Assembly: GCF_003627965.1 (NCBI RefSeq) | Contig: NZ_RBWE01000001.1 | Coordinates: forward strand, 62,001-126,000 | Length of the DNA: 64,000 nucleotides | Direction of reading: 5' to 3' | DNA from: Desulfofundulus salinus | GTDB lineage: Bacteria > Bacillota > Desulfotomaculia > Desulfotomaculales > Desulfovirgulaceae | Position numbers and translations under genes: made by a program | The notes under the pieces: generated by a model | What the model saw: the letters and a program-made list of their open reading frames with translations, nothing else | Databases searched by the model: none | Told to the model about the DNA's origin: nothing | Shown here: positions 1 through 64,000 of the stretch, piece after piece | Layout: each line of letters begins with the position of its first letter | Position numbering within the stretch: the stretch's first letter is position 1

Positions 1-675
1 CGCTACTATCCCGGGGATGCCGACAGCGCCCTGCTGGTGTTAAAAACCGCCCGGGAGTTTTACCCGCTCGTGTCGCGGGACTTTCGCTTTTCCTCAAAGA
101 AAAAGATCCCCCTGATTGTCCATCCTACACGGGAATCACTGAACGCCAGTTTGGGCTGGCCAGCCAGTGAAAATGCCATGGGCGTATACTGGGCGGGGGT
201 GATTAGAGTTCTTTCGCCCAACGCCTGGATAGATGCCCGGGACCCCCGGCAGGTGGAAGAGGTCTTTGTTGTCTCGGGGCCGGTGGCCCATGAGTTAACC
301 CACCTGGTGGTGGACTATATTACCCGGGGCAATGTGCCCCGCTGGTTCACCGAGGGCGTCGCCCAGTACGAGGAGTACAGGCTCACCGGCTTCCGGTTTG
401 CCAGAACCGGGGATTTTGCAGGAGAGCCACTCTATGACTTTGCGGAGATGGAGCGGGATTTTGACCAGCTGCCCAACCAGACCCTGGCCTACTGGCAGTC
501 CCTGGCGGCCGTGGAATACCTGGTGGAAGTCTATGGCGAGGAAAGCCTGCATAAAATTTTAGCAGCGCTGGGACAGGGACGGGATATGGATGCCGCCCTC
601 CAACAGGTTACCGGACAGGATCTCGACCAGTTCGCCGCCGGTCTTTGCTCGTGGCTTGGGCAAAAACGGGCTTAA
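1..675 (+). CDS. Peptidase MA-like (gluzincin) metallopeptidase, 5' end missing
   Basis: The reading frame is open from the first base of the window, so the start lies upstream; about 224 codons are visible. The zinc-protease motif HELTH is encoded at 289-303, and about 17 residues later comes a glutamate in WFTEGVAQYEEY, the third zinc ligand expected of gluzincins (the peptidase MA-like family). The first visible residues (YYPGDAD...) also fit that family's N-terminal pattern. It is probably an exported or envelope peptidase, but the signal peptide would lie outside the window. The substrate is unknown. murA follows about 100 bp downstream on the same strand. Confidence 0.8.
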   Translation, partial: RYYPGDADSALLVLKTAREFYPLVSRDFRFSSKKKIPLIVHPTRESLNASLGWPASENAMGVYWAGVIRVLSPNAWIDARDPRQVEEVFVVSGPVAHELTHLVVDYITRGNVPRWFTEGVAQYEEYRLTGFRFARTGDFAGEPLYDFAEMERDFDQLPNQTLAYWQSLAAVEYLVEVYGEESLHKILAALGQGRDMDAALQQVTGQDLDQFAAGLCSWLGQKRA

Positions 676-775
676 AGCGATTGATTGTTGGAAAAGCTTA
701 TTTTGTGGCAGGAATTGCGGGGTGGGATCGAGAATATAGGTTTAGTTTTTTCATGACGGGAGGAAAACGTTTTCT

Positions 776-2089
776 ATGGATAAATTGGTTGTTGCCGGGG
801 GAACATCCCTGCGGGGGCGGGTTGCCATTAGCGGGGCCAAAAACGCTTCCCTGGCTATTTTGTGTGCGGCCATAATGGCCACAGAACTGGTAACCCTGGA
901 AAATGTTCCCGACATCAGGGATGTACAGGTAATGGTGGAGATCCTCCGTTCCCTGGGGGCCCAAGTTCACCGCACCACTCCAGGTGGCAGCTTGCGCATA
1001 CTCATGACAGACCCGCCTGTCCAAATGCCCGCTTACCACCTGGCGAAGCAACTCCGGGCTTCCAATTTGTTGCTGGGACCCCTGCTGGCCCGTTTTGGCC
1101 GGGCGGAAATCTCCCTCCCCGGAGGGTGCAATATTGGGACCAGGCCCATGGATTTGCATTTCAAAGGTCTGACTGCCCTGGGAGCGCAGCTTTCCCTTGA
1201 ACGGGGCACAGTGGTCGCGCGGGCCGCCAGGCTGGAAGGGAACCGGGTGTACCTGGACTTCCCCAGCGTAGGGGCCACGGAAAATATCATGATGGCCGCG
1301 TGCCTGGCCCGGGGACAGACGGTGATCGAAAATGCCGCCCGGGAGCCGGAAGTGGTGGATCTGGCCAACTTTTTGAACTGCCTGGGAGCCAGGGTGCGGG
1401 GAGCCGGCACCGATGTGATCAAAATCGAAGGCGTGGATTCCCTGGGCGGTTGCCTGCGCTATGCGGTTATCCCCGACCGCATTGAGGCAGGTACCTTTAT
1501 GGTGGCGGCTGCTGCCACCCGGGGAGACGTGGTTTTGGAAAATGTCATCCCCCGTCACCTGGAACCATTGATTGCCAAACTGCGGGAGGCCGGAGTGGAG
1601 GTAGAGGAAGAGGAGGACCGCATCCGGGTCAGGGTCAGTGGTCCTTTAAGCCCCATCGACATCAAAACCATGCCCTACCCGGGGTTCCCCACGGATATGC
1701 AGTCCCAAATGATGGCCCTGTTGTCCACCGTTCCCGGTACCAGCGTGATCGTGGAAAATATTTTTGAAAATCGTTTCCGGGTTGCCGATGAACTGAAACG
1801 TATGGGTGCCCGGATCAAGGTGGAAGGCCGCCTGGCCGTGGTGGAGGGTGTGGAACGGCTGCAGGGGGCCTGTGTCCGGGCTACGGACCTGCGGGCGGGG
1901 GCTGCCCTGGTGGTGGCCGGGCTCATAGCTGAAGGTGAAACCCGGATCAGCAACGTGGTCTATATAGACCGGGGCTATTTCAATTTGGAAGAAAAGCTGA
2001 AGATGCTGGGTGCCCGGGTCTGGCGTGCTTCATCTGAAGGTGATGCCCTGGCTCGAAACGGATCCACAAAGAGGAGCGCTATAGTTTAG
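776..2089 (+). CDS. murA: UDP-N-acetylglucosamine 1-carboxyvinyltransferase
   Basis: Cytoplasmic enzyme of the first committed step of peptidoglycan synthesis: it transfers enolpyruvate from PEP to UDP-GlcNAc. The 437-residue product has the usual family length. It carries the substrate-binding Lys22-Asn23 pair in SGAKNA and the catalytic cysteine (Cys118) in LPGGCNIG, the residue that fosfomycin alkylates in this family. The ATG at 776 is preceded by a GGGAGGAAAA ribosome binding site. Firmicutes often carry two murA paralogues; the sequence alone does not show which one this is. It lies between the peptidase and rlmH, away from the spo0F-fba-rho block where Bacillus keeps its second copy. 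Confidence 0.95.
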   Translation: MDKLVVAGGTSLRGRVAISGAKNASLAILCAAIMATELVTLENVPDIRDVQVMVEILRSLGAQVHRTTPGGSLRILMTDPPVQMPAYHLAKQLRASNLLLGPLLARFGRAEISLPGGCNIGTRPMDLHFKGLTALGAQLSLERGTVVARAARLEGNRVYLDFPSVGATENIMMAACLARGQTVIENAAREPEVVDLANFLNCLGARVRGAGTDVIKIEGVDSLGGCLRYAVIPDRIEAGTFMVAAAATRGDVVLENVIPRHLEPLIAKLREAGVEVEEEEDRIRVRVSGPLSPIDIKTMPYPGFPTDMQSQMMALLSTVPGTSVIVENIFENRFRVADELKRMGARIKVEGRLAVVEGVERLQGACVRATDLRAGAALVVAGLIAEGETRISNVVYIDRGYFNLEEKLKMLGARVWRASSEGDALARNGSTKRSAIV

Positions 2090-2115
2090 AAAACTACAGG
2101 TAACGGGAAGAGTCG

Positions 2116-2595
2116 ATGCAGATCACAATACTATGCGTTGGAAAACTGAAGGAGGATTTCTTGCGGCTGGCCCAAAGGGAATACCTCAAGCGGCTGCACT
2201 CCTATGCCCGGCTTGAGATGGTGGAAGTCAGGGAAGAAATCCTGCCCCCAACCGGAGAAAGGAACGCAGTGGAAACAGTCCTCAAAAAAGAGGGGGAGCA
2301 CCTGTTACAGAGGATTCCGGACAACAGTTATGTGGTCGCCCTGGACAGGGAGGGAGTAATGCTTACCTCCGAGGAATTTGCCGACTTTCTGCACAACCTC
2401 GGTTTGCAGGGGCAGAGCAAATTGTATTTTGTCATCGGGGGGAGTGCGGGGCTGGCCAGGACCGTCCTGGACAGGGCCTCCATGCGGCTCTCTTTTTCAA
2501 AATTTACTTTTCCCCACCAGCTAATGCGCGTTATTTTGCTGGAGCAGCTGTACCGGGCCTTTAAAATCATCCGTGGTGAGAAGTACCACCGTTAG
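2116..2595 (+). CDS. rlmH: 23S rRNA (pseudouridine1915-N3)-methyltransferase
   Basis: SPOUT-class methyltransferase that methylates pseudouridine 1915 in helix 69 of 23S rRNA on assembled ribosomes, using SAM. The 159-residue length is typical. The N-terminal [13 protein letters not shown] and the SAM-binding knot segment FVIGGSAGL, followed by [24 protein letters not shown] near the C-terminus, are characteristic. It starts 26 bp after murA and probably shares its transcript. Confidence 0.95.
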
Positions 2596-2859
2596 AGTAT
2601 ACAGGCCGAAAAAAACGGATGACCAAAATGGAACCGGATTACAGCAGGAATAAATCATTTTTTAGCGAACTCAAAGATAAGGGATTTAAGTTTTCTTTTG
2701 TTAAAATTTTTTATCGTCAAATTGGGGCCTTTCGGGAGGAATAGGTTAAAACACATCGAATTACTTAGTGTTGGAGACCCGGCACGAGAAAGGCCTGTCA
2801 AAAAGCTCGTGAGCAAAGGGACAAGTTTTTATTTCTAAAAATTTAAAGGAGGTAGCGTG

Positions 2860-3045
2860 ATGTACGTAGTAACTGTAGATCGCGACAAGTGCGAGGGTTG
2901 TGGCGAGTGCGTGGACTCCTGTCCGGGCAGCGTGCTGGAGATGAAGGATGGCAAGGCGTTCGTGGTCAATTCCGATGATTGCCTCGGATGCGAAACATGT
3001 GTTACCGTATGCCCGTCGGGAGCGGTGACGCTGGAAGAAAGGTAG
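2860..3045 (+). CDS. 2[4Fe-4S] ferredoxin upstream of dsrAB
   Basis: A 61-residue ferredoxin with two cluster motifs: CEGCGECVDSCPG near the N-terminus and CLGCETCVTVCPS near the C-terminus. The ATG at 2860 is preferred over the in-frame GTG at 2857, because AAAGGAGGT at 2846-2854 is then well spaced. It lies about 125 bp before dsrA, which suggests a small electron carrier for the sulfite reduction pathway. Which enzyme it serves cannot be read from the sequence. The 264-bp gap before it holds no gene I can support. Confidence 0.9.
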   Translation: MYVVTVDRDKCEGCGECVDSCPGSVLEMKDGKAFVVNSDDCLGCETCVTVCPSGAVTLEER

Positions 3046-3169
3046 AAAAATTTAGCGGAAGAGAGGTGAGAGGAGAGAAGGTTGTTCTGGCTCTGGTTTC
3101 AGGTAATTTCAAGCATGGGTACTGCACAAGGCAAGGATACATTCAAGCGTTAGTAAAGGAGGCGTGCTG

Positions 3170-4585
3170 ATGTTTGAACCAAAGAGGCCTCAAAAAGAAC
3201 TAAAGTATGAAGAGCTTCGAATTTATACTGACGAAGAATTGAAAAACTTTACCGAAGAAGAATTAAAAGAATTTAAAATAAAGCACGAAATTCCCGCCCT
3301 GGAAGAGCTGGAGAAAGGACCGTGGCCCAGCTTTGTGGCCGATGCCAAGCAAGAGGCCCTGCGCCGCAGAAAGCTTGCCGACGACCGGATCATGATTGAC
3401 CGGTATGTGGTGGAAGACCTGCTGGGCCAGCTGGAGCTTTCCTTTAAGGACGGCGAGACCCACTGGAAGCACGGCGGTATTGTGGGCGTGTTTGGCTATG
3501 GCGGCGGCGTCATCGGGAGATACTCCGACCTGCCGGAAAAGTTCCCGGGCATTGCCCATTTCCATACCATCCGCGTTAACCAGCCAGCCAGTAAGTTTTA
3601 CAAGACCGATTTCCTGCGCTCACTCTGTGATCTGTGGGAGTACCGGGGCAGCGGCCTTGTGAATATGCACGGTTCCACCGGGGATATTATTCTTTTAGGA
3701 ACCACCACCGAGCAGCTGGAGCCCATTTTCTACGACATGACCCATGAACTGGATCAGGACCTCGGCGGTTCCGGCTCCAACCTGCGGACTCCCTCCTGCT
3801 GTATCGGTAAAGCTCGCTGCGAATGGGCCTGCTACGACACCCAGGAAATGTGCTATGAGATGACCATGCATTACCAGGACGAGCTTCACCGCCCGGCCTT
3901 CCCGTACAAGTTTAAGTTCAAGTTCGACGGCTGCCCCAACTGCTGTGTGGCTTCCATTGCCCGTGCCGACATTGCCTTTATTGGCACATGGCGCGACGAC
4001 ATCCGCATCGATCAGGAAGCCGTGAAGGGATACATTGCCGGCGACATTGTGCCCAGGGGTGGTGCCAACAAGGGCAGAGACTGGGGCAAGTTTGACATTC
4101 AAAAGGAAGTCATCGACCTTTGCCCATCCCAGTGCATGTGGATGGAAGACGGCAAGCTGATGATCGACAACAAGGAATGTGTGCGCTGCATGCACTGCAT
4201 TAACGTGATGCCGCAGGCGCTCAGACCCGGCCAGGACACCGGCGTGAGCATCCTGGTGGGTGCAAAGGCCCCCATCCTGGAAGGCGCACAAATTTCGCAG
4301 GTGATCGTGCCCTTTATGAAGGCGGAGCCGCCCTATGATAATATTAAAGAAGTTATTGAAAGAATCTGGGATTACTGGATGGAAGAAGGAAAGAACCGCG
4401 AGCGTGTTGGAGAGCTCATCCAGCGTGTTGGCTTGCCCAAGTTCCTGGAGGCAATCGGCCTGCCGCCTGCACCGCAAATGATCAAGGCGCCGCGTGCCAA
4501 CCCGTACATCTTCTGGAAGGAAGAGGACGTACCCGGCGGATTCACCAGAGACATTAAAGATTATCGGGCCAGACACAAGAGGTAA
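3170..4585 (+). CDS. dsrA: Dissimilatory sulfite reductase, alpha subunit
   Basis: With DsrB it forms the cytoplasmic alpha2beta2 siroheme enzyme that reduces sulfite and loads the product onto DsrC. The 471-residue protein has the siroheme/[4Fe-4S] cysteine motifs [12 protein letters not shown] (near 3796) and CPNCC (near 3933), then an inserted ferredoxin domain with CPSQC and CVRCMHC (4120-4200). The ATG at 3170 is chosen over the GTG at 3164 because AAAGGAGG at 3155-3162 fits it better. The N-terminal ~50 residues are unusually charged (EEL/KEF repeats). dsrB follows 20 bp later. Confidence 0.98.
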
Positions 4586-4605
4586 ATAATAAGGGGGTTT
4601 GTTGG

Positions 4606-5793
4606 ATGGCTCTTTCCACTGGGAAATACGGTAAATTCGATCCGCAAAGTCCAACCAAGGATAGGATTACGGATATTGGTCCGCGCCACTACTGGGAATT
4701 CTTCCCGCCCAGCATTCAAAAGAACTACGGTAAGTGGTTATACCACGAGATCCTCGAGCCGGGCGTGCTGGTGCATGTTTCCGAGACCGGGGACAGGGTT
4801 TACACGGTCAGGTGCGGTTCGCCCCGCCTGATGACCGTACAGCACGTGCGGGAAATTTGCGATATTGCCGACAAATACTGCGACGGCTATGTGCGTTTCA
4901 CCACCCGCAACAACATCGAGTTTATCGTGGACAGCCTTGAGAAGGTGGAAGCCCTCAAGAAGGATCTGTGGAGCCGCAAGTTTGTTTCCGGAAGCTACAA
5001 GTTCCCCATCGGTGGCACGGGGGCCAGCGTCACCAATATCGTGCACACCCAGGGATACGTGCACTGCCATACCCCGGCCACGGATGCTTCCTCCCTGGTC
5101 AAGGCCGTCATGGACGACCTGTTTGACTACTTCACCGGCATGACCCTGCCGGCCAAGGTGCGGGTGGCGGTGGCCTGCTGCCTGAACATGTGCGGTGCGG
5201 TCCACTGTTCGGACATCGCCCTGCTCGGCATTCACCGGAAGCCCCCGATCATTGACCACGAGGTCATTGATCAGGTCTGCGAGCTTCCCCTGGTCATTTC
5301 TTCCTGCCCCCTGGGCGCCATTTCGCCCGACAAGACCCCGGAAGGCAGGAGGACCCTCAAGATTAAGGTTGAGCGCTGCATGTTCTGCGGCAACTGCTAC
5401 ACCATGTGCCCGGCTCTGCCCATTGCCGACAAGGAAGGCGACGGCGTAGCCATACTGGTGGGCGGCAAGATCTCAAACGCGGTCAGCGAGCCCAAGTTCT
5501 CCAAGGTAGTGGTGGCTTACCTGCCCAACAACTTCCCGCGGTTCCCGGAAGTGGTCCAGACCGTGAAGAAGATTGTGGAGGTTTATGCCGCCGATGCCCG
5601 GAAGCACGAGCGCCTGGGCGACTGGGCCGAGCGTATCGGTTGGGAGAAATTCTTTGAGAAGACCGGTATACCGTTTACCGAGCACCTCATTGACGATTAC
5701 CGCCTGGCCTACGACACGTTCCGGACCAGCACCCAGTTCAAGTTCACGGAAGCGGCCTGGAACGTTTCCAGGGCGGCCGGTGGAATTGACTAA
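4606..5793 (+). CDS. dsrB: Dissimilatory sulfite reductase, beta subunit
   Basis: Partner of DsrA. In this family the beta subunit contributes the functional siroheme site. The 395-residue product shows [13 protein letters not shown] (around 5173-5210) for siroheme/cluster binding and a ferredoxin domain with [14 protein letters not shown] (5377-5415). It is 20 bp downstream of dsrA with AAGGGGGTT as ribosome binding site, so the two are co-transcribed. Length and motif order match known DsrB proteins. Confidence 0.98.
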
Positions 5794-5875
5794 GTTCTGT
5801 GGCGGGCAGGCGTTCTTCAAAAACGCCTGCCCCGGTCACTTCTATTTATAGCAGGAGAAAGGGTGGGATTACCTG

Positions 5876-6109
5876 ATGGAAGAGATTAAAAAAGCGATTT
5901 TAGAGTTTGCCAATGCCAGCAAGAAAACCAGATTCTACTTTAAAGATATGGAAAAGGCGGTGCAGGAAAAGATTCCCACTGCCAAGGCGAGGGAAATTAA
6001 GAAGGCTGCCAGCGAGCTGATCAATGAGGGCACGCTGATTTACTTCTCCACCGGCAGCACAACCATGTACGGCTTGAAGGATAGGTGCGCGTCCGACGAG
6101 CCACAATAA
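5876..6109 (+). CDS. dsrD: DsrD, winged-helix partner of DsrAB
   Basis: A 77-residue basic protein (MEEIKKAILEFANASKKT...) with the winged-helix character of DsrD and the usual position directly after dsrB. DsrD is known to act as an allosteric activator of DsrAB in sulfate-reducing organisms and is generally absent from sulfur oxidisers. Its presence therefore supports the reductive direction. Ribosome binding site AGGAGAAAGG lies upstream. Confidence 0.93.
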   Translation: MEEIKKAILEFANASKKTRFYFKDMEKAVQEKIPTAKAREIKKAASELINEGTLIYFSTGSTTMYGLKDRCASDEPQ

Positions 6110-6207
6110 AAAAGCCTGTTTAACCTTGTTTTGTTCTGATGGCGCTCGGAACGGCTTGCTATTCGCTACGAGTAGCGGCCTTAATTTTTGTAAAGTAGGG
6201 GGGTACG

Positions 6208-6834
6208 ATGGAAAAAACTAACGACACGCAAGCATTTGTGGAAAAGCAGGTGAACATGCTGCAGGAAAACCCCGGTTGTGCCAGCGCCAAATACAACCTG
6301 GGCGTAATGCTCATGCAGCAGGGCAGGCTGGATGAAGCAAAAATTCTCTTTGAAGAAGCCATTGCCGACGGCACCAGGATGTTTGAGGCTTACGTTAACC
6401 TGGGCTATATATACTTTAAAAAGGGTGACCTGGAAAAGGTCGAAGAGTGCAACCGCAAAGCGGTGGAAATAGAACCCCGTTATGCTCGTGGTTATGCCAA
6501 TCTGGGGTTTGCCTACCTGCAGATGGAAAAAACCGATGAGGCCATCGAAGTGCTTCACAAAGCCATCGAATTAAACCCCAGGATTGTCCAGGCGTGGTGC
6601 AACCTGGCCAACGCCTATCTCCAAAAAGGCGAACTGGATCAGGCCATAAAGACCAACCAAAAACTGCTGGAAATGGCACCGGATTTTTCACTGGGTCATA
6701 ATAACCTGGCTTACGCCTACTACTTGAAGGGGGATATGGTCCGGGCCGCCGGGCACCTGAAGCGGGCCCTGGAGCTGGGATTTGAGGCTCACCCGGATTT
6801 TTTGAAGGAGATGGAACCATACCTCAAGAAATAA
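6208..6834 (+). CDS. Tetratricopeptide repeat protein in the dsr locus
   Basis: A 208-residue cytoplasmic protein built almost wholly of TPR units of about 34 residues. The repeats start near residue 20 with CASAKYNLGVMLMQQGRLDEA and continue through AYVNLGYIYFKKGDLEKVEE, GYANLGFAYLQMEKTDEAIE, AWCNLANAYLQKGELDQAIK and GHNNLAYAYYLKGDMVRAAG. There is no signal peptide or catalytic motif. TPR proteins bind other proteins, so a scaffold or maturation role for Dsr components is a guess from position only. Ribosome binding site AGGGGGG precedes ATG 6208. Confidence 0.85.
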   Translation: MEKTNDTQAFVEKQVNMLQENPGCASAKYNLGVMLMQQGRLDEAKILFEEAIADGTRMFEAYVNLGYIYFKKGDLEKVEECNRKAVEIEPRYARGYANLGFAYLQMEKTDEAIEVLHKAIELNPRIVQAWCNLANAYLQKGELDQAIKTNQKLLEMAPDFSLGHNNLAYAYYLKGDMVRAAGHLKRALELGFEAHPDFLKEMEPYLKK

Positions 6835-6857
6835 AAGGATGACAGGGGGAACTGCCT

Positions 6858-7106
6858 GTGCCCATCTACGAGTTCAGATGCCTGAATTGTGGCGGTCTTT
6901 TCGAAAAACTGTTTTTGAACCCCAATGAGCAAGTGGAAATTCGCTGCCCCCAGTGCCAGTCCGACTCCTTCGAGCGTGTGATCAGCCGGGTTAATTACGT
7001 GGACAAGACGGGAGCGGGCAGGAGCGCGCCGAAAGTGGTCACCAAGTCGTGCAGCCCGGGGAATACCTGCGCGACCTTTGAAATACCGGGGCCGGGTGAA
7101 AAATAA
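6858..7106 (+). CDS. FmdB-family zinc ribbon protein
   Basis: An 82-residue protein beginning MPIYEFRCLNCGGLFEKLF and continuing with EIRCPQCQ, the CxxC...CxxC zinc ribbon of the FmdB/CxxC_CxxC_SSSS family of putative regulators. GTG 6858 is preceded by AGGGGGA. It is 23 bp after the TPR gene and 16 bp before the HEAT-repeat gene, so the three form a tight unit. Two further cysteines occur near the C-terminus (SCSPGNTC). Function unknown. Confidence 0.85.
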   Translation: MPIYEFRCLNCGGLFEKLFLNPNEQVEIRCPQCQSDSFERVISRVNYVDKTGAGRSAPKVVTKSCSPGNTCATFEIPGPGEK

Positions 7107-7122
7107 ACGCGGGGAGTCGATC

Positions 7123-8232
7123 ATGAGGGGAAGGCCTCCTTTAAAGGACTATATTCAAATACCCAAATGTCCTTTTTGTGGCATGAACATTGAGCGGCCT
7201 CAAGAGGTGGTGGCCACAGCAAACTCGCCCGGAATGCCCGTGGGTTCCTGCACGTGCGGCGCGGTATACGCCTTTGACGTCTCGGGACGGAACCTGGGTT
7301 CCGCCTTCATAGAAGCACTGGTTTTTGCGTGCAACATGGACTGGGATATGGCCTGGGGGCTGCTCCCGGATAAAGACTACCGGGAAGAGATCGTCAAAAA
7401 TTACGACCTGCAAAACCACCTGATCATTCCTGGAGGTTTTTTTGAGGGCAGGAAAATTGCCGGAGCCCTTTATTTCATCAGGCTGAACAGGGATATGCTC
7501 GAGGTTACCCGCCAGAGTGTTACCAGGTTGCTGGACAGGCCCGCTATATCTTATGTACCAGGGGAAAAGGCAGATTTTAATGAAGGGAAAAAAGTTTCCA
7601 AAAAAGAACTGGAGGCCTGGGTGAAGGAGTACCGGGTGGAAAGTGTGCTCCGGGCCGTCCATCAGGACCACAAGATTCTCTGGCTGTTAAGGCGGTTGCT
7701 GTGTGCCGATGACCCGCTCATCCGGATGCGGGCGGCGGATCTGATGGGCAAGGCGGCAAAAATAGTTGCCCTGGAAAGGCCTGGCAAAGTAACCGAGCTT
7801 TTGAAAGCGCTGTTCAATTCCCTTGCCGATACCGGTGCGTCAAGCTGGGCAACGCTCGATGCCGTGGGGGAAATTATGGGCAACTCCATAGATGAATTTT
7901 CCGGTTACCTTTCAGCTCTACTTCCGCTTTTGCATGAGGACCATTTACAGGCGGATGTCCTGAGGGCCCTGCACAGGATTGCCGCCGCAAACCCGGAACT
8001 GCTCAGGAAATTTTCGTCCCTTTTTATCTCCTTCCTTGGCGACTCCAACCCGGAAGTGCGGGGTTATGCAGTCCTGATCCTCGGTGCCCTGGGGGAAACC
8101 GGCGCAAGGACGGAATTGGAATCATTGCGGGGGGACGACTCGGAAATAGCCCTATACGAGAGCGGCCGGTTAATTAAAAAATCTGTTGGTAGGCTTGCTG
8201 AAGAAGCTTTAAGGGATATGAACTGGTTATAA
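7123..8232 (+). CDS. Zinc-ribbon / HEAT-like repeat protein
   Basis: A 369-residue cytoplasmic protein. The first 50 residues hold a zinc-ribbon-like segment (CPFCGMN... then GSCTCGAVYAFD). A middle region of about 120 residues has no motif I recognise, and the last 180 residues look like HEAT/PBS-lyase repeats (DDPLIRMRAADLMGKAA; DSNPEVRGYAVLILGALGETGA). ATG 7123 is chosen over an in-frame start at 7078 because GGGGAG at 7111-7116 fits it and the upstream start would overlap fmdB. HEAT repeats mediate protein contacts, so a role with Dsr or its assembly is inference from context only. Confidence 0.75.
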   Translation: MRGRPPLKDYIQIPKCPFCGMNIERPQEVVATANSPGMPVGSCTCGAVYAFDVSGRNLGSAFIEALVFACNMDWDMAWGLLPDKDYREEIVKNYDLQNHLIIPGGFFEGRKIAGALYFIRLNRDMLEVTRQSVTRLLDRPAISYVPGEKADFNEGKKVSKKELEAWVKEYRVESVLRAVHQDHKILWLLRRLLCADDPLIRMRAADLMGKAAKIVALERPGKVTELLKALFNSLADTGASSWATLDAVGEIMGNSIDEFSGYLSALLPLLHEDHLQADVLRALHRIAAANPELLRKFSSLFISFLGDSNPEVRGYAVLILGALGETGARTELESLRGDDSEIALYESGRLIKKSVGRLAEEALRDMNWL

Positions 8233-8415
8233 GTAATTTTTCCCTTGAGCAGGAATCGCCAGCAGCCATGCCGAATAATCAAACGTAAAAGTTATTTTTT
8301 TTCTATATAAAGGCAATTAAAGTCATCCATGTAGAAAGGGAGTGGTTTAATGGCAGGTCTTTAAATAAAGCAGGTACGGGCTGTGGGGGAGAAGTAAACG
8401 AGGAGGTGTCAATTT

Positions 8416-9222
8416 GTGACCTACTTTATTGCCCAAATATTGCCGTATATTACGGTTACCGTTTTTATTCTCGGGGTTATTTACCGGCTCTGGCGCTGGG
8501 CGGCATCGCGGATCGTGCACAACATTACCCTTTCGCCCTTTCCCCAGACCAAAACAGAGGTGCTGGGCATTTACCTGCGGGAAATCCTGCTTTTTCGTAA
8601 CGTCTTCAACTTCGACCGCCCGCTGTGGGTAGGCGCCTGGCCCATGCATATAGCTTTGCTCAACGTGATTGGCGGTCACGTGGTGGGCTTTTACTTCCTG
8701 GGCAAGCAGTTTGTTTACCTGGGGGCCTCTGAAGCCCTGAGCAAATATTTATCCAACCTGCTGGGAACGGTTTTTGGAATAATCCTGCTGGCCGGGTTGT
8801 TGTACCTCCTTTACCGGCGGGTTGCCATTGACAAGCTCAGGCAGGTGTCCAACCCGAGCGATTATCTCATGCTACTTTTGCTCATTGCTATAGTATCTGT
8901 AGGTAACTTCATGCGCCTGGTTCCGGAATACGGTATGCACTACGAACCGGTGAAGGAGTATTTTACCACTCTCATCCTGTTCCAGCCAGCAGCGATTCCC
9001 GAAGGTAATCCTTTCTTTATCACCCACTTGTTGCTGGCCCAGATCCTGATTATGGTCCTCCCCTTCAGCAAGCTGATGCACCTGTTTGGCATGTTCGGCA
9101 TGCGCTGGATTGAAAACCGGGTCTATAAGGAGCCGGCACCCGGGTTGCCCAACGTAGACGTGGCCGCTGCCCGGGCCAGGGGAACCGGCCTTTCGTCCGC
9201 CGGCAGCACAGACGTGGCTTAG
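8416..9222 (+). CDS. dsrM: DsrM, b-type cytochrome of the sulfite reduction membrane complex
   Basis: A 268-residue integral membrane protein of the NarI/DsrM type with about five or six hydrophobic helices and several helix-embedded histidines, as expected for haem b binding. It should take electrons from menaquinol and pass them to DsrK. GTG 8416 has AGGAGGTG at 8401-8408. The 183-bp gap after the HEAT gene shows no gene. No dsrJ, dsrO or dsrP genes follow, matching the short DsrMK complex of Gram-positive sulfate reducers. Confidence 0.92.
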   Translation: MTYFIAQILPYITVTVFILGVIYRLWRWAASRIVHNITLSPFPQTKTEVLGIYLREILLFRNVFNFDRPLWVGAWPMHIALLNVIGGHVVGFYFLGKQFVYLGASEALSKYLSNLLGTVFGIILLAGLLYLLYRRVAIDKLRQVSNPSDYLMLLLLIAIVSVGNFMRLVPEYGMHYEPVKEYFTTLILFQPAAIPEGNPFFITHLLLAQILIMVLPFSKLMHLFGMFGMRWIENRVYKEPAPGLPNVDVAAARARGTGLSSAGSTDVA

Positions 9223-9236
9223 AGGGGGTGTAACAG

Positions 9237-10619
9237 TTGCCAGAGTATAAGGGTTTGAAAATGCCGGCAAAAGCCACAGCCGAGGAGATGCGCCAGATAC
9301 ACATCGAGCCGGTGCCCGATGATCAAAAGGTTGAAAAGGCCATCCAGTACCTGGACGAGATGCGCAAGAAGTTCCGTTCTTTCGTGCTGGCCATGGAGTC
9401 GTGCGTGAAATGCGGCCTGTGTGCCGAGAACTGCCATACCTATCTGGGGACCAGGGATCCAAACAATATTCCCACCAACCGGGCGGAGCTGATCCGGAAA
9501 ATATACCGGCGTTACTTTACCCTGGAAGGGCGCTGGTTCGGTAAACTGGTGGGGGCGGAGGACCTGAACCTGGACATCATCGAACAATGGTATTCTTACT
9601 TTTACCAGTGCAACGAGTGCCGGCGTTGTGCCCATGTCTGTCCCTTTGGTATCGATACCTGCGAGGTGACCATGATTGGACGCCAGATCCTCCACTGGCT
9701 CGGCATTGTGCCCAAGCTGCACGCCAGTGTGGGGGCGGCCATGGAAAGGACGGGCAACCATACCGGCCTGACCAAGCCGGCCATTGTGGATACCCTGGAG
9801 TTTCTTTCCGAGGAAATTAAAGATGAGTTCGGCGTCGACGTGGAATTCCCCGTGGATAAAGAGGGGGCAGACATCATGTACGTGCCTTCCTCCGCCGACT
9901 TTTTGCTCAACCCGTATACGCTGATGGGTGCGGGGATGTTCTTCACGTATATCGGTGCCAACTGGACCATACCGAGCACCATTACCGAGGCGGGTAACTT
10001 CGGCCTGCTTTTCGACCAGCAGCACACCATGCGGCATAATTTCACCCGCCTGCTCCACGCGGCTCAAAAACTGGGCGTCAAGAAAATCGTCTGGGGCGAG
10101 TGCGGTCACGGCTGGCGGGCATGGAAGATGTACCTCCCGGGGATGGCCGATTTGCCCATCCGCTGGCCCATTACCCACATTCACGACGAAGTGGCCTACT
10201 ACATTCGTACCAACCAGCTAAGGCTGGATCCCTATAAAATCGGCCGGCCGGTAACTCTGCACGACCCGTGCAACTACGTGCGGGCCTGCGGTCTGGCTGA
10301 AAACATGCGTACGGTGATCCGGGCATGTGTGGCCGATTTCCGGGAAATGTACCCGAACAAAGAAAACAACTTCTGCTGCGGTGGCGGCTCGGCCATACTC
10401 TTCGATGACCCGGAAATGTACCAGCTGCGCATAAAATTCTCCGCGAAAAAGGCCGAACAGGTTCGGGCCACCGGGGTGGGCAGGGACGGAAACGGCATCC
10501 TGTGCGCTCCCTGTTCCATCTGTAAGGCCCAGCTGTACCCGATGGTAGAAGAGCACGAACTGGGAGTGGAGGTTAAAGGTTTAATCGACCTCGTGGGTAT
10601 GGCGCTGGTTTGGAAGTAA
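9237..10619 (+). CDS. dsrK: DsrK, HdrD-like iron-sulfur subunit
   Basis: A 460-residue protein related to heterodisulfide reductase HdrD. It has two ferredoxin motifs, CVKCGLCAENC and CNECRRCAHVCPFGIDTC, then CCG-type domains with HDPCNYVRACG and NNFCCGGGSA, which bind the noncubane [4Fe-4S] catalytic cluster in this family. With DsrM it is thought to reduce the DsrC trisulfide to release sulfide. The start is TTG 9237 with GAGGGGGTG just upstream, 14 bp after dsrM, so the two are translationally linked. Confidence 0.95.
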   Translation: MPEYKGLKMPAKATAEEMRQIHIEPVPDDQKVEKAIQYLDEMRKKFRSFVLAMESCVKCGLCAENCHTYLGTRDPNNIPTNRAELIRKIYRRYFTLEGRWFGKLVGAEDLNLDIIEQWYSYFYQCNECRRCAHVCPFGIDTCEVTMIGRQILHWLGIVPKLHASVGAAMERTGNHTGLTKPAIVDTLEFLSEEIKDEFGVDVEFPVDKEGADIMYVPSSADFLLNPYTLMGAGMFFTYIGANWTIPSTITEAGNFGLLFDQQHTMRHNFTRLLHAAQKLGVKKIVWGECGHGWRAWKMYLPGMADLPIRWPITHIHDEVAYYIRTNQLRLDPYKIGRPVTLHDPCNYVRACGLAENMRTVIRACVADFREMYPNKENNFCCGGGSAILFDDPEMYQLRIKFSAKKAEQVRATGVGRDGNGILCAPCSICKAQLYPMVEEHELGVEVKGLIDLVGMALVWK

Positions 10620-10649
10620 GCTGGAAATGAAACAAGTTTTCTTAAATCA

Positions 10650-10678
10650 TTGACTTGTTTATAGAGGAATGATATTCT
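10650..10678 (+). promoter_or_regulatory. Probable sigma-A promoter for dsrC
   Basis: TTGACT at 10650-10655 and TATTCT at 10673-10678 are separated by 17 bp in the 197-bp gap between dsrK and dsrC. This implies a separate dsrC transcript with a leader of about 130 nt. Confidence 0.65.
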
Positions 10679-10816
10679 TTTAAGGGGGTGGTCGAGCTTA
10701 TACAGGCTCTTCAGGCGCCCGGCTGCGGGTTATTAGTAAAACCGTATGATCTTTTTAGGGCCAGGGGAAAGTTATATGTTAAACACATAATGATAAACTA
10801 ATGGAGGTGTTAATTC

Positions 10817-11134
10817 ATGCCATCCATCAATGTAAATGGCGTGGAAATCGAGCAGGACGAGGACGGATTCATTGTTGACCCGAATCTGTGGAATGAGGAC
10901 GTAGCCAAGGCGCTGGCTGCTCAGGAAGGGATTTCCGAATTGACTGAGGAGCACTGGAAGGTAGTTAAATACCTGCGCGATTACTACTTGCAGTTCCAGA
11001 TTGCCCCCATGATCCGCAAGCTCTGCAAAGAGACCGGATTCAGCCTGAAGAAGATCTACGAGCTGTTCCCGTCCGGCCCGGCTAAAGGTGCCTGCAAAGT
11101 GGCCGGGTTGCCGAAACCAACCGGTTGCGTCTAA
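10817..11134 (+). CDS. dsrC: DsrC, sulfur-carrier protein
   Basis: A 105-residue DsrC/TusE-family protein. The C-terminal arm CKVAGLPKPTGCV holds both redox cysteines of true DsrC: Cys104, penultimate, and Cys93, eleven residues earlier. In the accepted pathway DsrAB loads sulfur from sulfite onto these cysteines as a trisulfide, and DsrMK then reduces it. ATG 10817 follows ATGGAGGTG. It has its own promoter and may therefore be made in excess over the enzymes. Confidence 0.97.
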   Translation: MPSINVNGVEIEQDEDGFIVDPNLWNEDVAKALAAQEGISELTEEHWKVVKYLRDYYLQFQIAPMIRKLCKETGFSLKKIYELFPSGPAKGACKVAGLPKPTGCV

Positions 11135-11183
11135 TATCGACATACCAGCAAAATTTTGCGTTTGTTTGTGGTTCAATTAATAC

Positions 11184-11206
11184 GGTCGCCCGGCTTTAGG
11201 GCGACC
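11184..11206 (+). terminator. Hairpin after dsrC
   Basis: GGTCGCCC (11184-11191) and GGGCGACC (11199-11206) form an 8-bp stem with a 7-nt loop. No run of T follows, so it could be a processing or attenuation hairpin rather than an intrinsic terminator. Confidence 0.35.
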
Positions 11207-11362
11207 AACGTATCTGCGAACCGCTTTCGGGGCACGGACTTAAGCATTAAATGCCGGCAGGCGACGGGTTATCCGGCAGTTGTAGCTTATGGCTGTGCCC
11301 ATTTCTGGTACGGGGTGCTCTGCGTGAGACATGGCATCAGTGCAATGAGGGAAGTGAAAAAA

Positions 11363-12769
11363 ATGCGGCAACACAATATTCCTCGCCTGGTGATTGGCGC
11401 ACCCCGGGGCCGCTCTGGAAAAACCACGGTAACCATTGGCCTGCTGGCTGCCCTGGTCTATAGCTTAAAACTGGTGGTGCAGCCCTTTAAAAAGGGGCCG
11501 GACTTTATAGACCCCAGCTGGCTGAGTCGCGTAACCGGCCGGGCGTGCCGTAACCTGGATGGTTTTCTCATGTCCAGTGAAACAATCCGGTCTTCCTTCG
11601 TTCGCCACAGCCGTGATGCCGACGTGGCCGTGGTGGAAGGGGCCATGGGACTTTTTGACGGCGTGGACCTGGAGGGGAGCGGCAGCACCGCGGAAATAGC
11701 CAGGGCTATTGCCGCGCCGGTAATTCTGGTGGTGGATACCACCCGGATGACCCGCAGTGTGGCGCCCCTGGTACAGGGATTTATGCATTTCGATCCCCAG
11801 GTGACTGTTGCCGGGGTAATCTTAAACCAGGTGGCCCGCCCGCGCCATGAACAGATGCTGCGCGGGGCCCTGGAGAAATACTGCGGGATTCCGGTGCTGG
11901 GTGTATTCCCCAGGGGTAAAAAATTAATCATTCCCGACCGCCACCTGGGATTAATTCCCGCCGGGGAAAGGGACGAGCTGCAGCAGGCCCTGGCGGAAAT
12001 AGCCCATATGGCCCGGGAATGTTTGGACCTGGACGGGCTTTTGGCGGTTGCCCGAAAGGCTCCACCACTGGAGGATATTGCCGGTGAGGTGGGAGCAGCC
12101 GGGGAAAGGCCCGATGGCGACGGGCCGGTAATCGGCGTATTTCGGGACCGGGCCTTCTCCTTCTATTACCCTGAAAACCTGGAGGCCCTGGAGGAGGCGG
12201 GGGCAAGGCTCATTTTTATCGACGCCCTGCATGACCCGGCGTTGCCGGAAGTGGATGCCCTGTACATTGGGGGCGGATTTCCCGAGGTATTTGCCGGGCA
12301 ACTGGAGGCAAATGAGGGTTTACGGAAAGACGTGTGCCGGGCCATTGAAGCTGGCCTGCCGGTGTATGCGGAGTGTGGCGGGTTAATGTATCTGGGCCGC
12401 CGGCTGACCTGGCAGGGCCGCACCTACCAGATGTGCGGCGCACTGCCCTTTGATGTGGTGATGGATGGCAAGCCCTGCGGCCACGGGTATGAAGTGGTGG
12501 AAGTAAGCGGGGAAAATCCTTTTTTCCCCACCGGCAGTCTAATCCGGGGTCATGAATTTCACCACTCCCGCCTGGTGAACATAGATCCGGAGCTGCGCTA
12601 CGCCTTCCGGGTGGTGCGGGGTTGCGGCATAGACGGGGAAAAAGACGGTCTTACCTATAAAGGTGTTCTGGCGGCCTACAACCATATTCACGCACTGGCT
12701 GTGCCCCAGTGGGCGGAAGCGCTGGTAGGCCGGGCGCGACAATGGCGCAGGACAACCAGGACGGCTTAA
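11363..12769 (+). CDS. dsrN: CobB/CbiA-family amidase (DsrN-type)
   Basis: A 468-residue glutamine-dependent amidotransferase with an N-terminal P-loop ATPase domain (GAPRGRSGKTT; VEGAMGLFDG) and a C-terminal class I GATase-like domain with nucleophile cysteine in YAECGGLMYL. The fold is shared by cobyrinate a,c-diamide synthase (CobB/CbiA) and DsrN, which amidates sirohaem in sulfur oxidisers with Dsr. The position directly after dsrC favours a DsrN role; no cobalamin genes are nearby. ATG 11363 is chosen because the P-loop motif begins about 10 residues later. ATG 11345 is also possible. The symbol rests on context. Confidence 0.75.
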   Translation: MRQHNIPRLVIGAPRGRSGKTTVTIGLLAALVYSLKLVVQPFKKGPDFIDPSWLSRVTGRACRNLDGFLMSSETIRSSFVRHSRDADVAVVEGAMGLFDGVDLEGSGSTAEIARAIAAPVILVVDTTRMTRSVAPLVQGFMHFDPQVTVAGVILNQVARPRHEQMLRGALEKYCGIPVLGVFPRGKKLIIPDRHLGLIPAGERDELQQALAEIAHMARECLDLDGLLAVARKAPPLEDIAGEVGAAGERPDGDGPVIGVFRDRAFSFYYPENLEALEEAGARLIFIDALHDPALPEVDALYIGGGFPEVFAGQLEANEGLRKDVCRAIEAGLPVYAECGGLMYLGRRLTWQGRTYQMCGALPFDVVMDGKPCGHGYEVVEVSGENPFFPTGSLIRGHEFHHSRLVNIDPELRYAFRVVRGCGIDGEKDGLTYKGVLAAYNHIHALAVPQWAEALVGRARQWRRTTRTA

Positions 12770-12804
12770 TTAAAAAAAGCGGGGATAAGGAAGGGGCGGA
12801 AATG

Positions 12805-12830
12805 GCGCCGCAGAGGGTACTCTGCGGCGC
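12805..12830 (+). terminator. Strong hairpin after dsrN
   Basis: GCGCCGCAGAG (12805-12815) pairs perfectly with CTCTGCGGCGC (12820-12830) around a GGTA loop. It is followed by AACGCTTTTA, a weak T tract. It lies 36 bp after the dsrN stop and probably ends the dsr locus. Confidence 0.55.
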
Positions 12831-12843
12831 AACGCTTTTACGG

Positions 12844-12865
12844 GGTAAATGTTCAGTAGAACCGC
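12844..12865 (+). repeat. Orphan left end of the GGTAAATGTTCAG element family
   Basis: GGTAAATGTTCAGTAGAACC at 12844-12863 is identical to the left end of the complete element at 30853. No matching right end was found nearby, so this looks like a truncated copy. The rest of the 315-bp gap before the response regulator gene holds the preceding hairpin and the following operator/promoter. Confidence 0.7.
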
Positions 12866-12969
12866 TTTAGCGTAGCCGCGTCCCTACACCCGGGACCGCA
12901 ACAGCAGTTCCTGACCCCAAAGAAAGGGTAGTCTACCCGGACATGCGGACCCTAAAAGCATAGCATTAG

Positions 12970-13023
12970 TTCACAAACTTTCCAATCTTTTTTCACAGTT
13001 TGTTCACAATTAGTGTGTATAAT
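12970..13023 (+). promoter_or_regulatory. Operator of 11-bp-phased TTCACA repeats and promoter of the two-component system
   Basis: TTCACA occurs at 12970, 12992 and 13003, spaced 22 and 11 bp, with a degenerate copy near 12980. The array ends 9 bp before a -10 box TATAAT at 13018-13023, and there is no good -35. This is how OmpR/PhoB-type regulators bind and activate (direct repeats of 11 bp replacing the -35). The adjacent gene encodes such a regulator, so autoregulation is likely. Confidence 0.7.
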
Positions 13024-13084
13024 ACACGCAGGGAAAACAGTTAAAAAATTCCTGTGCAATCAGTTGGGAAAGGAGGTGCCAAGC

Positions 13085-13783
13085 GTGCAGGAGCATACCG
13101 GAACCATACTGGTCGTGGAGGACGAAGAACCGGTAAGGGACCTGCTCCGGTTATACCTGGAAAAGGAAGGCTTTCGGGTGACCACCGCCGAGGACGGGGA
13201 AGAAGCCCTGATTAAATTTTCCGGCAGCCACCCGGACCTGATTCTATTGGATATTATGCTGCCCAAAATGGACGGCTGGGCGGTATGCAAGGAAATCAGG
13301 AAACAACATGCTACCCCCATTATAATGCTGACCGCCCGGGGAGAGGAACTGGACCGGGTGCTGGGTCTGGAAATAGGGGCGGACGATTATATCACCAAGC
13401 CATTTTCCCCGCGGGAAATGGTAGCCCGGGTCAAGGCCGTATTAAGGCGGGTCAACCAGGCGGAGGAAAGAAAAAACGCCCAGGTAATTACCTGGCCTGG
13501 CCTGGTAATAGATAACAACGCTAAAAATGTAGAAATGAACGGGCGGGTTGTGCCGATGCCTCCCAAGGAATTTGACCTGCTGTGGTTTTTGGCCCGCCAT
13601 CCCGGCCAGGTCTGGACCCGGGAGCAGCTTTTGCAGCAAATCTGGGAATATGACTACCTGGGCGATCCCCGCACAGTGGACACCCATATTAAGCGTTTAC
13701 GCGAAAAACTAAGCGCCCATACGGGCCGACGGTACATAAAAACAGTGTGGGGCCGGGGCTATAAATTTGAGGTTGGAAACTGA
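13085..13783 (+). CDS. OmpR/PhoB-family response regulator
   Basis: A 232-residue regulator. Its N-terminal receiver domain has the acidic pair EDEE, the phosphorylated Asp in LILLDIMLPKMDG, and the conserved Lys in ITKPFSP. Its C-terminal winged-helix DNA-binding domain ends DTHIKRLREKL...VWGRGYKFE. GTG 13085 with AGGAGGTG at 13071-13078 is preferred to an earlier in-frame ATG. The stop codon abuts the kinase start, so the pair is translationally coupled. The 11-bp repeat array upstream is its likely own operator. Confidence 0.93.
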   Translation: MQEHTGTILVVEDEEPVRDLLRLYLEKEGFRVTTAEDGEEALIKFSGSHPDLILLDIMLPKMDGWAVCKEIRKQHATPIIMLTARGEELDRVLGLEIGADDYITKPFSPREMVARVKAVLRRVNQAEERKNAQVITWPGLVIDNNAKNVEMNGRVVPMPPKEFDLLWFLARHPGQVWTREQLLQQIWEYDYLGDPRTVDTHIKRLREKLSAHTGRRYIKTVWGRGYKFEVGN

Positions 13784-15562
13784 ATGTTTAAAAGTTTATT
13801 CGGCAAGCTGATGTCCACATACATCGCCATCATTTTAATCACCCTACTTGTGCTGGGTATGGCCATGTCCTACCTGTTGGGGGATTATTATTACTCTGCC
13901 AAAGAGGCGGAATTGTTGAATAAAGGCCGGGAAGTGGCGCGGATTATCGCGGAAAATACAGAGCAGAACCGGCCCGCCGCTGATGTTGTGGACACGTTAA
14001 ACCGTTTTTGGGAAAACCGCATGGTTATGATTAGCAAGGATATTCTTGTGCTGATGGCCCGTGGCGAATTCTACAATAATACCCGGCGCTTCTGGCTGGA
14101 ACCCGCGGACGCCCAAATATTATTGGAGGGGAAAACCGTTTCCAGGCGGGGCTATCTTCCACGTCCTGAACAATTGGTTATCTTTGTTGCAGTACCTGTC
14201 GAGGTAAATAACGAAGTGGCCGGGGCAGTGTTTTTATCGGCTCCACTGGCGGACGTAACTGACGCCGTGGGAGCCGTGCGCAGGTTAATGTTCCTGGCCG
14301 CACTCCCCGCCCTTTTGCTGGCGGCCCTGCTGGGTCTATATTTATCCCGCTCCATAGCCCGGCCACTACGCCGGTTAAGCGACGCTGCGGTGCAGATAGC
14401 GGGCGGTGATTACCGGCAGCGAATCGAGCTAAAATCCGCTGATGAATTCGGCTACCTGGCGCAAAATTTCAACCGGATGGCTATGTCCCTGGAAGAGACC
14501 GTGGGCGCCCTGGCCCGGGAAAAGGAGAAGATAGAAAATATCCTCGCTAACATGGCCGAAGGTGTGGTGGCTGTGGATGGCTCAAACCGGGTGATTTTGC
14601 TTAACAGGCAGGCGATCCGCACCCTCGGCTTGGGGGAATCTGCGGACTTAACAGTGCAACTCTACGGGGAACCTGTTCCGGACAGCCAGTTAAAAGAACT
14701 GTTTGCAGCCGTACTGGCATCCGGGGAGACGTGCAGCAGGGAATATACGCCCGATGACGGGCATAGCTACCTCCTCGTCCACGTTTCTCCGTTAATTGAT
14801 CAGGCAGGCAACAACTTTGGCGCTGTGGGCGTATTGCAGGACATTACGGAACTCAAGAAACTGGATCAACTGCGCCGGGATTTTGTGGCCAACGTATCCC
14901 ACGAGCTGCGCACTCCCCTGACTTCGGTTCAGGGTTACGTGGAAGCTATGCTGGACCGCGCTATCCCAAGCGAAGACCGCGATAAATACTTGACCATTAT
15001 CCACCGGGAAACGCTGCGCTTGAACAAATTAATTTATGATCTCCTGGATTTGTCATTGATTGAATCGCGCAAGGAAAAATGGGACCTTAATGAAATAGAC
15101 GTACCGGAACTTGTGGACCAGGTATTGGTAAAATTACGACCGCTTATCGAAAATCATCAGGTAACTATCGAAAGGGATTTTCCGGACCAGTTACCGCCCA
15201 TGCTGGGCAATGAAGACCGTATTGAACAGGTTTTACTCAACTTGCTGGATAACGCCGTTAAATTCTCGCCGCCCGGCGGGATTATTATGCTGCGGGCGAA
15301 GGTGGAAAATGACAACATTACCGTAAGCGTCGCCGACCAGGGACCGGGTATCCCACCTGAAGACCTGGAACATATCTGGGAACGCTTTCACCGGGTGGAA
15401 AAGTCACGTTCCCGCGCCCTGGGGGGCACCGGGCTGGGGCTGGCCATCGTCCGACAAATTGTGGAGGCCCACGGTGGCACCGTAAATGTGCAAAGTGAAG
15501 TGGGCAAAGGGACCACCTTCAGTTTTACCATACAAGCCTTGCCGGCTGAAACGCAAGGTTAA
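13784..15562 (+). CDS. Membrane sensor histidine kinase
   Basis: A 592-residue kinase with an N-terminal membrane helix, an extracytoplasmic sensing segment of about 140 residues, a second helix near residue 175, a HAMP domain (SRSIARPLRRLSDA), a PAS domain (IENILANMAEGVVAVDG), a HisKA domain with the phospho-acceptor in VSHELRTPLTSVQGY, and a HATPase domain (NLLDNAVKFSPPGG; GGTGLGLAIV). The layout matches the PhoR/WalK type. It is the partner of the regulator just upstream. The signal is unknown, but the neighbouring exporter and Spy-like gene suggest envelope stress. Confidence 0.93.
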   Translation: MFKSLFGKLMSTYIAIILITLLVLGMAMSYLLGDYYYSAKEAELLNKGREVARIIAENTEQNRPAADVVDTLNRFWENRMVMISKDILVLMARGEFYNNTRRFWLEPADAQILLEGKTVSRRGYLPRPEQLVIFVAVPVEVNNEVAGAVFLSAPLADVTDAVGAVRRLMFLAALPALLLAALLGLYLSRSIARPLRRLSDAAVQIAGGDYRQRIELKSADEFGYLAQNFNRMAMSLEETVGALAREKEKIENILANMAEGVVAVDGSNRVILLNRQAIRTLGLGESADLTVQLYGEPVPDSQLKELFAAVLASGETCSREYTPDDGHSYLLVHVSPLIDQAGNNFGAVGVLQDITELKKLDQLRRDFVANVSHELRTPLTSVQGYVEAMLDRAIPSEDRDKYLTIIHRETLRLNKLIYDLLDLSLIESRKEKWDLNEIDVPELVDQVLVKLRPLIENHQVTIERDFPDQLPPMLGNEDRIEQVLLNLLDNAVKFSPPGGIIMLRAKVENDNITVSVADQGPGIPPEDLEHIWERFHRVEKSRSRALGGTGLGLAIVRQIVEAHGGTVNVQSEVGKGTTFSFTIQALPAETQG

Positions 15563-15638
15563 CGGATATTGGTCTGTTCACGTCCGATGGGAGGTTTTGC
15601 TATACAAAAATTATTTTACCAGAAGAAGGTGATACAAA

Positions 15639-16172
15639 ATGCGCCCTGGAAAAACCATACTCTTGCTGATTAGCCTGCTTTTTTTCTCCCTGCTTCAGGG
15701 CTGTAGTTCAGGTAACACCGACGCTGGCGATACTCCGTCCGGCAGCGCCGACCAGCCGGTGCAAAATGTAACCCGGTGGGGCGGTCCCGCAAGACAGCCA
15801 GACTTATGGGGCCAGGTCAAAACCATCCGGGGTAACAAACTGACTGTTTACAAAGTGGAAAATAACGCCCAGAATCTATCGGAAGAGGAAAGGAAGGCCC
15901 AGCGGGGCCAGATGCAGTCTTTAAGTCCAGAGGAAAGGGCTAAGGCCCGGGCGGAGCGAATCAAGGTCAGTAACGAAACGGTGGATGTGATTATCCCGGT
16001 GGGCGTGCCGGTGATCGCCACCGGTAATTTTGGCGCGGAGGCTACGGAAGTGGATATCTCTCAAATCAAACAGGGCGATATCATAAAATTATGGTTGGAA
16101 AGTAAGCCCTCCGGCGATGAGGAAGCAATGGCCGAATTTGTACAAATTATCCAGGGCGGTTACGGTCAGTAG
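15639..16172 (+). CDS. Secreted lipoprotein in the exporter operon
   Basis: A 177-residue lipoprotein with a lipobox ending LLQGC near residue 22. The middle has charged segments LSEEERKAQRGQMQSLSPEERAKARAER, and the C-terminal half (VDVIIPVGVPVIATG... IKQGDIIKLWLE) resembles a small beta domain. It lies between the kinase and the ABC genes, 17 bp before the ATPase. It may assist the exporter or act in signal sensing. I do not recognise a specific family. Confidence 0.75.
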   Translation: MRPGKTILLLISLLFFSLLQGCSSGNTDAGDTPSGSADQPVQNVTRWGGPARQPDLWGQVKTIRGNKLTVYKVENNAQNLSEEERKAQRGQMQSLSPEERAKARAERIKVSNETVDVIIPVGVPVIATGNFGAEATEVDISQIKQGDIIKLWLESKPSGDEEAMAEFVQIIQGGYGQ

Positions 16173-16188
16173 TTATGGGGGCTAAGTT

Positions 16189-16884
16189 ATGCTGGTTATG
16201 AAGGATATTGTCAAGATATATAAAAACGGCTTGCTGGAACTGAAAGCGCTGGACCAGGTCAGCTTAACGGTGGCTAAAGGGGAATTTGTGGCCATTACCG
16301 GGCCTTCCGGGTCGGGTAAATCCACCCTGATGCACATCATGGGCTGTCTGGACCGGCCCAATGCCGGGGAGTATTTCCTGGACGGGGAAGATGTGTTGGG
16401 GTACCCGGAACAAAAGCTGGCCGCCGTGCGTAACCGAAAGATAGGCTTTGTGTTTCAAAATTTTAACCTGCTTCCCAAGCTGGACGCTCTGACTAACGTG
16501 GAAATTCCGTTGATCTACCGGGGCGAGGAAAGAAAAATCTCCCGGCAGCGGGCCGCCCGGCTCCTGGAAATGGTGGGCCTGGGCGACAAAATGCGCCACC
16601 GGCCCAGCGAGCTTTCTGGGGGCCAGCAGCAGCGGGTGGCCATCGCCCGGGCGCTGGTAGGCGACCCGCCCCTGATTTTGGCCGACGAGCCCACGGGGAA
16701 CCTGGATTCCCGCTCGGGGGCGGAGATTATGGAACTGTTTAAACAATTAAACAGCCAGGGGCGTACCCTGGTTTTGATTACCCACGACCCAAACGTGGCC
16801 CGGCAGGCCAACCGGATCATTTACCTGCAGGACGGCCGGGTGATACCGGCTCCCGGGGGCGTTGCGGCAAGTGAGGTGAGTTGA
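16189..16884 (+). CDS. MacB/LolD-type ABC transporter ATPase
   Basis: A 231-residue ATPase with Walker A GPSGSGKST, signature LSGGQQQR and Walker B LILADEPTGNLD, all typical of the MacB/LolD/FtsE branch. It powers the adaptor and FtsX-type permease encoded next. Such exporters move peptides, lipids or antibiotics from the membrane outward by a mechanotransmission mechanism. Its stop is 1 bp from the next start. Confidence 0.92.
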   Translation: MLVMKDIVKIYKNGLLELKALDQVSLTVAKGEFVAITGPSGSGKSTLMHIMGCLDRPNAGEYFLDGEDVLGYPEQKLAAVRNRKIGFVFQNFNLLPKLDALTNVEIPLIYRGEERKISRQRAARLLEMVGLGDKMRHRPSELSGGQQQRVAIARALVGDPPLILADEPTGNLDSRSGAEIMELFKQLNSQGRTLVLITHDPNVARQANRIIYLQDGRVIPAPGGVAASEVS

Positions 16885-16885
16885 T

Positions 16886-18100
16886 TTGCACGTGCCGGAA
16901 AAGCTGACTGTCTTAAAAAACAAAAAGACATCCCTGATCATAGCAGCCGCTTTGTGTCTTTCTATGGCCATAGGCTTATATTCTTTTGCGGCCGGCCGCG
17001 GTGAACAAGCGGTGGCTGAAGAAATCAAGGAAGTGACGGTAAAAAAAGGCGACCTGAAGATTGACCTGGCCGCGGACGGTAAAGCTGAGTTGGACACGGT
17101 GGGGCTTAGTTTTCAGATCAATGGCGTAATAAAGGAAATCCCCGTCCAGCCGGGTGATCATGTTAAGGCCGGGGATATCATTGCCAGGCTGGACGCGGAA
17201 AAATACCAGCTGGAACTGGAAGCCGCCCGGGCGGGTTACGAAGCGGCCCGGGCCAGGCTGGCCAAGGCCCGGGATGATTATAACAATAAACTAATCGCGG
17301 CCAAGGAAAAAATGGACAACGCCATGCTGGTCTACCAGCCCATGAGCCAGGTGCCCGACATTTTCCCGGCGCAGGAGGTGGCTTTGAAAAAGCTGGCCGC
17401 GGACAGCACCCGGGAGGCTTACGAGGCGGCCAAGAAAGCTACGTCGGATATCAAAATGGAAGAAGCCGCCGTGGCACAGGCTCTGGTTAACCTGAAGAAA
17501 GCGGAAAAGAACCTGGAGGATACCGTGTTGAGATCCCCGGTGGACGGCACGGTGCTCTATATTGCCGGCAAAGTGGGTGAAAGCGTGTCCGGCGGAGGGG
17601 ATAACGCGGATAAACAATTTGCCGTGGTGTCCACCGGCGATTCCGTGACGGTTACCGCCCAGGTGTTGGAACTGGATATTGCCGAAGTGGCGCCGGGCCA
17701 GGCGGCGGAAGTGGAATTTGAAGCCCTGCCGGGTGAAATATTCACGGGCCGGGTCGGCGGCATAGAAGCGCTGCCCGTCACCGATGCCAGCGGCATCGTC
17801 GCTTACGAGGTGAGCGTGCTGCTTGACAAACCCGACGCCCGGATTAAACACGGCATGACGGGTACTGTGTCCTTTATCATTGAACAGAAAAAGGATGTTT
17901 TAATCATTCCCAACGCGGCGGTGAAAAGGGTGGACGGCGCGACGGTGGTGGAAATGTATAACGAGGCCGGGGAAATCGTCACCCGAAAGGTTAAAACGGG
18001 CTTTACCGATGGCCGTAATGTTGAGGTTATTGAGGGCCTCAAACAGGGAGATAAAATAATCATCCGAACCAGGACCTCCGCTCAGGGGGGTAAGGCGTGA
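16886..18100 (+). CDS. Periplasmic-adaptor-like (MacA/HlyD) subunit
   Basis: A 404-residue membrane fusion protein: N-terminal membrane anchor, a lipoyl/barrel-sandwich half (INGVIKEIPVQPGDHVKAGDIIARLD), a helical hairpin of about 110 residues, the second half (VLRSPVDGTVLYIAGKVGESV) and beta-barrel domains. The start is TTG 16886 or GTG 16892, after GTGAGGTGAG. In Firmicutes this subunit sits outside the membrane with the ATPase and permease. The 3' end overlaps the permease start by 4 bp. Confidence 0.88.
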   Translation: MHVPEKLTVLKNKKTSLIIAAALCLSMAIGLYSFAAGRGEQAVAEEIKEVTVKKGDLKIDLAADGKAELDTVGLSFQINGVIKEIPVQPGDHVKAGDIIARLDAEKYQLELEAARAGYEAARARLAKARDDYNNKLIAAKEKMDNAMLVYQPMSQVPDIFPAQEVALKKLAADSTREAYEAAKKATSDIKMEEAAVAQALVNLKKAEKNLEDTVLRSPVDGTVLYIAGKVGESVSGGGDNADKQFAVVSTGDSVTVTAQVLELDIAEVAPGQAAEVEFEALPGEIFTGRVGGIEALPVTDASGIVAYEVSVLLDKPDARIKHGMTGTVSFIIEQKKDVLIIPNAAVKRVDGATVVEMYNEAGEIVTRKVKTGFTDGRNVEVIEGLKQGDKIIIRTRTSAQGGKA

Positions 18101-19290
18101 AATACAGTGAACTGATTAAAATGGTCTTTGTTAATATCTACGCCAATAAATTTCGGGCTTTTCTCACTGCCCTGGGCATTATTGTGGGCGCAGCCACCAT
18201 TTTATTGGTGGTGGCCGTGGGCAAGGGCGGTGAGGCTTCCGTTGCGGAGCAGTTTGCCAAACTTAACGTCGGCACCATTTACGTCATGTCCGCCCGGGGG
18301 AGCGATATGTACAGGAAGCCCTTAACCACCACCGATGTGGAGGCGATCAAAGAAAAAGCGCCGTCGGTAGAAATGGTGACCATCTACAATAACGGTAAAG
18401 CCGGGACCAGTTACAACGACATCACTTTTCAGGGTGATGTGATCGGTGCCTTTCCCGAATACCAAGCCCTGAGCAACCTGAAACTGCAAGCCGGTGTTTT
18501 CATCAGCGATGAAGACAATGAGCAAAGAAACCGGGTGGCCGTGCTGGGGGCGGAACTGGTCGATGAGTTGTTCGGCGGGGATGCGGCGGCCGCCGTGGGC
18601 AGTACCGTCAAAATCGACAGGCGCAACTTCCTGGTTATCGGGGTGCTGGAGCGTCTGGGGGACGCCACGGGCGGGGTGAATACTGATGAAAGCGCCATTG
18701 TGCCGTATGTGGTGGCGGAAAAATATCTTTTGGGGGCCAATGTGTACCCCCGGATTATCGCCCTGGCCAGGGATTTGGAAAGCGTGCCTTCGGCCATGCA
18801 AGAAATTGCCGGGGTGCTACGGGAAACGCACCGCATTCGGGGGCAGGATGACTTTTTGATCAGGGATGCCGGCAGCCGGCTGGCCGCGGCCCAGAATACA
18901 GCCCGCACCATGTCCGTGCTGCTGGTTATTGTGGCCACCATAGTCCTAGTGGTGGGCGGCATCGGCATTATGAACGTGATGTTTGTATCGGTCAAGGAGC
19001 GCACCAGGGAGATTGGCATATTAAAGGCCATCGGGGCCAGGAAAAAGGATATCCTGCTCCAGTTTTTGCTGGAGGCGGTAATCATCAGCCTGGCCGGTGG
19101 AGTAATCGGTATTATCCTGGGGGCGCTGCTGGTACCTTTGATGCAATATTTCGATCTTAAAGCCATACCGACCCTCCAGGGAGGCATTTTGGGTCTGGTG
19201 TTCTCTGTGGCCACCGGTACTTTTTTCGGCTATTACCCGGCCCTGAAAGCCGCGAGTTTGAGCCCGCTGGAGGCGTTGAGCCATGATTAG
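18097..19290 (+). CDS. FtsX/MacB-type ABC permease
   Basis: A 397-residue permease with a first helix near residue 20, an extracytoplasmic MacB-PCD domain of about 230 residues, and three C-terminal helices of the FtsX family. The coupling segment KERTREIGILKAIGARKKDIL and terminal YYPALKAASLSPLEAL are typical. GTG 18097 overlaps the adaptor stop (GTGA), so the exporter genes are co-translated. Confidence 0.92.
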   Translation: MKYSELIKMVFVNIYANKFRAFLTALGIIVGAATILLVVAVGKGGEASVAEQFAKLNVGTIYVMSARGSDMYRKPLTTTDVEAIKEKAPSVEMVTIYNNGKAGTSYNDITFQGDVIGAFPEYQALSNLKLQAGVFISDEDNEQRNRVAVLGAELVDELFGGDAAAAVGSTVKIDRRNFLVIGVLERLGDATGGVNTDESAIVPYVVAEKYLLGANVYPRIIALARDLESVPSAMQEIAGVLRETHRIRGQDDFLIRDAGSRLAAAQNTARTMSVLLVIVATIVLVVGGIGIMNVMFVSVKERTREIGILKAIGARKKDILLQFLLEAVIISLAGGVIGIILGALLVPLMQYFDLKAIPTLQGGILGLVFSVATGTFFGYYPALKAASLSPLEALSHD

Positions 19291-19293
19291 CGC

Positions 19294-19358
19294 TTGCCTG
19301 GCATTCCTTAATTACGACAAAAAATAACCGATATTAAGACTTTTGTCGTTGCCTGGCA
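19294..19358. repeat. Short direct and inverted repeats after the exporter operon
   Basis: TTGCCTGGCA occurs at 19294-19303 and 19349-19358, and ACGACAAAA (19314-19322) pairs with TTTTGTCGT (19341-19349). This may be a weak terminator; no T run follows. Confidence 0.5.
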
Positions 19359-19395
19359 CTAAACATTAAATAACTAGGATGGGAGGCGGGGATAG

Positions 19396-19608
19396 TTGTT
19401 CAAAAAATTGCTGCTGGCGATTTTTATTATTAGCTTTGCGTGCAGTGGGCTGTCGCCCGCATTGGCCAAAGAGCCCGCGCGGCCCGAGCTTACCCCTTAC
19501 CAGCTGTACTGGAATATTTTAAAGGTCCGGGAAAAGGTGGAAGTAAAAGAAAAGGCCTTTGAGCAAGCCCGCCTGGAGCTGCAACAATCCCTAATAAGGG
19601 AGGAATAG
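19396..19608 (+). CDS. Small exported protein
   Basis: A 70-residue protein with a clear signal peptide (KKLLLAIFIISFACSGLSPALA) and a short mature part of about 45 residues, mostly charged helix (ILKVREKVEVKEKAFEQARLELQQSLIREE). TTG start 19396 follows GGGAGGCGGGG. It is 3 bp before the next gene, so the two probably act together. No family recognised. Confidence 0.65.
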   Translation: MFKKLLLAIFIISFACSGLSPALAKEPARPELTPYQLYWNILKVREKVEVKEKAFEQARLELQQSLIREE

Positions 19609-19611
19609 TAT

Positions 19612-19971
19612 ATGGTTGAATTCCTTGGCTGGCTCGGTTTATTACTGCTCATAGGGACCCTTATGCCATTTTTTTTACGCCGCTTACACCTTTGGCAAAG
19701 GGAAGTAACCTTTTTAGCACGTATTCATCACCACTTAGCTTTGACCTGCCTGGTGGTATTAACCCTGCATGGTCTTTGGGCTCTTAACGGACGGCGAGGG
19801 TGGGGAGCCTGGATACATGTTAAGGGTGAGATGATTTCTGGAGTACTTACTTGGTCGATACTTTTAGCCGTATGTATGTTGGCCTTAACTTCGTTACGAC
19901 AGAAACGTTTTTCACGCACCCATTGCTGGCTGGTGGGATTACTGGTTTTGCTAGTGTTTTATCACATTTAG
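19612..19971 (+). CDS. Small four-helix membrane protein with paired histidines
   Basis: A 119-residue protein with four predicted membrane helices. Histidines sit at 39-41 and 53 in helix 2 and at 104 and 118 in helix 4, so each helix has a pair 13-14 residues apart. That is the spacing used for bis-histidine haem b in ferric reductase/YedZ-type and related membrane cytochromes. The second pair ends one residue before the stop. GGGAGGAATAG precedes ATG 19612. A haem-binding electron-transfer role is inference. The gene looks somewhat more AT-rich than its neighbours. Confidence 0.65.
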   Translation: MVEFLGWLGLLLLIGTLMPFFLRRLHLWQREVTFLARIHHHLALTCLVVLTLHGLWALNGRRGWGAWIHVKGEMISGVLTWSILLAVCMLALTSLRQKRFSRTHCWLVGLLVLLVFYHI

Positions 19972-20039
19972 CACATTGCCATTGCAGGCGTTACTAAGGA
20001 TATTCGCTTAACAGGGCGCAGCCCTTAAAAGGGCCCAGG

Positions 20040-20195
20040 GGGCATCGCCCACCTGGCGGGGGAGTTCGATGGGAGCAGGTTTCCCCGGGAACGGTGCTCA
20101 CCAGGGTGGGCAATACAGGGCTGTCCACCGGGCCGCATGTGCATTTGGAAGTCCGGGTTAACGGCCGGCCGGTGGACCCGGGGCAATATTTTTAA
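20040..20195 (+). pseudogene. Remnant of an M23 (LytM) peptidase C-terminus
   Basis: One frame reads WEQVSPGTVLTRVGNTG and then LSTGPHVHLEVRVNGRPVDP up to a TAA at 20193-20195. This is the end of an M23 zinc peptidase, including the HxH zinc motif; the intact gene at 52009 ends in a comparable way. No start and no upstream catalytic part is present, so it is a decayed fragment. The rest of the 432-bp gap (19972-20404) has a possible membrane-helix remnant near 20300-20370 but no gene. Confidence 0.7.
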
Positions 20196-20404
20196 TGTAT
20201 ACACTGGATTAACCGTTGTTATGCAATGCGTTAAAAACGCGACATGGCTGTATTAAGATCAAAACCACCAATGAGGGGTGTGGAAAATTGACTGATTCAG
20301 GTGCAACCTGCTTTTTGTTGCCCTGGCCGCTTTTGTGGCGGTGGTGATGTTTGCCGGGGGATACCTTGTTTGCTGCAGGCGTTCAAGAACCATAGTAGGT
20401 AAAC

Positions 20405-20986
20405 TTAACTCTTGCCGTCCTCCGTAACCAAATCAAATCCTTCGCGCACCCAGTCAATTTTACCGCCGGCCAGGTTATATACATTTTGGTATTTGGTACC
20501 TAATAATACTTCCGCCACCCGGTAACTTTTGCTGCCCGTTTCGCATATCAGCACAATAGCATCTGATGGCATTGCTCCCAGCGACTCCAGGTATTGTTCC
20601 GGCCTGGTCCGTAGTAGTCTTAAATCTCCCGGCAGTGAACCTTTGATGTGGCCCTCTTTGTATTCCCCCGGCGTGCTGACATCAATAAGAAACAAATTTT
20701 GTGTGGAAGATATCATTTCGGCCAGTTCCCGGGCGTTGATTTCCTTAACCTGGCCGGCGTTTTCCCGGGCGATGGGCGGGCCTTGTGGGGAAACAGCCGA
20801 AGCAGTTTGGCCGGGCTGTTTTTCATCAGTATTTATTACATTTGAATTATCCTGCCGCTCAGGTGATGCAGACGCTAACGGCGCTTGCACGGCAGTACTT
20901 TCCCCGCTACTTGAGCACCCCACCGAGCCTATTGATAAAACCAGTACCAGGACAAGCACGGCGCCTATATTTTTAAACACATGCAT
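20405..20986 (-). CDS. Rhodanese-domain lipoprotein
   Basis: A 193-residue exported lipoprotein with lipobox GSVGC near residue 27, a Ser/Pro/Gln-rich linker of about 60 residues, and one rhodanese domain. Its active loop is ICETGSKSYR with the sulfur-accepting cysteine. The start ATG (complement of 20984-20986) is set by AAAGGAGG 8 bp upstream; a longer in-frame start exists at 21004. It is the last gene of a three-gene operon with a MauE-like protein and a second rhodanese. A role in extracytoplasmic sulfane sulfur or thiol chemistry is likely but not shown. Confidence 0.88.
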   Translation of the reverse strand: MHVFKNIGAVLVLVLVLSIGSVGCSSSGESTAVQAPLASASPERQDNSNVINTDEKQPGQTASAVSPQGPPIARENAGQVKEINARELAEMISSTQNLFLIDVSTPGEYKEGHIKGSLPGDLRLLRTRPEQYLESLGAMPSDAIVLICETGSKSYRVAEVLLGTKYQNVYNLAGGKIDWVREGFDLVTEDGKS

Positions 20987-21000
20987 AGGGTTGCCTCCTT

Positions 21001-21462
21001 TCATGACTTGTTTCTCCTGGTGAGGAATGTATATGGGGTTAGTTTGACTCGATCAAAGTAAAGGACAAACAGGGCACCGGCCAGCATGACCATATCTTCA
21101 AAAATGGCCAGAAAACCCACCGTTCTTTCCACTCCGCTGAAACAACCGCACTCCACGTCCAGACCGCGGGCGGCACTAACTATTAAAATGGTAATGAACA
21201 TGGTTAGCAACCCGGATATTACCAGGGCGCCGCCTTTTGTGTTTAATCCCAGCAACAAACAAACCCCGGCCAAAGTTTCTATCCACGGGATGGCCACAGC
21301 CACCGGGCCAATCAGTTCATCCGGCAGGAGTTTATAATTGTACACCGAGGCGGCAAAATCCAGAGGTGCGAATATTTTGCCAAGCCCCGCATAGAGAAAC
21401 AACCCACCCATAATTAACCTGACCGCTAATTGAAAATAGTCGTTATGTAAAATTTTCATCAC
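21001..21462 (-). CDS. MauE/DoxX-like membrane protein
   Basis: A 153-residue protein with four membrane helices (LIMGGLFLYAGLGKIFAP at the start) and a CGC motif in DVECGCFSG, as in MauE/DoxX-type quinone- or disulfide-linked proteins. It overlaps the rhodanese gene on its upstream side by 4 bp, and its stop is close to the next start, so the operon is tightly coupled. MauE helps disulfide formation in methylamine dehydrogenase maturation. Here it may link rhodanese cysteines to membrane redox carriers (inference). Confidence 0.82.
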   Translation of the reverse strand: MMKILHNDYFQLAVRLIMGGLFLYAGLGKIFAPLDFAASVYNYKLLPDELIGPVAVAIPWIETLAGVCLLLGLNTKGGALVISGLLTMFITILIVSAARGLDVECGCFSGVERTVGFLAIFEDMVMLAGALFVLYFDRVKLTPYTFLTRRNKS

Positions 21463-22043
21463 CTTGCAGCACTTCCTTCCGGTTTAAATACGGGATAACC
21501 CGCTTCCAACCAACCGGGATAACCTTCACCCAGCACGTAAACGTTGGTATAACCCCGGTCCACCAGTTCCCTGGCCATTTCCACCCCCACATCGCATTCC
21601 CCGCCGCTGCAAAAGGTCACAATAACGGCATTCCGGTCGGGGATTAATTTTTCTATCTCCACTTCCCCCTTGACCACCGACATCAGGGATATACCAATGG
21701 AGCCGGTAATAGTCCCTTCCATATATTCTTCAGGGCTTCTGGCATCCAGAAAAATAGCCTGCCGTTCATCAAACAGTTTTTTGGCGGAAACCAGGTCGAT
21801 AAACTTTATATCGGGGCTTAATTGCTCCGCCTTTGCTTTGAGATCAGCAAGCTGTTTTTGCTGAATTTCGGCCAGTAGTTCGCCGCTAAGTGACTTTACT
21901 ACCAAGGGATAGTTAAATGTCCAACCAAGTAAACACGCGATGATAACTAAAAACAGGCATTGTTTAAGCGCAACGACGGTCAGTCGTTTTTTAGGTGCAG
22001 CACGGTTATTATTCTTTTGCTTACTTCCATTGCTTGTCGACAT
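21459..22043 (-). CDS. Membrane-anchored rhodanese-domain protein
   Basis: A 194-residue protein with one N-terminal membrane helix (VVALKQCLFLVIIACLLGW) and an extracytoplasmic rhodanese domain (IFLDARSPEEYMEGTITGS). The active loop FCSGGECDVG holds a second cysteine inside the loop, which is uncommon. ATG at 22043 fits GGAAAGGAGTG upstream. It is the first gene of the rhodanese-MauE-rhodanese operon. Its promoter region carries 11-bp-phased repeats matching those before the response regulator gene. Confidence 0.88.
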   Translation of the reverse strand: MSTSNGSKQKNNNRAAPKKRLTVVALKQCLFLVIIACLLGWTFNYPLVVKSLSGELLAEIQQKQLADLKAKAEQLSPDIKFIDLVSAKKLFDERQAIFLDARSPEEYMEGTITGSIGISLMSVVKGEVEIEKLIPDRNAVIVTFCSGGECDVGVEMARELVDRGYTNVYVLGEGYPGWLEAGYPVFKPEGSAAR

Positions 22044-22159
22044 ACGAACACTCCTTTCCCGAAACACAGGGCAATAAAAAGATTGGCAATTTTGCTTTTA
22101 ATCTGATGCGCTTCAATATAGAACTGGTGGTTTACTGGCATCCTTCAACCCTGCTAACT

Positions 22160-22213
22160 ATTATAACTACTATTTTTTGCCATTCTATGAACAAAATTTG
22201 AACAAACTGTGAA
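22160..22213 (-). promoter_or_regulatory. Operator/promoter of the rhodanese operon
   Basis: Read on the minus strand, TTCACA (22208-22213), TTCAAA (22197-22202) and TTCATA (22186-22191) are spaced exactly 11 bp. A -10 box TATAAT follows at 22165-22160 after 20 bp. The stretch TTCACAGTTTGTTCA is identical to one before the response regulator gene. Confidence 0.65.
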
Positions 22214-22222
22214 CAACCAGAG

Positions 22223-22276
22223 TTCGGTTTTTATTCACAGTTCATTCACAGAACGGCCAAAAATGACCAATATAAT
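22223..22276 (+). promoter_or_regulatory. Operator/promoter of the Spy-like gene
   Basis: TTCGGT (22223), TTCACA (22234) and TTCACA (22245) are spaced 11 bp, and TATAAT lies at 22271-22276, 20 bp after the last repeat. This mirrors the divergent operator next to it and fits binding by the same OmpR-type regulator. Confidence 0.65.
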
Positions 22277-22343
22277 AAAAAGTGCGGGGAGCCCGGCCGG
22301 TAATACCCCAAAATCTTCAAAGCCATAGGAGGGAGTTAAAAAA

Positions 22344-22811
22344 ATGAAGAAGAAAATAGTAATCCTTACTGTGACGCTGGTGCTGGCGCTCAGCATCGCC
22401 CAGGTGGCTTCAGCCGCCGGCATGGGCTGGGGCGGCGGCCCGCGGATGCTGGACAGCGACAACTGGGTCAGCCCGGTAGACGCCTTAAACCTCACCGACC
22501 AGCAAATTGAAACGATGCAGCAGCTGCAAAAGAACTGTTTCGAGCAAACCGGAGACCTGCGGGACAAGCTGCGGGACTTGATGTTTGACCTGCGGCAGTA
22601 CCGTCTGCAAAAGGACCCCGACCAAGCTCAGATTGACGCCAAAATCAAGCAAATCAACGATCTGAAGAGCCAGTTATATGAAATCAAGATGCAAACCAGG
22701 GAGCAGATGCAATCTCAACTAACCACTGAACAACTGGCGGAGATGGCCAAGATGAGAGGCTTTGGTAAACACGGCGCCCGCGGGTTTAGCGGGTTTAACG
22801 GGGCTAACTAA
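22344..22811 (+). CDS. Spy/CpxP-like periplasmic protein
   Basis: A 155-residue exported protein with a signal peptide ending VASAA and a helical mature part. It has two LTxxQ motifs (LTDQQIETMQQLQK and LTTEQLAEMAKM), the hallmark of the Spy/CpxP family of envelope chaperones and stress sensors. The C-terminus is Gly-rich. AGGAGGGAG precedes ATG 22344. In Gram-negative bacteria such proteins are controlled by CpxAR/BaeSR; here the phased repeats upstream point to the OmpR-type system at 13085. Confidence 0.85.
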   Translation: MKKKIVILTVTLVLALSIAQVASAAGMGWGGGPRMLDSDNWVSPVDALNLTDQQIETMQQLQKNCFEQTGDLRDKLRDLMFDLRQYRLQKDPDQAQIDAKIKQINDLKSQLYEIKMQTREQMQSQLTTEQLAEMAKMRGFGKHGARGFSGFNGAN

Positions 22812-22850
22812 TAAATTACCTGGATTATTAAATAAGCCGGCCGGTTCAGG

Positions 22851-22882
22851 GAGGGGAAATCATTCCCCTCTCTTACTTATTT
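22851..22882 (+). terminator. Terminator after the Spy-like gene
   Basis: GAGGGGAA (22851-22858) pairs with TTCCCCTC (22863-22870), followed by TCTTACTTATTT. Confidence 0.6.
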
Positions 22883-23085
22883 AGATAATTTTGCACATCG
22901 TATTATTATCGTTTTTTTACTCACCGAACAATGATGCTCTTTCTAAGCCTGCCGTGACAAGCAGTAAATGCTGGTCTTACCAGTATAGCTTTTTCAGTGA
23001 GTGCTGGGCCTGTTCGGCTCTCGAAAAAGAGGGACAGCAGTCATCCGTACGAAAAAAACGGAGCCGGTCCAAAGCGAACCGTGGT

Positions 23086-23140
23086 GCGCATCTTACGCGG
23101 AGCATATGGGTGAGCGGGACCGCGGGAGAAATTCCGCGGT
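23086..23140. repeat. Structured intergenic repeat copy
   Basis: GCGCATCTTACGCGG (23086-23100) and the following bases to 23120 closely resemble segments at 33482-33519 and 25591-25620. A hairpin ACCGCGG/CCGCGGT (23119-23125, 23134-23140) ends it. The 407-bp gap 22812-23218 otherwise holds no convincing gene. Confidence 0.6.
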
Positions 23141-23218
23141 TAAATTTTCCTGATCATGTTTTCGTTTTTTTCGGCTCATACTAAACTTACAATTTTACCA
23201 AAAAGGGGCTGGGGTACG

Positions 23219-23938
23219 ATGAAGCTGGCGTTCGTTTCCTTTCGCCGTTTCGTTTTTTTGTTGCTGGCTCTGGTTGTTCTGGCCACAGGGTTGGTGGTGG
23301 CCGCCAGGCAAACACCGGCGCAGGATCGCACCCTGTACTGGGGACTAAGTGGGGATGATGTGATCAGGGTGCAGCAGCGCCTGCTGGACTGGGGATTCTA
23401 TGACGGGCCGGTGGACGGCTTCTACGGCAGCAAAACCCAGCAGGCGGTGGTGGATTTTCAGCTAAACAATGGCCTTGTTCCCGACGGCGTGGTCGGTCCA
23501 AATACCTGGGCCGCCCTGGGCTTTCCCCCGGCCCCCGCGACAGCACCACCCCCAGAACCGCCGGCGGTCTCCCGGGGAGTAACCAACCGGGATGCGGTTT
23601 ACCTGCTGGCCAGGGTTATTGAAGGGGAGGCGGCCGACGAGCCCTTTGAGGGCAAAGTGGCCGTGGGAGCGGTGATTTTGAACCGCACCAGGAGTGCGGC
23701 CTTTCCCCACAGCCTGGCGGGAGTCATCTTTCAACCCCATGCCTTTGAATCGGTGAGCAACGGCCAGTACAACCGCCCGGTGAGCGAGGAATCCTTGCGG
23801 GCAGCCCAGCTGGCCATGAGCGGGTGGGACCCCACGGGGGGAAGCCTTTACTTCTGGAACCCCGCCAAGCCGGTGAACCCGTGGATCTGGACCCGGAACA
23901 TCGTCACCCAAATCGGCCGGCACGTTTTTGCCCGCTAA
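23219..23938 (+). CDS. sleB: Spore cortex-lytic enzyme SleB
   Basis: A 239-residue exported protein: signal anchor, a peptidoglycan-binding domain (residues ~45-105, VQQRLLDWGFYDGPVDGFYG), a Pro-rich linker, then a cell-wall hydrolase domain (YLLARVIEGEAADEPFEGKVAVGAVILNR) typical of SleB. It degrades muramic-delta-lactam-containing spore cortex at germination. ypeB follows at once, as in Bacillus. ATG 23219 is chosen because the signal peptide begins there. It supports a spore-forming host. Confidence 0.92.
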   Translation: MKLAFVSFRRFVFLLLALVVLATGLVVAARQTPAQDRTLYWGLSGDDVIRVQQRLLDWGFYDGPVDGFYGSKTQQAVVDFQLNNGLVPDGVVGPNTWAALGFPPAPATAPPPEPPAVSRGVTNRDAVYLLARVIEGEAADEPFEGKVAVGAVILNRTRSAAFPHSLAGVIFQPHAFESVSNGQYNRPVSEESLRAAQLAMSGWDPTGGSLYFWNPAKPVNPWIWTRNIVTQIGRHVFAR

Positions 23939-23957
23939 AGGAGGTCGGGAGTTGACG

Positions 23958-25322
23958 ATGAACAATAAGAGGTTTTGGCTATTGCCCCTGGTGGCCGGGG
24001 TATTGCTGGTGGGGGCTCTGGGGTACTGGGGCTACCAGCAGTTCACCGTGCGCCAGCGCCTGGAAACGGCTTTAAATAACAAGTACTACCGGGCCCTCTA
24101 TGACCTGACGGAAAATGTCCAGAACATGGAAGTGCTGCTTTCCAAGAGTTTGGTGGCCGGTACGCCGGAAGCACAAAGCACCCTTTTTATGGAGCTCTGG
24201 CAGCGGGCCACGGCGGCCCAGGCTGATTTAAACCAGCTGCCGGTGACCGACGCCCTCACCGGACGTACGGCCAAATTCCTCACCCAGGTGGGTGACTACG
24301 CCCATTCCCTGCTCCAGCAGGCCGCCAGGGGGCAGCTGGAGTCCGACCGGCAATGGGAAACCCTAAACCGCCTTTACCGGCAGTCTGCCGATTTAAACCT
24401 GGCCCTGCACGACCTGGAAGGCCGCATTGCCGATGGGCGGCTTTACCTGAACGAACTGGTGCGGGAAGGCGGCCGCACCCTGGGCCGGGAGGGCCCGCGT
24501 CTGGCCAACTCTAATTTCCAGGCCATTGAGAAGTATATGGAGAATTTCCCCACCCTGATCTATGATGGCCCTTTCTCCGACCACCTGGAAAAACGAACGG
24601 CCCGGGGCCTCACCGGAAAGAACATTGACAGGGACGAGGCCCGCAGGCGGGCGCTGGAAGTGGTGGAGGGCAAGAGTGACTACGCGGTGGAACGGGTGGG
24701 GGAAACCCGGGGCAAAATCCCCTCTTACCTGGTGGAACTGCGCCCTAAAAACGGCAATGGGGGAGGCAACATCACCGTGGCCATTACCCGGCAGGGCGGC
24801 CACCTGAACTGGATGACCAACGGACGCCAGATTGGCCGCCCCGCCTGGAGCATTGAAAAGGCCAGGCGAAAGGCCCGGGAATACCTGGCTTCCCTGGGCT
24901 TCAACAACATGGTGCCGGTGTATCATGAACAGCAGAACGGCGTTGCCGTGTTCAACTTTGCCGCCACCCAGGACCGGGTGGTCCTCTACCCGGATCAAGT
25001 TAAGGTGACCGTAGCCCTGGACAACGGCCAGATCCTGGGTGTGGAGGCCTCGGGCTATTTGATGAACCACACCCGCCGCGAACTGCCCCGCCCCCGGATT
25101 AGCCTGCAGGAAGCCCGGAAAAAGCTCAACTCCCGGCTGAAGGAGGTAAGGGGGGGCCGGCTGGCCCTCATACCGGTGACTCCGGATAAAGAAAAGCTGG
25201 CCTATGAGTTTCAGGCCCGTCTGGACAGGGATCTCTTCCTGATCTACATAGACGCCATGGACGGCAGCGAAGCCCAGGTGCTGCGGGTGGTGCGCAATCC
25301 AGAGGGCGTATTAACTCTGTAG
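23958..25322 (+). CDS. ypeB: Germination protein YpeB
   Basis: A 454-residue membrane-anchored protein with an N-terminal helix, a helical middle, and three C-terminal PepSY-like repeats (DRDEARRRALEVVEGKSDY; SIEKARRKAREYLASLGF; LQEARKKLNSRLKEV). YpeB is needed for SleB assembly and stability in the spore. The start may be ATG 23958 or TTG 23952; AAAGGAGGT at 23936-23944 is better spaced for TTG. It is 13-19 bp after sleB. Confidence 0.92.
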   Translation: MNNKRFWLLPLVAGVLLVGALGYWGYQQFTVRQRLETALNNKYYRALYDLTENVQNMEVLLSKSLVAGTPEAQSTLFMELWQRATAAQADLNQLPVTDALTGRTAKFLTQVGDYAHSLLQQAARGQLESDRQWETLNRLYRQSADLNLALHDLEGRIADGRLYLNELVREGGRTLGREGPRLANSNFQAIEKYMENFPTLIYDGPFSDHLEKRTARGLTGKNIDRDEARRRALEVVEGKSDYAVERVGETRGKIPSYLVELRPKNGNGGGNITVAITRQGGHLNWMTNGRQIGRPAWSIEKARRKAREYLASLGFNNMVPVYHEQQNGVAVFNFAATQDRVVLYPDQVKVTVALDNGQILGVEASGYLMNHTRRELPRPRISLQEARKKLNSRLKEVRGGRLALIPVTPDKEKLAYEFQARLDRDLFLIYIDAMDGSEAQVLRVVRNPEGVLTL

Positions 25323-25375
25323 TGACCCACTCCAGTCAAGCGCTTTTCAGGCGGGATTAGTGCATGCTGGGCGAG

Positions 25376-25636
25376 GGCACGGCGTTGTCCTGAGCGAACG
25401 AATTGCGAAGCGTCGTAACAGCACCAGGCGAAGCAAGGCTGCCGGCTCGGCTCTCGAGGACGCCAAACGAAAGCAAATGGAAGAATACCTGTTGGTGACA
25501 CATCGGGCAGTTTAATATGGTCGGGAGGTAACAGTGTCGATGGTAATCCGCAGAGAGCCAGAGCCGGCCCGCAGCAAGCCGTGGTGCTGTAGACGCGGAG
25601 CACCTGAGTGAGCGAGGACAACGCCGTGCCTTTTTT
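25376..25636. repeat. Palindromic intergenic element with 15-bp ends
   Basis: GGCACGGCGTTGTCC (25376-25390) and GGACAACGCCGTGCC (25616-25630) are perfect inverted copies 225 bp apart, followed by TTTTTT. The inner right arm (25591-25620) matches the repeats at 23086 and 33482. It may end the sleB-ypeB transcript. No gene is seen inside. Confidence 0.65.
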
Positions 25637-25706
25637 ATCCAGTCTAAGTAAGCTGCTTTTATCCGAACTGTCACCGTCAGTGCACGAACCTTAGAATAAT
25701 TACCTG

Positions 25707-25735
25707 TTGACAGCGGGGCAACCACATGCTAGTAT
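25707..25735 (+). promoter_or_regulatory. Sigma-A promoter of the T-box leader
   Basis: TTGACA (25707-25712) and TAGTAT (25730-25735) with a 17-bp spacer, just before the T-box RNA. Confidence 0.75.
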
Positions 25736-25741
25736 TTAACT

Positions 25742-25998
25742 TAACTTGATATGGTAGTAAGGCCGTGAAGGGGAAGATGGGCGCGTCAACCATGCCAGCG
25801 AGCCGGGGAGGGTGCAAGCCCGGCTGGGGAAGTGCCCGTGCCGCCCCGGAGCCGGGGACCCAAAGGTGATCTCACCGAGTATGTCCTCTCCGGCAGCCCG
25901 CCGTTACCGGGCCTGGAGTGGGTCGCCTTTTCCCTGGCGGCCAAATTGGGTGGTACCGCGAGACCGGGCTCTCGTCCCATTGGGGCGAGAGCCCTTTA
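25742..25998 (+). promoter_or_regulatory. T-box leader RNA with intrinsic terminator
   Basis: The T-box TGGTACCGCG is at 25951-25960. The terminator arms GGGCTCTCGTCCC (25966-25978) and GGGGCGAGAGCCC (25982-25994) are followed by TTTAACTTT. Stem I is clear: GCCGGG/CCCGGC enclose the distal loop GAGGGTGCAAG (25807-25817), with an AG bulge GCCAGCGA before it. The bulge UGGU implies a tRNA with discriminator base A. By pairing, the specifier region is GUGCCG (25837-25842). The codon is uncertain: GCC (Ala) fits best, GUG (Val) is possible. It should allow read-through into the Lrp gene when that tRNA is uncharged. Confidence 0.85.
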
Positions 25999-26023
25999 AC
26001 TTTAAAAGACAAGGGGTGAACAG

Positions 26024-26509
26024 GTGAATACACTGGAATTACTCGAGCTTCTGGAAGACAATGCCAGGCTCACGCCGGAAGAAATAGCCGTCATGCTGCA
26101 TGTAGATACAGGGGAAGTGCGCCGGGCCATCCAGGAGCTGGAACAAAATAAAACCATCTTGAAGTACATGACCCTTGTGAACTGGGAAAAGGCCGGCGAA
26201 GAAAAGGTTTCCGCCCTGATTGAGGTGCGCATTACGCCCCAGCGGGACGTGGGTTTTGACGCGGTGGCCCGGCGCATTAGCCGGTTCCCGGAGGTGCGTA
26301 GCGTGCGCCTGATGTCCGGGGCCTACGATTTGGCGGTGTTCATCGAAGGACGCACCATGCGGGAGGTAAGCCACTTCGTGGCCACCAGGTTGGCTACCAT
26401 TGAAGGTGTAATCAGCACCACCACCCACTTCGTCCTCAAAACCTACAAACAGGACGGGGTCATTGTGGGAGATGGCGAAGAAGACCGCCGCCTGATGGTA
26501 ACACCTTAG
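26024..26509 (+). CDS. Lrp/AsnC-family transcriptional regulator
   Basis: A 161-residue regulator with an N-terminal helix-turn-helix (ARLTPEEIAVMLHVDTGEVRRAIQELE) and a C-terminal RAM/AsnC ligand domain. Members sense amino acids and bind DNA as octamers. GTG 26024 follows AAGGGGTGAACAG. It is the first gene after the T-box terminator and 58 bp before an aminotransferase gene it probably regulates. Confidence 0.9.
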   Translation: MNTLELLELLEDNARLTPEEIAVMLHVDTGEVRRAIQELEQNKTILKYMTLVNWEKAGEEKVSALIEVRITPQRDVGFDAVARRISRFPEVRSVRLMSGAYDLAVFIEGRTMREVSHFVATRLATIEGVISTTTHFVLKTYKQDGVIVGDGEEDRRLMVTP

Positions 26510-26567
26510 GAAGGGGGGCGTTTTTATCCCCCACTTCACACGCTAAACAAACGGGGAGGAACGGCTA

Positions 26568-27824
26568 ATGAGCAAAACCTGGTGTGAGCGGATTAATCCC
26601 GTAGTACGGGATATGCCACCCTCGGGGATTCGCCGTTTTTTCGATATGGTGGCCGAAACCAAAGGGGTCATTTCCCTGGGCGTGGGTGAACCGGACTTTG
26701 TCACGCCCTGGCACATCCGGGAGGCCTGCATTTACTCCCTGGAGAAGGGTTACACCATGTACACCTCCAACAGCGGCCTCCTGGAACTGCGCTATGCCAT
26801 TGCCCGGGACCTGGCCGACACTTACGGTGTATTCTATGATCCCCGGAGCGAGATTCTGGTAACGGTGGGAGTAAGCCAGGCCCTGGACCTGGCCTTAAGG
26901 GCACTGGTTTGCCCGGGCGACGAGGTGCTCATCCCGGAGCCGTCCTACGTTTCCTATGCCCCCACGGTGATTTTGGCCGGGGGAAAGGTGGTTCCCCTGC
27001 CTACCGGCATGGAACAGGGCTTTTGCCTGAGCGCCCACCAGGTGGAGGCGGCCATCACGCCGCGCACCAAGCTCCTGCTGTTATGCTATCCCAACAATCC
27101 CACCGGGGCAGTGCTGGACCGGAAAACCCTGCTGGAAATTGCGGAGGTGGCCGCAGCCCACGACCTGATCGTGATTTCCGACGAGATTTATGACAGGCTG
27201 ACCTACGTGGGCCAGCACACCTGCGTGGCCAGCCTGCCGGGCATGAAGGAACGTACCGTTCTTTTAAACGGGTTTTCCAAGTCCTACGCCATGACGGGCT
27301 GGCGGGTGGGTTATGCCTGCGGCCACGGGGATTTCATTGCCGCCATGACCAAAATCCACCAGTATACCATGCTCTGTGCGCCCATTACCGCCCAAATGGC
27401 CGCCCTGGAGGCGTTAAAAAACGGCCGGTCGGGGATGGAGCGCATGGTGCGGGAGTACAACAGGCGCCGCAATGTCGTCCTGCATGCTTTCCGGGATATG
27501 GGACTGCCCTGTTTTGAGCCCAAAGGAGCCTTTTACGCCTTCCCGGAAATCAGGGTTACCGGTCTGACATCAGAGGAATTTGCCGAGACCCTGCTCCAGG
27601 AGGAAAAGGTGGCCGTGGTTCCGGGCAATGCCTTCGGGCCCAGCGGCGAAGGCTTCGTGCGCTGTTCCTACGCCGCCTCGCTGGAGGATCTGGGTGAGGC
27701 CCTGCGGCGCATGGCCCGGCTGGTGCGCCGGCGGGGTGTCAGACCGCGGGTGATTTCCACTCCCCCACGGCCTTTCCCGGCCCGGGAAGCGGGCGTGAGT
27801 GCGGCGGGCGGTGCATCCTCGTAA
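26568..27824 (+). CDS. PLP-dependent class I/II aminotransferase
   Basis: A 418-residue aminotransferase of the AspC/PatA-like fold I group. The motifs are PNNPTG, SDEIYDRL and the PLP-binding lysine in GFSKSYAMTGWR. It swaps the amino group of an amino acid and a 2-oxo acid. The sequence does not fix the substrate, but the downstream 2-oxo acid oxidoreductase and aryl-CoA ligase suggest aromatic or branched amino acids. The last ~30 residues (Arg/Pro-rich) extend beyond the usual end. Confidence 0.92.
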   Translation: MSKTWCERINPVVRDMPPSGIRRFFDMVAETKGVISLGVGEPDFVTPWHIREACIYSLEKGYTMYTSNSGLLELRYAIARDLADTYGVFYDPRSEILVTVGVSQALDLALRALVCPGDEVLIPEPSYVSYAPTVILAGGKVVPLPTGMEQGFCLSAHQVEAAITPRTKLLLLCYPNNPTGAVLDRKTLLEIAEVAAAHDLIVISDEIYDRLTYVGQHTCVASLPGMKERTVLLNGFSKSYAMTGWRVGYACGHGDFIAAMTKIHQYTMLCAPITAQMAALEALKNGRSGMERMVREYNRRRNVVLHAFRDMGLPCFEPKGAFYAFPEIRVTGLTSEEFAETLLQEEKVAVVPGNAFGPSGEGFVRCSYAASLEDLGEALRRMARLVRRRGVRPRVISTPPRPFPAREAGVSAAGGASS

Positions 27825-27938
27825 ATTTTTTACACGGGCAGGAATTAATGTCCTGATGTAGAAATATTAAAAACTGTGCCGGAATTGTATGCCGGCGGGA
27901 ATAAAATAATAAAAAAGCAGGATGGGAGGACGGCAGGA

Positions 27939-29459
27939 GTGAAACTGTTGCTGTTGTGTCTTTTTGTGGGCGTGTTGCTTTACAGCGGCTACAGCAGTAT
28001 GGGGCGCAACCGGACTTTGAGCGACTTCTTTTTAGGCGGGCGGGCCATGGGTCCCTGGCTTTCGGCTTTTGCTTACGGCACCACCTATTTCTCAGCGGTG
28101 ATTTTTATTGGCTATGCCGGCAAGGTAGGCTGGGGATTTGGCACGGCCGCCCTTTGGATTGTTCTGGGCAACACCCTTGTGGGCAGCCTGCTGGCCTGGC
28201 TGGTCCTGGCCCGGCGGACCCGGATCATGACCGCCCGGCTGGGGGCCATGACCATGCCGGAGTTTTTGGAAGCCCGCTATCAAAGCCGGGCCATGAAAAT
28301 ATACGGGGCCCTGGTTATTTTCCTGTTCCTGGTTCCATACTCCGCCTCCGTGTTCATGGGTTTAAGCTATTTATTTAATCAGATCTTTGGCATCCCCTAC
28401 TTATATGCCGCACTATTGATGTGCCTTTTGACTGCCCTGTACCTGATCATGGGCGGCTACCGGGCAGTAGCCCTCACCGATGTGATTCAGGGAACGGTCA
28501 TGCTGGCCGGAGTGGGCATGTTGCTCTACTACGTCCTGGGGGCTCCCCAGGTGGGAGGGCTGTTCCAGGGGCTGCAACGGCTGGCAGAAGTTGACCCCGG
28601 CCTGGTAAGCCTGACCGGGCCCCAGGGCCGCTGGCTGCCCCTGGCCGCCCTGGTGGTTCTGACCAGCCTCGGCCCCTGGGGCCTGCCCCAAATGGTGCAG
28701 AAGTTTTACGCCATCAAGGATGAGAAAGCCATCCGCCCGGCCATGGTGGTGTCTACACTTTTTGCGCTGGTGATTACCTTTGGGGCTTATTTCACCGGAT
28801 CCCTTACGCACCTGTTCTTTGACAAGTTGCCCGTGGATCCAACCAGCGGCAAGCCCACTCCCGACATGCTCATGCCGATCCTGATTCACAGCACGCTGCC
28901 CGAGCTGGGAGCCACGCTCATTCTCCTGCTGGTGCTCTCGGCATCCATGTCCACCCTGGCGTCCCTGGTGCTGGTGAGCAGTTCGGCCGTTTCCATAGAC
29001 CTGGTGCAAAGCCTGCGACTCCGCTGGGCAAAAGAATACAGCGTTTTCATCATGCGCCTGTTATGCTGCCTCTTTATAGCCCTTTCCTTAATTATCGCCC
29101 TGGTCAAGCCGGGAATTATCCTTAGCCTGATGGCCATGTCCTGGGGCACGGTGGCCGGAGCATTCCTGGCCCCCTACCTGTACGGCCTGTTCTGGCGGGG
29201 CACCACGCCTGCGGGGGCCTGGGCCGGAACTTTAACCGGGCTGGGCTGTTCCGTAATCCTGTCCCTTTATTACCGGCTTGATCCGGCGGTCATTCCCCTG
29301 GTAGGGTCGCTGGCCATGCTCATTCCCCTGGTGGTGGTACCCGTGGTCAGCCTGTTTACCCGCCCCCTGCCGGTGGAGGCGGTGGAAAGGGCCTTTGGTC
29401 CGGGTACTGTCCCGGGAAAGCGGACTTTACTGAAATATAAGGAAGTGGAGAGTACATGA
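27939..29459 (+). CDS. Sodium:solute symporter (SSF family)
   Basis: A 506-residue transporter with about 13 membrane helices and the SSF signature region (MGGYRAVALTDVIQGTVML). GTG 27939 is preferred over an earlier in-frame GTG at 27876 because GGGAGG lies about 10 bp before it and the first helix starts at once. It takes up a solute with sodium; the context suggests an amino acid or carboxylate. Its end overlaps the ligase start by 4 bp. Confidence 0.9.
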   Translation: MKLLLLCLFVGVLLYSGYSSMGRNRTLSDFFLGGRAMGPWLSAFAYGTTYFSAVIFIGYAGKVGWGFGTAALWIVLGNTLVGSLLAWLVLARRTRIMTARLGAMTMPEFLEARYQSRAMKIYGALVIFLFLVPYSASVFMGLSYLFNQIFGIPYLYAALLMCLLTALYLIMGGYRAVALTDVIQGTVMLAGVGMLLYYVLGAPQVGGLFQGLQRLAEVDPGLVSLTGPQGRWLPLAALVVLTSLGPWGLPQMVQKFYAIKDEKAIRPAMVVSTLFALVITFGAYFTGSLTHLFFDKLPVDPTSGKPTPDMLMPILIHSTLPELGATLILLLVLSASMSTLASLVLVSSSAVSIDLVQSLRLRWAKEYSVFIMRLLCCLFIALSLIIALVKPGIILSLMAMSWGTVAGAFLAPYLYGLFWRGTTPAGAWAGTLTGLGCSVILSLYYRLDPAVIPLVGSLAMLIPLVVVPVVSLFTRPLPVEAVERAFGPGTVPGKRTLLKYKEVEST

Positions 29460-30760
29460 TCTGGGATCCAGAACATGAATGCATGGACAGGGAGGAGCTC
29501 CAGGCTCTGCAGCTGGAGCGGTTAAAGGAGACACTGCACCGGGTTTACAGGCAGGTACCCTACTATCGCCGGCTCTTTGATGCCCACGGCGTTTTGCCTG
29601 AGGATCTGCGCACCTTAAGCGATATCCAAAAGTTTCCTTTTACCACCAAGGCAGCCCTGCGGGATAACTACCCGTACGGGCTCTTTGCTGTTCCGCTAAA
29701 AGAAGTGGTACGGTTGCACGCATCTTCGGGCACGACGGGAAAGCCCATTGTGGTGGGATACACCAGAAGGGACCTGGAAACCTGGAGTGAACTGGTGGCC
29801 CGGATTGTCACCCAGGCCGGGGTCACCGACGAGGACGTGGTGCAGATCACCTTTGGCTACGGCTTGTTTACCGGTGCCTTCGGACTGCACTACGGCCTGG
29901 AAAGGGTGGGTGCCACCATTGTCCCTGCCTCGGTGGGCAACAGTGAAAAACAGATCATGCTGATGAAGGATTTCGGCACCACGGTGCTGGTGGGCACTCC
30001 GTCCTACGTGCTGCACCTGGGGGAAACTGCCCGTTCCATGGGCATTGATCCCGCCGGCCTGAAGGTGCGGCTGGGTCTGTTTGGCGCCGAGGCCTGGAGC
30101 GAGGAAATGCGCCGCGAGCTGGAGAAGATGTGGGGCATGAAGGCCACCGACAACTACGGCCTGTCGGAAGTGATGGGGCCGGGAGTGTGCGGTGAATGCA
30201 CCGTGGGACCGGGCCTGCATATTGCCGAAGACCATTTCCTGGTGGAAATTATCGATCCCGAAACCGGCGAGGCCCTGGATTACGGCCGGGAAGGGGAGGT
30301 GGTCATAACCACCCTGACCAAAGAGGCCTTCCCCGTAATCCGCTACCGCACCCGGGACATTTCCGTGATCAACCCGGAACCCTGCCCCTGCGGGCGTACC
30401 ACCGCCCGCCTGCGCCGGATTGCCGGGCGGACCGACGACATGCTGATCATTTCCGGAGTAAATGTTTTCCCCTCCCAAATTGAAAGCGTATTGATGGAAA
30501 TCGAAGGTATCTCACCCCACTACCAGATTGTAGTGGATAAGAAGGGTTACCTGGATTACCTGGAGGTACAGGTGGAAATGACGGAGCAGGCCTTCACCGG
30601 CAGCTTCCGGGACCTGGAGGCCATGGAAGAAAAAATCCGCCGCCGGCTCCAGGCAGTGCTTTCCATCAGCCCGCGGGTGCGCCTGCTGGAACCCCACTCC
30701 ATCGAGCGCAGTCAGGGCAAAGCCAAACGGGTTATAGACAGGCGCCCTAAAAAGCAGTAG
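29456..30760 (+). CDS. paaK: Phenylacetate-CoA ligase family enzyme
   Basis: A 434-residue AMP-forming ligase with the adenylate motif SSGTTGKPIVVGYT, YGLSEVMGPGV and a C-terminal RTDDMLIISGVNVFPSQIE, all typical of PaaK. It makes an aryl-acetyl-CoA from the acid, ATP and CoA. ATG 29456 overlaps the symporter stop. Located before iorAB, it may re-activate aryl acids or form part of aromatic amino acid oxidation. Confidence 0.9.
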   Translation: MIWDPEHECMDREELQALQLERLKETLHRVYRQVPYYRRLFDAHGVLPEDLRTLSDIQKFPFTTKAALRDNYPYGLFAVPLKEVVRLHASSGTTGKPIVVGYTRRDLETWSELVARIVTQAGVTDEDVVQITFGYGLFTGAFGLHYGLERVGATIVPASVGNSEKQIMLMKDFGTTVLVGTPSYVLHLGETARSMGIDPAGLKVRLGLFGAEAWSEEMRRELEKMWGMKATDNYGLSEVMGPGVCGECTVGPGLHIAEDHFLVEIIDPETGEALDYGREGEVVITTLTKEAFPVIRYRTRDISVINPEPCPCGRTTARLRRIAGRTDDMLIISGVNVFPSQIESVLMEIEGISPHYQIVVDKKGYLDYLEVQVEMTEQAFTGSFRDLEAMEEKIRRRLQAVLSISPRVRLLEPHSIERSQGKAKRVIDRRPKKQ

Positions 30761-30852
30761 CAATTTATATATAGCGTCGCAAAAATGAAAGGGGCATGGG
30801 CGGCGGTCGCCTAAGGAGCACTGGAGCGACGGGAGACGACCTCCGCCTAAAT

Positions 30853-31021
30853 GGTAAATGTTCAGTAGAACCGCTACCATAGGCAAGGTGCCGCCCAGCA
30901 CTCACTGGAATACTGGGTCTTCGTAAAACCAGAGGTATCAATTGAACCTGAAATCTCAGGAGCAGAGCCATATTGTGGTGAGTGCTGGGCGGCACCAAAG
31001 CGGGTTCACTGAACATTTACC
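30853..31021. mobile_element. MITE-like element, 169 bp, complete
   Basis: The outer ends GGTAAATGTTCAGTAGAACC (30853-30872) and its near-perfect inverse ending at 31021 flank an inner perfect 19-bp inverted repeat (30887-30905 and 30978-30996). It carries no coding sequence and lies just before iorA. Ends of the same type occur at 12844, 33446 and 35493. Just outside it, 30815-30837 also resembles the structured repeat at 33492. Confidence 0.7.
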
Positions 31022-31058
31022 CCAATGGATATGCGACAGTAACATATGGAGGTTTGAC

Positions 31059-32852
31059 ATGAAGGAACTAATGACGGGTAACGAAGCCATTGCCCGGGGA
31101 GCTTATGAACACGGCGTTACCGTGGGGGTTGGCTATCCGGGTACGCCCAGCACCGAGATTCTGGAAAACTTTGCCCGCTACCCGGGGATTAAGGCCCAAT
31201 GGGCCCCCAACGAAAAGGTGGCCCTGGAGGTGGGCATTGGGGCTTCCCTGGCCGGGGCCCGGGTGCTGGTGACCATGAAACACGTGGGGGTGAACGTGGC
31301 GGCCGATCCCCTGATGACCGCTGCTTATACGGGCGTTAACGGCGGGCTGGTGCTGGTTTCCGCCGACGACCCCGGGATGCACAGCTCCCAGAACGAGCAG
31401 GACAACCGCTTTTACGCCCGCTTTGCCCGGGTGCCCATGTTTGAACCGTCGGACAGCCAGGAAGCCCTGGACATGGTGGGCCTGGCCCTCCAGGTGAGCG
31501 AGGAGTTTGACCTGCCCGTGATCCTGCGCACCACCACCAGGGTGGCCCATTCCCAGAGCCTGGTGGACCTTAAGGAGCGCAGGGAGGCACCCTTAAGGCC
31601 CTACCGCAAGGACCCGAAAAAATGGCTTATGGTGCCGGCCTTCGGCCGCCTGCGCCGCCAGGTCCTGGAAGAGCGGCTGCAAAGGCTAAAGGCCTACACC
31701 GAAACCACGCCGGTAAATTTCATTTCCTGGGGCGACCGCCAGGTGGGAGTGATCACCAGCGGCATCAGCTACCAGTATGTGCGGGAGGTTTTGCCCGGGG
31801 CCTCCATACTCAAGCTGGGGATGACCTTTCCTCTGCCGCAAGGCCTGATCCGCCAGTTTGCCGCCGGTGTGGAAAGGCTTCTGGTGGTGGAAGAGCTGGA
31901 TCCCTATATTGAAGAATTTGTCCGGGGCCTGGGTCTTACGGTGACGGGCAAAAAGATTTTCCCGGCCTGGAACGAGTTTACCCCCGGCCTTGTGCGCCGC
32001 AAGCTAAAGGAAGCGGGGATACCGGTGCCTTCGCCAGCTGCCGGGCAGGATGCGACCGCCTGTCCTCTGGGACCCGGCGGTGAAGTGGAGGAATTACCTC
32101 CCGTCCCGGGACGCCCGCCCGTACTCTGCCCTGGCTGTCCCCACCGGGGAGTCTTTTATGTGCTGCATAAATTAAAGCTTCTGGTTACCGGGGACATCGG
32201 CTGCTATACCCTGGGCGGCCTGCCCCCCCTGGAGGGCATGGACAGCTGCGTGTGCATGGGGGCCAGCATTGGCATGGCCCACGGCTGCGAACTGGCCGAT
32301 CCTTCCCTGGCCCGCCGCACCGTAGCCGTAATTGGCGACTCCACCTTTTTCCATTCCGGCATCACCGGCCTCATGCACATGGTTTACAACGGGGGCCAGG
32401 GTACGGTAATCATTTTAGACAACCGCACCACGGCCATGACCGGCCACCAGGAGCACCCCGGCACGGGCAAAACGCTCATGGGGGAGCCTGCCCCCGCGGT
32501 GGATCTGGAAGCGCTGGTGCGGGCGCTGGGGGTCGGCCGGGTGCGGGTGGTGGATCCCCTGGATATGGCCGGGTTGACGCAGGCCATCCAGGAGGAAATT
32601 GCCGCAGGCGCCCCGTCGGTGATCATTGCCCGCCGGCCCTGCGCGCTGTTGCAAAGGGAAAACCGCCCGCCGGTCCGGGTGGATGTTGAGGCCTGCACCG
32701 GCTGCAAGACCTGCCTGAAGCTCAGCTGCCCGGCCATTTCCGTGCAGGATAAAAAGGCGGCGGTGGATGCCATTATCTGCACCGGCTGCGGGTTGTGCGT
32801 GCAGGTGTGCAAGTTTGGCGCCCTGAAGGAAGGGGGAGAAAACAATGGCTGA
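31059..32852 (+). CDS. iorA: Indolepyruvate:ferredoxin oxidoreductase, alpha subunit
   Basis: A 597-residue thiamine diphosphate enzyme. It has an N-terminal pyrimidine-binding domain (MTGNEAIARGAYEHGV), a TPP-binding domain with GDIGCYTLGG and GDSTFFHSGITG, and a C-terminal ferredoxin domain with CTGCKTCLKLSCPA and CTGCGLCVQVC. It oxidises aryl-pyruvates to aryl-acetyl-CoA while reducing ferredoxin. ATG 31059 is set by GGAGG at 31048-31052; a longer frame upstream runs into the repeat element and is not used. It overlaps iorB by 8 bp. Confidence 0.95.
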   Translation: MKELMTGNEAIARGAYEHGVTVGVGYPGTPSTEILENFARYPGIKAQWAPNEKVALEVGIGASLAGARVLVTMKHVGVNVAADPLMTAAYTGVNGGLVLVSADDPGMHSSQNEQDNRFYARFARVPMFEPSDSQEALDMVGLALQVSEEFDLPVILRTTTRVAHSQSLVDLKERREAPLRPYRKDPKKWLMVPAFGRLRRQVLEERLQRLKAYTETTPVNFISWGDRQVGVITSGISYQYVREVLPGASILKLGMTFPLPQGLIRQFAAGVERLLVVEELDPYIEEFVRGLGLTVTGKKIFPAWNEFTPGLVRRKLKEAGIPVPSPAAGQDATACPLGPGGEVEELPPVPGRPPVLCPGCPHRGVFYVLHKLKLLVTGDIGCYTLGGLPPLEGMDSCVCMGASIGMAHGCELADPSLARRTVAVIGDSTFFHSGITGLMHMVYNGGQGTVIILDNRTTAMTGHQEHPGTGKTLMGEPAPAVDLEALVRALGVGRVRVVDPLDMAGLTQAIQEEIAAGAPSVIIARRPCALLQRENRPPVRVDVEACTGCKTCLKLSCPAISVQDKKAAVDAIICTGCGLCVQVCKFGALKEGGENNG

Positions 32853-33438
32853 GGTAACGGGTGCGGCCCTGGCGCCGGTGGACATATTGATGGTTGGCGT
32901 AGGGGGCCAGGGAATCATCCTGGCGAGCAAGATCCTGGCCCACGCCGCCCAGGCGGCCGGGTACGATATTAAAGTATCGGAAATCCACGGCATGGCCCAG
33001 CGGGGGGGCAGTGTGGTAACCCAGGTGCGCCTGGGGGAAAGGGTCTATTCCCCCCTCATTCCCGAAGGAGAGGCCGATATCATCCTGGCCTTTGAACAGC
33101 TGGAGGCCCTGCGCTGGCTGGAGTGTGTGAAGGGCGGGGGCACCATCATTGTGAACAGTCAGATCATCTATCCCGTACCCGTACTGGCGGGCATGGCCCA
33201 ATATCCCGAAAACATTATCGCCCACCTTTCCCGCCGGGCCCACACCCTGGTGGTGGACGCCCTGGGCAAGGCCCTGGGGTGCGGCAATGCCCGGGCGGCC
33301 AACTTAGTGCTGCTGGGCGCCCTGGCCAGGAGGATGTCCATCCCGCTTTCCTGCTGGCTCAACGCCATAGAGGCCTGTGTCCCCGCCCGTTACCTGGAGG
33401 TCAACCGGGCCGCCTTCCAGAGCGGTTATGCCCCCTGA
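32845..33438 (+). CDS. iorB: Indolepyruvate:ferredoxin oxidoreductase, beta subunit
   Basis: A 197-residue gamma-domain-like subunit starting MAEVTGAALAPVDILMVGVGGQG, the usual GGQG start of IorB, and continuing with EIHGMAQRGGSVVTQVR, which contacts CoA/TPP. ATG 32845 overlaps iorA. With IorA it forms the two-subunit ferredoxin-dependent oxidoreductase. Confidence 0.95.
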   Translation: MAEVTGAALAPVDILMVGVGGQGIILASKILAHAAQAAGYDIKVSEIHGMAQRGGSVVTQVRLGERVYSPLIPEGEADIILAFEQLEALRWLECVKGGGTIIVNSQIIYPVPVLAGMAQYPENIIAHLSRRAHTLVVDALGKALGCGNARAANLVLLGALARRMSIPLSCWLNAIEACVPARYLEVNRAAFQSGYAP

Positions 33439-33445
33439 GTTATCT

Positions 33446-33553
33446 GGTAAATTCAGTAGAACCTTTATGAAAAGGATGCGGCGCGCATCTTACGCGAAGC
33501 ACTGGAGTGAGCGGGGACAGCGCCGCATCCAACCAGTTCACTGAATATTTTTA
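33446..33553. mobile_element. MITE-like element, about 108 bp
   Basis: The left end GGTAAATTCAGTAGAACC (33446-33463) and the inverse-type right end GTTCACTGAATATTT (33536-33550) flank an 11-bp inverted repeat GGATGCGGCGC/GCGCCGCATCC (33474-33484, 33520-33530). The inner part 33482-33519 matches repeats at 23086 and 25591. Confidence 0.65.
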
Positions 33554-33602
33554 ACGCCTTTTTCGAATTGAGCGGCTACGAAAATGCCTGGGGTCGGGAC
33601 TT

Positions 33603-35120
33603 ATGGGCAGGCAAAAGGTTTTTAAGCTAAACGAATATCGAAAGAAGGAGAGGACGGCGCCGGGCCTTGAACCCCTGGACAACGGGGATGGGAGGGTCCG
33701 TTTCCATGCGCCCCTGGGTAAAATCAAGGCGTTTTTAAAGGAGCGAAAGTGGCTTCTGCTGGCGCTAGTTTTAACGGCCGTCATCTGCCTGTTGCCCACA
33801 CCCCGGGGCCTGACCGTGCAGGGAAAGTACGCCCTGGGTCTCTGGGCCTTTGTCATCGTCTGCTTTTTGACCGAAGCGGTGCCCCTGCCCATGACCGCCA
33901 TGCTTATCGGCTCTTACCAGGTTTTCGCCGGCATCGCCGGCTTCAGAGAGGTGCCCCGCACCTTTATGGACGATGCCGTGATTTTCATCATGGGCGTGCT
34001 GATGATGGGTGCCATGCTGATGAAGTACAATATCCACAACCGGGTGGCCCTCTTCATGCTCAAACTATGCGGCACCCGCATTGAAAGGGTTATCCTGGGC
34101 ATTGTGGCCTTTTGCGCCATCAGCGCTGGCTTCATTACGGAGCACGCCGCGGTGATGATCATGCTCCCCATCGGGGTGGGCATTATTTCCTTAAGCGGTG
34201 GTTACAAAAAGGTGCCCAACCTGGCCAAGCTGATCATGCTCTCCATTGCCTACGGCGTGATTATTGGGGGTGTCTCCGCGCCATCGGGAGGCGCCCGCAA
34301 TGCCCTGATGCTGGGCCTTTTGAACAGCCTGGGCGTCAACGTCGGCTACGGCCAGTGGATGCTCATGGTCATGCCCTTTACCCTGATCATGATCCCTATA
34401 GTTAGTTACTGGCTGCTGAACCTCTTTTCTCCGGAAATTACAGACCTGGCCGGGGCAATTAAGGCCATCAGGGAGGAAATGGAGGCCGATGGTCCCATGA
34501 CCAGCCAGGCGCGGATGGCTCTGGCCATTTTTCTGGCCGTGGTGGCCGGCTGGATTTTTGCCAGCCAGCGTTTTGGGGTGGGCAACATTGCCATGGTGGG
34601 TATTCTCCTGGCGGCGGTATTGCGCCTGATCGACTGGAGCTACCTGCAGCAAAAAACCCAGTGGGGGGTGGTTTTACTTTACGCCGGGGCCATTTCCATG
34701 GGTAAGATGCTCATTGCCACCGGCGCCGCTTCCTGGCTGGCCGGGCAGCTCCTGCACCTGGCGGCGGCCGCCGAGGTAACCGAGGGGGTTTCCCTGCTGG
34801 CGGTTACTGCCACGGTAACCGCCCTGGTGACCAATACCATGGCAGACGGTCCCACGGTGGCCGTCCTCGGCCCAATCTTTTTGAAGGTGGCCGAACTGTC
34901 CCGGACCTCACCCCTGGTCATTGGTGTGGCCACCTCCCTGGCTTCGGCCTTTTCCTACCTCCTGGTGATTGCCACTCCCGCCAACGCCATCGTTTACGGT
35001 CCCGGTTTCTTGCAGGCACAGGATTTTTTAAAGGCCGGGGGCGTACTCTTTCTCATCTCCCTGGTCTTCACCGTTACCTTTCTCGGTGGTTTCTGGTGGC
35101 ACGTGCTGGGAGTTTGGTAA
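33603..35120 (+). CDS. DASS/SLC13-family anion transporter
   Basis: A 505-residue permease with a charged N-terminal tail of about 55 residues and 11-12 membrane helices. It has SLC13-type segments (TEAVPLPMTAMLIGSYQVF; GGVSAPSGGARNALMLG; VTNTMADGPTVAVLGP). The family imports dicarboxylates or sulfate with sodium. In a sulfate reducer, either an organic acid from the preceding pathway or sulfate is plausible; the sequence does not decide. Confidence 0.88.
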   Translation: MGRQKVFKLNEYRKKERTAPGLEPLDNGDGRVRFHAPLGKIKAFLKERKWLLLALVLTAVICLLPTPRGLTVQGKYALGLWAFVIVCFLTEAVPLPMTAMLIGSYQVFAGIAGFREVPRTFMDDAVIFIMGVLMMGAMLMKYNIHNRVALFMLKLCGTRIERVILGIVAFCAISAGFITEHAAVMIMLPIGVGIISLSGGYKKVPNLAKLIMLSIAYGVIIGGVSAPSGGARNALMLGLLNSLGVNVGYGQWMLMVMPFTLIMIPIVSYWLLNLFSPEITDLAGAIKAIREEMEADGPMTSQARMALAIFLAVVAGWIFASQRFGVGNIAMVGILLAAVLRLIDWSYLQQKTQWGVVLLYAGAISMGKMLIATGAASWLAGQLLHLAAAAEVTEGVSLLAVTATVTALVTNTMADGPTVAVLGPIFLKVAELSRTSPLVIGVATSLASAFSYLLVIATPANAIVYGPGFLQAQDFLKAGGVLFLISLVFTVTFLGGFWWHVLGVW

Positions 35121-35215
35121 CCGGGGCTATTCTTAGAGTAACCAAATTCCGCCCCCGTCCAAAACAAATACAATTGGTGGAAGATTATAAATTTAAAAAA
35201 TAACAAAGTGATTTA

Positions 35216-35244
35216 TTGCACAAACAACAAGGCTATGTTATACT
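35216..35244 (+). promoter_or_regulatory. Strong sigma-A promoter over a non-coding stretch
   Basis: TTGCAC (35216-35221) and TATACT (35239-35244) with a 17-bp spacer. No open reading frame follows before 35538. The 35250-35490 sequence looks structured rather than coding and may be an RNA or an intron remnant. Confidence 0.6.
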
Positions 35245-35438
35245 TGAAGCAAAACGAGGGCACAGACATAGAAATGTGAATAAGTGCACAACCTGAAATT
35301 AGCGGCATATTTTGTAGTGAACAGGTGTGGTGAAAAGCCAGTAGACACAAGGACTTTGGAACCTGACAGATTGAAGTAAAATGAGGGATAAATGGAGTAT
35401 GTGAACGCCGTAACATACCTGGGGAAATGCGCTGTTAT

Positions 35439-35450
35439 GTAGTGACAAAA
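35439..35450 (+). repeat. GTAGTGACAAAA repeat, left copy
   Basis: The first of several GTAGTGACAA motifs; inverse copies occur at 37880-37889 and 40393-40402. It may be one end of an element carrying the transposase-like gene. Confidence 0.5.
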
Positions 35451-35492
35451 GGCTCCCCTTACCGGCCGGGTGCCGGCCAGGTTGGGGGTTGC

Positions 35493-35512
35493 GGGTTCAT
35501 TGAATATTTACC
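35493..35512 (-). repeat. Orphan right end of the GGTAAAT element family
   Basis: GGGTTCATTGAATATTTACC is the inverse of the MITE-like end seen at 30853; no left partner was found in the 417-bp gap before it. Confidence 0.6.
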
Positions 35513-35537
35513 AGGTTGACTTGGGGGTGATGTGCCC

Positions 35538-37190
35538 ATGTTTTTCCGAAAAGTTACCAGCCGCAGCGGGGGAAAAGAGTACACCTACCTGAAACTCATT
35601 GAAAACTACCGGGAAGGGAACAAGGTAAAACAGAGGGTAATCGCCAACCTGGGCAACCTGGAGAACCTGACGCCGGAAAAGGTGGAGGGCCTGATTGACG
35701 GCCTGGCCCGGATATGCGGTGTTTCCCGGCGGCCAGCCAATATCGAAGCCAGGAAGGTTCTGCGCTACGGCGAGGTGCTGGCCATACACCGGATCTGGGA
35801 GATGCTGGATGTGGGGGGAGCCGTGGAGGCCGTTTTTTCCGGTGAAAGGTACGACCCGGACACCGCCCTGCTGCTGGAACTGATGGCCATCAACCAGATC
35901 ATCAAGCCCCCAAATAAACAGGCCATTAGCGACTGGTACCGGTGCCTGTACTTTCCCGAAGCCCAGGGCAAGGAATTTTTAGACCACCATTTTTACAGGG
36001 CGCTGGACAGCGTGGCCAGCGTGAAGGAAAGGCTGGAGGAGGAAATTTTCCAGAGGTTGTGTGCCTTTACCCGGGTCAGCCGGGAGGTCGCCTTCTGCCT
36101 GCTGACCACGGCCACCGTTGAGCCTGCTCCTCGCAGTGAACTTGACCATTCGCCCTATGGCCGGTATATTCTAGAAGCACCACTGGAGGAGCAGCTGGTT
36201 TACCTGGGGATTCTGGTCAGCCGTGAGGGGATGCCCTTTGGGCACCGCATCCTGCACGAGGTACCCGACGAGGGGGACTTCCGGGAAATTGTGCACCACC
36301 TGCAGGCCGGGCATGGTACCCGTCAGTGCATCTTTGTGGGTGACCGCCGGCTGGTGTCCGGCCCCCACCTGGAGGTGCTGGTGTCCCACAGCTACCATTA
36401 TCTGGTTCGTCGCAAGATCCAGTCGGAATGGGAGTTAAGGTTATGTGAGCGGGAACTGGTGGAGAACAGGGCGGAATTTAAAGAAGTGGATAGGGATCTC
36501 TGGTATAAGGAAGTCATGGAAGGGGGGGTGCGGTACCTGGTGTGCTACAGCCCGGCGGCGGCAAAGGAAAAGGTGATTGCCCTTGCGGAACGCCTGGATG
36601 AGGTGGAGGAAGAATTGCGGGAACTGCAGAAAACGGCCGCGTCTGAACACCGTTCGGGCAAGAGGACCCTGCCCAGGGGTGCTGCTGTCCTGAAGGATAA
36701 ATACTGCCGCCGCTATTTTGACTGGCATTACAACGAGGCCACCGGGGAGCTGACCTGGCGCCGCAAAGAAGACGTGATCACCCGGGAGGAGAAAACAGCG
36801 GGGGCCTTCCTGCTGGAAACTAACGCTACCCTGTTGGACGGCCGGGAATTACTGCTGGCATACACCCGCCTCGGCCAGCTGGGGGAATCCTTTAAGGAAA
36901 TCAGGAGTTTTGAGGCCAGGCCGAAAGAATTCTACCGCGAACGGAACCTTTCCGCCAGTATTTTCGTATGCGTACTGGCCGCCATGCTGGAAAAGACCCT
37001 GGAAGGGTTGCTCAAACGGGCGGGAATACCTCTGACCTCCCGCCAGGCCCTGGAGCTGCTGGAAGAAGTGAAGGTGGCCATCAACCGGGTGGACGATGTG
37101 GAGCTGAAGTCGGTGACGAGCATAGAAAAAACCCAGGAAGAAATTCTGCAGGCCATCGGGGTGCCCGACCCCAGGGCGGTCGTGGTTTAG
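35538..37190 (+). mobile_element. IS1634-like transposase gene, probably catalytically altered
   Basis: A 550-residue DDE-type protein beginning MFFRKVTSRSGGKEYTYLKL, as in IS1634/IS4-group transposases. The second Asp is in VGDRRLVS (Asp269), and the C-terminal Glu region ESFKEIRSFEARPKEF is present. At the first Asp position, where the family has YDxTT, this protein reads CLLTT (Leu188), so the triad seems broken. The frame is intact for its full length, which hints at recent inactivation or a kept non-transposase role. ATG 35538 follows GGGGGTGAT. Confidence 0.75.
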
Positions 37191-37229
37191 GCACCCCGGC
37201 CTGACTCCCCGACGGGAGGAGGTGGACCC

Positions 37230-37793
37230 ATGGAAAAAAGGGTTGGGGACATCATGGTGCCCATCATGGAATTTGCCACAGTGCCCGGTGAATCAACGGC
37301 TAAAGACGCGGTGGCCGCCCTCAAATCCCGCCGGGGCTACCCGCTGGTGCTGGTCCTGGAAAATGACAGGGTGGCCGGGATGGTCGGGCTAAAGGAAATT
37401 CTCCGGGGGCTGGATCCCGTCATGTTCAGGAAAGCCACTTACGGCGGCTGGACCGTCAGCCCCGACTGGAGGGAGCCCGTATTGTTCACGGGTCACTTCC
37501 AGGAGCGTTGCGCGGCCCTGGCCGAACGACCGGTTAAAGAAATCATGGTGCCTCTGCCGCGCCGGTTAAAAGCTCAGGATAGCATCGTTAAAGCTGCCCA
37601 CATCATTCTCAGCACCGGGCAGGAACCGGTACCCGTCTGGGAGGAAGACCGGCTGGTGGGTATGGTGGGCATGAAAGAGATTTTTGCCGAAATGGTGCGG
37701 GAGCTGGACAGTGCGGGCGGTGGTTCGCGAAGTAAAGTGATCTTTGCAGATCAATTCCGCCGGAAGGCCAGGGTCACTACCACAACGGGGTAG
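37230..37793 (+). CDS. Two-CBS-domain protein
   Basis: A 187-residue protein with two CBS motifs: residues ~5-60 (VGDIMVPIMEFATVPGESTAKDA...DRVAGMVGLKEI) and ~100-160 (VKEIMVPLPRRLKAQDSIVKAA...DRLVGMVGMKEI). CBS pairs bind adenosyl nucleotides and often control transporters or enzymes. It lies 39 bp after the transposase gene and about 250 bp before a TauE-type transporter, which it might regulate (inference). The stop codon sits inside an inverted repeat GTCACTACC/GGTAGTGAC. Confidence 0.85.
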   Translation: MEKRVGDIMVPIMEFATVPGESTAKDAVAALKSRRGYPLVLVLENDRVAGMVGLKEILRGLDPVMFRKATYGGWTVSPDWREPVLFTGHFQERCAALAERPVKEIMVPLPRRLKAQDSIVKAAHIILSTGQEPVPVWEEDRLVGMVGMKEIFAEMVRELDSAGGGSRSKVIFADQFRRKARVTTTTG

Positions 37794-37907
37794 TGACAAA
37801 AAATTACCCAAGATAGTGAAACATTTCACAAGCTCAAAGGGCGGAAATGTCTAAGCTCTCAGGCTTATATCTTTGGAAGTTGTCACTACGGTTTGTAGTG
37901 ATAAAAA
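37772..37907. repeat. Cluster of GTAGTGACAA inverted repeats
   Basis: GTCACTACC (37772-37780) pairs with GGTAGTGAC (37790-37798); TCACTAC (37883-37889) pairs with GTAGTGA (37895-37901). TTGTCACTAC (37880-37889) is the inverse of the 35439 copy. Downstream to 38046 only a ribosome binding site (TAAGGAGGTA) is recognisable. Confidence 0.6.
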
Positions 37908-38046
37908 GACAAGGGGGTGAGAGGGCCGGCGCGGCGAGAAGGGCAAAGGAACCGGCCGGGCCGGAAGAATCAAAAAAGAACTGGCAAGGCTGAATGTAGT
38001 GGTTAAAACGCTGGTTTGGGGGAACTAACTTAAGGAGGTATCATCA

Positions 38047-39366
38047 ATGAGTATTTTAAGAAGGGTTGCCGGGGGCGGTCTGGCTGCCGGTGAATTCCTG
38101 ACCGCCCTGTCCAGGAAGCAGGCCCAGTGGGAACTGGAAATGAGCCGGGTCATCCTGGGTCAACGCTGGAAGCTTCTGCTGATAGCCATGTTTCCCGTCC
38201 TTTTAGGCCTGGGGATGGAGGTGGCTGTGGCGGCCGGCCTGCCCGAGCACATCGGCGGGCACAAGGCCTACATGCCCAGCTTCGCCACCACCGAGATGTT
38301 TATTGGCTCGGTCTTTGTAGGCGTCATGGCCGGGTTGATTACCGGCGTGATTGGTGCGGGCGGCGGCTACGTCCTTACCCCGGCGCTGATGAGCATCGGC
38401 GTGAAGGGGATTATGGCCGTGGGCACCGACCAGTTCCACCTCTTTGCCAAAGCAATCATGGGTACGGTCATCCACCGCAAGATGGGTAACGTGAACTTCT
38501 GGATTGCCGTGTGGTTTGTCCTGGGTTCGGTAACCGGTGCGTCCGTGGGCGGCGTGCTGAACAGGGCCATCTACCAGAAAAGCCCCGCTTTGAGCGATGC
38601 CTTCATCAGTGCGGTATACGTGTTCATGCTGGGCATTCTGGGCTTCTACGCCCTGGCCGACTGGCTCCGCATGCGTAAAGGTACTGCCGGCGGTGCCAGG
38701 ACATCCGGTACCGACACCACGACCAATTTTGCCCGCTGGCTGCAGTCCCTTCCCTTAAAGCCCCGGGTGAAATTCGACGAGCACATTGTCCCCGGCGGCC
38801 GGAGCATCGCCGTGTATCCTATTATCATCTGCGGCTTCATCGTTGGCTTTGTTGCCGCCATCATGGGCGTGGGCGGCGGTTTCCTGACCTTCCCCATGAT
38901 GGTTTACGGCCTGGGCGTATCCACCTTTACCACCGTGGGTACCGACATCCTGCAGATCATCTTTACCACCGGCTACTCCTCCATTACCCAGTATGCCATT
39001 TACGGCTACGTATTCTACACCGTGGCCATGGGCATGCTCCTGGGATCCCTCGTAGGCGTGCAGATGGGTGCCCTGGTGACCAGGATGGTGAAGGGGATTA
39101 CTATCAGAGCCTTCTACGCCCTGACCATCCTGGCCGGTTTTGTGAACCGGATCTGCGCCCTGCCGGGCAAGCTGAACGAGGTCGGTTGGATCAGCATGAA
39201 CAAGGCCACGGCGGCCATGATCAACAGTGTGGGTACGGTGATCTTCTTTGCCCTGGTAGGCATCTTCTCGGTGTGGATCCTGGCCGTGTTCTTCAAGGGC
39301 GCCGGCAAGATCCGGGAAGCCGAGCGGCAGGCTCTCACGGCCGGCGGTACGGGCGTGGGGCACTAA
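38047..39366 (+). CDS. TauE/SafE-family anion transporter
   Basis: A 439-residue membrane protein with about nine helices and the two TauE/SafE repeat motifs: GVIGAGGGYVLTPALM (near residue 100) and AIMGVGGGFLTFPMMVYGLG (near 280). An unusual N-terminal tail of ~40 residues precedes the first helix. The family moves sulfite, sulfonates or related anions. In a sulfate reducer, a role in sulfate or sulfite movement is plausible. AAGGAGGTATCATCA precedes ATG 38047. Confidence 0.88.
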   Translation: MSILRRVAGGGLAAGEFLTALSRKQAQWELEMSRVILGQRWKLLLIAMFPVLLGLGMEVAVAAGLPEHIGGHKAYMPSFATTEMFIGSVFVGVMAGLITGVIGAGGGYVLTPALMSIGVKGIMAVGTDQFHLFAKAIMGTVIHRKMGNVNFWIAVWFVLGSVTGASVGGVLNRAIYQKSPALSDAFISAVYVFMLGILGFYALADWLRMRKGTAGGARTSGTDTTTNFARWLQSLPLKPRVKFDEHIVPGGRSIAVYPIIICGFIVGFVAAIMGVGGGFLTFPMMVYGLGVSTFTTVGTDILQIIFTTGYSSITQYAIYGYVFYTVAMGMLLGSLVGVQMGALVTRMVKGITIRAFYALTILAGFVNRICALPGKLNEVGWISMNKATAAMINSVGTVIFFALVGIFSVWILAVFFKGAGKIREAERQALTAGGTGVGH

Positions 39367-39398
39367 GGTAGTCTGCAAAAAAGGGGGTGTATTCCGGT

Positions 39399-40106
39399 AT
39401 GATTATGCGGAAAAGGGAATTTTTTATCGGAATGGTGCTGCTCATTTCCTTCTTCGTGGTTCTGGCAGTATTGATGAGCCCGGTAATGAACGGCAAAACG
39501 GTCATCGGCTATGCCGACGACCTGTTTAACGAGTTAACCAAGGGTTCAACCTACTACATTCCCGGTATCATGAGCAAGGCGAAAAAGTTTGAAGGGCAAA
39601 GTTTCCAGGTAACCCTGGATGCCGGAGATAAAGAAGAAGCAGAGAAAATGACGGGGCTCTTTACCGCCGCCGGTGCCACAGTGGTGGCACAGGGGCAAAA
39701 ACTAATGGTCAGCGGGGATCTGGGTAAGGTAGCCAGCGCGGCGCTGACCGATGCGGATGCGGAGTTTAATAACAAAGGCGATCAGATCAAAAGTCGTTAC
39801 GGCCTGGAGTCGCGGGAAGCGATCTATTACTGGTGGAACCTATTCAACGCCCTCCAGAAGCAGTACAAATTGGAAGCCCGCGCCAGCGAGATGTCCTTCG
39901 CGGGATCGGTGATGACCAAGGCCCTGGAGCCCGCATATAACTTCGAAGGGATCCAGGCGGCCAGAGTAGCCGATAAAGCAGGCATGACCACCTTCATGCT
40001 CGCCTTTTACGTCATCTATACCATGTGGTACGGCTTTGCCATGATGTTCATCTTCGAGGGCCTGGGCATTTCGGCCTCCGCCCACGGGGAAAAGGCAGAG
40101 GCCTGA
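39399..40106 (+). CDS. Unknown membrane protein linked to the TauE gene
   Basis: A 235-residue protein with a helix near each end (FFIGMVLLISFFVVLAVLM and FMLAFYVIYTMWYGFAMMF). A soluble middle of ~130 residues includes a short segment (QVTLDAGDKEEAEKMTGLFTAAGA) that resembles a small ferredoxin-like fold. ATG 39399 has AAGGGGGTG at 39382-39389. It is 32 bp after the TauE-type gene, ends at a good terminator, and probably works with that transporter. No family recognised. Confidence 0.7.
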   Translation: MIMRKREFFIGMVLLISFFVVLAVLMSPVMNGKTVIGYADDLFNELTKGSTYYIPGIMSKAKKFEGQSFQVTLDAGDKEEAEKMTGLFTAAGATVVAQGQKLMVSGDLGKVASAALTDADAEFNNKGDQIKSRYGLESREAIYYWWNLFNALQKQYKLEARASEMSFAGSVMTKALEPAYNFEGIQAARVADKAGMTTFMLAFYVIYTMWYGFAMMFIFEGLGISASAHGEKAEA

Positions 40107-40183
40107 TGCCCGGCTCCGGGAGGTCCGCCGGGTCGACGGCTATACGTGCCCGCGGGCGTTAAGTGAAATAAGAGCTTCAACAG

Positions 40184-40214
40184 GCGGTGCCTTTAACGGC
40201 GCCGCTTTGTTTTT
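40184..40214 (+). terminator. Terminator after the TauE operon
   Basis: GCGGTGCC (40184-40191) pairs with GGCGCCGC (40198-40205), followed by TTTGTTTTT. Confidence 0.75.
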
Positions 40215-40317
40215 ATGATTCGGCAGGTCGGCCGTACAGAGTTTTTATGCCATATTCAGTTGCTTCGGGGTGAAAATCTTTTGTGCTTGTGAATCCTATC
40301 TTTTTGTCACCTGCCTA

Positions 40318-40345
40318 TTGATTTCTGAAAATTTAGGACTATAAT
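40318..40345 (+). promoter_or_regulatory. Promoter of the 57-residue gene
   Basis: TTGATT (40318-40323) and TATAAT (40340-40345), 16-bp spacer. The 373-bp gap 40107-40479 also has the preceding terminator and the repeats at 40393. Confidence 0.6.
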
Positions 40346-40392
40346 AAAATCAACAGGGTGGTTATGTGGAGCTTGTTAAAATTCGTACATAT

Positions 40393-40426
40393 TGTCACTA
40401 CGTATAAACCTTAGTTTTGTCACCAC
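40393..40426. repeat. Inverse GTAGTGACAA repeats in a leader
   Basis: TTGTCACTAC at 40393-40402 and TTTTGTCACCAC at 40415-40426 lie between the promoter at 40318 and the small gene at 40480. Confidence 0.55.
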
Positions 40427-40479
40427 AACTCTTTGGCCGGAAAAAGCCCCACTTTAATTTTCGAATGGGGGTGTAAAAA

Positions 40480-40653
40480 ATGAACAAAGGTCAATCACCG
40501 TCTTTAAGGGAGGAACCCCGGTGGCTTGAAAACCTGGGCCTGGCGGTAGACATCCTGGGAGTGGGCACCATTATCAACCTGACCGCTTTGCTGGTGGTAA
40601 AAGTGTTTATGAATGACTTTTACAACAGCGTGGTAACCTTTCTCTTCCGCTAA
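40480..40653 (+). CDS. 57-residue membrane protein
   Basis: This short frame encodes MNKGQSPSLREEPRWLENLG followed by one hydrophobic helix (VDILGVGTIINLTALLVVKVF) and a short tail ending VVTFLFR. ATG 40480 is preceded by GGGGGTG and has its own promoter. It could be a small subunit or modulator of the upstream transporter. No family recognised. Confidence 0.6.
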   Translation: MNKGQSPSLREEPRWLENLGLAVDILGVGTIINLTALLVVKVFMNDFYNSVVTFLFR

Positions 40654-40769
40654 AAGGGAGAGAGAGGTGTTGACCCATAATCACGCGTATCTCACAGTTT
40701 GTCGGCAAAACAGACATCAGCAGGAGCCTTTTTTGTTTTGCTCCAAAAAATTGTAAAGAAAGCGTGCGG

Positions 40770-40800
40770 GCAGGAGCCGTTGAGGCCCTGCTTTTTGTTT
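40770..40800 (+). terminator. Terminator after the small gene
   Basis: GCAGGAGCC (40770-40778) pairs with GGCCCTGC (40784-40791) with one bulge, followed by TTTTTGTTTTG. Confidence 0.65.
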
Positions 40801-40937
40801 TGCGCCGGCCGTCCTGAAGCGGCCAAATTTTCAGCTGGAAAAAATAAATACCCTCTTTTTGGCCGGCGGAAAACAGGATATAATATTTAAAATTTTAGTT
40901 AAGATGCCCTTGCCCGGCTCTTAAGGTGAAAGGATGA

Positions 40938-41366
40938 TTGGTATTGCGCAAAGAGGTGCTGGTAACCATCCGTGGAACGCAGACCAATGACCTGGGGGAG
41001 CGGGAAACCATCGAACTGGTAACGAAAGCCAATTATTATCAGAAAAACAGTTCTTTTTACATCGTTTACAATGAGTCTGAAATTTCCGGCCTGGCCGGAA
41101 CCACTACCTCTCTAAAGGCTGAACCCAGCCGGGTTACCTTAAACCGCATGGGTACGGCCGAAGTAAAGCAGGTTTTTGAAGAAGGAATTCACCATGAAAC
41201 CAGTTACATGACGCCTTACGGGTCCATGTGGATCCGGGTTCTGCCCTGGAAAGTAGAGGTGGACTTGACAGAGGTGGGCGGAAGTATTAATCTGGAATAC
41301 GAGTTGGAATTATGCCGGCAAAGGATCGGTTACAACGAATTATCCATTACCGTGCAGGAGGTTTAG
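40938..41366 (+). CDS. DUF1934-family beta-barrel protein
   Basis: A 142-residue soluble protein of the DUF1934 family (YwiB-like), a small calycin-like barrel often found directly upstream of argS in Firmicutes, as here (11 bp). The start is TTG 40938 or TTG 40944, after GTGAAAGGATG; a -10 box TATAAT lies at 40879. Function unknown. Confidence 0.85.
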   Translation: MVLRKEVLVTIRGTQTNDLGERETIELVTKANYYQKNSSFYIVYNESEISGLAGTTTSLKAEPSRVTLNRMGTAEVKQVFEEGIHHETSYMTPYGSMWIRVLPWKVEVDLTEVGGSINLEYELELCRQRIGYNELSITVQEV

Positions 41367-41376
41367 TTTCTAAAAG

Positions 41377-43053
41377 ATGAAGGGTCTAGTCCAGGAAGTA
41401 CGGGAACACCTGGCCGGTGCTCTGGAAAGGGCACTGGCTTCTGCTGTAAGCAGGGGTTTGTTGCCCGCGGTCACTCCCCCGCCATTTGTTGTGGAGGTGC
41501 CCCGGGAAAAGGAACACGGAGATTTTGCCACCAATCTGGCCATGCTCCTGGCCAGGCCGGCCCGTCTTGCGCCCCGCAAGATTGCCGAGGCCCTGGTGGC
41601 CCATTTAGACCTGACCGGGATTTCGGTAGAAAAGGTGGAAGTGGCCGGACCCGGTTTTATTAATTTCTACCTGGCTCCCCAGTGGGTGCTGGCCGAGCTG
41701 CCCCGCATTATTGCGGCGGATCACGACTACGGGCGGGTGAATCTGGGCAACGGTGCCCGGGTGCAGGTGGAATTTGTCAGCGCCAACCCCACCGGCCTTT
41801 TGCACATGGGCAACGCCCGGGGAGCGGCCCTGGGGGACAGCATTGCCGCCATTTTAGATTTTGCCGGTTACCGGGTCACCCGGGAATACTACATCAATGA
41901 TGCCGGCAACCAGATCGAAAACTTCGGGCGGTCCCTGGAGGCCCGCTACTTCCAGCTACTCGGCCGGCCGGCTCAAGTGCCCGAGGAGGGCTACCACGGG
42001 GAAGATATTATCGACACGGTAAGGAGCTTTGTGGAGCGTTTCGGCGATCAATACCTGCACGCTCCGGAGGAAGAGAGGCGCCGGGTTCTGGTGGATTACG
42101 CCTTGAAAGAGAAGCTGGCCGCCATCAAGAAAGCCCTGGAGGATTTTGGCGTCCATTATGACGTGTGGTTTTCCGAGAAGAGCCTGCATGAATCGGGGGC
42201 GGTACAGGAGGCCATCGATATCCTGCGCCGCCGGGGGTACCTCTACGAATATGAAGGGGCACTCTGGTTTAAAGCGACGGAGTTCGGGGTGGAAAAGGAC
42301 GAGGTGCTGGTGCGCAGCAACGGTGTGCCCACCTACTTTGCGGCGGATATCGCCTACCACCTGGACAAATTCCGCCGCGGCTTTGACCGTGTCATTAACA
42401 TCTGGGGGGCGGACCACCACGGCCACGTGGCCCGGATGAAGGGGGCCGTGGCCGCCCTGGGCTACAACCCCGATGCCCTGGAAATTGTGATCATGCAGCT
42501 GGTGCGCCTGTACCGGGGCGGCGAACTCGTGCGCATGAGCAAGCGCTCCGGCCAGTTTGTCACCCTGGAGGAACTGGTGGAAGAGGTCGGCAGGGATGCG
42601 GCCCGCTACTTCTTTGTACTGCGCAGCGCAGACAGCCACCTGGATTTTGACCTGGACCTGGCCCGGGCGCAGACCAACGAGAACCCGGTCTATTACATCC
42701 AGTACGCCCACGCCCGCATCTGCAGCATTTTGCGCCAGCTGGACCGGGAAGCCTCTTTACCGGAGCAGGTGGATCTGGGGCTTTTAAAGGAAGAGGCGGA
42801 ACTGGCCCTGGCCCGCAGGCTGGCCGATTTCCCCGAGGAAGTGGCCCTGGGAGCAAAGGATCTGGCCCCCCACCGTATGGCCCGCTACCTGCATGAAGTG
42901 GCGGGACTGCTGCACAGCTTCTACAACAGCCACCGGGTGATTACCGGGGACGAGGCCTTGACCGCCGCGCGGCTGGTGCTGGTGGACGCCACCCGCATCG
43001 TCCTGCGGAACGGTCTGCGCCTGCTGGGTCTCTCCGCCCCGGAGCGGATGTGA
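41377..43053 (+). CDS. argS: Arginyl-tRNA synthetase
   Basis: A 558-residue class I synthetase that charges tRNA-Arg. It has an N-terminal additional domain, the HIGH-type motif in NPTGLLHMGNARGAALGD, the KMSKS-type motif RMSKRSGQFVT, and a C-terminal DALR anticodon-binding domain ending LRNGLRLLGLSAPERM. Length and motifs are standard. Confidence 0.96.
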   Translation: MKGLVQEVREHLAGALERALASAVSRGLLPAVTPPPFVVEVPREKEHGDFATNLAMLLARPARLAPRKIAEALVAHLDLTGISVEKVEVAGPGFINFYLAPQWVLAELPRIIAADHDYGRVNLGNGARVQVEFVSANPTGLLHMGNARGAALGDSIAAILDFAGYRVTREYYINDAGNQIENFGRSLEARYFQLLGRPAQVPEEGYHGEDIIDTVRSFVERFGDQYLHAPEEERRRVLVDYALKEKLAAIKKALEDFGVHYDVWFSEKSLHESGAVQEAIDILRRRGYLYEYEGALWFKATEFGVEKDEVLVRSNGVPTYFAADIAYHLDKFRRGFDRVINIWGADHHGHVARMKGAVAALGYNPDALEIVIMQLVRLYRGGELVRMSKRSGQFVTLEELVEEVGRDAARYFFVLRSADSHLDFDLDLARAQTNENPVYYIQYAHARICSILRQLDREASLPEQVDLGLLKEEAELALARRLADFPEEVALGAKDLAPHRMARYLHEVAGLLHSFYNSHRVITGDEALTAARLVLVDATRIVLRNGLRLLGLSAPERM

Positions 43054-43087
43054 TTGTAGATAGTCTGTTTGGGGGGAGTGTGCCTCT

Positions 43088-43252
43088 TTGTTGAAGGAAC
43101 CTGTTCTGGCATTGATCACGGGTTTTGTGGCCGGTGTGGCCTTTGCCTGGTTAAAACTACCCGTACCTGCACCTCCTACCCTGGCGGGGGTCATGGGGGT
43201 GGTGGGCCTTTTCCTGGGCTACCTTGTGGTGGCCCGCCTGGTGAACCGTTAG
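43088..43252 (+). CDS. XapX-domain small membrane protein
   Basis: A 54-residue protein with two helices and the XapX/DUF1427 motif (GFVAGVAFAWLKLPVPAPPTLAGVMGVVGLFLGY). TTG 43088 (or 43091) follows GGGGGAG at 43072-43078. It lies 34 bp after argS. Function unknown. Confidence 0.7.
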   Translation: MLKEPVLALITGFVAGVAFAWLKLPVPAPPTLAGVMGVVGLFLGYLVVARLVNR

Positions 43253-43280
43253 ATCTGAAGTATCACCAGTTTTTTAAAGC

Positions 43281-43489
43281 CCCTGTTTTGACTCGGTAGC
43301 GAGCGACTTGAGCCGAGCGGCCAGCCAAACTTGGCGAGGCGAAAAGCGAAGGCAGGCCCGAGGGCATGGATGCCCGAGGCCGGCAACTGAGGCAGGATGC
43401 CGAATTTGCCGGGAAGCCTGCCGGAGCTTTGAGTCGAGCGCTAGTTTGGCCCGCGAGGCTCACCGGAGCGAGCGAGAGCCAAAACAGGG
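43281..43489. repeat. Palindromic intergenic element, 209 bp
   Basis: CCCTGTTTTG (43281-43290) and CAAAACAGGG (43480-43489) are perfect inverted ends; the next ~15 bp inward also pair imperfectly (GCGAGCG type). No coding content. It fills most of the 365-bp gap before pyrG. Confidence 0.6.
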
Positions 43490-43526
43490 TAGTTGGAATG
43501 TGGGGATAACTCAGCCGTTAGATCTG

Positions 43527-43555
43527 TTGACATGTCCTCTTGCCACGGCTAGAAT
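43527..43555 (+). promoter_or_regulatory. Sigma-A promoter of pyrG
   Basis: TTGACA (43527-43532) and TAGAAT (43550-43555) with 17 bp between. The leader to the ATG is about 55 nt. Confidence 0.75.
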
Positions 43556-43605
43556 AGGATAGGTATTATATACCGATGTCGTAAAAAATACAGCAGTAAT
43601 GTTGA

Positions 43606-45228
<1,623 letters not shown>

Positions 45229-45284
45229 CCCTGCATGGGTTCAACCGGCCGGGTAAAGAATAGGCCTGTGGGAGGTTTTCTGGT

Positions 45285-46253
45285 GTGAAGAGAAGGCTCG
45301 TGGCTGCCGTGGTGTGTATGGCGGTGTTGCTTTCCCTGGGTGCAGGGCTGGTAAGCGTGCTTTCCCGTCCGGCCAAGGGAATAAAAGTTCCCCGGGGTAC
45401 CGGTGCGGTGGCCATAATTCCCATTACCGGCACCATTGTCAGCGGCCGGGTTAACCCGGGGCTCTTTAGCTCGGGGACCGGTTCGGAAGAGGTGATAGAG
45501 CGGCTGCGCCGGGCGGCGCAGGACCCGGCGGTTAAGGCTGTGGTGCTGCGGTTAAACAGCCCGGGGGGCACCGCTGCAGGCGCCCAGGAGATTGCCGCGG
45601 AAGTGGATAACCTGCGCCAGAGCGGCAAGAAAGTGGTGGCCTCCATGGGGGATGCCGCGGCCTCCGGGGCTTACTGGATTGCCAGCCGGGCAGATAAAAT
45701 TGTGGCCAATCCCGGCACCCTTACCGGCAGCATTGGTGTAATCATGCAGACCCAGGACCTGCGGGGTTTGTACAACAAGCTGGGTATCAATACCCGCACC
45801 TTCAAAAGCGGCCCCTACAAAGACATGGGCTCGCCAAGCCGGCCGGTAACCCCCGAGGAACAGGACATCTTTCAGGGTATGGTTGATGACATTTACGACC
45901 AGTTTCTGCGTGCCGTATCTGAAGGCAGGAAGATGGAGCTGGACCGGGTGAGAAAACTGGCCGACGGGCGGGTCTATACCGGGCGGCAGGCTCAAAAACT
46001 GGGGCTCGTGGATGAGCTGGGCAACCTGGGGGATGCCGTGCGCCTGGCCGGCCGTCTGGCCGGGTTGGGTCCCAACCCCGTGACCACCGAGCTGGGTCCC
46101 CGCGGTTTTTGGTCCGAAATCCTGTCCGGGACGCTTTTCCCCAAAGGGTTTGGCAGCGCTTTTCCGGACAATAAAACAGCCATCTGGCTGATCTGTCCCC
46201 CCTGCCTCCCCCCTGGTTCGGGGGACGATACGCTACGCTTTCCCGGTTCATAA
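45285..46253 (+). CDS. sppA: Signal peptide peptidase SppA (S49)
   Basis: A 322-residue membrane-anchored serine peptidase with one N-terminal helix and an S49 domain. The nucleophile serine is in DAAASGAYWIAS and the general-base lysine in SGPYKDMGSPSR, the Ser/Lys dyad of the short Gram-positive SppA. GTG 45285 follows GTGGGAGG. The C-terminal tail after residue ~290 (Cys/Pro-rich) is unlike the family and may reflect local sequence decay or error. Confidence 0.9.
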   Translation: MKRRLVAAVVCMAVLLSLGAGLVSVLSRPAKGIKVPRGTGAVAIIPITGTIVSGRVNPGLFSSGTGSEEVIERLRRAAQDPAVKAVVLRLNSPGGTAAGAQEIAAEVDNLRQSGKKVVASMGDAAASGAYWIASRADKIVANPGTLTGSIGVIMQTQDLRGLYNKLGINTRTFKSGPYKDMGSPSRPVTPEEQDIFQGMVDDIYDQFLRAVSEGRKMELDRVRKLADGRVYTGRQAQKLGLVDELGNLGDAVRLAGRLAGLGPNPVTTELGPRGFWSEILSGTLFPKGFGSAFPDNKTAIWLICPPCLPPGSGDDTLRFPGS

Positions 46254-46283
46254 GGGGACATTTTGAAAACGGAGGTGGTCCAG

Positions 46284-47012
46284 GTGGAAGAACGCACCCA
46301 GACTCCCGGCGGGGTCTTCCCCCCCGGTGAAGATGTTCATGGCGTCCCGGCGGAAAATACGCCTCCCCCGGAGCCCCCGATGGGCTTTCTGGATATCATT
46401 TACGGGGTCTTCTTTGACCCCCGGGCTACTTTCCGGCGGCTGGCCGCCCGCCCGCCCCTTGGCCTGGCGGTTTTGATCTTTACCCTGGTCAACCTGGCTG
46501 GCGCCCTTATGGGAGCCCTGGTGGGGTACCGCCTGACCCTGCCGCCCGGCCATCCATCCATGGGTATGAACTGGCTTGCACCGGCAGCTCCCCTCGTGGC
46601 GGCGGCAGGCCTGGTTTTTCAGTATGTGAAGTGGGTGGTGGTGAGCGCCCTCCTGCACCTCACCGCCGGCTTGCTGGGCGGACGGGGCAAGGCCTCTGGA
46701 ATCTTAACCGTAACAGCCCTGGCGGCATTGCCGGCACTGGCCATGATACCCGTTGATTTGTTGCTCCTGCTGCTTGATACCCGGGGAATGCCCTTAACCA
46801 TGGTCACAGCGATTCTAGGACTGGCTGTTTTTATCTGGGGTGTGGTGCTGGTAGTCCTGGGGTTGATGGAAGTATATCATTTCACGGCGAGCCGCGCTTT
46901 GCTTACGGTGCTGCTGCCACCGGCCATCATTATCCTTTCAAGCATTATTTTACTGGTGCTTTTTGCCGCGGGCCTTTCTGCCCTGTTTCCACTGAACGGC
47001 GCACCCTGGTAA
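46284..47012 (+). CDS. Yip1-domain membrane protein
   Basis: A 242-residue protein with a Pro-rich N-terminal tail, the Yip1 entry segment (FLDIIYGVFFDPRATFRRLA) and five helices. GTG 46284 with GGAGGTGG at 46271-46278 is preferred over TTG 46263. The function of bacterial Yip1 proteins is not known. Confidence 0.8.
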   Translation: MEERTQTPGGVFPPGEDVHGVPAENTPPPEPPMGFLDIIYGVFFDPRATFRRLAARPPLGLAVLIFTLVNLAGALMGALVGYRLTLPPGHPSMGMNWLAPAAPLVAAAGLVFQYVKWVVVSALLHLTAGLLGGRGKASGILTVTALAALPALAMIPVDLLLLLLDTRGMPLTMVTAILGLAVFIWGVVLVVLGLMEVYHFTASRALLTVLLPPAIIILSSIILLVLFAAGLSALFPLNGAPW

Positions 47013-47115
47013 AAAATTTTTCCCGGGAGAAGGGATTTTTTACCCCCTGCCGAAACATTCTTTAACGCATTACACCGTCAGGGTGAAACCAGTTTCAGGC
47101 AAGGGGGGTAAGAGG

Positions 47116-47523
47116 TTGACGAGTTGCAGGTATCACCTGTTGGTAGTGGATGACCAGGCCGGAGTGCGCCGGATGCTCCTGGAGGCTTTCAGCGATGACG
47201 GATATGAAGTGGAGCTGGCCGTTTCTGGACCTGAGGCACTCAAGAAGCTGAGGAATGGTGGTATAGACCTGGTGCTGCTGGACATGAAGATGCCCGGAAT
47301 GAGTGGACTGGACACCCTGCGGGAAACTCGCAAGCTGAATCCGGATATACCGGTGATTATGATGACCGCGTATGGGGAGCTTGAACTGCTTGGTGAAGCC
47401 AAAAAGCTAGGGGTACGGCATTATGTGAGCAAGCCCTTTGATCTCCAGGAAGTGCGTTATCTTGTCCGGGCTCTTTTGGCCGACAGGCGTCCAGCCAGGA
47501 GATACCTGGGGGTAATTGGCTGA
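47116..47523 (+). CDS. spo0F: Single-domain response regulator, Spo0F-like
   Basis: A 135-residue lone receiver domain with the acidic pair VVDDQ, phospho-Asp in LVLLDMKMPGMSG, Thr in MMTAYGE and Lys in VSKPFD. It has no output domain. Its place between pyrG and fba matches Spo0F of the Bacillus sporulation phosphorelay, which passes phosphate from kinases to Spo0B/Spo0A. The TTG 47116 start fits AAGGGGGG just upstream. Confidence 0.8.
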   Translation: MTSCRYHLLVVDDQAGVRRMLLEAFSDDGYEVELAVSGPEALKKLRNGGIDLVLLDMKMPGMSGLDTLRETRKLNPDIPVIMMTAYGELELLGEAKKLGVRHYVSKPFDLQEVRYLVRALLADRRPARRYLGVIG

Positions 47524-47567
47524 AGGGAGTCAGGCAAAAAGTTTTTTAAAGGTTGCCGCGTGGGGGT

Positions 47568-48224
47568 TTGGTTTACGTGGTCGTCAATACCGGGACAACC
47601 CTGGTGATGCGTTGTCCGGAATGCGGCAGGTTGGAGCGCCACAGGATTTCCCGTTTTGCCCTGGTGGGCGGTCGTTCCTCACTGCAGATCAACTGTTCCT
47701 GTGGAGCCCTTAAGTTGTTACTCACTTCCCGGGACAAGAAAGTGAACCTGCAAGTCCCCTGTGTGGTTTGCGGTGCAAAGCACGCCCGTTTGGTTAGCGC
47801 CCGCACTCTGTGGTCCAGCGGGAGCATCGAGTTGTTTTGCCAGACCACCGGCCTGGAGCTGGGGCACCTGGGGGCGGAGGAGCAGGTGCGCGACCAGGCC
47901 CGACTGGATGAAGCCCTGGATGGGCTGGATTTTATGGCAGATAACTTTTTCCATAACCGGGAAGTGATGTATGCGATTTTGAACCACGTGAACGATCTGG
48001 GTAAAGCCGGGAGGCTTTACTGCGAGTGTGGAAGTCATCGCATTGAAATGGATATCTTCCCCGATCGCCTGGAACTGCACTGTAGCCGTTGTGACAACCT
48101 TTACATAGTTTATGCGGAAACCAGAGAAGATCTCGATGCCGTAGGGCGTATCTGGAAAATAAAGCTGGCCCGGCATACTTTCACCCGTTTAGGGCAAACC
48201 AGGGAAACGCCGCCGCAACCGTGA
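47568..48224 (+). CDS. Unknown protein with zinc-ribbon cysteine pairs
   Basis: A protein of about 218 residues with four cysteine clusters: CPECG, NCSCGA, CVVCGA and a late CECG...CSRCDN. These suggest two or more zinc-binding units joined by an acidic linker (residues ~110-150). The start is uncertain: TTG 47568 or GTG 47577, with GTGGGGGT upstream. It sits between spo0F and fba. I do not recognise a family. Confidence 0.7.
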   Translation: MVYVVVNTGTTLVMRCPECGRLERHRISRFALVGGRSSLQINCSCGALKLLLTSRDKKVNLQVPCVVCGAKHARLVSARTLWSSGSIELFCQTTGLELGHLGAEEQVRDQARLDEALDGLDFMADNFFHNREVMYAILNHVNDLGKAGRLYCECGSHRIEMDIFPDRLELHCSRCDNLYIVYAETREDLDAVGRIWKIKLARHTFTRLGQTRETPPQP

Positions 48225-48332
48225 TTGGTAGCATTGTCCCTGCCGTAGCGAAGGCAAGGTGTGCGGTAACGGCGACCTGTACTAAAAATTTTTCCCCGGG
48301 GGATAATGGGAAAAAAGAAGGGCGGGAATGAA

Positions 48333-49193
48333 ATGTCCCTTGTTCCAGTAAGTGTGCTGCTTAAGACGGCCGAGGTGGAAGGGTATGCCGTGGGAGCCTT
48401 TAACTGTAATAACCTGGAAATAGTGCAGGCCATCGTGGCTGCAGCAGAGGCGGAAAATGCGCCGGTGATTATGCAGGCCAGTCAGGGGGCTATTAAGTAT
48501 GCTGGCGTTGACTATATTGCAGCCATGGCACGGGTGGCCGCCCGCGGCGCCAGGGTACCGGTAGCCCTCCACCTGGACCATGGTACCAGCTTTGACCAGG
48601 TTATGCGCTGCATGGTGGCCGGTTTTTCCTCGGTAATGATCGACGGTTCCCACCTGCCCCTGGAGCAAAATATTGCCCTTACCCGCCAGGTGGTGGCGGC
48701 GGCCAGACCGGTGGGAGTTTCCGTGGAGGCCGAGCTGGGCAGGATTGGCGGCGTGGAGGACGACATTGTGGTCACCGGCCGGGAGGCCTTTTTTACCGAC
48801 CCGGACGAAGCCCGCTATTTTGTAGAACAGACGGGTGTAGATTCCCTGGCGGTGGCCGTCGGCACAGCCCATGGCCGTTACAAAGGAGAGCCCAGGCTGG
48901 ACTTTGAGCGCCTGACCAGGATTAAAGAGCTGGTGCACATTCCCCTGGTATTGCACGGGGCTTCCGGCGTGCCCGACGAGGCCATACGGGAAGCCATCCG
49001 CCGGGGAGTGCGCAAGGTGAACATTGATACCAATATCCGGGAAGCCTTTGTGGGGGCGGTCCGCCGCAAGCTCGACGAAAATCCGCAGGAAATCGACCCC
49101 CGCAAGATCCTGGGGCCGGCCCGGGAAGCGGCCATTGAGGTAATCCGGGAGAAAATGCGGGTCTTTGGCTGCTCCGGGAAGGCCAGGGGATAA
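48333..49193 (+). CDS. fba: Class II fructose-bisphosphate aldolase
   Basis: A 286-residue zinc aldolase of the class II (FbaA/KbaY) group. The key segments are HLDHGTSFDQ (zinc ligand and catalytic region), VEAELGRIGGVED and LHGASGVPDE. It cleaves fructose 1,6-bisphosphate in glycolysis, or makes it in gluconeogenesis. ATG 48333 aligns with the family start; an in-frame ATG at 48306 would add 9 residues. tal follows. Confidence 0.93.
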   Translation: MSLVPVSVLLKTAEVEGYAVGAFNCNNLEIVQAIVAAAEAENAPVIMQASQGAIKYAGVDYIAAMARVAARGARVPVALHLDHGTSFDQVMRCMVAGFSSVMIDGSHLPLEQNIALTRQVVAAARPVGVSVEAELGRIGGVEDDIVVTGREAFFTDPDEARYFVEQTGVDSLAVAVGTAHGRYKGEPRLDFERLTRIKELVHIPLVLHGASGVPDEAIREAIRRGVRKVNIDTNIREAFVGAVRRKLDENPQEIDPRKILGPAREAAIEVIREKMRVFGCSGKARG

Positions 49194-49230
49194 ATATTAA
49201 ACGGCAGCCAGCATTCAAGGAGGATTTTCC

Positions 49231-49878
49231 ATGCAACTTTTTCTTGACACAGCCAACGTGGAAGAGATCAAAAAAGCCTACGCCCTGGGGGTAATCAGTG
49301 GCGTAACCACCAACCCGTCCTTGATTGCCAGGGAAGGCCGGGATTTTGCCGAAGTGGTGCGGGAAATCACCGCTATTGTGGACGGGCCGATCAGCGCCGA
49401 AGCGGTGAGCACCGAAGCGGAAGGCATGATTGCAGAGGCGGAGGAACTGGCGGCCATTCATCCCAACATCGTGGTCAAAATCCCCATGACCGGAGAAGGG
49501 CTCAAGGCGGTGAAGTTCCTTTCGACCAAGGGGATCAAAACCAACGTCACACTGGTTTTTTCGGCCAACCAGGCTCTTTTGGCCGCCCTGGCCGGGGCCA
49601 CATATGTCAGCCCCTTTGTAGGCCGGCTGGATGATATCGGTCACGACGGACTGGAACTGATCCAGGACATCATGGCCATTTACAGCAATTACGATATCCC
49701 GACCAAAGTTATTGCGGCCAGTATTCGCCACCCGGTGCATGTGACCATGGCGGCCCGGGCCGGTGCGGACATCGCCACCGTGCCTTATAAAGTGCTCATG
49801 CAAATGCTCAAGCACCCCTTGACCGACATAGGTATTGAAAGGTTCCTGGCCGACTGGGCCACGGTTCCCAAGAAATAA
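49231..49878 (+). CDS. tal: Transaldolase (TalC/fructose-6-phosphate aldolase type)
   Basis: A 215-residue short transaldolase starting [16 protein letters not shown] with the Schiff-base lysine in VVKIPMT. It moves dihydroxyacetone units between sugar phosphates in the pentose phosphate pathway. AGGAGGATTTT precedes ATG 49231. It is next to fba, as in Bacillus. Confidence 0.95.
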
Positions 49879-49884
49879 GAAACC

Positions 49885-50340
49885 ATGCTCATAGTGCGCG
49901 TCAAGGAAAAGCTTTCGGGTTGGAAAAACTACCTGGCAGAAAAATATCATCAAGTAATGGACATTCCCGACGCCCCGCACAAAATTGCCCACGGGGTCGC
50001 CCTGGGTACGGCTCTGGACTTTTTTCCCATTCCCCTGATCAGCATCCCCGTGGCTTACCTGCTGGCCCGGTCCTTAAGGGTAAACGCCATTGCCGCCGCC
50101 CTTTCGGCCACCTTTTTTAAGTGTGCCGTACCCTTTTTTTACGCGTTGAATTACCTGGTGGGCGGCACTGTCATTGGGGACATCCCGGCGGTTGGTGCCG
50201 GGGGGTCCCTTTCCACCCTCAAACAAATGGGATACCCCTTTTTTATTGGTGCAGCTATAGACGCTGCCCTCGCGTGGATCTTGATTTACTTCCCCGTGCG
50301 CCGTCTGCTGGAAGTACGGCGGGCCAAAAAACGTTCTTGA
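49885..50340 (+). CDS. DUF2062-domain membrane protein
   Basis: A 151-residue protein with three or four helices and the DUF2062 pattern (PHKIAHGVALGTALDFFPIPLIS). ATG 49885 is 6 bp after tal. Function unknown. Confidence 0.82.
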   Translation: MLIVRVKEKLSGWKNYLAEKYHQVMDIPDAPHKIAHGVALGTALDFFPIPLISIPVAYLLARSLRVNAIAAALSATFFKCAVPFFYALNYLVGGTVIGDIPAVGAGGSLSTLKQMGYPFFIGAAIDAALAWILIYFPVRRLLEVRRAKKRS

Positions 50341-50413
50341 GCACGTCCCTCCCCTCCTGTGGAACCCCGGCCAGCAGGGAAAGCCAGCCGGGCAGGTTTC
50401 CCCTTAACTCACC

Positions 50414-50442
50414 TTATACATTATACATTATACATTTATACA
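50414..50442. repeat. Short tandem repeat
   Basis: Three near-identical TTATACAT-type units in tandem in the 214-bp gap before rho. Confidence 0.65.
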
Positions 50443-50554
50443 AGCCCCTTTTTAAAATTATGTCCTACAACTGGTCAGGCGTGGATCTTCCTCCGTCACG
50501 GCAGACGTTTCTGGGCCGCTCCTTAGTCAGCTATTGGAAAGGAAAGGATGCAGT

Positions 50555-51871
50555 GTGAATTATTCGGAACTAGAAGGTAAAACCATGCAGGAGCTGTACA
50601 AAATAGCCCGGGAGCTGGAGCTTACCGGGTATTCCCGCCTGCGCAAGCGGGAGCTGATCTTTGAAATCATCAAAGCCCAGACGGAAAAAAACGGGCTCAT
50701 CTACGCCCAGGGGGTGCTGGAGATACTCCCCGACGGCTACGGGTTCCTGCGACCCTTCCAGTACCTGCCCAGCCACGATGATATCTACGTGTCTTCCTCC
50801 CAGATCCGCCGGTTTGACCTGCGCACCGGCGACCTGGTGGCCGGCCAGGTGCGCGGGCCCAAGGAAAACGAGCGCTACTATGCCCTTTTGCGTGTGGAAC
50901 AGGTTAACGGCGTTGATCCGGAGAAAGCCGCCGAGAGATTGCATTTCGACGGCCTCACCCCTCTCTACCCCCAGGAGCGGATCCGCCTGGAGACCCAGGC
51001 TGACAAGATTGCCACCAGGATTATCGACCTGGTTGCCCCCATCGGCAAAGGACAGCGGGGTTTGATTGTCGCGCCGCCCAAGGCGGGCAAAACCATGCTC
51101 TTAAAGGAAATTGCCAACAGTATTACCCAAAATCATCCTGAAATTTACCTTATCGTGCTCCTCATTGACGAACGGCCGGAGGAAGTTACCGATATCGAAC
51201 GCTCGGTGGACGGGGAAGTAGTGAGTTCCACCTTTGACGAGCCGCCGGAAAACCATGTGAAAGTAGCGGAAATGGTGCTGGAACGGGCCAAGCGCCTTGT
51301 GGAACACAAGCAGGATGTGGTGATCTTGCTGGACAGCATCACCCGGCTGGCCCGGGCGCACAACCTGGTGATCCCCCCCAGCGGGCGTACCCTGTCCGGG
51401 GGTGTCGACCCGGCCGCGTTGCACAAGCCAAAACGTTTCTTCGGTGCTGCCCGCAACCTGGAGGAAGGGGGCAGCCTGACCATCCTGGCCACCGCCCTCA
51501 TTGAGACGGGCAGCCGGATGGATGACGTAATCTTTGAAGAGTTCAAGGGCACGGGCAATATGGAGCTGATTTTGGACCGCCGCCTGGCGGAACGGCGCTT
51601 GTTCCCGGCCATTGACGTGCAACGCTCCGGCACGCGCAAGGAAGAACTGCTGTTGTCCCGGGATGAGCTGGAGTGGATCTGGTTTTTCCGCAAGGCTACC
51701 GTGGGTATGGCCCCCTGGGAGGCCATGGAGATGCTCGTGGAGCGCATGAAAAAAAACAAAACCAACGAAGAGCTCCTGCGTCTCTTCCGCACTGCCCGCA
51801 AGAGCGGTCCCGTGGTTCCCCCGGACAGACCCCCCGATGTGCGCCGGGACATTGCCTCCGAAGGCCAGTGA
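50555..51871 (+). CDS. rho: Transcription termination factor Rho
   Basis: A 438-residue hexameric RNA helicase with an N-terminal Rho-N/SAP-like segment ([21 protein letters not shown]), a cold-shock-type RNA-binding domain ([12 protein letters not shown]), Walker [10 protein letters not shown], Walker [15 protein letters not shown] and a Q-loop in [15 protein letters not shown] 50555 follows GGAAAGGATG. Bases 51891-51983 after it can form competing hairpins. Confidence 0.95.
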
Positions 51872-51890
51872 CAGTTCGTGTAATGTGCTC

Positions 51891-51983
51891 CCCCGCCATG
51901 TATAAAACGGCCCGCTTTTGGGCAATCCTCTTTTTTAGACTGCCTGAAAGAAATGGCGGGGATTTTCATTCCCCCGCCCTTTT
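51891..51983 (+). terminator. Competing hairpins after rho
   Basis: CCCCGCCAT (51891-51899) can pair with ATGGCGGGG (51953-51961); alternatively GGCGGGG (51955-51961) pairs with CCCCGCC (51972-51978) followed by CTTTTAAG. The two are mutually exclusive. They may form a terminator or an attenuator before the M23 gene. Confidence 0.5.
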
Positions 51984-52008
51984 AAGCAGCTAAAGGAGAG
52001 GACTGTAC

Positions 52009-52911
52009 ATGGGCAAGTTAGTTAAAAAGCGTCTGCACAAATTAACCATATTGCTGGTGACCGGGGCCGTCCTGGCGGTGTGCCTGCTGCCCGGGAGGGA
52101 GCCTCTTTTTGCCGCACCCGACGAGGCCATTCTCACCGGCGTGTCCTACGGCAACCTCCCCCGGGTGGAAACAGGTCCGCCGCCCGGTGACCGGCACGTG
52201 TACCGGGTGCGGCCCGGGGACACCCTGGAGGATATAGCCGGCCGTTTTGGCCTGCCGGTAACCGCCCTGCAGGAAGCAAACGGCATCCGGGACGCCAACC
52301 TGATCGTGGAGGGACAGGTACTGCAAATTCCCGCCGGGGTACTCACACATACGGTATTACCCGGCGAAACTCTTTCGGATATTGCCCGGCGCTACCAGGT
52401 GCCCGTGTCCCGGCTGGTGGCCGTCAACGATTTGCCGAATCCGGATACGCTGTTTCCGGGACAGCAGGTGACCATCCCGGCCAGGTACGGGGGCAACTTG
52501 ACAGCAGAAGCCATTATGGCCGCCCTGCCGGTAGATCAACTGGCCTGGCCCGTGGTGGGTTGGGTAAGCTCCCCCTTTGGCTGGCGGGACGGCCGGCCCC
52601 ATGAGGGGGTGGACATTGCCGCCGGGGAGGGCGAACCCATCCGGGCGGTGCGTTCCGGCCGGGTGACCTTTGCCGGCCCCCGGGGTACCTACGGTAACAC
52701 GGTCATTATTGATCACGGCGACGGCCTGGAAACCCTTTACGCCCACGCCCTTCAGGTGCTGGTGGAGCCGGGGCAGTGGGTGGACGCCGGGGAGATTATT
52801 GCCCTGGTGGGCAGCACCGGACGTTCCACCGGTCCCCACCTGCACCTGGAAGTGCGCTTAAACGGCATACCCTACGACCCCCTGTTGTGTCTCACCCGCA
52901 CCAGGGTGTAA
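52009..52911 (+). CDS. LysM/M23 cell-wall peptidase
   Basis: A 300-residue exported protein with a signal segment, two LysM domains (HVYRVRPGDTLEDIAGRFG and THTVLPGETLSDIARRYQ) and a LytM/M23 peptidase domain with zinc ligands in RPHEGVDIAA and GPHLHLEVR. It cuts peptide cross-links of peptidoglycan and may act in cell division or sporulation. It is the intact relative of the fragment at 20040. Confidence 0.92.
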   Translation: MGKLVKKRLHKLTILLVTGAVLAVCLLPGREPLFAAPDEAILTGVSYGNLPRVETGPPPGDRHVYRVRPGDTLEDIAGRFGLPVTALQEANGIRDANLIVEGQVLQIPAGVLTHTVLPGETLSDIARRYQVPVSRLVAVNDLPNPDTLFPGQQVTIPARYGGNLTAEAIMAALPVDQLAWPVVGWVSSPFGWRDGRPHEGVDIAAGEGEPIRAVRSGRVTFAGPRGTYGNTVIIDHGDGLETLYAHALQVLVEPGQWVDAGEIIALVGSTGRSTGPHLHLEVRLNGIPYDPLLCLTRTRV

Positions 52912-52912
52912 A

Positions 52913-52937
52913 GGCCCGCGAACAAAGCGGGCCTTTT
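52913..52937 (+). terminator. Terminator after the M23 gene
   Basis: GGCCCGC (52913-52919) pairs with GCGGGCC (52927-52933), followed by TTTT. Confidence 0.75.
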
Positions 52938-53043
52938 GCGTGCAAAAATGGGTATGTACCGGGGCTTTATCATTGACGGTCCCCGGCTCCGTTGCTTATA
53001 ATGGGGGAGTAGTTTTGGGATTGTATATTACGGGGGTTTAGTT

Positions 53044-54288
53044 GTGTATCGTCTGGTTTATGCCGATGCCGGGGGGCGTTTTTACGATCACCCTAAAATA
53101 GCTGCAGTTGGACGGACCGGGGACCGGTTTGTGGAAATAACCCCTTCCGATATGATGCCCCTGCCCCGGGGGGCTTCCCTGGTGCTCATTCCGGCCGGGA
53201 GCCCGGTGGGGCTCGACCGGCGGGGTAATTTTGTTCTGGTGGAAGAGGTGGAGGGGGCTCCCGTCTTTGCCGTGGCCGCCCTTTTACCCCAGGGCTACAC
53301 CCGCACCCTTTTACCGGCCTACCGCCGGCCGGCAGGGGAAAAACCCCTGCCCCTTTTTGGCTATGCAGCGGTGGCCTGGTATAAGGATGGGTTGTGGGTG
53401 GCCGCGCGGCAAACAGATAACCCCCATCGTTGGGACCCCCGGCATTATAACACCCCGGAGCTGGCGCAGTTGATTTCCGGGCGCCTGGACCGCCACCCCG
53501 GGAATCCCATCCTGGCCCAGCTGGCCCGTTGCGCCCGGGACTACTCCTGTTTTACCGCCCAGAATATTTTTTGCCGCCGCTGGGAGGGAGGAGTACCCGT
53601 TTCCCCCCGTTGCAATGCCGGCTGCCTGGGGTGTATCTCCAGGCAGCCGGCCGAATGCTGTCCCTCTCCGCAGGAGCGCATTTCATCCGTTCCCCCGGTG
53701 GAAGCGGTGGTGGAGGTAATGGAGGAGCACTTAAGGAGCGCCCCCGGGGCTATCATAAGCTTCGGTCAGGGATGCGAGGGAGAACCGCTCCTGGCTGCCG
53801 GTACCATTGCCGCCGCCATTTCCCGGGTGCGGCGGCTGGTATCCCGGGGGACTATCAATATAAACACCAATGCCGGGCATACTGCTGGCATGGAAAAAAT
53901 CATCGCCAGTGGGGTTGACTCCATAAGGGTGAGTTTAATCAGCGCCAGACCTGATATTTATCGCGCCTACCACCGGCCCCATAATTACGATCTCCATGAT
54001 GTGCGCCGCTCCATCGTGCTGGCCCGGCAGGCGGGGGTGTTTGTTTCCCTGAACCTCCTGGTTCTGCCCGGCCTGACCGACCGCGAGGAAGAGATGAAAA
54101 GCCTCCTGGCCTTTATCCAGGAGACCGGGGTTCAGATGGTACAATTGCGCAATTTGAACATCGACCCGGACTACCTCTTCGGCCGCCTGCCCCCGGCCCG
54201 GGGAGAACTGGCCGGTATAGGAGAGTTCATTGGCCGGTTGAAGAAAGTTCCGGGTCTTCTGGTTGGGAATTTTACCCGGGAAGTATAG
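53044..54288 (+). CDS. Radical SAM protein
   Basis: A 414-residue protein. Its N-terminal ~170 residues are of unknown fold. A radical SAM core follows with SPRCNAGCLGCISRQ, giving CX3CX2C for the [4Fe-4S] cluster, and FGQGCEGEPLL for SAM binding. It resembles uncharacterised radical SAM enzymes of Firmicutes; the substrate is unknown. GTG 53044 is used. Its end overlaps the convergent GGDEF remnant by 17 bp. Confidence 0.85.
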   Translation: MYRLVYADAGGRFYDHPKIAAVGRTGDRFVEITPSDMMPLPRGASLVLIPAGSPVGLDRRGNFVLVEEVEGAPVFAVAALLPQGYTRTLLPAYRRPAGEKPLPLFGYAAVAWYKDGLWVAARQTDNPHRWDPRHYNTPELAQLISGRLDRHPGNPILAQLARCARDYSCFTAQNIFCRRWEGGVPVSPRCNAGCLGCISRQPAECCPSPQERISSVPPVEAVVEVMEEHLRSAPGAIISFGQGCEGEPLLAAGTIAAAISRVRRLVSRGTININTNAGHTAGMEKIIASGVDSIRVSLISARPDIYRAYHRPHNYDLHDVRRSIVLARQAGVFVSLNLLVLPGLTDREEEMKSLLAFIQETGVQMVQLRNLNIDPDYLFGRLPPARGELAGIGEFIGRLKKVPGLLVGNFTREV

Positions 54289-54529
54289 CCGTGGCGTACC
54301 TGTTTTTACCACTCTTCTTAGCCCGGTACATGGCCCGGTCGGCGGCCAGGATCAAACCTTCAGCGTCCCGGGCGTGATCCGGGTAAACCGCTACCCCCAG
54401 GCTGATGGTCAGCCGTCCCTCCGTCTGCTTTTCGCCGTGGGGGAAGGAGTGTTTTTCCACCTTCTGGCGCAGCTTTTCCGCCACGGTAACCGCCCCGGCC
54501 AGGGTGACAATATCACAGTCCGACGACAT
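54272..54529 (-). pseudogene. Truncated GGDEF (diguanylate cyclase) domain
   Basis: An 85-codon frame reads the last part of a GGDEF domain (VAEKLRQKVEKHSFPHG... LTISLGVAVYPDHARDAEG... AADRAMYRAKKSGKNRYA). The GGDEF catalytic motif and all upstream domains are missing, so it cannot be an active cyclase. Confidence 0.75.
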
Positions 54530-54545
54530 ACAATACTGACAAATC

Positions 54546-54574
54546 TTGCTCCTTATTATTCCCTATGTTATAAT
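54546..54574 (+). promoter_or_regulatory. Promoter of rpmE
   Basis: TTGCTC (54546-54551) and TATAAT (54569-54574), 17-bp spacer, about 50 bp before the rpmE start. Confidence 0.65.
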
Positions 54575-54625
54575 GATTAAGTATGCGATTAAGATGCAAT
54601 GAGGTTTTAAGTGAGGTGATTTCCA

Positions 54626-54826
54626 GTGAAGGAAGGCATCCACCCCAAATACGGGCCGGCGAGGGTAATTTGCGTCTGCGGCAACATCTTTGAAACCGGT
54701 TCGACCAAAAAGGAGCTCAAGGTAGAAATTTGTTCCAAATGCCACCCCTTCTTTACCGGTTCCCAGCGGACTGTTGAGACCAGGGGAAGGGCGGACCGGT
54801 TCCGCAAAAAATACGGCTTAAAGTAG
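54626..54826 (+). CDS. rpmE: 50S ribosomal protein L31 (zinc form)
   Basis: A 66-residue ribosomal protein with the zinc ligands of the C+ form: CVCGN and [13 protein letters not shown] 54626 follows GAGGTGAT. It keeps its own promoter and terminator. Confidence 0.95.
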
Positions 54827-54828
54827 GG

Positions 54829-54850
54829 TAGCAGAGCGGGGGCTCTGCTA
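54829..54850 (+). terminator. Terminator after rpmE
   Basis: TAGCAGAGC (54829-54837) pairs with GCTCTGCTA (54842-54850) around GGGG; a short T-rich tail follows. Confidence 0.65.
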
Positions 54851-54956
54851 TTTGCTTGGAGATGCCGCCCGTAAAAGTAAAGATCTTTTGACTTTTTTCG
54901 CGGCGGGTATGCGCCGCACCGGGCGGTTTCGCCTCCAGTGAGCGTAAGGGGAGAGT

Positions 54957-55862
54957 ATGATGGGCGATTTTCAATACGGCGGGCAGGCCGTTATTGAGGG
55001 AGTAATGATGCGGGGACCGGCATTAAGGGCCGTGGCGGTGCGGCGGCCAGATGCCACCGTTGTTCTGGATACCAGGCCCGTGGGTTCCCTGGCTGCCCGG
55101 TTCCCCGTGCTGAAATGGCCCCTCGTCAGGGGAGTGGTGGTATTGATTGAATCCCTGGTCATGGGCCTGGAGGCCCTCTCCTTTTCGGCCAACCAGGCCG
55201 TGGGGGAGGAGGAGGAACTGAGCACCCGGGACATTGTTTTAACCCTGACAGTGGCCCTGGCTCTGGGGATATTTTTGTTCGTGATCCTGCCCGCCGGTCT
55301 CGCTCATTTCCTGGCCGGCTTTGTGCGGGGGGTTCTGGTCCAGAATTTTGTCGAAGGAGTAATTCGTTTGGGCGTCTTTCTCCTTTATGTGGCCTCAATT
55401 GGGATGCTGCCCGATATCCGGCGGGTCTTTCAGTACCACGGGGCTGAACACAAGGTGATCAATGCCTATGAGGCCGGCGAGGAGCTTACCGTGCCCAATG
55501 TACAGCGCTACTCCACCTTTCACCCCCGTTGCGGCACCAGTTTTATCCTCATAGTGCTGGTGGTAAGCATTTTTCTTTTCTCCCTGCTGGGTGAGCAGGT
55601 ACTCTGGTGGAGGATTACCTCCCGCATTTTGTTGTTGCCCGTACTGGCGGGAGTTTCCTATGAACTGTTAAAGCTTTCGGCCAGGTATCCCGATTTCTTC
55701 CTGTGCCGGCTTTTCATCGTTCCCGGCCGGTGGCTGCAGAGCCTGACCACCCGGGAGCCCGATAATGACCAGGTGGAAGTGGCCATCTCCGCCCTGGGAG
55801 CGGTGCTAGGAGGTGATGCAAGGCATGCTCGACAAACTGGACAGCCTGGAGCAGCGCTATGA
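54957..55862 (+). CDS. DUF1385-family membrane protein
   Basis: A 301-residue protein starting [21 protein letters not shown], the DUF1385 signature, with about four helices and the conserved [14 protein letters not shown]. Found widely in Firmicutes next to rpmE and prfA; function unknown. Its 3' end overlaps prfA by 38 bp, so the two are translationally coupled. Confidence 0.88.
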
Positions 55863-56898
55863 GGAATTGAGCAACTTGATTGCCGACCCGGAAGTAATTA
55901 ACGACCGGGCGCGCTGGCAGCAATATGTCAAGGCCCATGCGGAACTGGAAGAGATAGTCGGCGTGTACCGTGAGTATAAAAAGGTGTGCCGGGACATCCA
56001 GGAAGCAAAGGAACTCTTGAGGGAAAAGCTGGAGCCGGATTTCCGGGAGCTGGTGGAGACGGAGCTTGAGGCGCAGGAGGAGAAGAAAGAGGAACTGGAG
56101 CACAAATTAAAAGTGCTGCTGCTGCCCAGGGACCCCAATGATGAGAAGAACGTCATTATGGAAATACGCGCCGGTACCGGGGGGGAGGAGGCGGCCCTTT
56201 TTGCCGCCGACCTGTTTCGCATGTACACCCGGTATGCCGAGCGCCAGGGCTGGAAAATTGATTTGATGAATACCAGCTACACCGATCTGGGCGGTATCAA
56301 GGAAGTCATCTTTCTCATCGAGGGCAAGGGGGCTTACAGCAAGTTGAAGTTTGAAAGCGGCGTGCACCGGGTGCAGCGGGTGCCCACCACCGAGTCGGGG
56401 GGGCGCATCCATACTTCTGCCGCGACGGTGGCCGTCCTGCCGGAAGCTGAGGAAGTGGATGTGGAGATCAACCCCAACGACCTGCGCATAGATGTCTTTT
56501 GTTCCACCGGGCCGGGTGGCCAGTCGGTGAACACAACCCAGTCCGCGGTGCGCATTACCCACCTGCCCACGGGAATCGTGGTCTCCTGCCAGGATGAAAA
56601 AAGCCAGCACAAAAACAAGGAAAAGGCCATGCGGGTCCTGCGGGCCCGTTTGCTGGACCGGTTGCAGGAGGAGCAACAGCAAAAAATTGCCTCCGCCCGC
56701 CGCTCCATGGTCGGTACCGGGGACCGCAGCGAGCGGATCCGCACTTATAACTTTCCGCAAAACCGCGTCACCGACCACCGCATCGGTTTAACCATCCACC
56801 GCCTTGAGGAAGTGCTCATGGGCGAGCTGGATGAAATTATCGACGCCCTGGTCACCACGGATCAGGCCCGGCGCCTGCAGCAGGTGGATAACGCATAA
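55825..56898 (+). CDS. prfA: Peptide chain release factor 1
   Basis: A 357-residue release factor that reads UAA and UAG. It has the GGQ motif in [20 protein letters not shown] and an RF1-type anticodon region around [21 protein letters not shown] 55825 with GGAGGTGA at 55808-55815 is preferred over GTG 55813. Confidence 0.96.
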
Positions 56899-56915
56899 AT
56901 CGAGGGGAGTTTTTT

Positions 56916-57818
56916 ATGGATATTGCCACCGCCCTGGCCTTGGCCAGGGCTTTCCTGCACCAGAAGGGCATTGACGCCGCACCCCTGGAGGCGGAGGTGC
57001 TCTTAGCCCATGTTACCGGCACGGACCGGGTGGGTTTATACCGGGATGCCAACCGCCCCCTCACCGTGGAGGAGGAAGGGAAATTCCAGGAGCTGCTGCA
57101 AAGACGCGCCGCCGGGGAACCGGTGGCCTACCTGACGGGTTGCCGGGAGTTTATGGGGCTTTCCTTTCGGGTTACCCGGGATGTGCTCATTCCCCGTCCG
57201 GAAACGGAGCTTTTGGTGGAGGTGGCCCTCGAGCTGTTGACCGGCGGGGCGGTGCCGGATGAAGAGCGGCTTTTACTGGCTGATGTGGGCACGGGGAGCG
57301 GAGCCATTGCCGTCAGCCTGGCCCACTACCTGGGTAAGGGTACCATCTATGCCACCGACATTTCCCCGGCGGCCCTGGCGGTGGCCGCCGAAAACGCCCG
57401 GCGGCACCGGGTAGCTGGCCGTATCATCTTTTTGGCCGGGGACTTGCTGTCCCCGCTGCAAAAAGTCCTTCCACCCGGCAGCCTGTCCCTGGTGGCCGCC
57501 AACCTGCCCTATATACCCTCTGACGAAATCAAAAAGCTGATGCCAGATGTGGCCCGCCATGAGCCGCACCTGGCTTTAGACGGCGGCCGTGACGGCCTGG
57601 AGCTCTACCGGCGCCTGGTTCCCCAGGCCCGGGAGCTGCTGGCGCCGGGAGGGTACCTGCTCATGGAGATCGACCCCTCCCAGGCTCCCCTCATGTCCCG
57701 GCTGCTTCCGGAAGGCGCCTGGCGCTACCGGGTGCGGCGGGACCTGGCCGGCCGGGAGCGGCTGGTGGTAGCACAAAAGAAGGCCGCCGGCCCTATGGAA
57801 AGGCCGTCCACGCGGTGA
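56916..57818 (+). CDS. prmC: Release factor glutamine methyltransferase
   Basis: A 300-residue SAM methyltransferase that methylates the GGQ glutamine of release factors. It has an N-terminal helical domain, then DVGTGSGAIAVSLAHYL and the catalytic AANLPYIPSDE (an NLPY form of the usual NPPY). It follows prfA by 17 bp and overlaps the convergent transporter gene by 26 bp. Confidence 0.94.
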   Translation: MDIATALALARAFLHQKGIDAAPLEAEVLLAHVTGTDRVGLYRDANRPLTVEEEGKFQELLQRRAAGEPVAYLTGCREFMGLSFRVTRDVLIPRPETELLVEVALELLTGGAVPDEERLLLADVGTGSGAIAVSLAHYLGKGTIYATDISPAALAVAAENARRHRVAGRIIFLAGDLLSPLQKVLPPGSLSLVAANLPYIPSDEIKKLMPDVARHEPHLALDGGRDGLELYRRLVPQARELLAPGGYLLMEIDPSQAPLMSRLLPEGAWRYRVRRDLAGRERLVVAQKKAAGPMERPSTR

Positions 57819-58578
57819 GTACACCAATGAAAACGATTAGCACGCCGCTGGTCACCGTGAGCCAGCGCCAGCTGCGCTGCCCCAGCATGTTCTGAGCCAG
57901 GTTGGAAAGCTTCACGAAAAGCAGTCCCACACCCACCAGGGCCAGTGCCCCTCCCAGCCCAAAGGCCAGGACAAGGCTTAACCCCGCCAGGGGGGTGCCG
58001 CTGCCGATGGAGAGCAGCATTACCGTCAAAGCCCCCGGACAGGGGACCAGACCGTTTGTGACTCCCACCAGTAACAGCCCCCAGCGGTCCCGGCGTACTC
58101 CGGCTCCCACCGGCAGGTATCCCGGCCGGCCGCAGTGGGGGCAGCAGCCACCCCGAGTAAAAAGCAGCCGCAGGCCGATAAAAGCAATGAGCACGCCCGA
58201 GATCAGCTGCAGCCACACTTCCAGTTCCTGCCGGGGCATTCCCGCCGTCGCCACGGTGAGCCAGGTGACCCAGCGGGCGCCCATGGCCAGGACCAGCACC
58301 ACCAGGGTATGGGTGACCGCCGTGATCAGCCCCAATAGCAGTGCATCTACAGCCCGTCCCCGGGAAAGAACCAGGTAGGTCCCCATAATGCCCTTACCGT
58401 GTCCCGGTTCCAGGGCATGCAGGAGGCCCAGGCCAAAGGCCGATAAATGGGTAACACCAAAAGTCAAGCCCCTCACCCCGACCGCAAGAATTCCCCGTTT
58501 ATGCCGCTTATACAACTGCCACAGGACACTACAGCATATTCCCCGGATACCATTTTTTAGAACAGCGGTTCTTGACAA
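57793..58578 (-). CDS. NicO/RcnA-like metal transporter
   Basis: A protein of up to 261 residues with about six helices and the motif GLLHALEPGHGKGIMGTYLV, typical of the NicO nickel/cobalt family. A cytoplasmic loop holds GGCCPHCG, a possible metal site, and a later segment reads GLVPCPGALTVMLLSIG. The start is uncertain: the TTG at 58578 overlaps the -35 of the divergent zur promoter, so a start further in is possible. It may pump out or take up a transition metal. Confidence 0.8.
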   Translation of the reverse strand: MSRTAVLKNGIRGICCSVLWQLYKRHKRGILAVGVRGLTFGVTHLSAFGLGLLHALEPGHGKGIMGTYLVLSRGRAVDALLLGLITAVTHTLVVLVLAMGARWVTWLTVATAGMPRQELEVWLQLISGVLIAFIGLRLLFTRGGCCPHCGRPGYLPVGAGVRRDRWGLLLVGVTNGLVPCPGALTVMLLSIGSGTPLAGLSLVLAFGLGGALALVGVGLLFVKLSNLAQNMLGQRSWRWLTVTSGVLIVFIGVLTAWTAFP

Positions 58579-58600
58579 AAGACAGGTTATTTGATTAAAT
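58572..58600 (+). promoter_or_regulatory. Probable promoter of zur
   Basis: TTGACA (58572-58577) and TTAAAT (58595-58600), 17-bp spacer, with AT-rich sequence around it where a Fur-type regulator could bind. I could not align a clear Zur box. Confidence 0.5.
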
Positions 58601-58647
58601 AATAAAAACTAGTACATTGGAATGATTCTGATCTGGGAGGCATACCT

Positions 58648-59073
58648 ATGAAACTGGAGGATGCGCTGCTCAAGCTCAGGGAACAGGGTGTGCGCCTGAC
58701 ACCCCAGCGTCAGGAGGTGTTGCGCGTTTTAATTGAGGATGCAGATAAGGAAGAACACTTCAGCGCCGAGGAAATCTGGCGCCGGGTTCAGAGGCGCTAC
58801 GCCAGTGTCAGCTTTGACACCATTTACCGCACCCTGCGCCTTTTAACCCGCTGCGGCCTGGCCAGTGAACTGGATTTCTCTGACGGCTGCCGGCGCTTTG
58901 AGTTTGCCGGCAATGGGCACCACCACCATCTGGTTTGCCTGAAATGCGGCCGGGCTGAGGAACTGCCCTTATGCCCGGAGGAGTGCCTGGCCCGGGTGCA
59001 GGTAGAAAGACCCGGGTTTAAAGTTACCGGCCATGCGTTTGAAATCTACGGATATTGCCAGAGATGTCAGTAA
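58648..59073 (+). CDS. zur: Fur-family regulator, probably Zur
   Basis: A 141-residue Fur-type repressor with an N-terminal winged helix (RLTPQRQEVLRVLIEDADKEEHFSAEEIW) and a C-terminal dimer domain with GNGHHHHLVCLKCGRAEELPLCPEEC and a final CQRC, the structural zinc cysteines. The zinc ABC genes that follow make a zinc-sensing role most likely, but PerR or Fur cannot be fully ruled out from the sequence. Confidence 0.85.
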   Translation: MKLEDALLKLREQGVRLTPQRQEVLRVLIEDADKEEHFSAEEIWRRVQRRYASVSFDTIYRTLRLLTRCGLASELDFSDGCRRFEFAGNGHHHHLVCLKCGRAEELPLCPEECLARVQVERPGFKVTGHAFEIYGYCQRCQ

Positions 59074-59119
59074 ATACTAACCAGAATTAATCATACGGTC
59101 GGAGGGAAGTTTATCCGTA

Positions 59120-60100
59120 ATGATCTCCGGGGGGGTTGGGTACTTGAAACCAAAGGGGCCTTTTTTGCTTCTTGCGGGCTTGTTATTACTCATCCTATCC
59201 GCTTGCAGCACCACTGCCGCCTCCGGCCCGCCGGGGGAGGAAAAAATAGCAGTGGTGACCACTGTCTATCCCCTTTACGATTTTGCCCGCCAGGTAGGAG
59301 GGGATAAGGTGGAGGTCACCAGGCTCTTGCCTGCCGGCGCGGAGCCCCACGACTGGGAACCGACGCCCAAAGATATGGTTACCCTTACCCGGGCAAAGGT
59401 TTTCATCTATAACGGCGCCGGCCTGGAACCCTGGGTCCAGCGGCAGCTGGGCATGCTTGCCGGAAAAGGGATAAAAGTGGTCGAGGCCAGCCGCGGCCTG
59501 GATCTTATTTCCGGCACCCCGGAGCACGGCCATGAACACCACAAGGGCGAGGAAAAGGCAGGGCCTGCCGGTGTGGATCCCCATGTCTGGCTGGATCCGG
59601 TGCTGGCACAGGAAATGGTGCGGCATATACGGGATGCCTTTATCGCCGTGGATCCAGACAACGCATCCTACTATAAATCCCGGGCCGAAGAGTATATGGC
59701 CAAACTCCAGGCTCTTGACCGGGAATACCGGGAAGCCGCGCAAAGCTTCAAGAGCCGGGAGTTCGTTACCTCCCACGCGGCCTTTGGCTATCTGGCCCGG
59801 CGTTACGGGCTGCAACAGGTTTCGGTGATGGGCCTTTCTCCCGAGAGCGAGCCCGATCCGGCCCGCATGCGCGAGATTGTGGCCTTTTGCCGGGAACACG
59901 GGGTGAAGTACATTTTCTTTGAAACCCTGGTTAGCTCTAAAATATCCGAAACCCTGGCTCAAGAGGTGGGGGCCCAAACGCTGGTGCTTAACCCCATTGA
60001 AGGCCTGACCCCGGAGGAAGAAAGCCGGGGAGAAAATTACCTTTCCATCATGAGGCAAAACCTGGCCAACTTAAAGATTGCCCTGGGGGGTAAATCATGA
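59120..60100 (+). CDS. znuA: Zinc ABC transporter binding lipoprotein
   Basis: A 326-residue cluster A-I metal-binding lipoprotein with lipobox ILSAC and a histidine-rich loop EHGHEHHKGEE typical of zinc (not manganese) proteins. Metal-site residues appear in AEPHDWEPTPKD, DPHVWLDP and TSHAAFGYLARRYG. The start is ATG 59120, or TTG 59144 just before the signal peptide. It overlaps znuC by 4 bp. Confidence 0.9.
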   Translation: MISGGVGYLKPKGPFLLLAGLLLLILSACSTTAASGPPGEEKIAVVTTVYPLYDFARQVGGDKVEVTRLLPAGAEPHDWEPTPKDMVTLTRAKVFIYNGAGLEPWVQRQLGMLAGKGIKVVEASRGLDLISGTPEHGHEHHKGEEKAGPAGVDPHVWLDPVLAQEMVRHIRDAFIAVDPDNASYYKSRAEEYMAKLQALDREYREAAQSFKSREFVTSHAAFGYLARRYGLQQVSVMGLSPESEPDPARMREIVAFCREHGVKYIFFETLVSSKISETLAQEVGAQTLVLNPIEGLTPEEESRGENYLSIMRQNLANLKIALGGKS

Positions 60101-60867
60101 ACCCTGTAGTGGAAGTAAAGGATCTTTCCTTCAGCTACGGTGAGGAAATGGTTCTCGAACATATTAACCTTACCGTGGCCAGGGGGGATTTTCTCGCCCT
60201 GATGGGCCCCAACGGTTCGGGCAAGACTACCCTGGTAAAGTTGATCCTGGGCTTGTTAAAGCCCCTTTCCGGGGAGGTCAGGCTTTTTGGCAGCCCCGTA
60301 AACCGCTTTCGCCAGTGGCACCGGGTTGGCTACGTGCCCCAGAAGGCCACCAGTTTTGATACCCGTTTTCCGGCCACGGTGGAAGAAGTGGTTCTTACCG
60401 GCCGTTTTGGCCTCCTGGGCCCGGGGCGCCGCCCGGGGAAGGACGACCGCCGGGCAGTGGAGGAAACCCTGGAACTGGTAGGGCTGGCCGGTGCCGGACA
60501 CCGGACCGTTGGCAACCTTTCCGGCGGGCAACAGCAGCGGGTGTTTATTGCCCGGGCACTGGTGGGCAAGCCCGAATTGCTGGTGCTGGACGAACCGGTG
60601 GTGGGTTTGGACAGCCGGGCGCTTGATTCCTTTTATACTTTGCTGGAGCGCCTCAACCGGGATATGGGTATCACCCTGGTCACCGTGTCCCACGATACCG
60701 GCACCGTGGCCCGCCGGGTGGGCAAAGTGGCCTGCATCAACCGCTGCCTGATCTGCCACGGTGTCCCATCCCAGGTACTGACCACCGCCAACCTGACCCG
60801 TCTTTACGGGATACCGGTCCGGCGGGTAGTGCACGGCCACCAGACAACGCCGCACCTAAGAAGCTGA
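60097..60867 (+). CDS. znuC: Zinc ABC transporter ATPase
   Basis: A 256-residue ATPase with Walker A GPNGSGKTT, signature LSGGQQQR and Walker B ELLVLDEPVVGLD. It powers zinc uptake with ZnuB. ATG 60097 overlaps the znuA stop. Confidence 0.92.
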   Translation: MNPVVEVKDLSFSYGEEMVLEHINLTVARGDFLALMGPNGSGKTTLVKLILGLLKPLSGEVRLFGSPVNRFRQWHRVGYVPQKATSFDTRFPATVEEVVLTGRFGLLGPGRRPGKDDRRAVEETLELVGLAGAGHRTVGNLSGGQQQRVFIARALVGKPELLVLDEPVVGLDSRALDSFYTLLERLNRDMGITLVTVSHDTGTVARRVGKVACINRCLICHGVPSQVLTTANLTRLYGIPVRRVVHGHQTTPHLRS

Positions 60868-60892
60868 CTCACAATAAAGAAGGGGATTCATT

Positions 60893-61777
60893 ATGGGGGA
60901 AATTTTCTCATACGATTTTATGGTCCGGGCGCTACTGGCTGGTTTGGTGGTGGGCATCCTCTGCCCGGCGGCAGGCGTGTTTCTGGTCATGCGCCGGTAC
61001 GCCTTTATGGCCGACACCCTGGCTCACGTATCCCTGGCCGGGGTGGCGCTGGGCATGATCCTGGGCATTTCCCCGTCCCTGACCACTCTGGCCGTGGCCC
61101 TGGCGGCCGCCCTGGGTATCGAACGCCTGCGGGCCGCCGGACGGTTGCACGGGGAGGCCGTCCTGGCCCTGATGATGAGCAGCGGCCTGGCCCTGGCCGT
61201 GGTCCTGATCAGCCTGGCACGGGGCTTTAACGTGGACATTATGGGCTACCTTTTCGGCAGCATTCTGACCGTAGGTCCCGGGGATTTACTCCTTATCATG
61301 GTGGTAGGGGCGGTAGTGCTGGGGTTACTGGCCTTTTTCTATAAAGAGTTGTTTTTTATCTCCTTTGACGGGGAATGCGCCCGGGTGGCCGGTTTGCCGG
61401 TGGACCGCCTGAATGTGCTCTTCATCCTGCTGGTGGCCCTGACCGTATCCGTAGCCGCCAGGGTGGTGGGGATTTTGCTGGTCAGCGCCCTGATGGTCAT
61501 ACCGGTGCTTACCGCCCAGCTGCTTTCCGGCAGTTTCCGGCGCCTTTTCTGGCTTTCCCTGGTCCTGGGTGTAACGGTTTGCTTCTGGGGCCTGGTCCTT
61601 TCCTACCACCTGGGCACGGCACCCGGCGGTTCCATTGTACTGCTGGCGGCAGCGTTTTTCGTCCTGGTCCAGGGCGGCACGGCCGTCTGGCGTGCCCGGC
61701 AGCGCCGCCGCCTGCTCACTGGATCGGAAGAAAAACTCCCCCTGGTGAAGCTGGGGGAGCGTACGTCCGGACCATGA
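60893..61777 (+). CDS. znuB: Zinc ABC transporter permease
   Basis: A 294-residue permease of the ABC-3 family with about eight helices. It has the N-terminal segment CPAAGVFLVMRRYAFMADTL and the coupling region around ALMVIPVLTAQLLSGSF. It is 25 bp after znuC and ends the operon. Confidence 0.92.
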   Translation: MGEIFSYDFMVRALLAGLVVGILCPAAGVFLVMRRYAFMADTLAHVSLAGVALGMILGISPSLTTLAVALAAALGIERLRAAGRLHGEAVLALMMSSGLALAVVLISLARGFNVDIMGYLFGSILTVGPGDLLLIMVVGAVVLGLLAFFYKELFFISFDGECARVAGLPVDRLNVLFILLVALTVSVAARVVGILLVSALMVIPVLTAQLLSGSFRRLFWLSLVLGVTVCFWGLVLSYHLGTAPGGSIVLLAAAFFVLVQGGTAVWRARQRRRLLTGSEEKLPLVKLGERTSGP

Positions 61778-61847
61778 ATTCATGATTGTGTTTTCAGGCG
61801 ATGGATGTTTTTCACTTCCGCCTCCATGCGGGAGAAAGGGCGGAGAA

Positions 61848-62618
61848 CTATTTAATCACCAGCCGGCGCATCAGGTAGAGGGGCAGGGGAAACAGCACGG
61901 CGGTTAATGTCACCAGTCAGATGAAATCCCAGATTAAGCCGCTATGTACCTGGCCCAGCACCAGGCCGCGTGCCAGGTTGACCACGTGGTAAAGGGGGCT
62001 GGCCCAGGCCAGCGTTTGTATTATCCGGGGCAGGCCGCTCAAGGGGAAAAAGACGCCGGAAAAGAGAAAAAGGGGCGTCATGATCAGGGAGAAGAAGTAG
62101 TTGAAATTTTCCATGTTGGGCACCAGCCCCGTCCAGATCATGGAAAGAACGGCAAATAAAAGCCCCGCCACGGCCAGCACCGGGGGCACCAGCAGCGCCC
62201 AGGGCGAGGCCACCAGGCCCAGGGCCAGGATGACCACCAGGATCACCGAGCCGTAGAGGACACTTTTAAAAGTGCCGTACAGTATTTCGGCCACAATTAC
62301 ATCGTCTATGCTCACCGGGGTGGCCACCATGGCGTGAAAGGTTTTCTGGTATTCCATGCGCACAAAGGTGCCGTAGGTGCACTCGTAACTGGTGGCGAAC
62401 ATGGCCGAGGAGGCCACCAGGCCGGGGGCCAGGTAATGCAGGTAAGGCAGCCCTTCCATGGGTTTTACGTAGGCGCCCAGCCCCAGTCCCAGCGCCGCAA
62501 TGTACAGGAGGGGTTCAAAGAAGTTAAATGAAAGGTTTGTTTTCCAGTTGCGGCTGAACACGATCAGGTGGCGGCGCAGCACCTGCCATACCAGGGGGGA
62601 AGTGTCAATCGACCTCAA
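61848..62618 (-). CDS. ABC-2 permease (NodJ-like) with an in-frame stop
   Basis: Translation from TTG 62618 gives a 233-residue ABC-2 permease of the NodJ type with six helices, ending WDFI at a TGA (61917-61919). The same frame continues for 22 more codons (LVTLTAVLFPLPLYLMRRLV then IK) to a TAG at 61848. That stretch is exactly the usual C-terminal helix and tail of the family. So a nonsense change (or sequence error) seems to have cut off the last helix. It overlaps the ATPase gene by 4 bp. Whether the short form works is unknown. Confidence 0.75.
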
Positions 62619-63586
62619 GAATGCAACCCCCTTCCGGTGAGCTTTAAAAACACGTCCTCCAGGGTGGCGGGGCGCAGCAACAGGTGGGAAAAACGCACGG
62701 GCATGGACTGCAAAACCTTTAGCAGCGCCTGGCCGTTATCCCGGGGGAAAAGGAATAGGTTATCCCCCACCGCCAGGTGGTCCCGGAGCAGTTGTTTAGT
62801 CCGGCCCACAACCATTTTTATCGTATCATCGCAGTTGACCGCTGGCTGGAACTGTTCGGCGTACTCCATCCGGCCCAGGCCCACCTCCACCACTTCCCGC
62901 CCAATGTGTTTGGCCACCAGCCCGCCGGGATCCCCTTCCTCCAGGATTTCCCCTTTGTCCATGATTACCAGGCGGTCGCAGAGCTGGCTGGCCTCCTCCA
63001 GGTAATGGGTGGTCAGCAGCAGGGTCACCCCCCGCTCTTTCAGGCGGCGCAGGCGCTGCCAGACCAGGTGGCGCGCCTGGGGGTCGAGCCCGGTGGTGGG
63101 TTCGTCCAGGATCACCAGGTCGGGGTTATTGATCAGCGCCCGGGCGATGGTGAGGCGGCGTTTCATTCCCCCGGACAGGCGGTCCACCCGGTCTTGAGCC
63201 CGGTCGGCCAGGTCGAAAAACTCCAGCAGTTCCATGGCACGGGCGCGGGCAGTGGACGCCGGGATGCGGAAATAATTGGCGTAGACCAGCAGGTTTTGCA
63301 TCACCTTTAAATCCGGGTCCAGGTTGTTTTCCTGGGGCACCACTCCCAGGCGGCTTTTTATTTCCCGGGACTTTTTTTGTACATCCATGCCCAGGACGGT
63401 GAGCCTCCCGGATGTAACGGGGGACAGGCAGTAGATCATGTTCACGGTAGTGGTTTTCCCCGCCCCGTTGGGGCCGAGAAAGCCGAAGCATTCCCGGGGC
63501 CGCACGCGAAAGTCGATGCCGCGTACGGCCACTTTACCGTTATATTCCTTGGTTAGTTTTTCAGCAACTATAACATCCATATCCAT
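62615..63586 (-). CDS. ABC-2 transporter ATPase (NodI-like)
   Basis: A 323-residue ATPase with Walker A GPNGAGKTT, signature LSGGMKRRL and Walker B DLVILDEPTTGLDPQ, plus a C-terminal tail of ~90 residues seen in NodI/DrrA-type exporters. The start MDMDVIV (complement ending at 63586) is preferred over an upstream in-frame ATG at 63625. It works with the following permease; substrate unknown. Confidence 0.9.
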   Translation of the reverse strand: MDMDVIVAEKLTKEYNGKVAVRGIDFRVRPRECFGFLGPNGAGKTTTVNMIYCLSPVTSGRLTVLGMDVQKKSREIKSRLGVVPQENNLDPDLKVMQNLLVYANYFRIPASTARARAMELLEFFDLADRAQDRVDRLSGGMKRRLTIARALINNPDLVILDEPTTGLDPQARHLVWQRLRRLKERGVTLLLTTHYLEEASQLCDRLVIMDKGEILEEGDPGGLVAKHIGREVVEVGLGRMEYAEQFQPAVNCDDTIKMVVGRTKQLLRDHLAVGDNLFLFPRDNGQALLKVLQSMPVRFSHLLLRPATLEDVFLKLTGRGLHS

Positions 63587-63720
63587 AAAACTTGAATGTC
63601 TCCCCTGCTGAATCAATCTTAACAATCCGGTCCGTTTCCTCCTCCGTATCTATTGTATTACAAAACAACTTTCCCATCCATTGGTTTTCCGTCTGTAAGG
63701 GTTGTATCTTTTGGGCGCCA

Positions 63721-63748
63721 TTTTGTGGTATACTTTTTGTGGTATACT
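63721..63748 (+). promoter_or_regulatory. Tandem 14-bp repeat carrying two -10 boxes
   Basis: TTTTGTGGTATACT occurs twice in tandem (63721-63734, 63735-63748), each with a -10-like TATACT, just before the Sua5 gene. No good -35 is seen for either. Confidence 0.55.
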
Positions 63749-63781
63749 AACCGGCAAAGTTTCCAAAACGAAGGTGTTACC

Positions 63782-64000
63782 ATGGAGCGATCGAAGAATC
63801 CGGCGGGGCGGACGGCGTACTGGCGGGTGGATCCTGCCAGACCCGATCCCGGGATCATGGCCCGGGCCGGGTTAATTTTGCGTCAGGGTGGGCTCGTGGC
63901 CTTTCCCACCGAAACGGTTTACGGCCTGGGAGCCAATGCCCTGGATGCCCTTGCCGTAGCCCGCATCTTTGAAGCCAAGGGGCGTCCCCAGGACAACCCC
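63782..64000 (+). CDS. Sua5/TsaC threonylcarbamoyl-AMP synthase, 3' end missing
   Basis: The first 73 codons of a Sua5/YwlC/TsaC protein run off the window edge. LRQGGLVAFPTETVYGLGAN and the KGRPQDNP motif are typical. The enzyme makes threonylcarbamoyl-AMP for the t6A modification of tRNAs reading ANN codons. GAAGGTG precedes ATG 63782. Confidence 0.93.
   Translation, partial: MERSKNPAGRTAYWRVDPARPDPGIMARAGLILRQGGLVAFPTETVYGLGANALDALAVARIFEAKGRPQDNP

Follow-up and report, generated by a model that had tools for sequence, protein, structure and literature searches.

The locus examined here raises the question of why two rhodanese genes should flank a gene for a small membrane protein, and whether the three work as a unit. 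It lies in the window, by which we mean the whole 64,000-nucleotide stretch of Desulfofundulus salinus DNA that was analyzed, and comprises genes for a membrane-anchored rhodanese (R1), a four-helix protein of the MauE/DoxX superfamily (MauE), and a lipoprotein rhodanese (R2), all on the minus strand (Table 1). A preliminary description of this DNA had reported two rhodaneses flanking a four-helix MauE-like protein with a CGC motif, genes that overlap or nearly touch, and an extra cysteine in the active loop of one rhodanese; all of this was borne out. The R1 and MauE genes share a few bases; whether MauE and R2 overlap or are separated by 14 bases depends on the start chosen for R2. The extra cysteine belongs to R1.

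Table 1. Positions of the genes of the rhodanese-MauE locus and of the adjoining intergenic region in the window
Feature	Position	Strand	Basis
R1, membrane-anchored rhodanese	21459..22043	-	ORF, Pfam, transmembrane prediction, ribosome-binding site
MauE, MauE/DoxX-superfamily four-helix membrane protein	21001..21462	-	Pfam, topology, AlphaFold2
R2, lipoprotein rhodanese	20405..20986 (alternative start 21004)	-	Pfam, lipobox, ribosome-binding site
Divergent intergenic region, shared with Metal_resist (CpxP/ZraP-like) gene	22044..22343	.	Arrangement kept in Desulfoscipio

R1 (194 amino acids, with an ATG start behind a good ribosome-binding site) has a single N-terminal transmembrane helix at about residues 19 to 44, followed by a rhodanese domain that belongs to PF00581 (51.2 bits; cut-off, 22.2). 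Its cysteines are at positions 29, 37, 145, and 150, the last two enclosing the active loop, C145-SGGE-C150 (CX4C), and its AlphaFold2 model has a pLDDT of 90.6. MauE (153 amino acids; pLDDT, 91.3) has four hydrophobic helices and the motif C105-G-C107, is a member of PF07291 (100.4 bits; cut-off, 27), and also contains a DoxX domain (PF07681; 36.6 bits; cut-off, 23.6); it is the sole MauE of this genome. From the charge pattern of MauE, including its charged C terminus, the CGC loop is predicted to be on the outside. R2 is likewise a PF00581 rhodanese (53.9 bits; cut-off, 22.2), with a lipobox that fits the PROSITE pattern and a ribosome-binding site that supports the start at 20986. The catalytic cysteine is present in both rhodaneses (C145 in R1 and C154 in R2), and the active loop of R2 is an ordinary single-cysteine one, CETGSKS. 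Purifying selection acts on each of the three genes, with dN/dS values against the Desulfoscipio geothermicus orthologues of 0.25 for R1, 0.08 for MauE, and 0.22 for R2.

Searched with MauE, five additional genomes of the genus lacked the operon, and 4 of 60 relatives had a MauE. The closest copy is that of Desulfoscipio geothermicus (86% for MauE), where the order is R1-MauE-R2-cupin-thioredoxin-CcdA; the two genomes can be aligned around the operon, and about 3.4 kb with the cupin, thioredoxin, and CcdA genes has been deleted in the window. Elsewhere in the window's genome, one CcdA gene is followed by a gene for a TlpA-type thioredoxin. Two genes that are whole in Desulfoscipio, one TolC-like and one for a LysM/M23 peptidase, survive as remnants at 19400-20400 of the window, and a ferric-reductase-like gene has moved. 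A Metal_resist (CpxP/ZraP-like) gene at 22344-22811 diverges from the operon and is strongly conserved (88% identity to its Desulfoscipio neighbor; dN/dS, 0.06). The window also encodes dsrA, and with it a dissimilatory sulfite reductase; the genes for dissimilatory sulfite reduction, dsrA and a second dsr subunit followed by dsrM- and dsrK-like genes (3164-5793 and 8416-10619), lie 10 to 18 kb away from the operon.

Which of the three genes belong together was read from their neighborhoods in other genomes. A genome-wide scan with a MauE alignment yielded at least 561 relatives. The best 80 loci, selected solely on MauE similarity, were read; R1 lay immediately 5' of MauE on the same strand, usually overlapping it, in 74 of these 80. 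One of the remaining six was cut by a contig end. The 80 loci span Deltaproteobacteria, Aminicenantes/Acidobacteria, Ignavibacteria/Kapabacteria, Marinimicrobia, Zixibacteria, Nitrospira, Eisenbacteria, Armatimonadetes, and Bacillota, and their other neighbors are lineage specific and otherwise unconserved. Desulfobacterota genomes were also sampled evenly; 89 of 247 contained this type of MauE, and a rhodanese adjoined or was fused to MauE in 95 of the 110 loci fetched. Because the invariance of the RG...CGC stretch among the 80 loci was partly forced by the search pattern, conservation of CGC was judged only on this pattern-free sample, in which every MauE (110/110) has the motif. No relative was found in the viral contigs searched, and two plasmid MauE matches that were inspected showed no linkage to a rhodanese. 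The conserved unit is R1-MauE.

R2, by comparison, flanks MauE only in the window, in Desulfoscipio, in another genome from the same order (without R1), and in two Deltaproteobacteria; a few further loci have another rhodanese near MauE. The three genes are thus rarely found together, R1 and MauE nearly always side by side, and the three-gene operon of the preliminary description was ruled out as a general unit owing to the rarity of R2. R2 is a third gene seldom present, of a rhodanese lineage distinct from that of R1, and its origin as a duplicate of R1 was also ruled out, the two falling into separate lineages in a small tree. The link that the same description had drawn to a sulfide-rich way of life is not required either, since many other phyla commonly have the R1-MauE pair.

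The second cysteine is the hallmark of R1. C145 and C150 are invariant in an alignment of 47 R1 sequences, and the other rhodaneses of the window's genome, R2 included, have a single loop cysteine. Among the Desulfobacterota rhodaneses the pair is all or none: both cysteines were present at 62 loci, neither at 33, and the first alone at none. On the MauE tree, which has few columns and many unresolved forks, the pair looks ancestral and its losses clustered. Loss of the rhodanese cysteines in orthologues, named beforehand as a possible weakness of the proposed relay, presents a divided picture, the cysteines being kept in most lineages and lost as a pair in several. The CX4C arrangement is not exclusive to R1, as the Bacillus halodurans rhodanese 3NHV has C-WGPA-C. 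MauE retains its CGC where R1 is absent or has neither cysteine, so the two proteins are not strictly coupled. An apparent loss of MauE Arg99 along with the R1 pair (Arg at 126 of 134 loci with the pair and 13 of 34 without) came down to two to six independent contrasts and was not significant.

The strongest indication that the R1 cysteines are a redox pair, supplied by an electron route across the membrane, comes from TsoB (NF045694), a selenoprotein resembling a fusion of rhodanese and DsbD. The TsoB genes of Desulfobacterota contain two in-frame TGA codons, and the resulting Sec pair (UX4U) aligns exactly with C145 and C150 of R1 in 11 of 12 sequences; R1 thus has the two-residue loop of the TsoB type, with a redox residue at the catalytic position and at +5. 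The motif is given as UxxxxU in a review (PMC13188914). TsoB runs from a rhodanese through a DsbD membrane domain to a thioredoxin, and these stretches are matched separately by R1 (E value, 8.5e-13), CcdA (down to 1.7e-19), and thioredoxin (6.9e-5). The same parts occur as genes around the operon: thioredoxin and CcdA genes adjoin R1-MauE-R2 in L011 and L030 (in the latter in the order R1-MauE-R2-Trx-CcdA) and MauE-R2 in L012, and L260 and L261 have the order ArsM-Trx-CcdA-R1-[CDF-MauE]. It is because the Sec pair and the DsbD and thioredoxin parts of TsoB mirror R1, CcdA, and thioredoxin genes that we read the R1 pair as a putative redox pair. R1 itself is not a TsoB member, as it matches the curated model weakly (47 bits; cut-off, 805), has Cys instead of Sec, and is encoded separately, whereas TsoB is one polypeptide with Sec and DsbD and no MauE.

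We therefore consider R1-MauE to be, with a probability of about one-half, an extracytoplasmic thiol/persulfide redox pair that works reductively, MauE recycling the R1 disulfide together with thioredoxin and CcdA where these are present. C145 would accept either a disulfide or sulfane sulfur donated by thiosulfate, polysulfide, or a protein persulfide; C150 would resolve the adduct, releasing sulfide or a thiol and leaving a C145-C150 disulfide. The outward CGC of MauE would shuttle electrons between the disulfide and a membrane pool, most likely that of menaquinone, and recycling would draw electrons from that pool through the CGC. In the fuller operons, thioredoxin and CcdA might provide a second, reducing route, and R2, an optional addition, may act as a one-cysteine sulfurtransferase and could pass sulfane sulfur on to R1. 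The model is built from gene linkage, conserved cysteines, predicted topology, and the alignment with the TsoB Sec pair, from which we infer the chemistry, its direction (reduction being favored), the coupling to quinone, and the hand-off from R2 to R1. We counted in its favor the position of R1 5' of MauE in 74 of the best 80 of at least 561 relatives, a genome without detectable DsbB or VKOR, and the precedent of M. tuberculosis DoxX-SseA-SodA; we counted against it the deletion of thioredoxin and CcdA in the window, though a CcdA-TlpA-type pair is present at the other site in the genome, and the CX4C of 3NHV. The outward-facing membrane relay for thiols or sulfane sulfur that had been proposed for the locus finds support in the case of R1-MauE, by adjacency, by the invariant cysteine pair, and by its Sec counterpart in TsoB, but does not extend to the three genes as a general unit.

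Quinone binding by MauE would follow from what is known of the superfamily and from a weak fold match to vitamin-K-dependent carboxylase (Z score, 8.5 or less). No sequence relatives of this MauE were found in the PDB, and a Foldseek comparison of its model with the PDB gave no match under 0.001. VIA re-ranking placed NACHO/TMEM35A at the top (Z score, 13.7; 119 residues; 2.8 Å). The transmembrane region of vitamin-K-dependent carboxylase scored a Z of about 6 to 9, within the background of helical bundles, and was dropped as proof of quinone binding.

The main rival reverses the flow: R1 and MauE would oxidize outside thiols, sulfide, or thiosulfate and pass the electrons to menaquinone, making sulfane sulfur or protein disulfides after the manner of thiosulfate:quinone oxidoreductase or DsbB/VKOR. 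The anatomy of R1-MauE accommodates oxidative flow nearly as well as reductive flow; MauE belongs to the DoxX/DoxD superfamily and matches PF07681, the failure to detect DsbB or VKOR in the genome speaks for oxidation too, and the MauE of methylamine utilization is linked to disulfide formation. On the other hand, MauE has no DoxD/DoxA match, TsoB joins a rhodanese of the same cysteine-pair type to a DsbD-type domain, and CcdA and thioredoxin adjoin R1-MauE in several loci; DsbD and CcdA normally carry electrons outward. Even with the DoxDA of Bacteroides fragilis lying beside an exported thioredoxin (PMC6158253), a further point for oxidation, we regard this direction as rather unlikely.

A different function would be to guard or regenerate outer thiols, or to supply sulfide locally, alongside efflux pumps under arsenic, zinc, or cadmium stress. 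About 11 of the 110 Desulfobacterota loci encode MauE as a fusion with a CDF cation exporter (three verified with Pfam, the others assigned by similarity; L253-L262 are such fusions); an ACR3 arsenite efflux gene lies directly 5' of R1 in three of the fusion loci (L257, L258, and L262), and a gene for the arsenite methyltransferase ArsM is near in two (L260 and L261). A P-type metal ATPase gene precedes R1 in one Geobacter (L065), a split ArsP-type permease gene is near the operon in L011 and L012, and the window operon has its divergent Metal_resist neighbor. Because some Desulfobacterota thus fuse MauE to a CDF exporter beside arsenic genes, a likely context for R1-MauE is metal(loid)/thiol stress. 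As the function of the pair we find it unlikely: most of the 80 loci are without such neighbors in flanks of up to 8 kb, which is why we read the link as lineage specific, and four of the CDF-MauE fusions, which make up 4 of the 15 rhodanese-less Desulfobacterota loci, have no adjoining rhodanese even when read further upstream. Particular lineages may have put a general module to metal(loid) use. It is improbable that R1 and MauE share no more than a transcript, R1 as a housekeeping sulfurtransferase and MauE as a membrane protein unrelated to it, for although MauE occurs without R1 in five Bacteroidota/Kapabacteria-type loci and also beside cysteine-less rhodaneses, the two genes adjoin each other over many phyla amid unconserved surroundings, MauE and rhodaneses are directly fused, and the cysteine pair is all or none.

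Taking the reductive reading of R1-MauE further, we speculate, with considerable doubt, that the pair is an unrecognized, phylum-spanning, quinone-linked equivalent of TsoB that reduces outside sulfane sulfur, with MauE standing in for DsbD or complementing it, and that it is coupled in some Desulfobacterota to metal exporters; these bacteria would then make sulfide or thiol where the metal(loid) exits the cell.

Among known systems, the nearest functional precedent is that of M. tuberculosis, where SseA is an unanchored two-domain sulfurtransferase, unlike R1. There a membrane thiol-oxidoreductase complex is built from a DoxX protein, the sulfurtransferase SseA, and SodA; it resembles R1-MauE in combining a DoxX-superfamily membrane protein with a rhodanese-type sulfurtransferase in thiol homeostasis and differs in containing SodA and in maintaining mycothiol homeostasis (PMC6930017, PMC7907618). 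No sodA was found among the scanned genes adjacent to the operon. The MauE of methylamine utilization is of the same Pfam family, which the window's MauE matches far above the cut-off; that system is not known to include a rhodanese, and neither mauD nor methylamine dehydrogenase genes were among the neighbors scanned. The DoxDA thiosulfate:quinone oxidoreductase shares the DoxX/DoxD superfamily and a chemistry of sulfur and quinone, but the window's MauE matches only the MauE and DoxX families of Pfam, not DoxD or DoxA, and so is not a DoxDA, and the sulfur center of R1-MauE would sit in a separate rhodanese. The likeness to DsbB and VKOR is one of proposed role, in which four membrane helices, outward cysteines, and quinone come together; MauE has no Pfam match to either family and has CGC in place of CXXC, which places it outside both.

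In the literature searched, with subscription papers largely outside it, we found no description of MauE or DoxX paired with a rhodanese in this way. R1-MauE points to a widespread, unstudied route for electrons or sulfur across the bacterial envelope, one that would add to thiol/sulfur redox chemistry in anaerobes without DsbB and VKOR. MauE/DoxX proteins are widespread and mechanistically obscure, and R1 is a clear candidate for the substrate-side partner of one large subfamily; the Sec pair of TsoB makes the chemistry of R1 directly testable.

MauE also occurs in other combinations. Direct fusions with a rhodanese number eight or nine proteins, of which L196 alone keeps the cysteine pair (CDGETC), the rest having a degenerate rhodanese. 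Eight fusions of about 485 to 530 amino acids join MauE to a rhodanese with neither cysteine (L202, L207, L208, L212, L214, L215, L220, and L224), the loop being replaced by a conserved motif of the YGG..SRR type, and L208 has a Pfam-verified cyclic-nucleotide-type domain in front. At a few loci of the Ignavibacteria type, the gene after MauE encodes a DUF1573-like protein that has a CGC motif (L101, 8496-8942; L103, 505-951). In other genomes of the window's phylum (L018, L019, L022, and L023), a distant MauE gene overlaps a thioredoxin-like gene rather than one for a rhodanese. Another MauE subfamily (L020, L021, L024, and L025) adjoins a gene with one in-frame TGA (QAD-TGA-GSC), the product of which is likely a selenoprotein.
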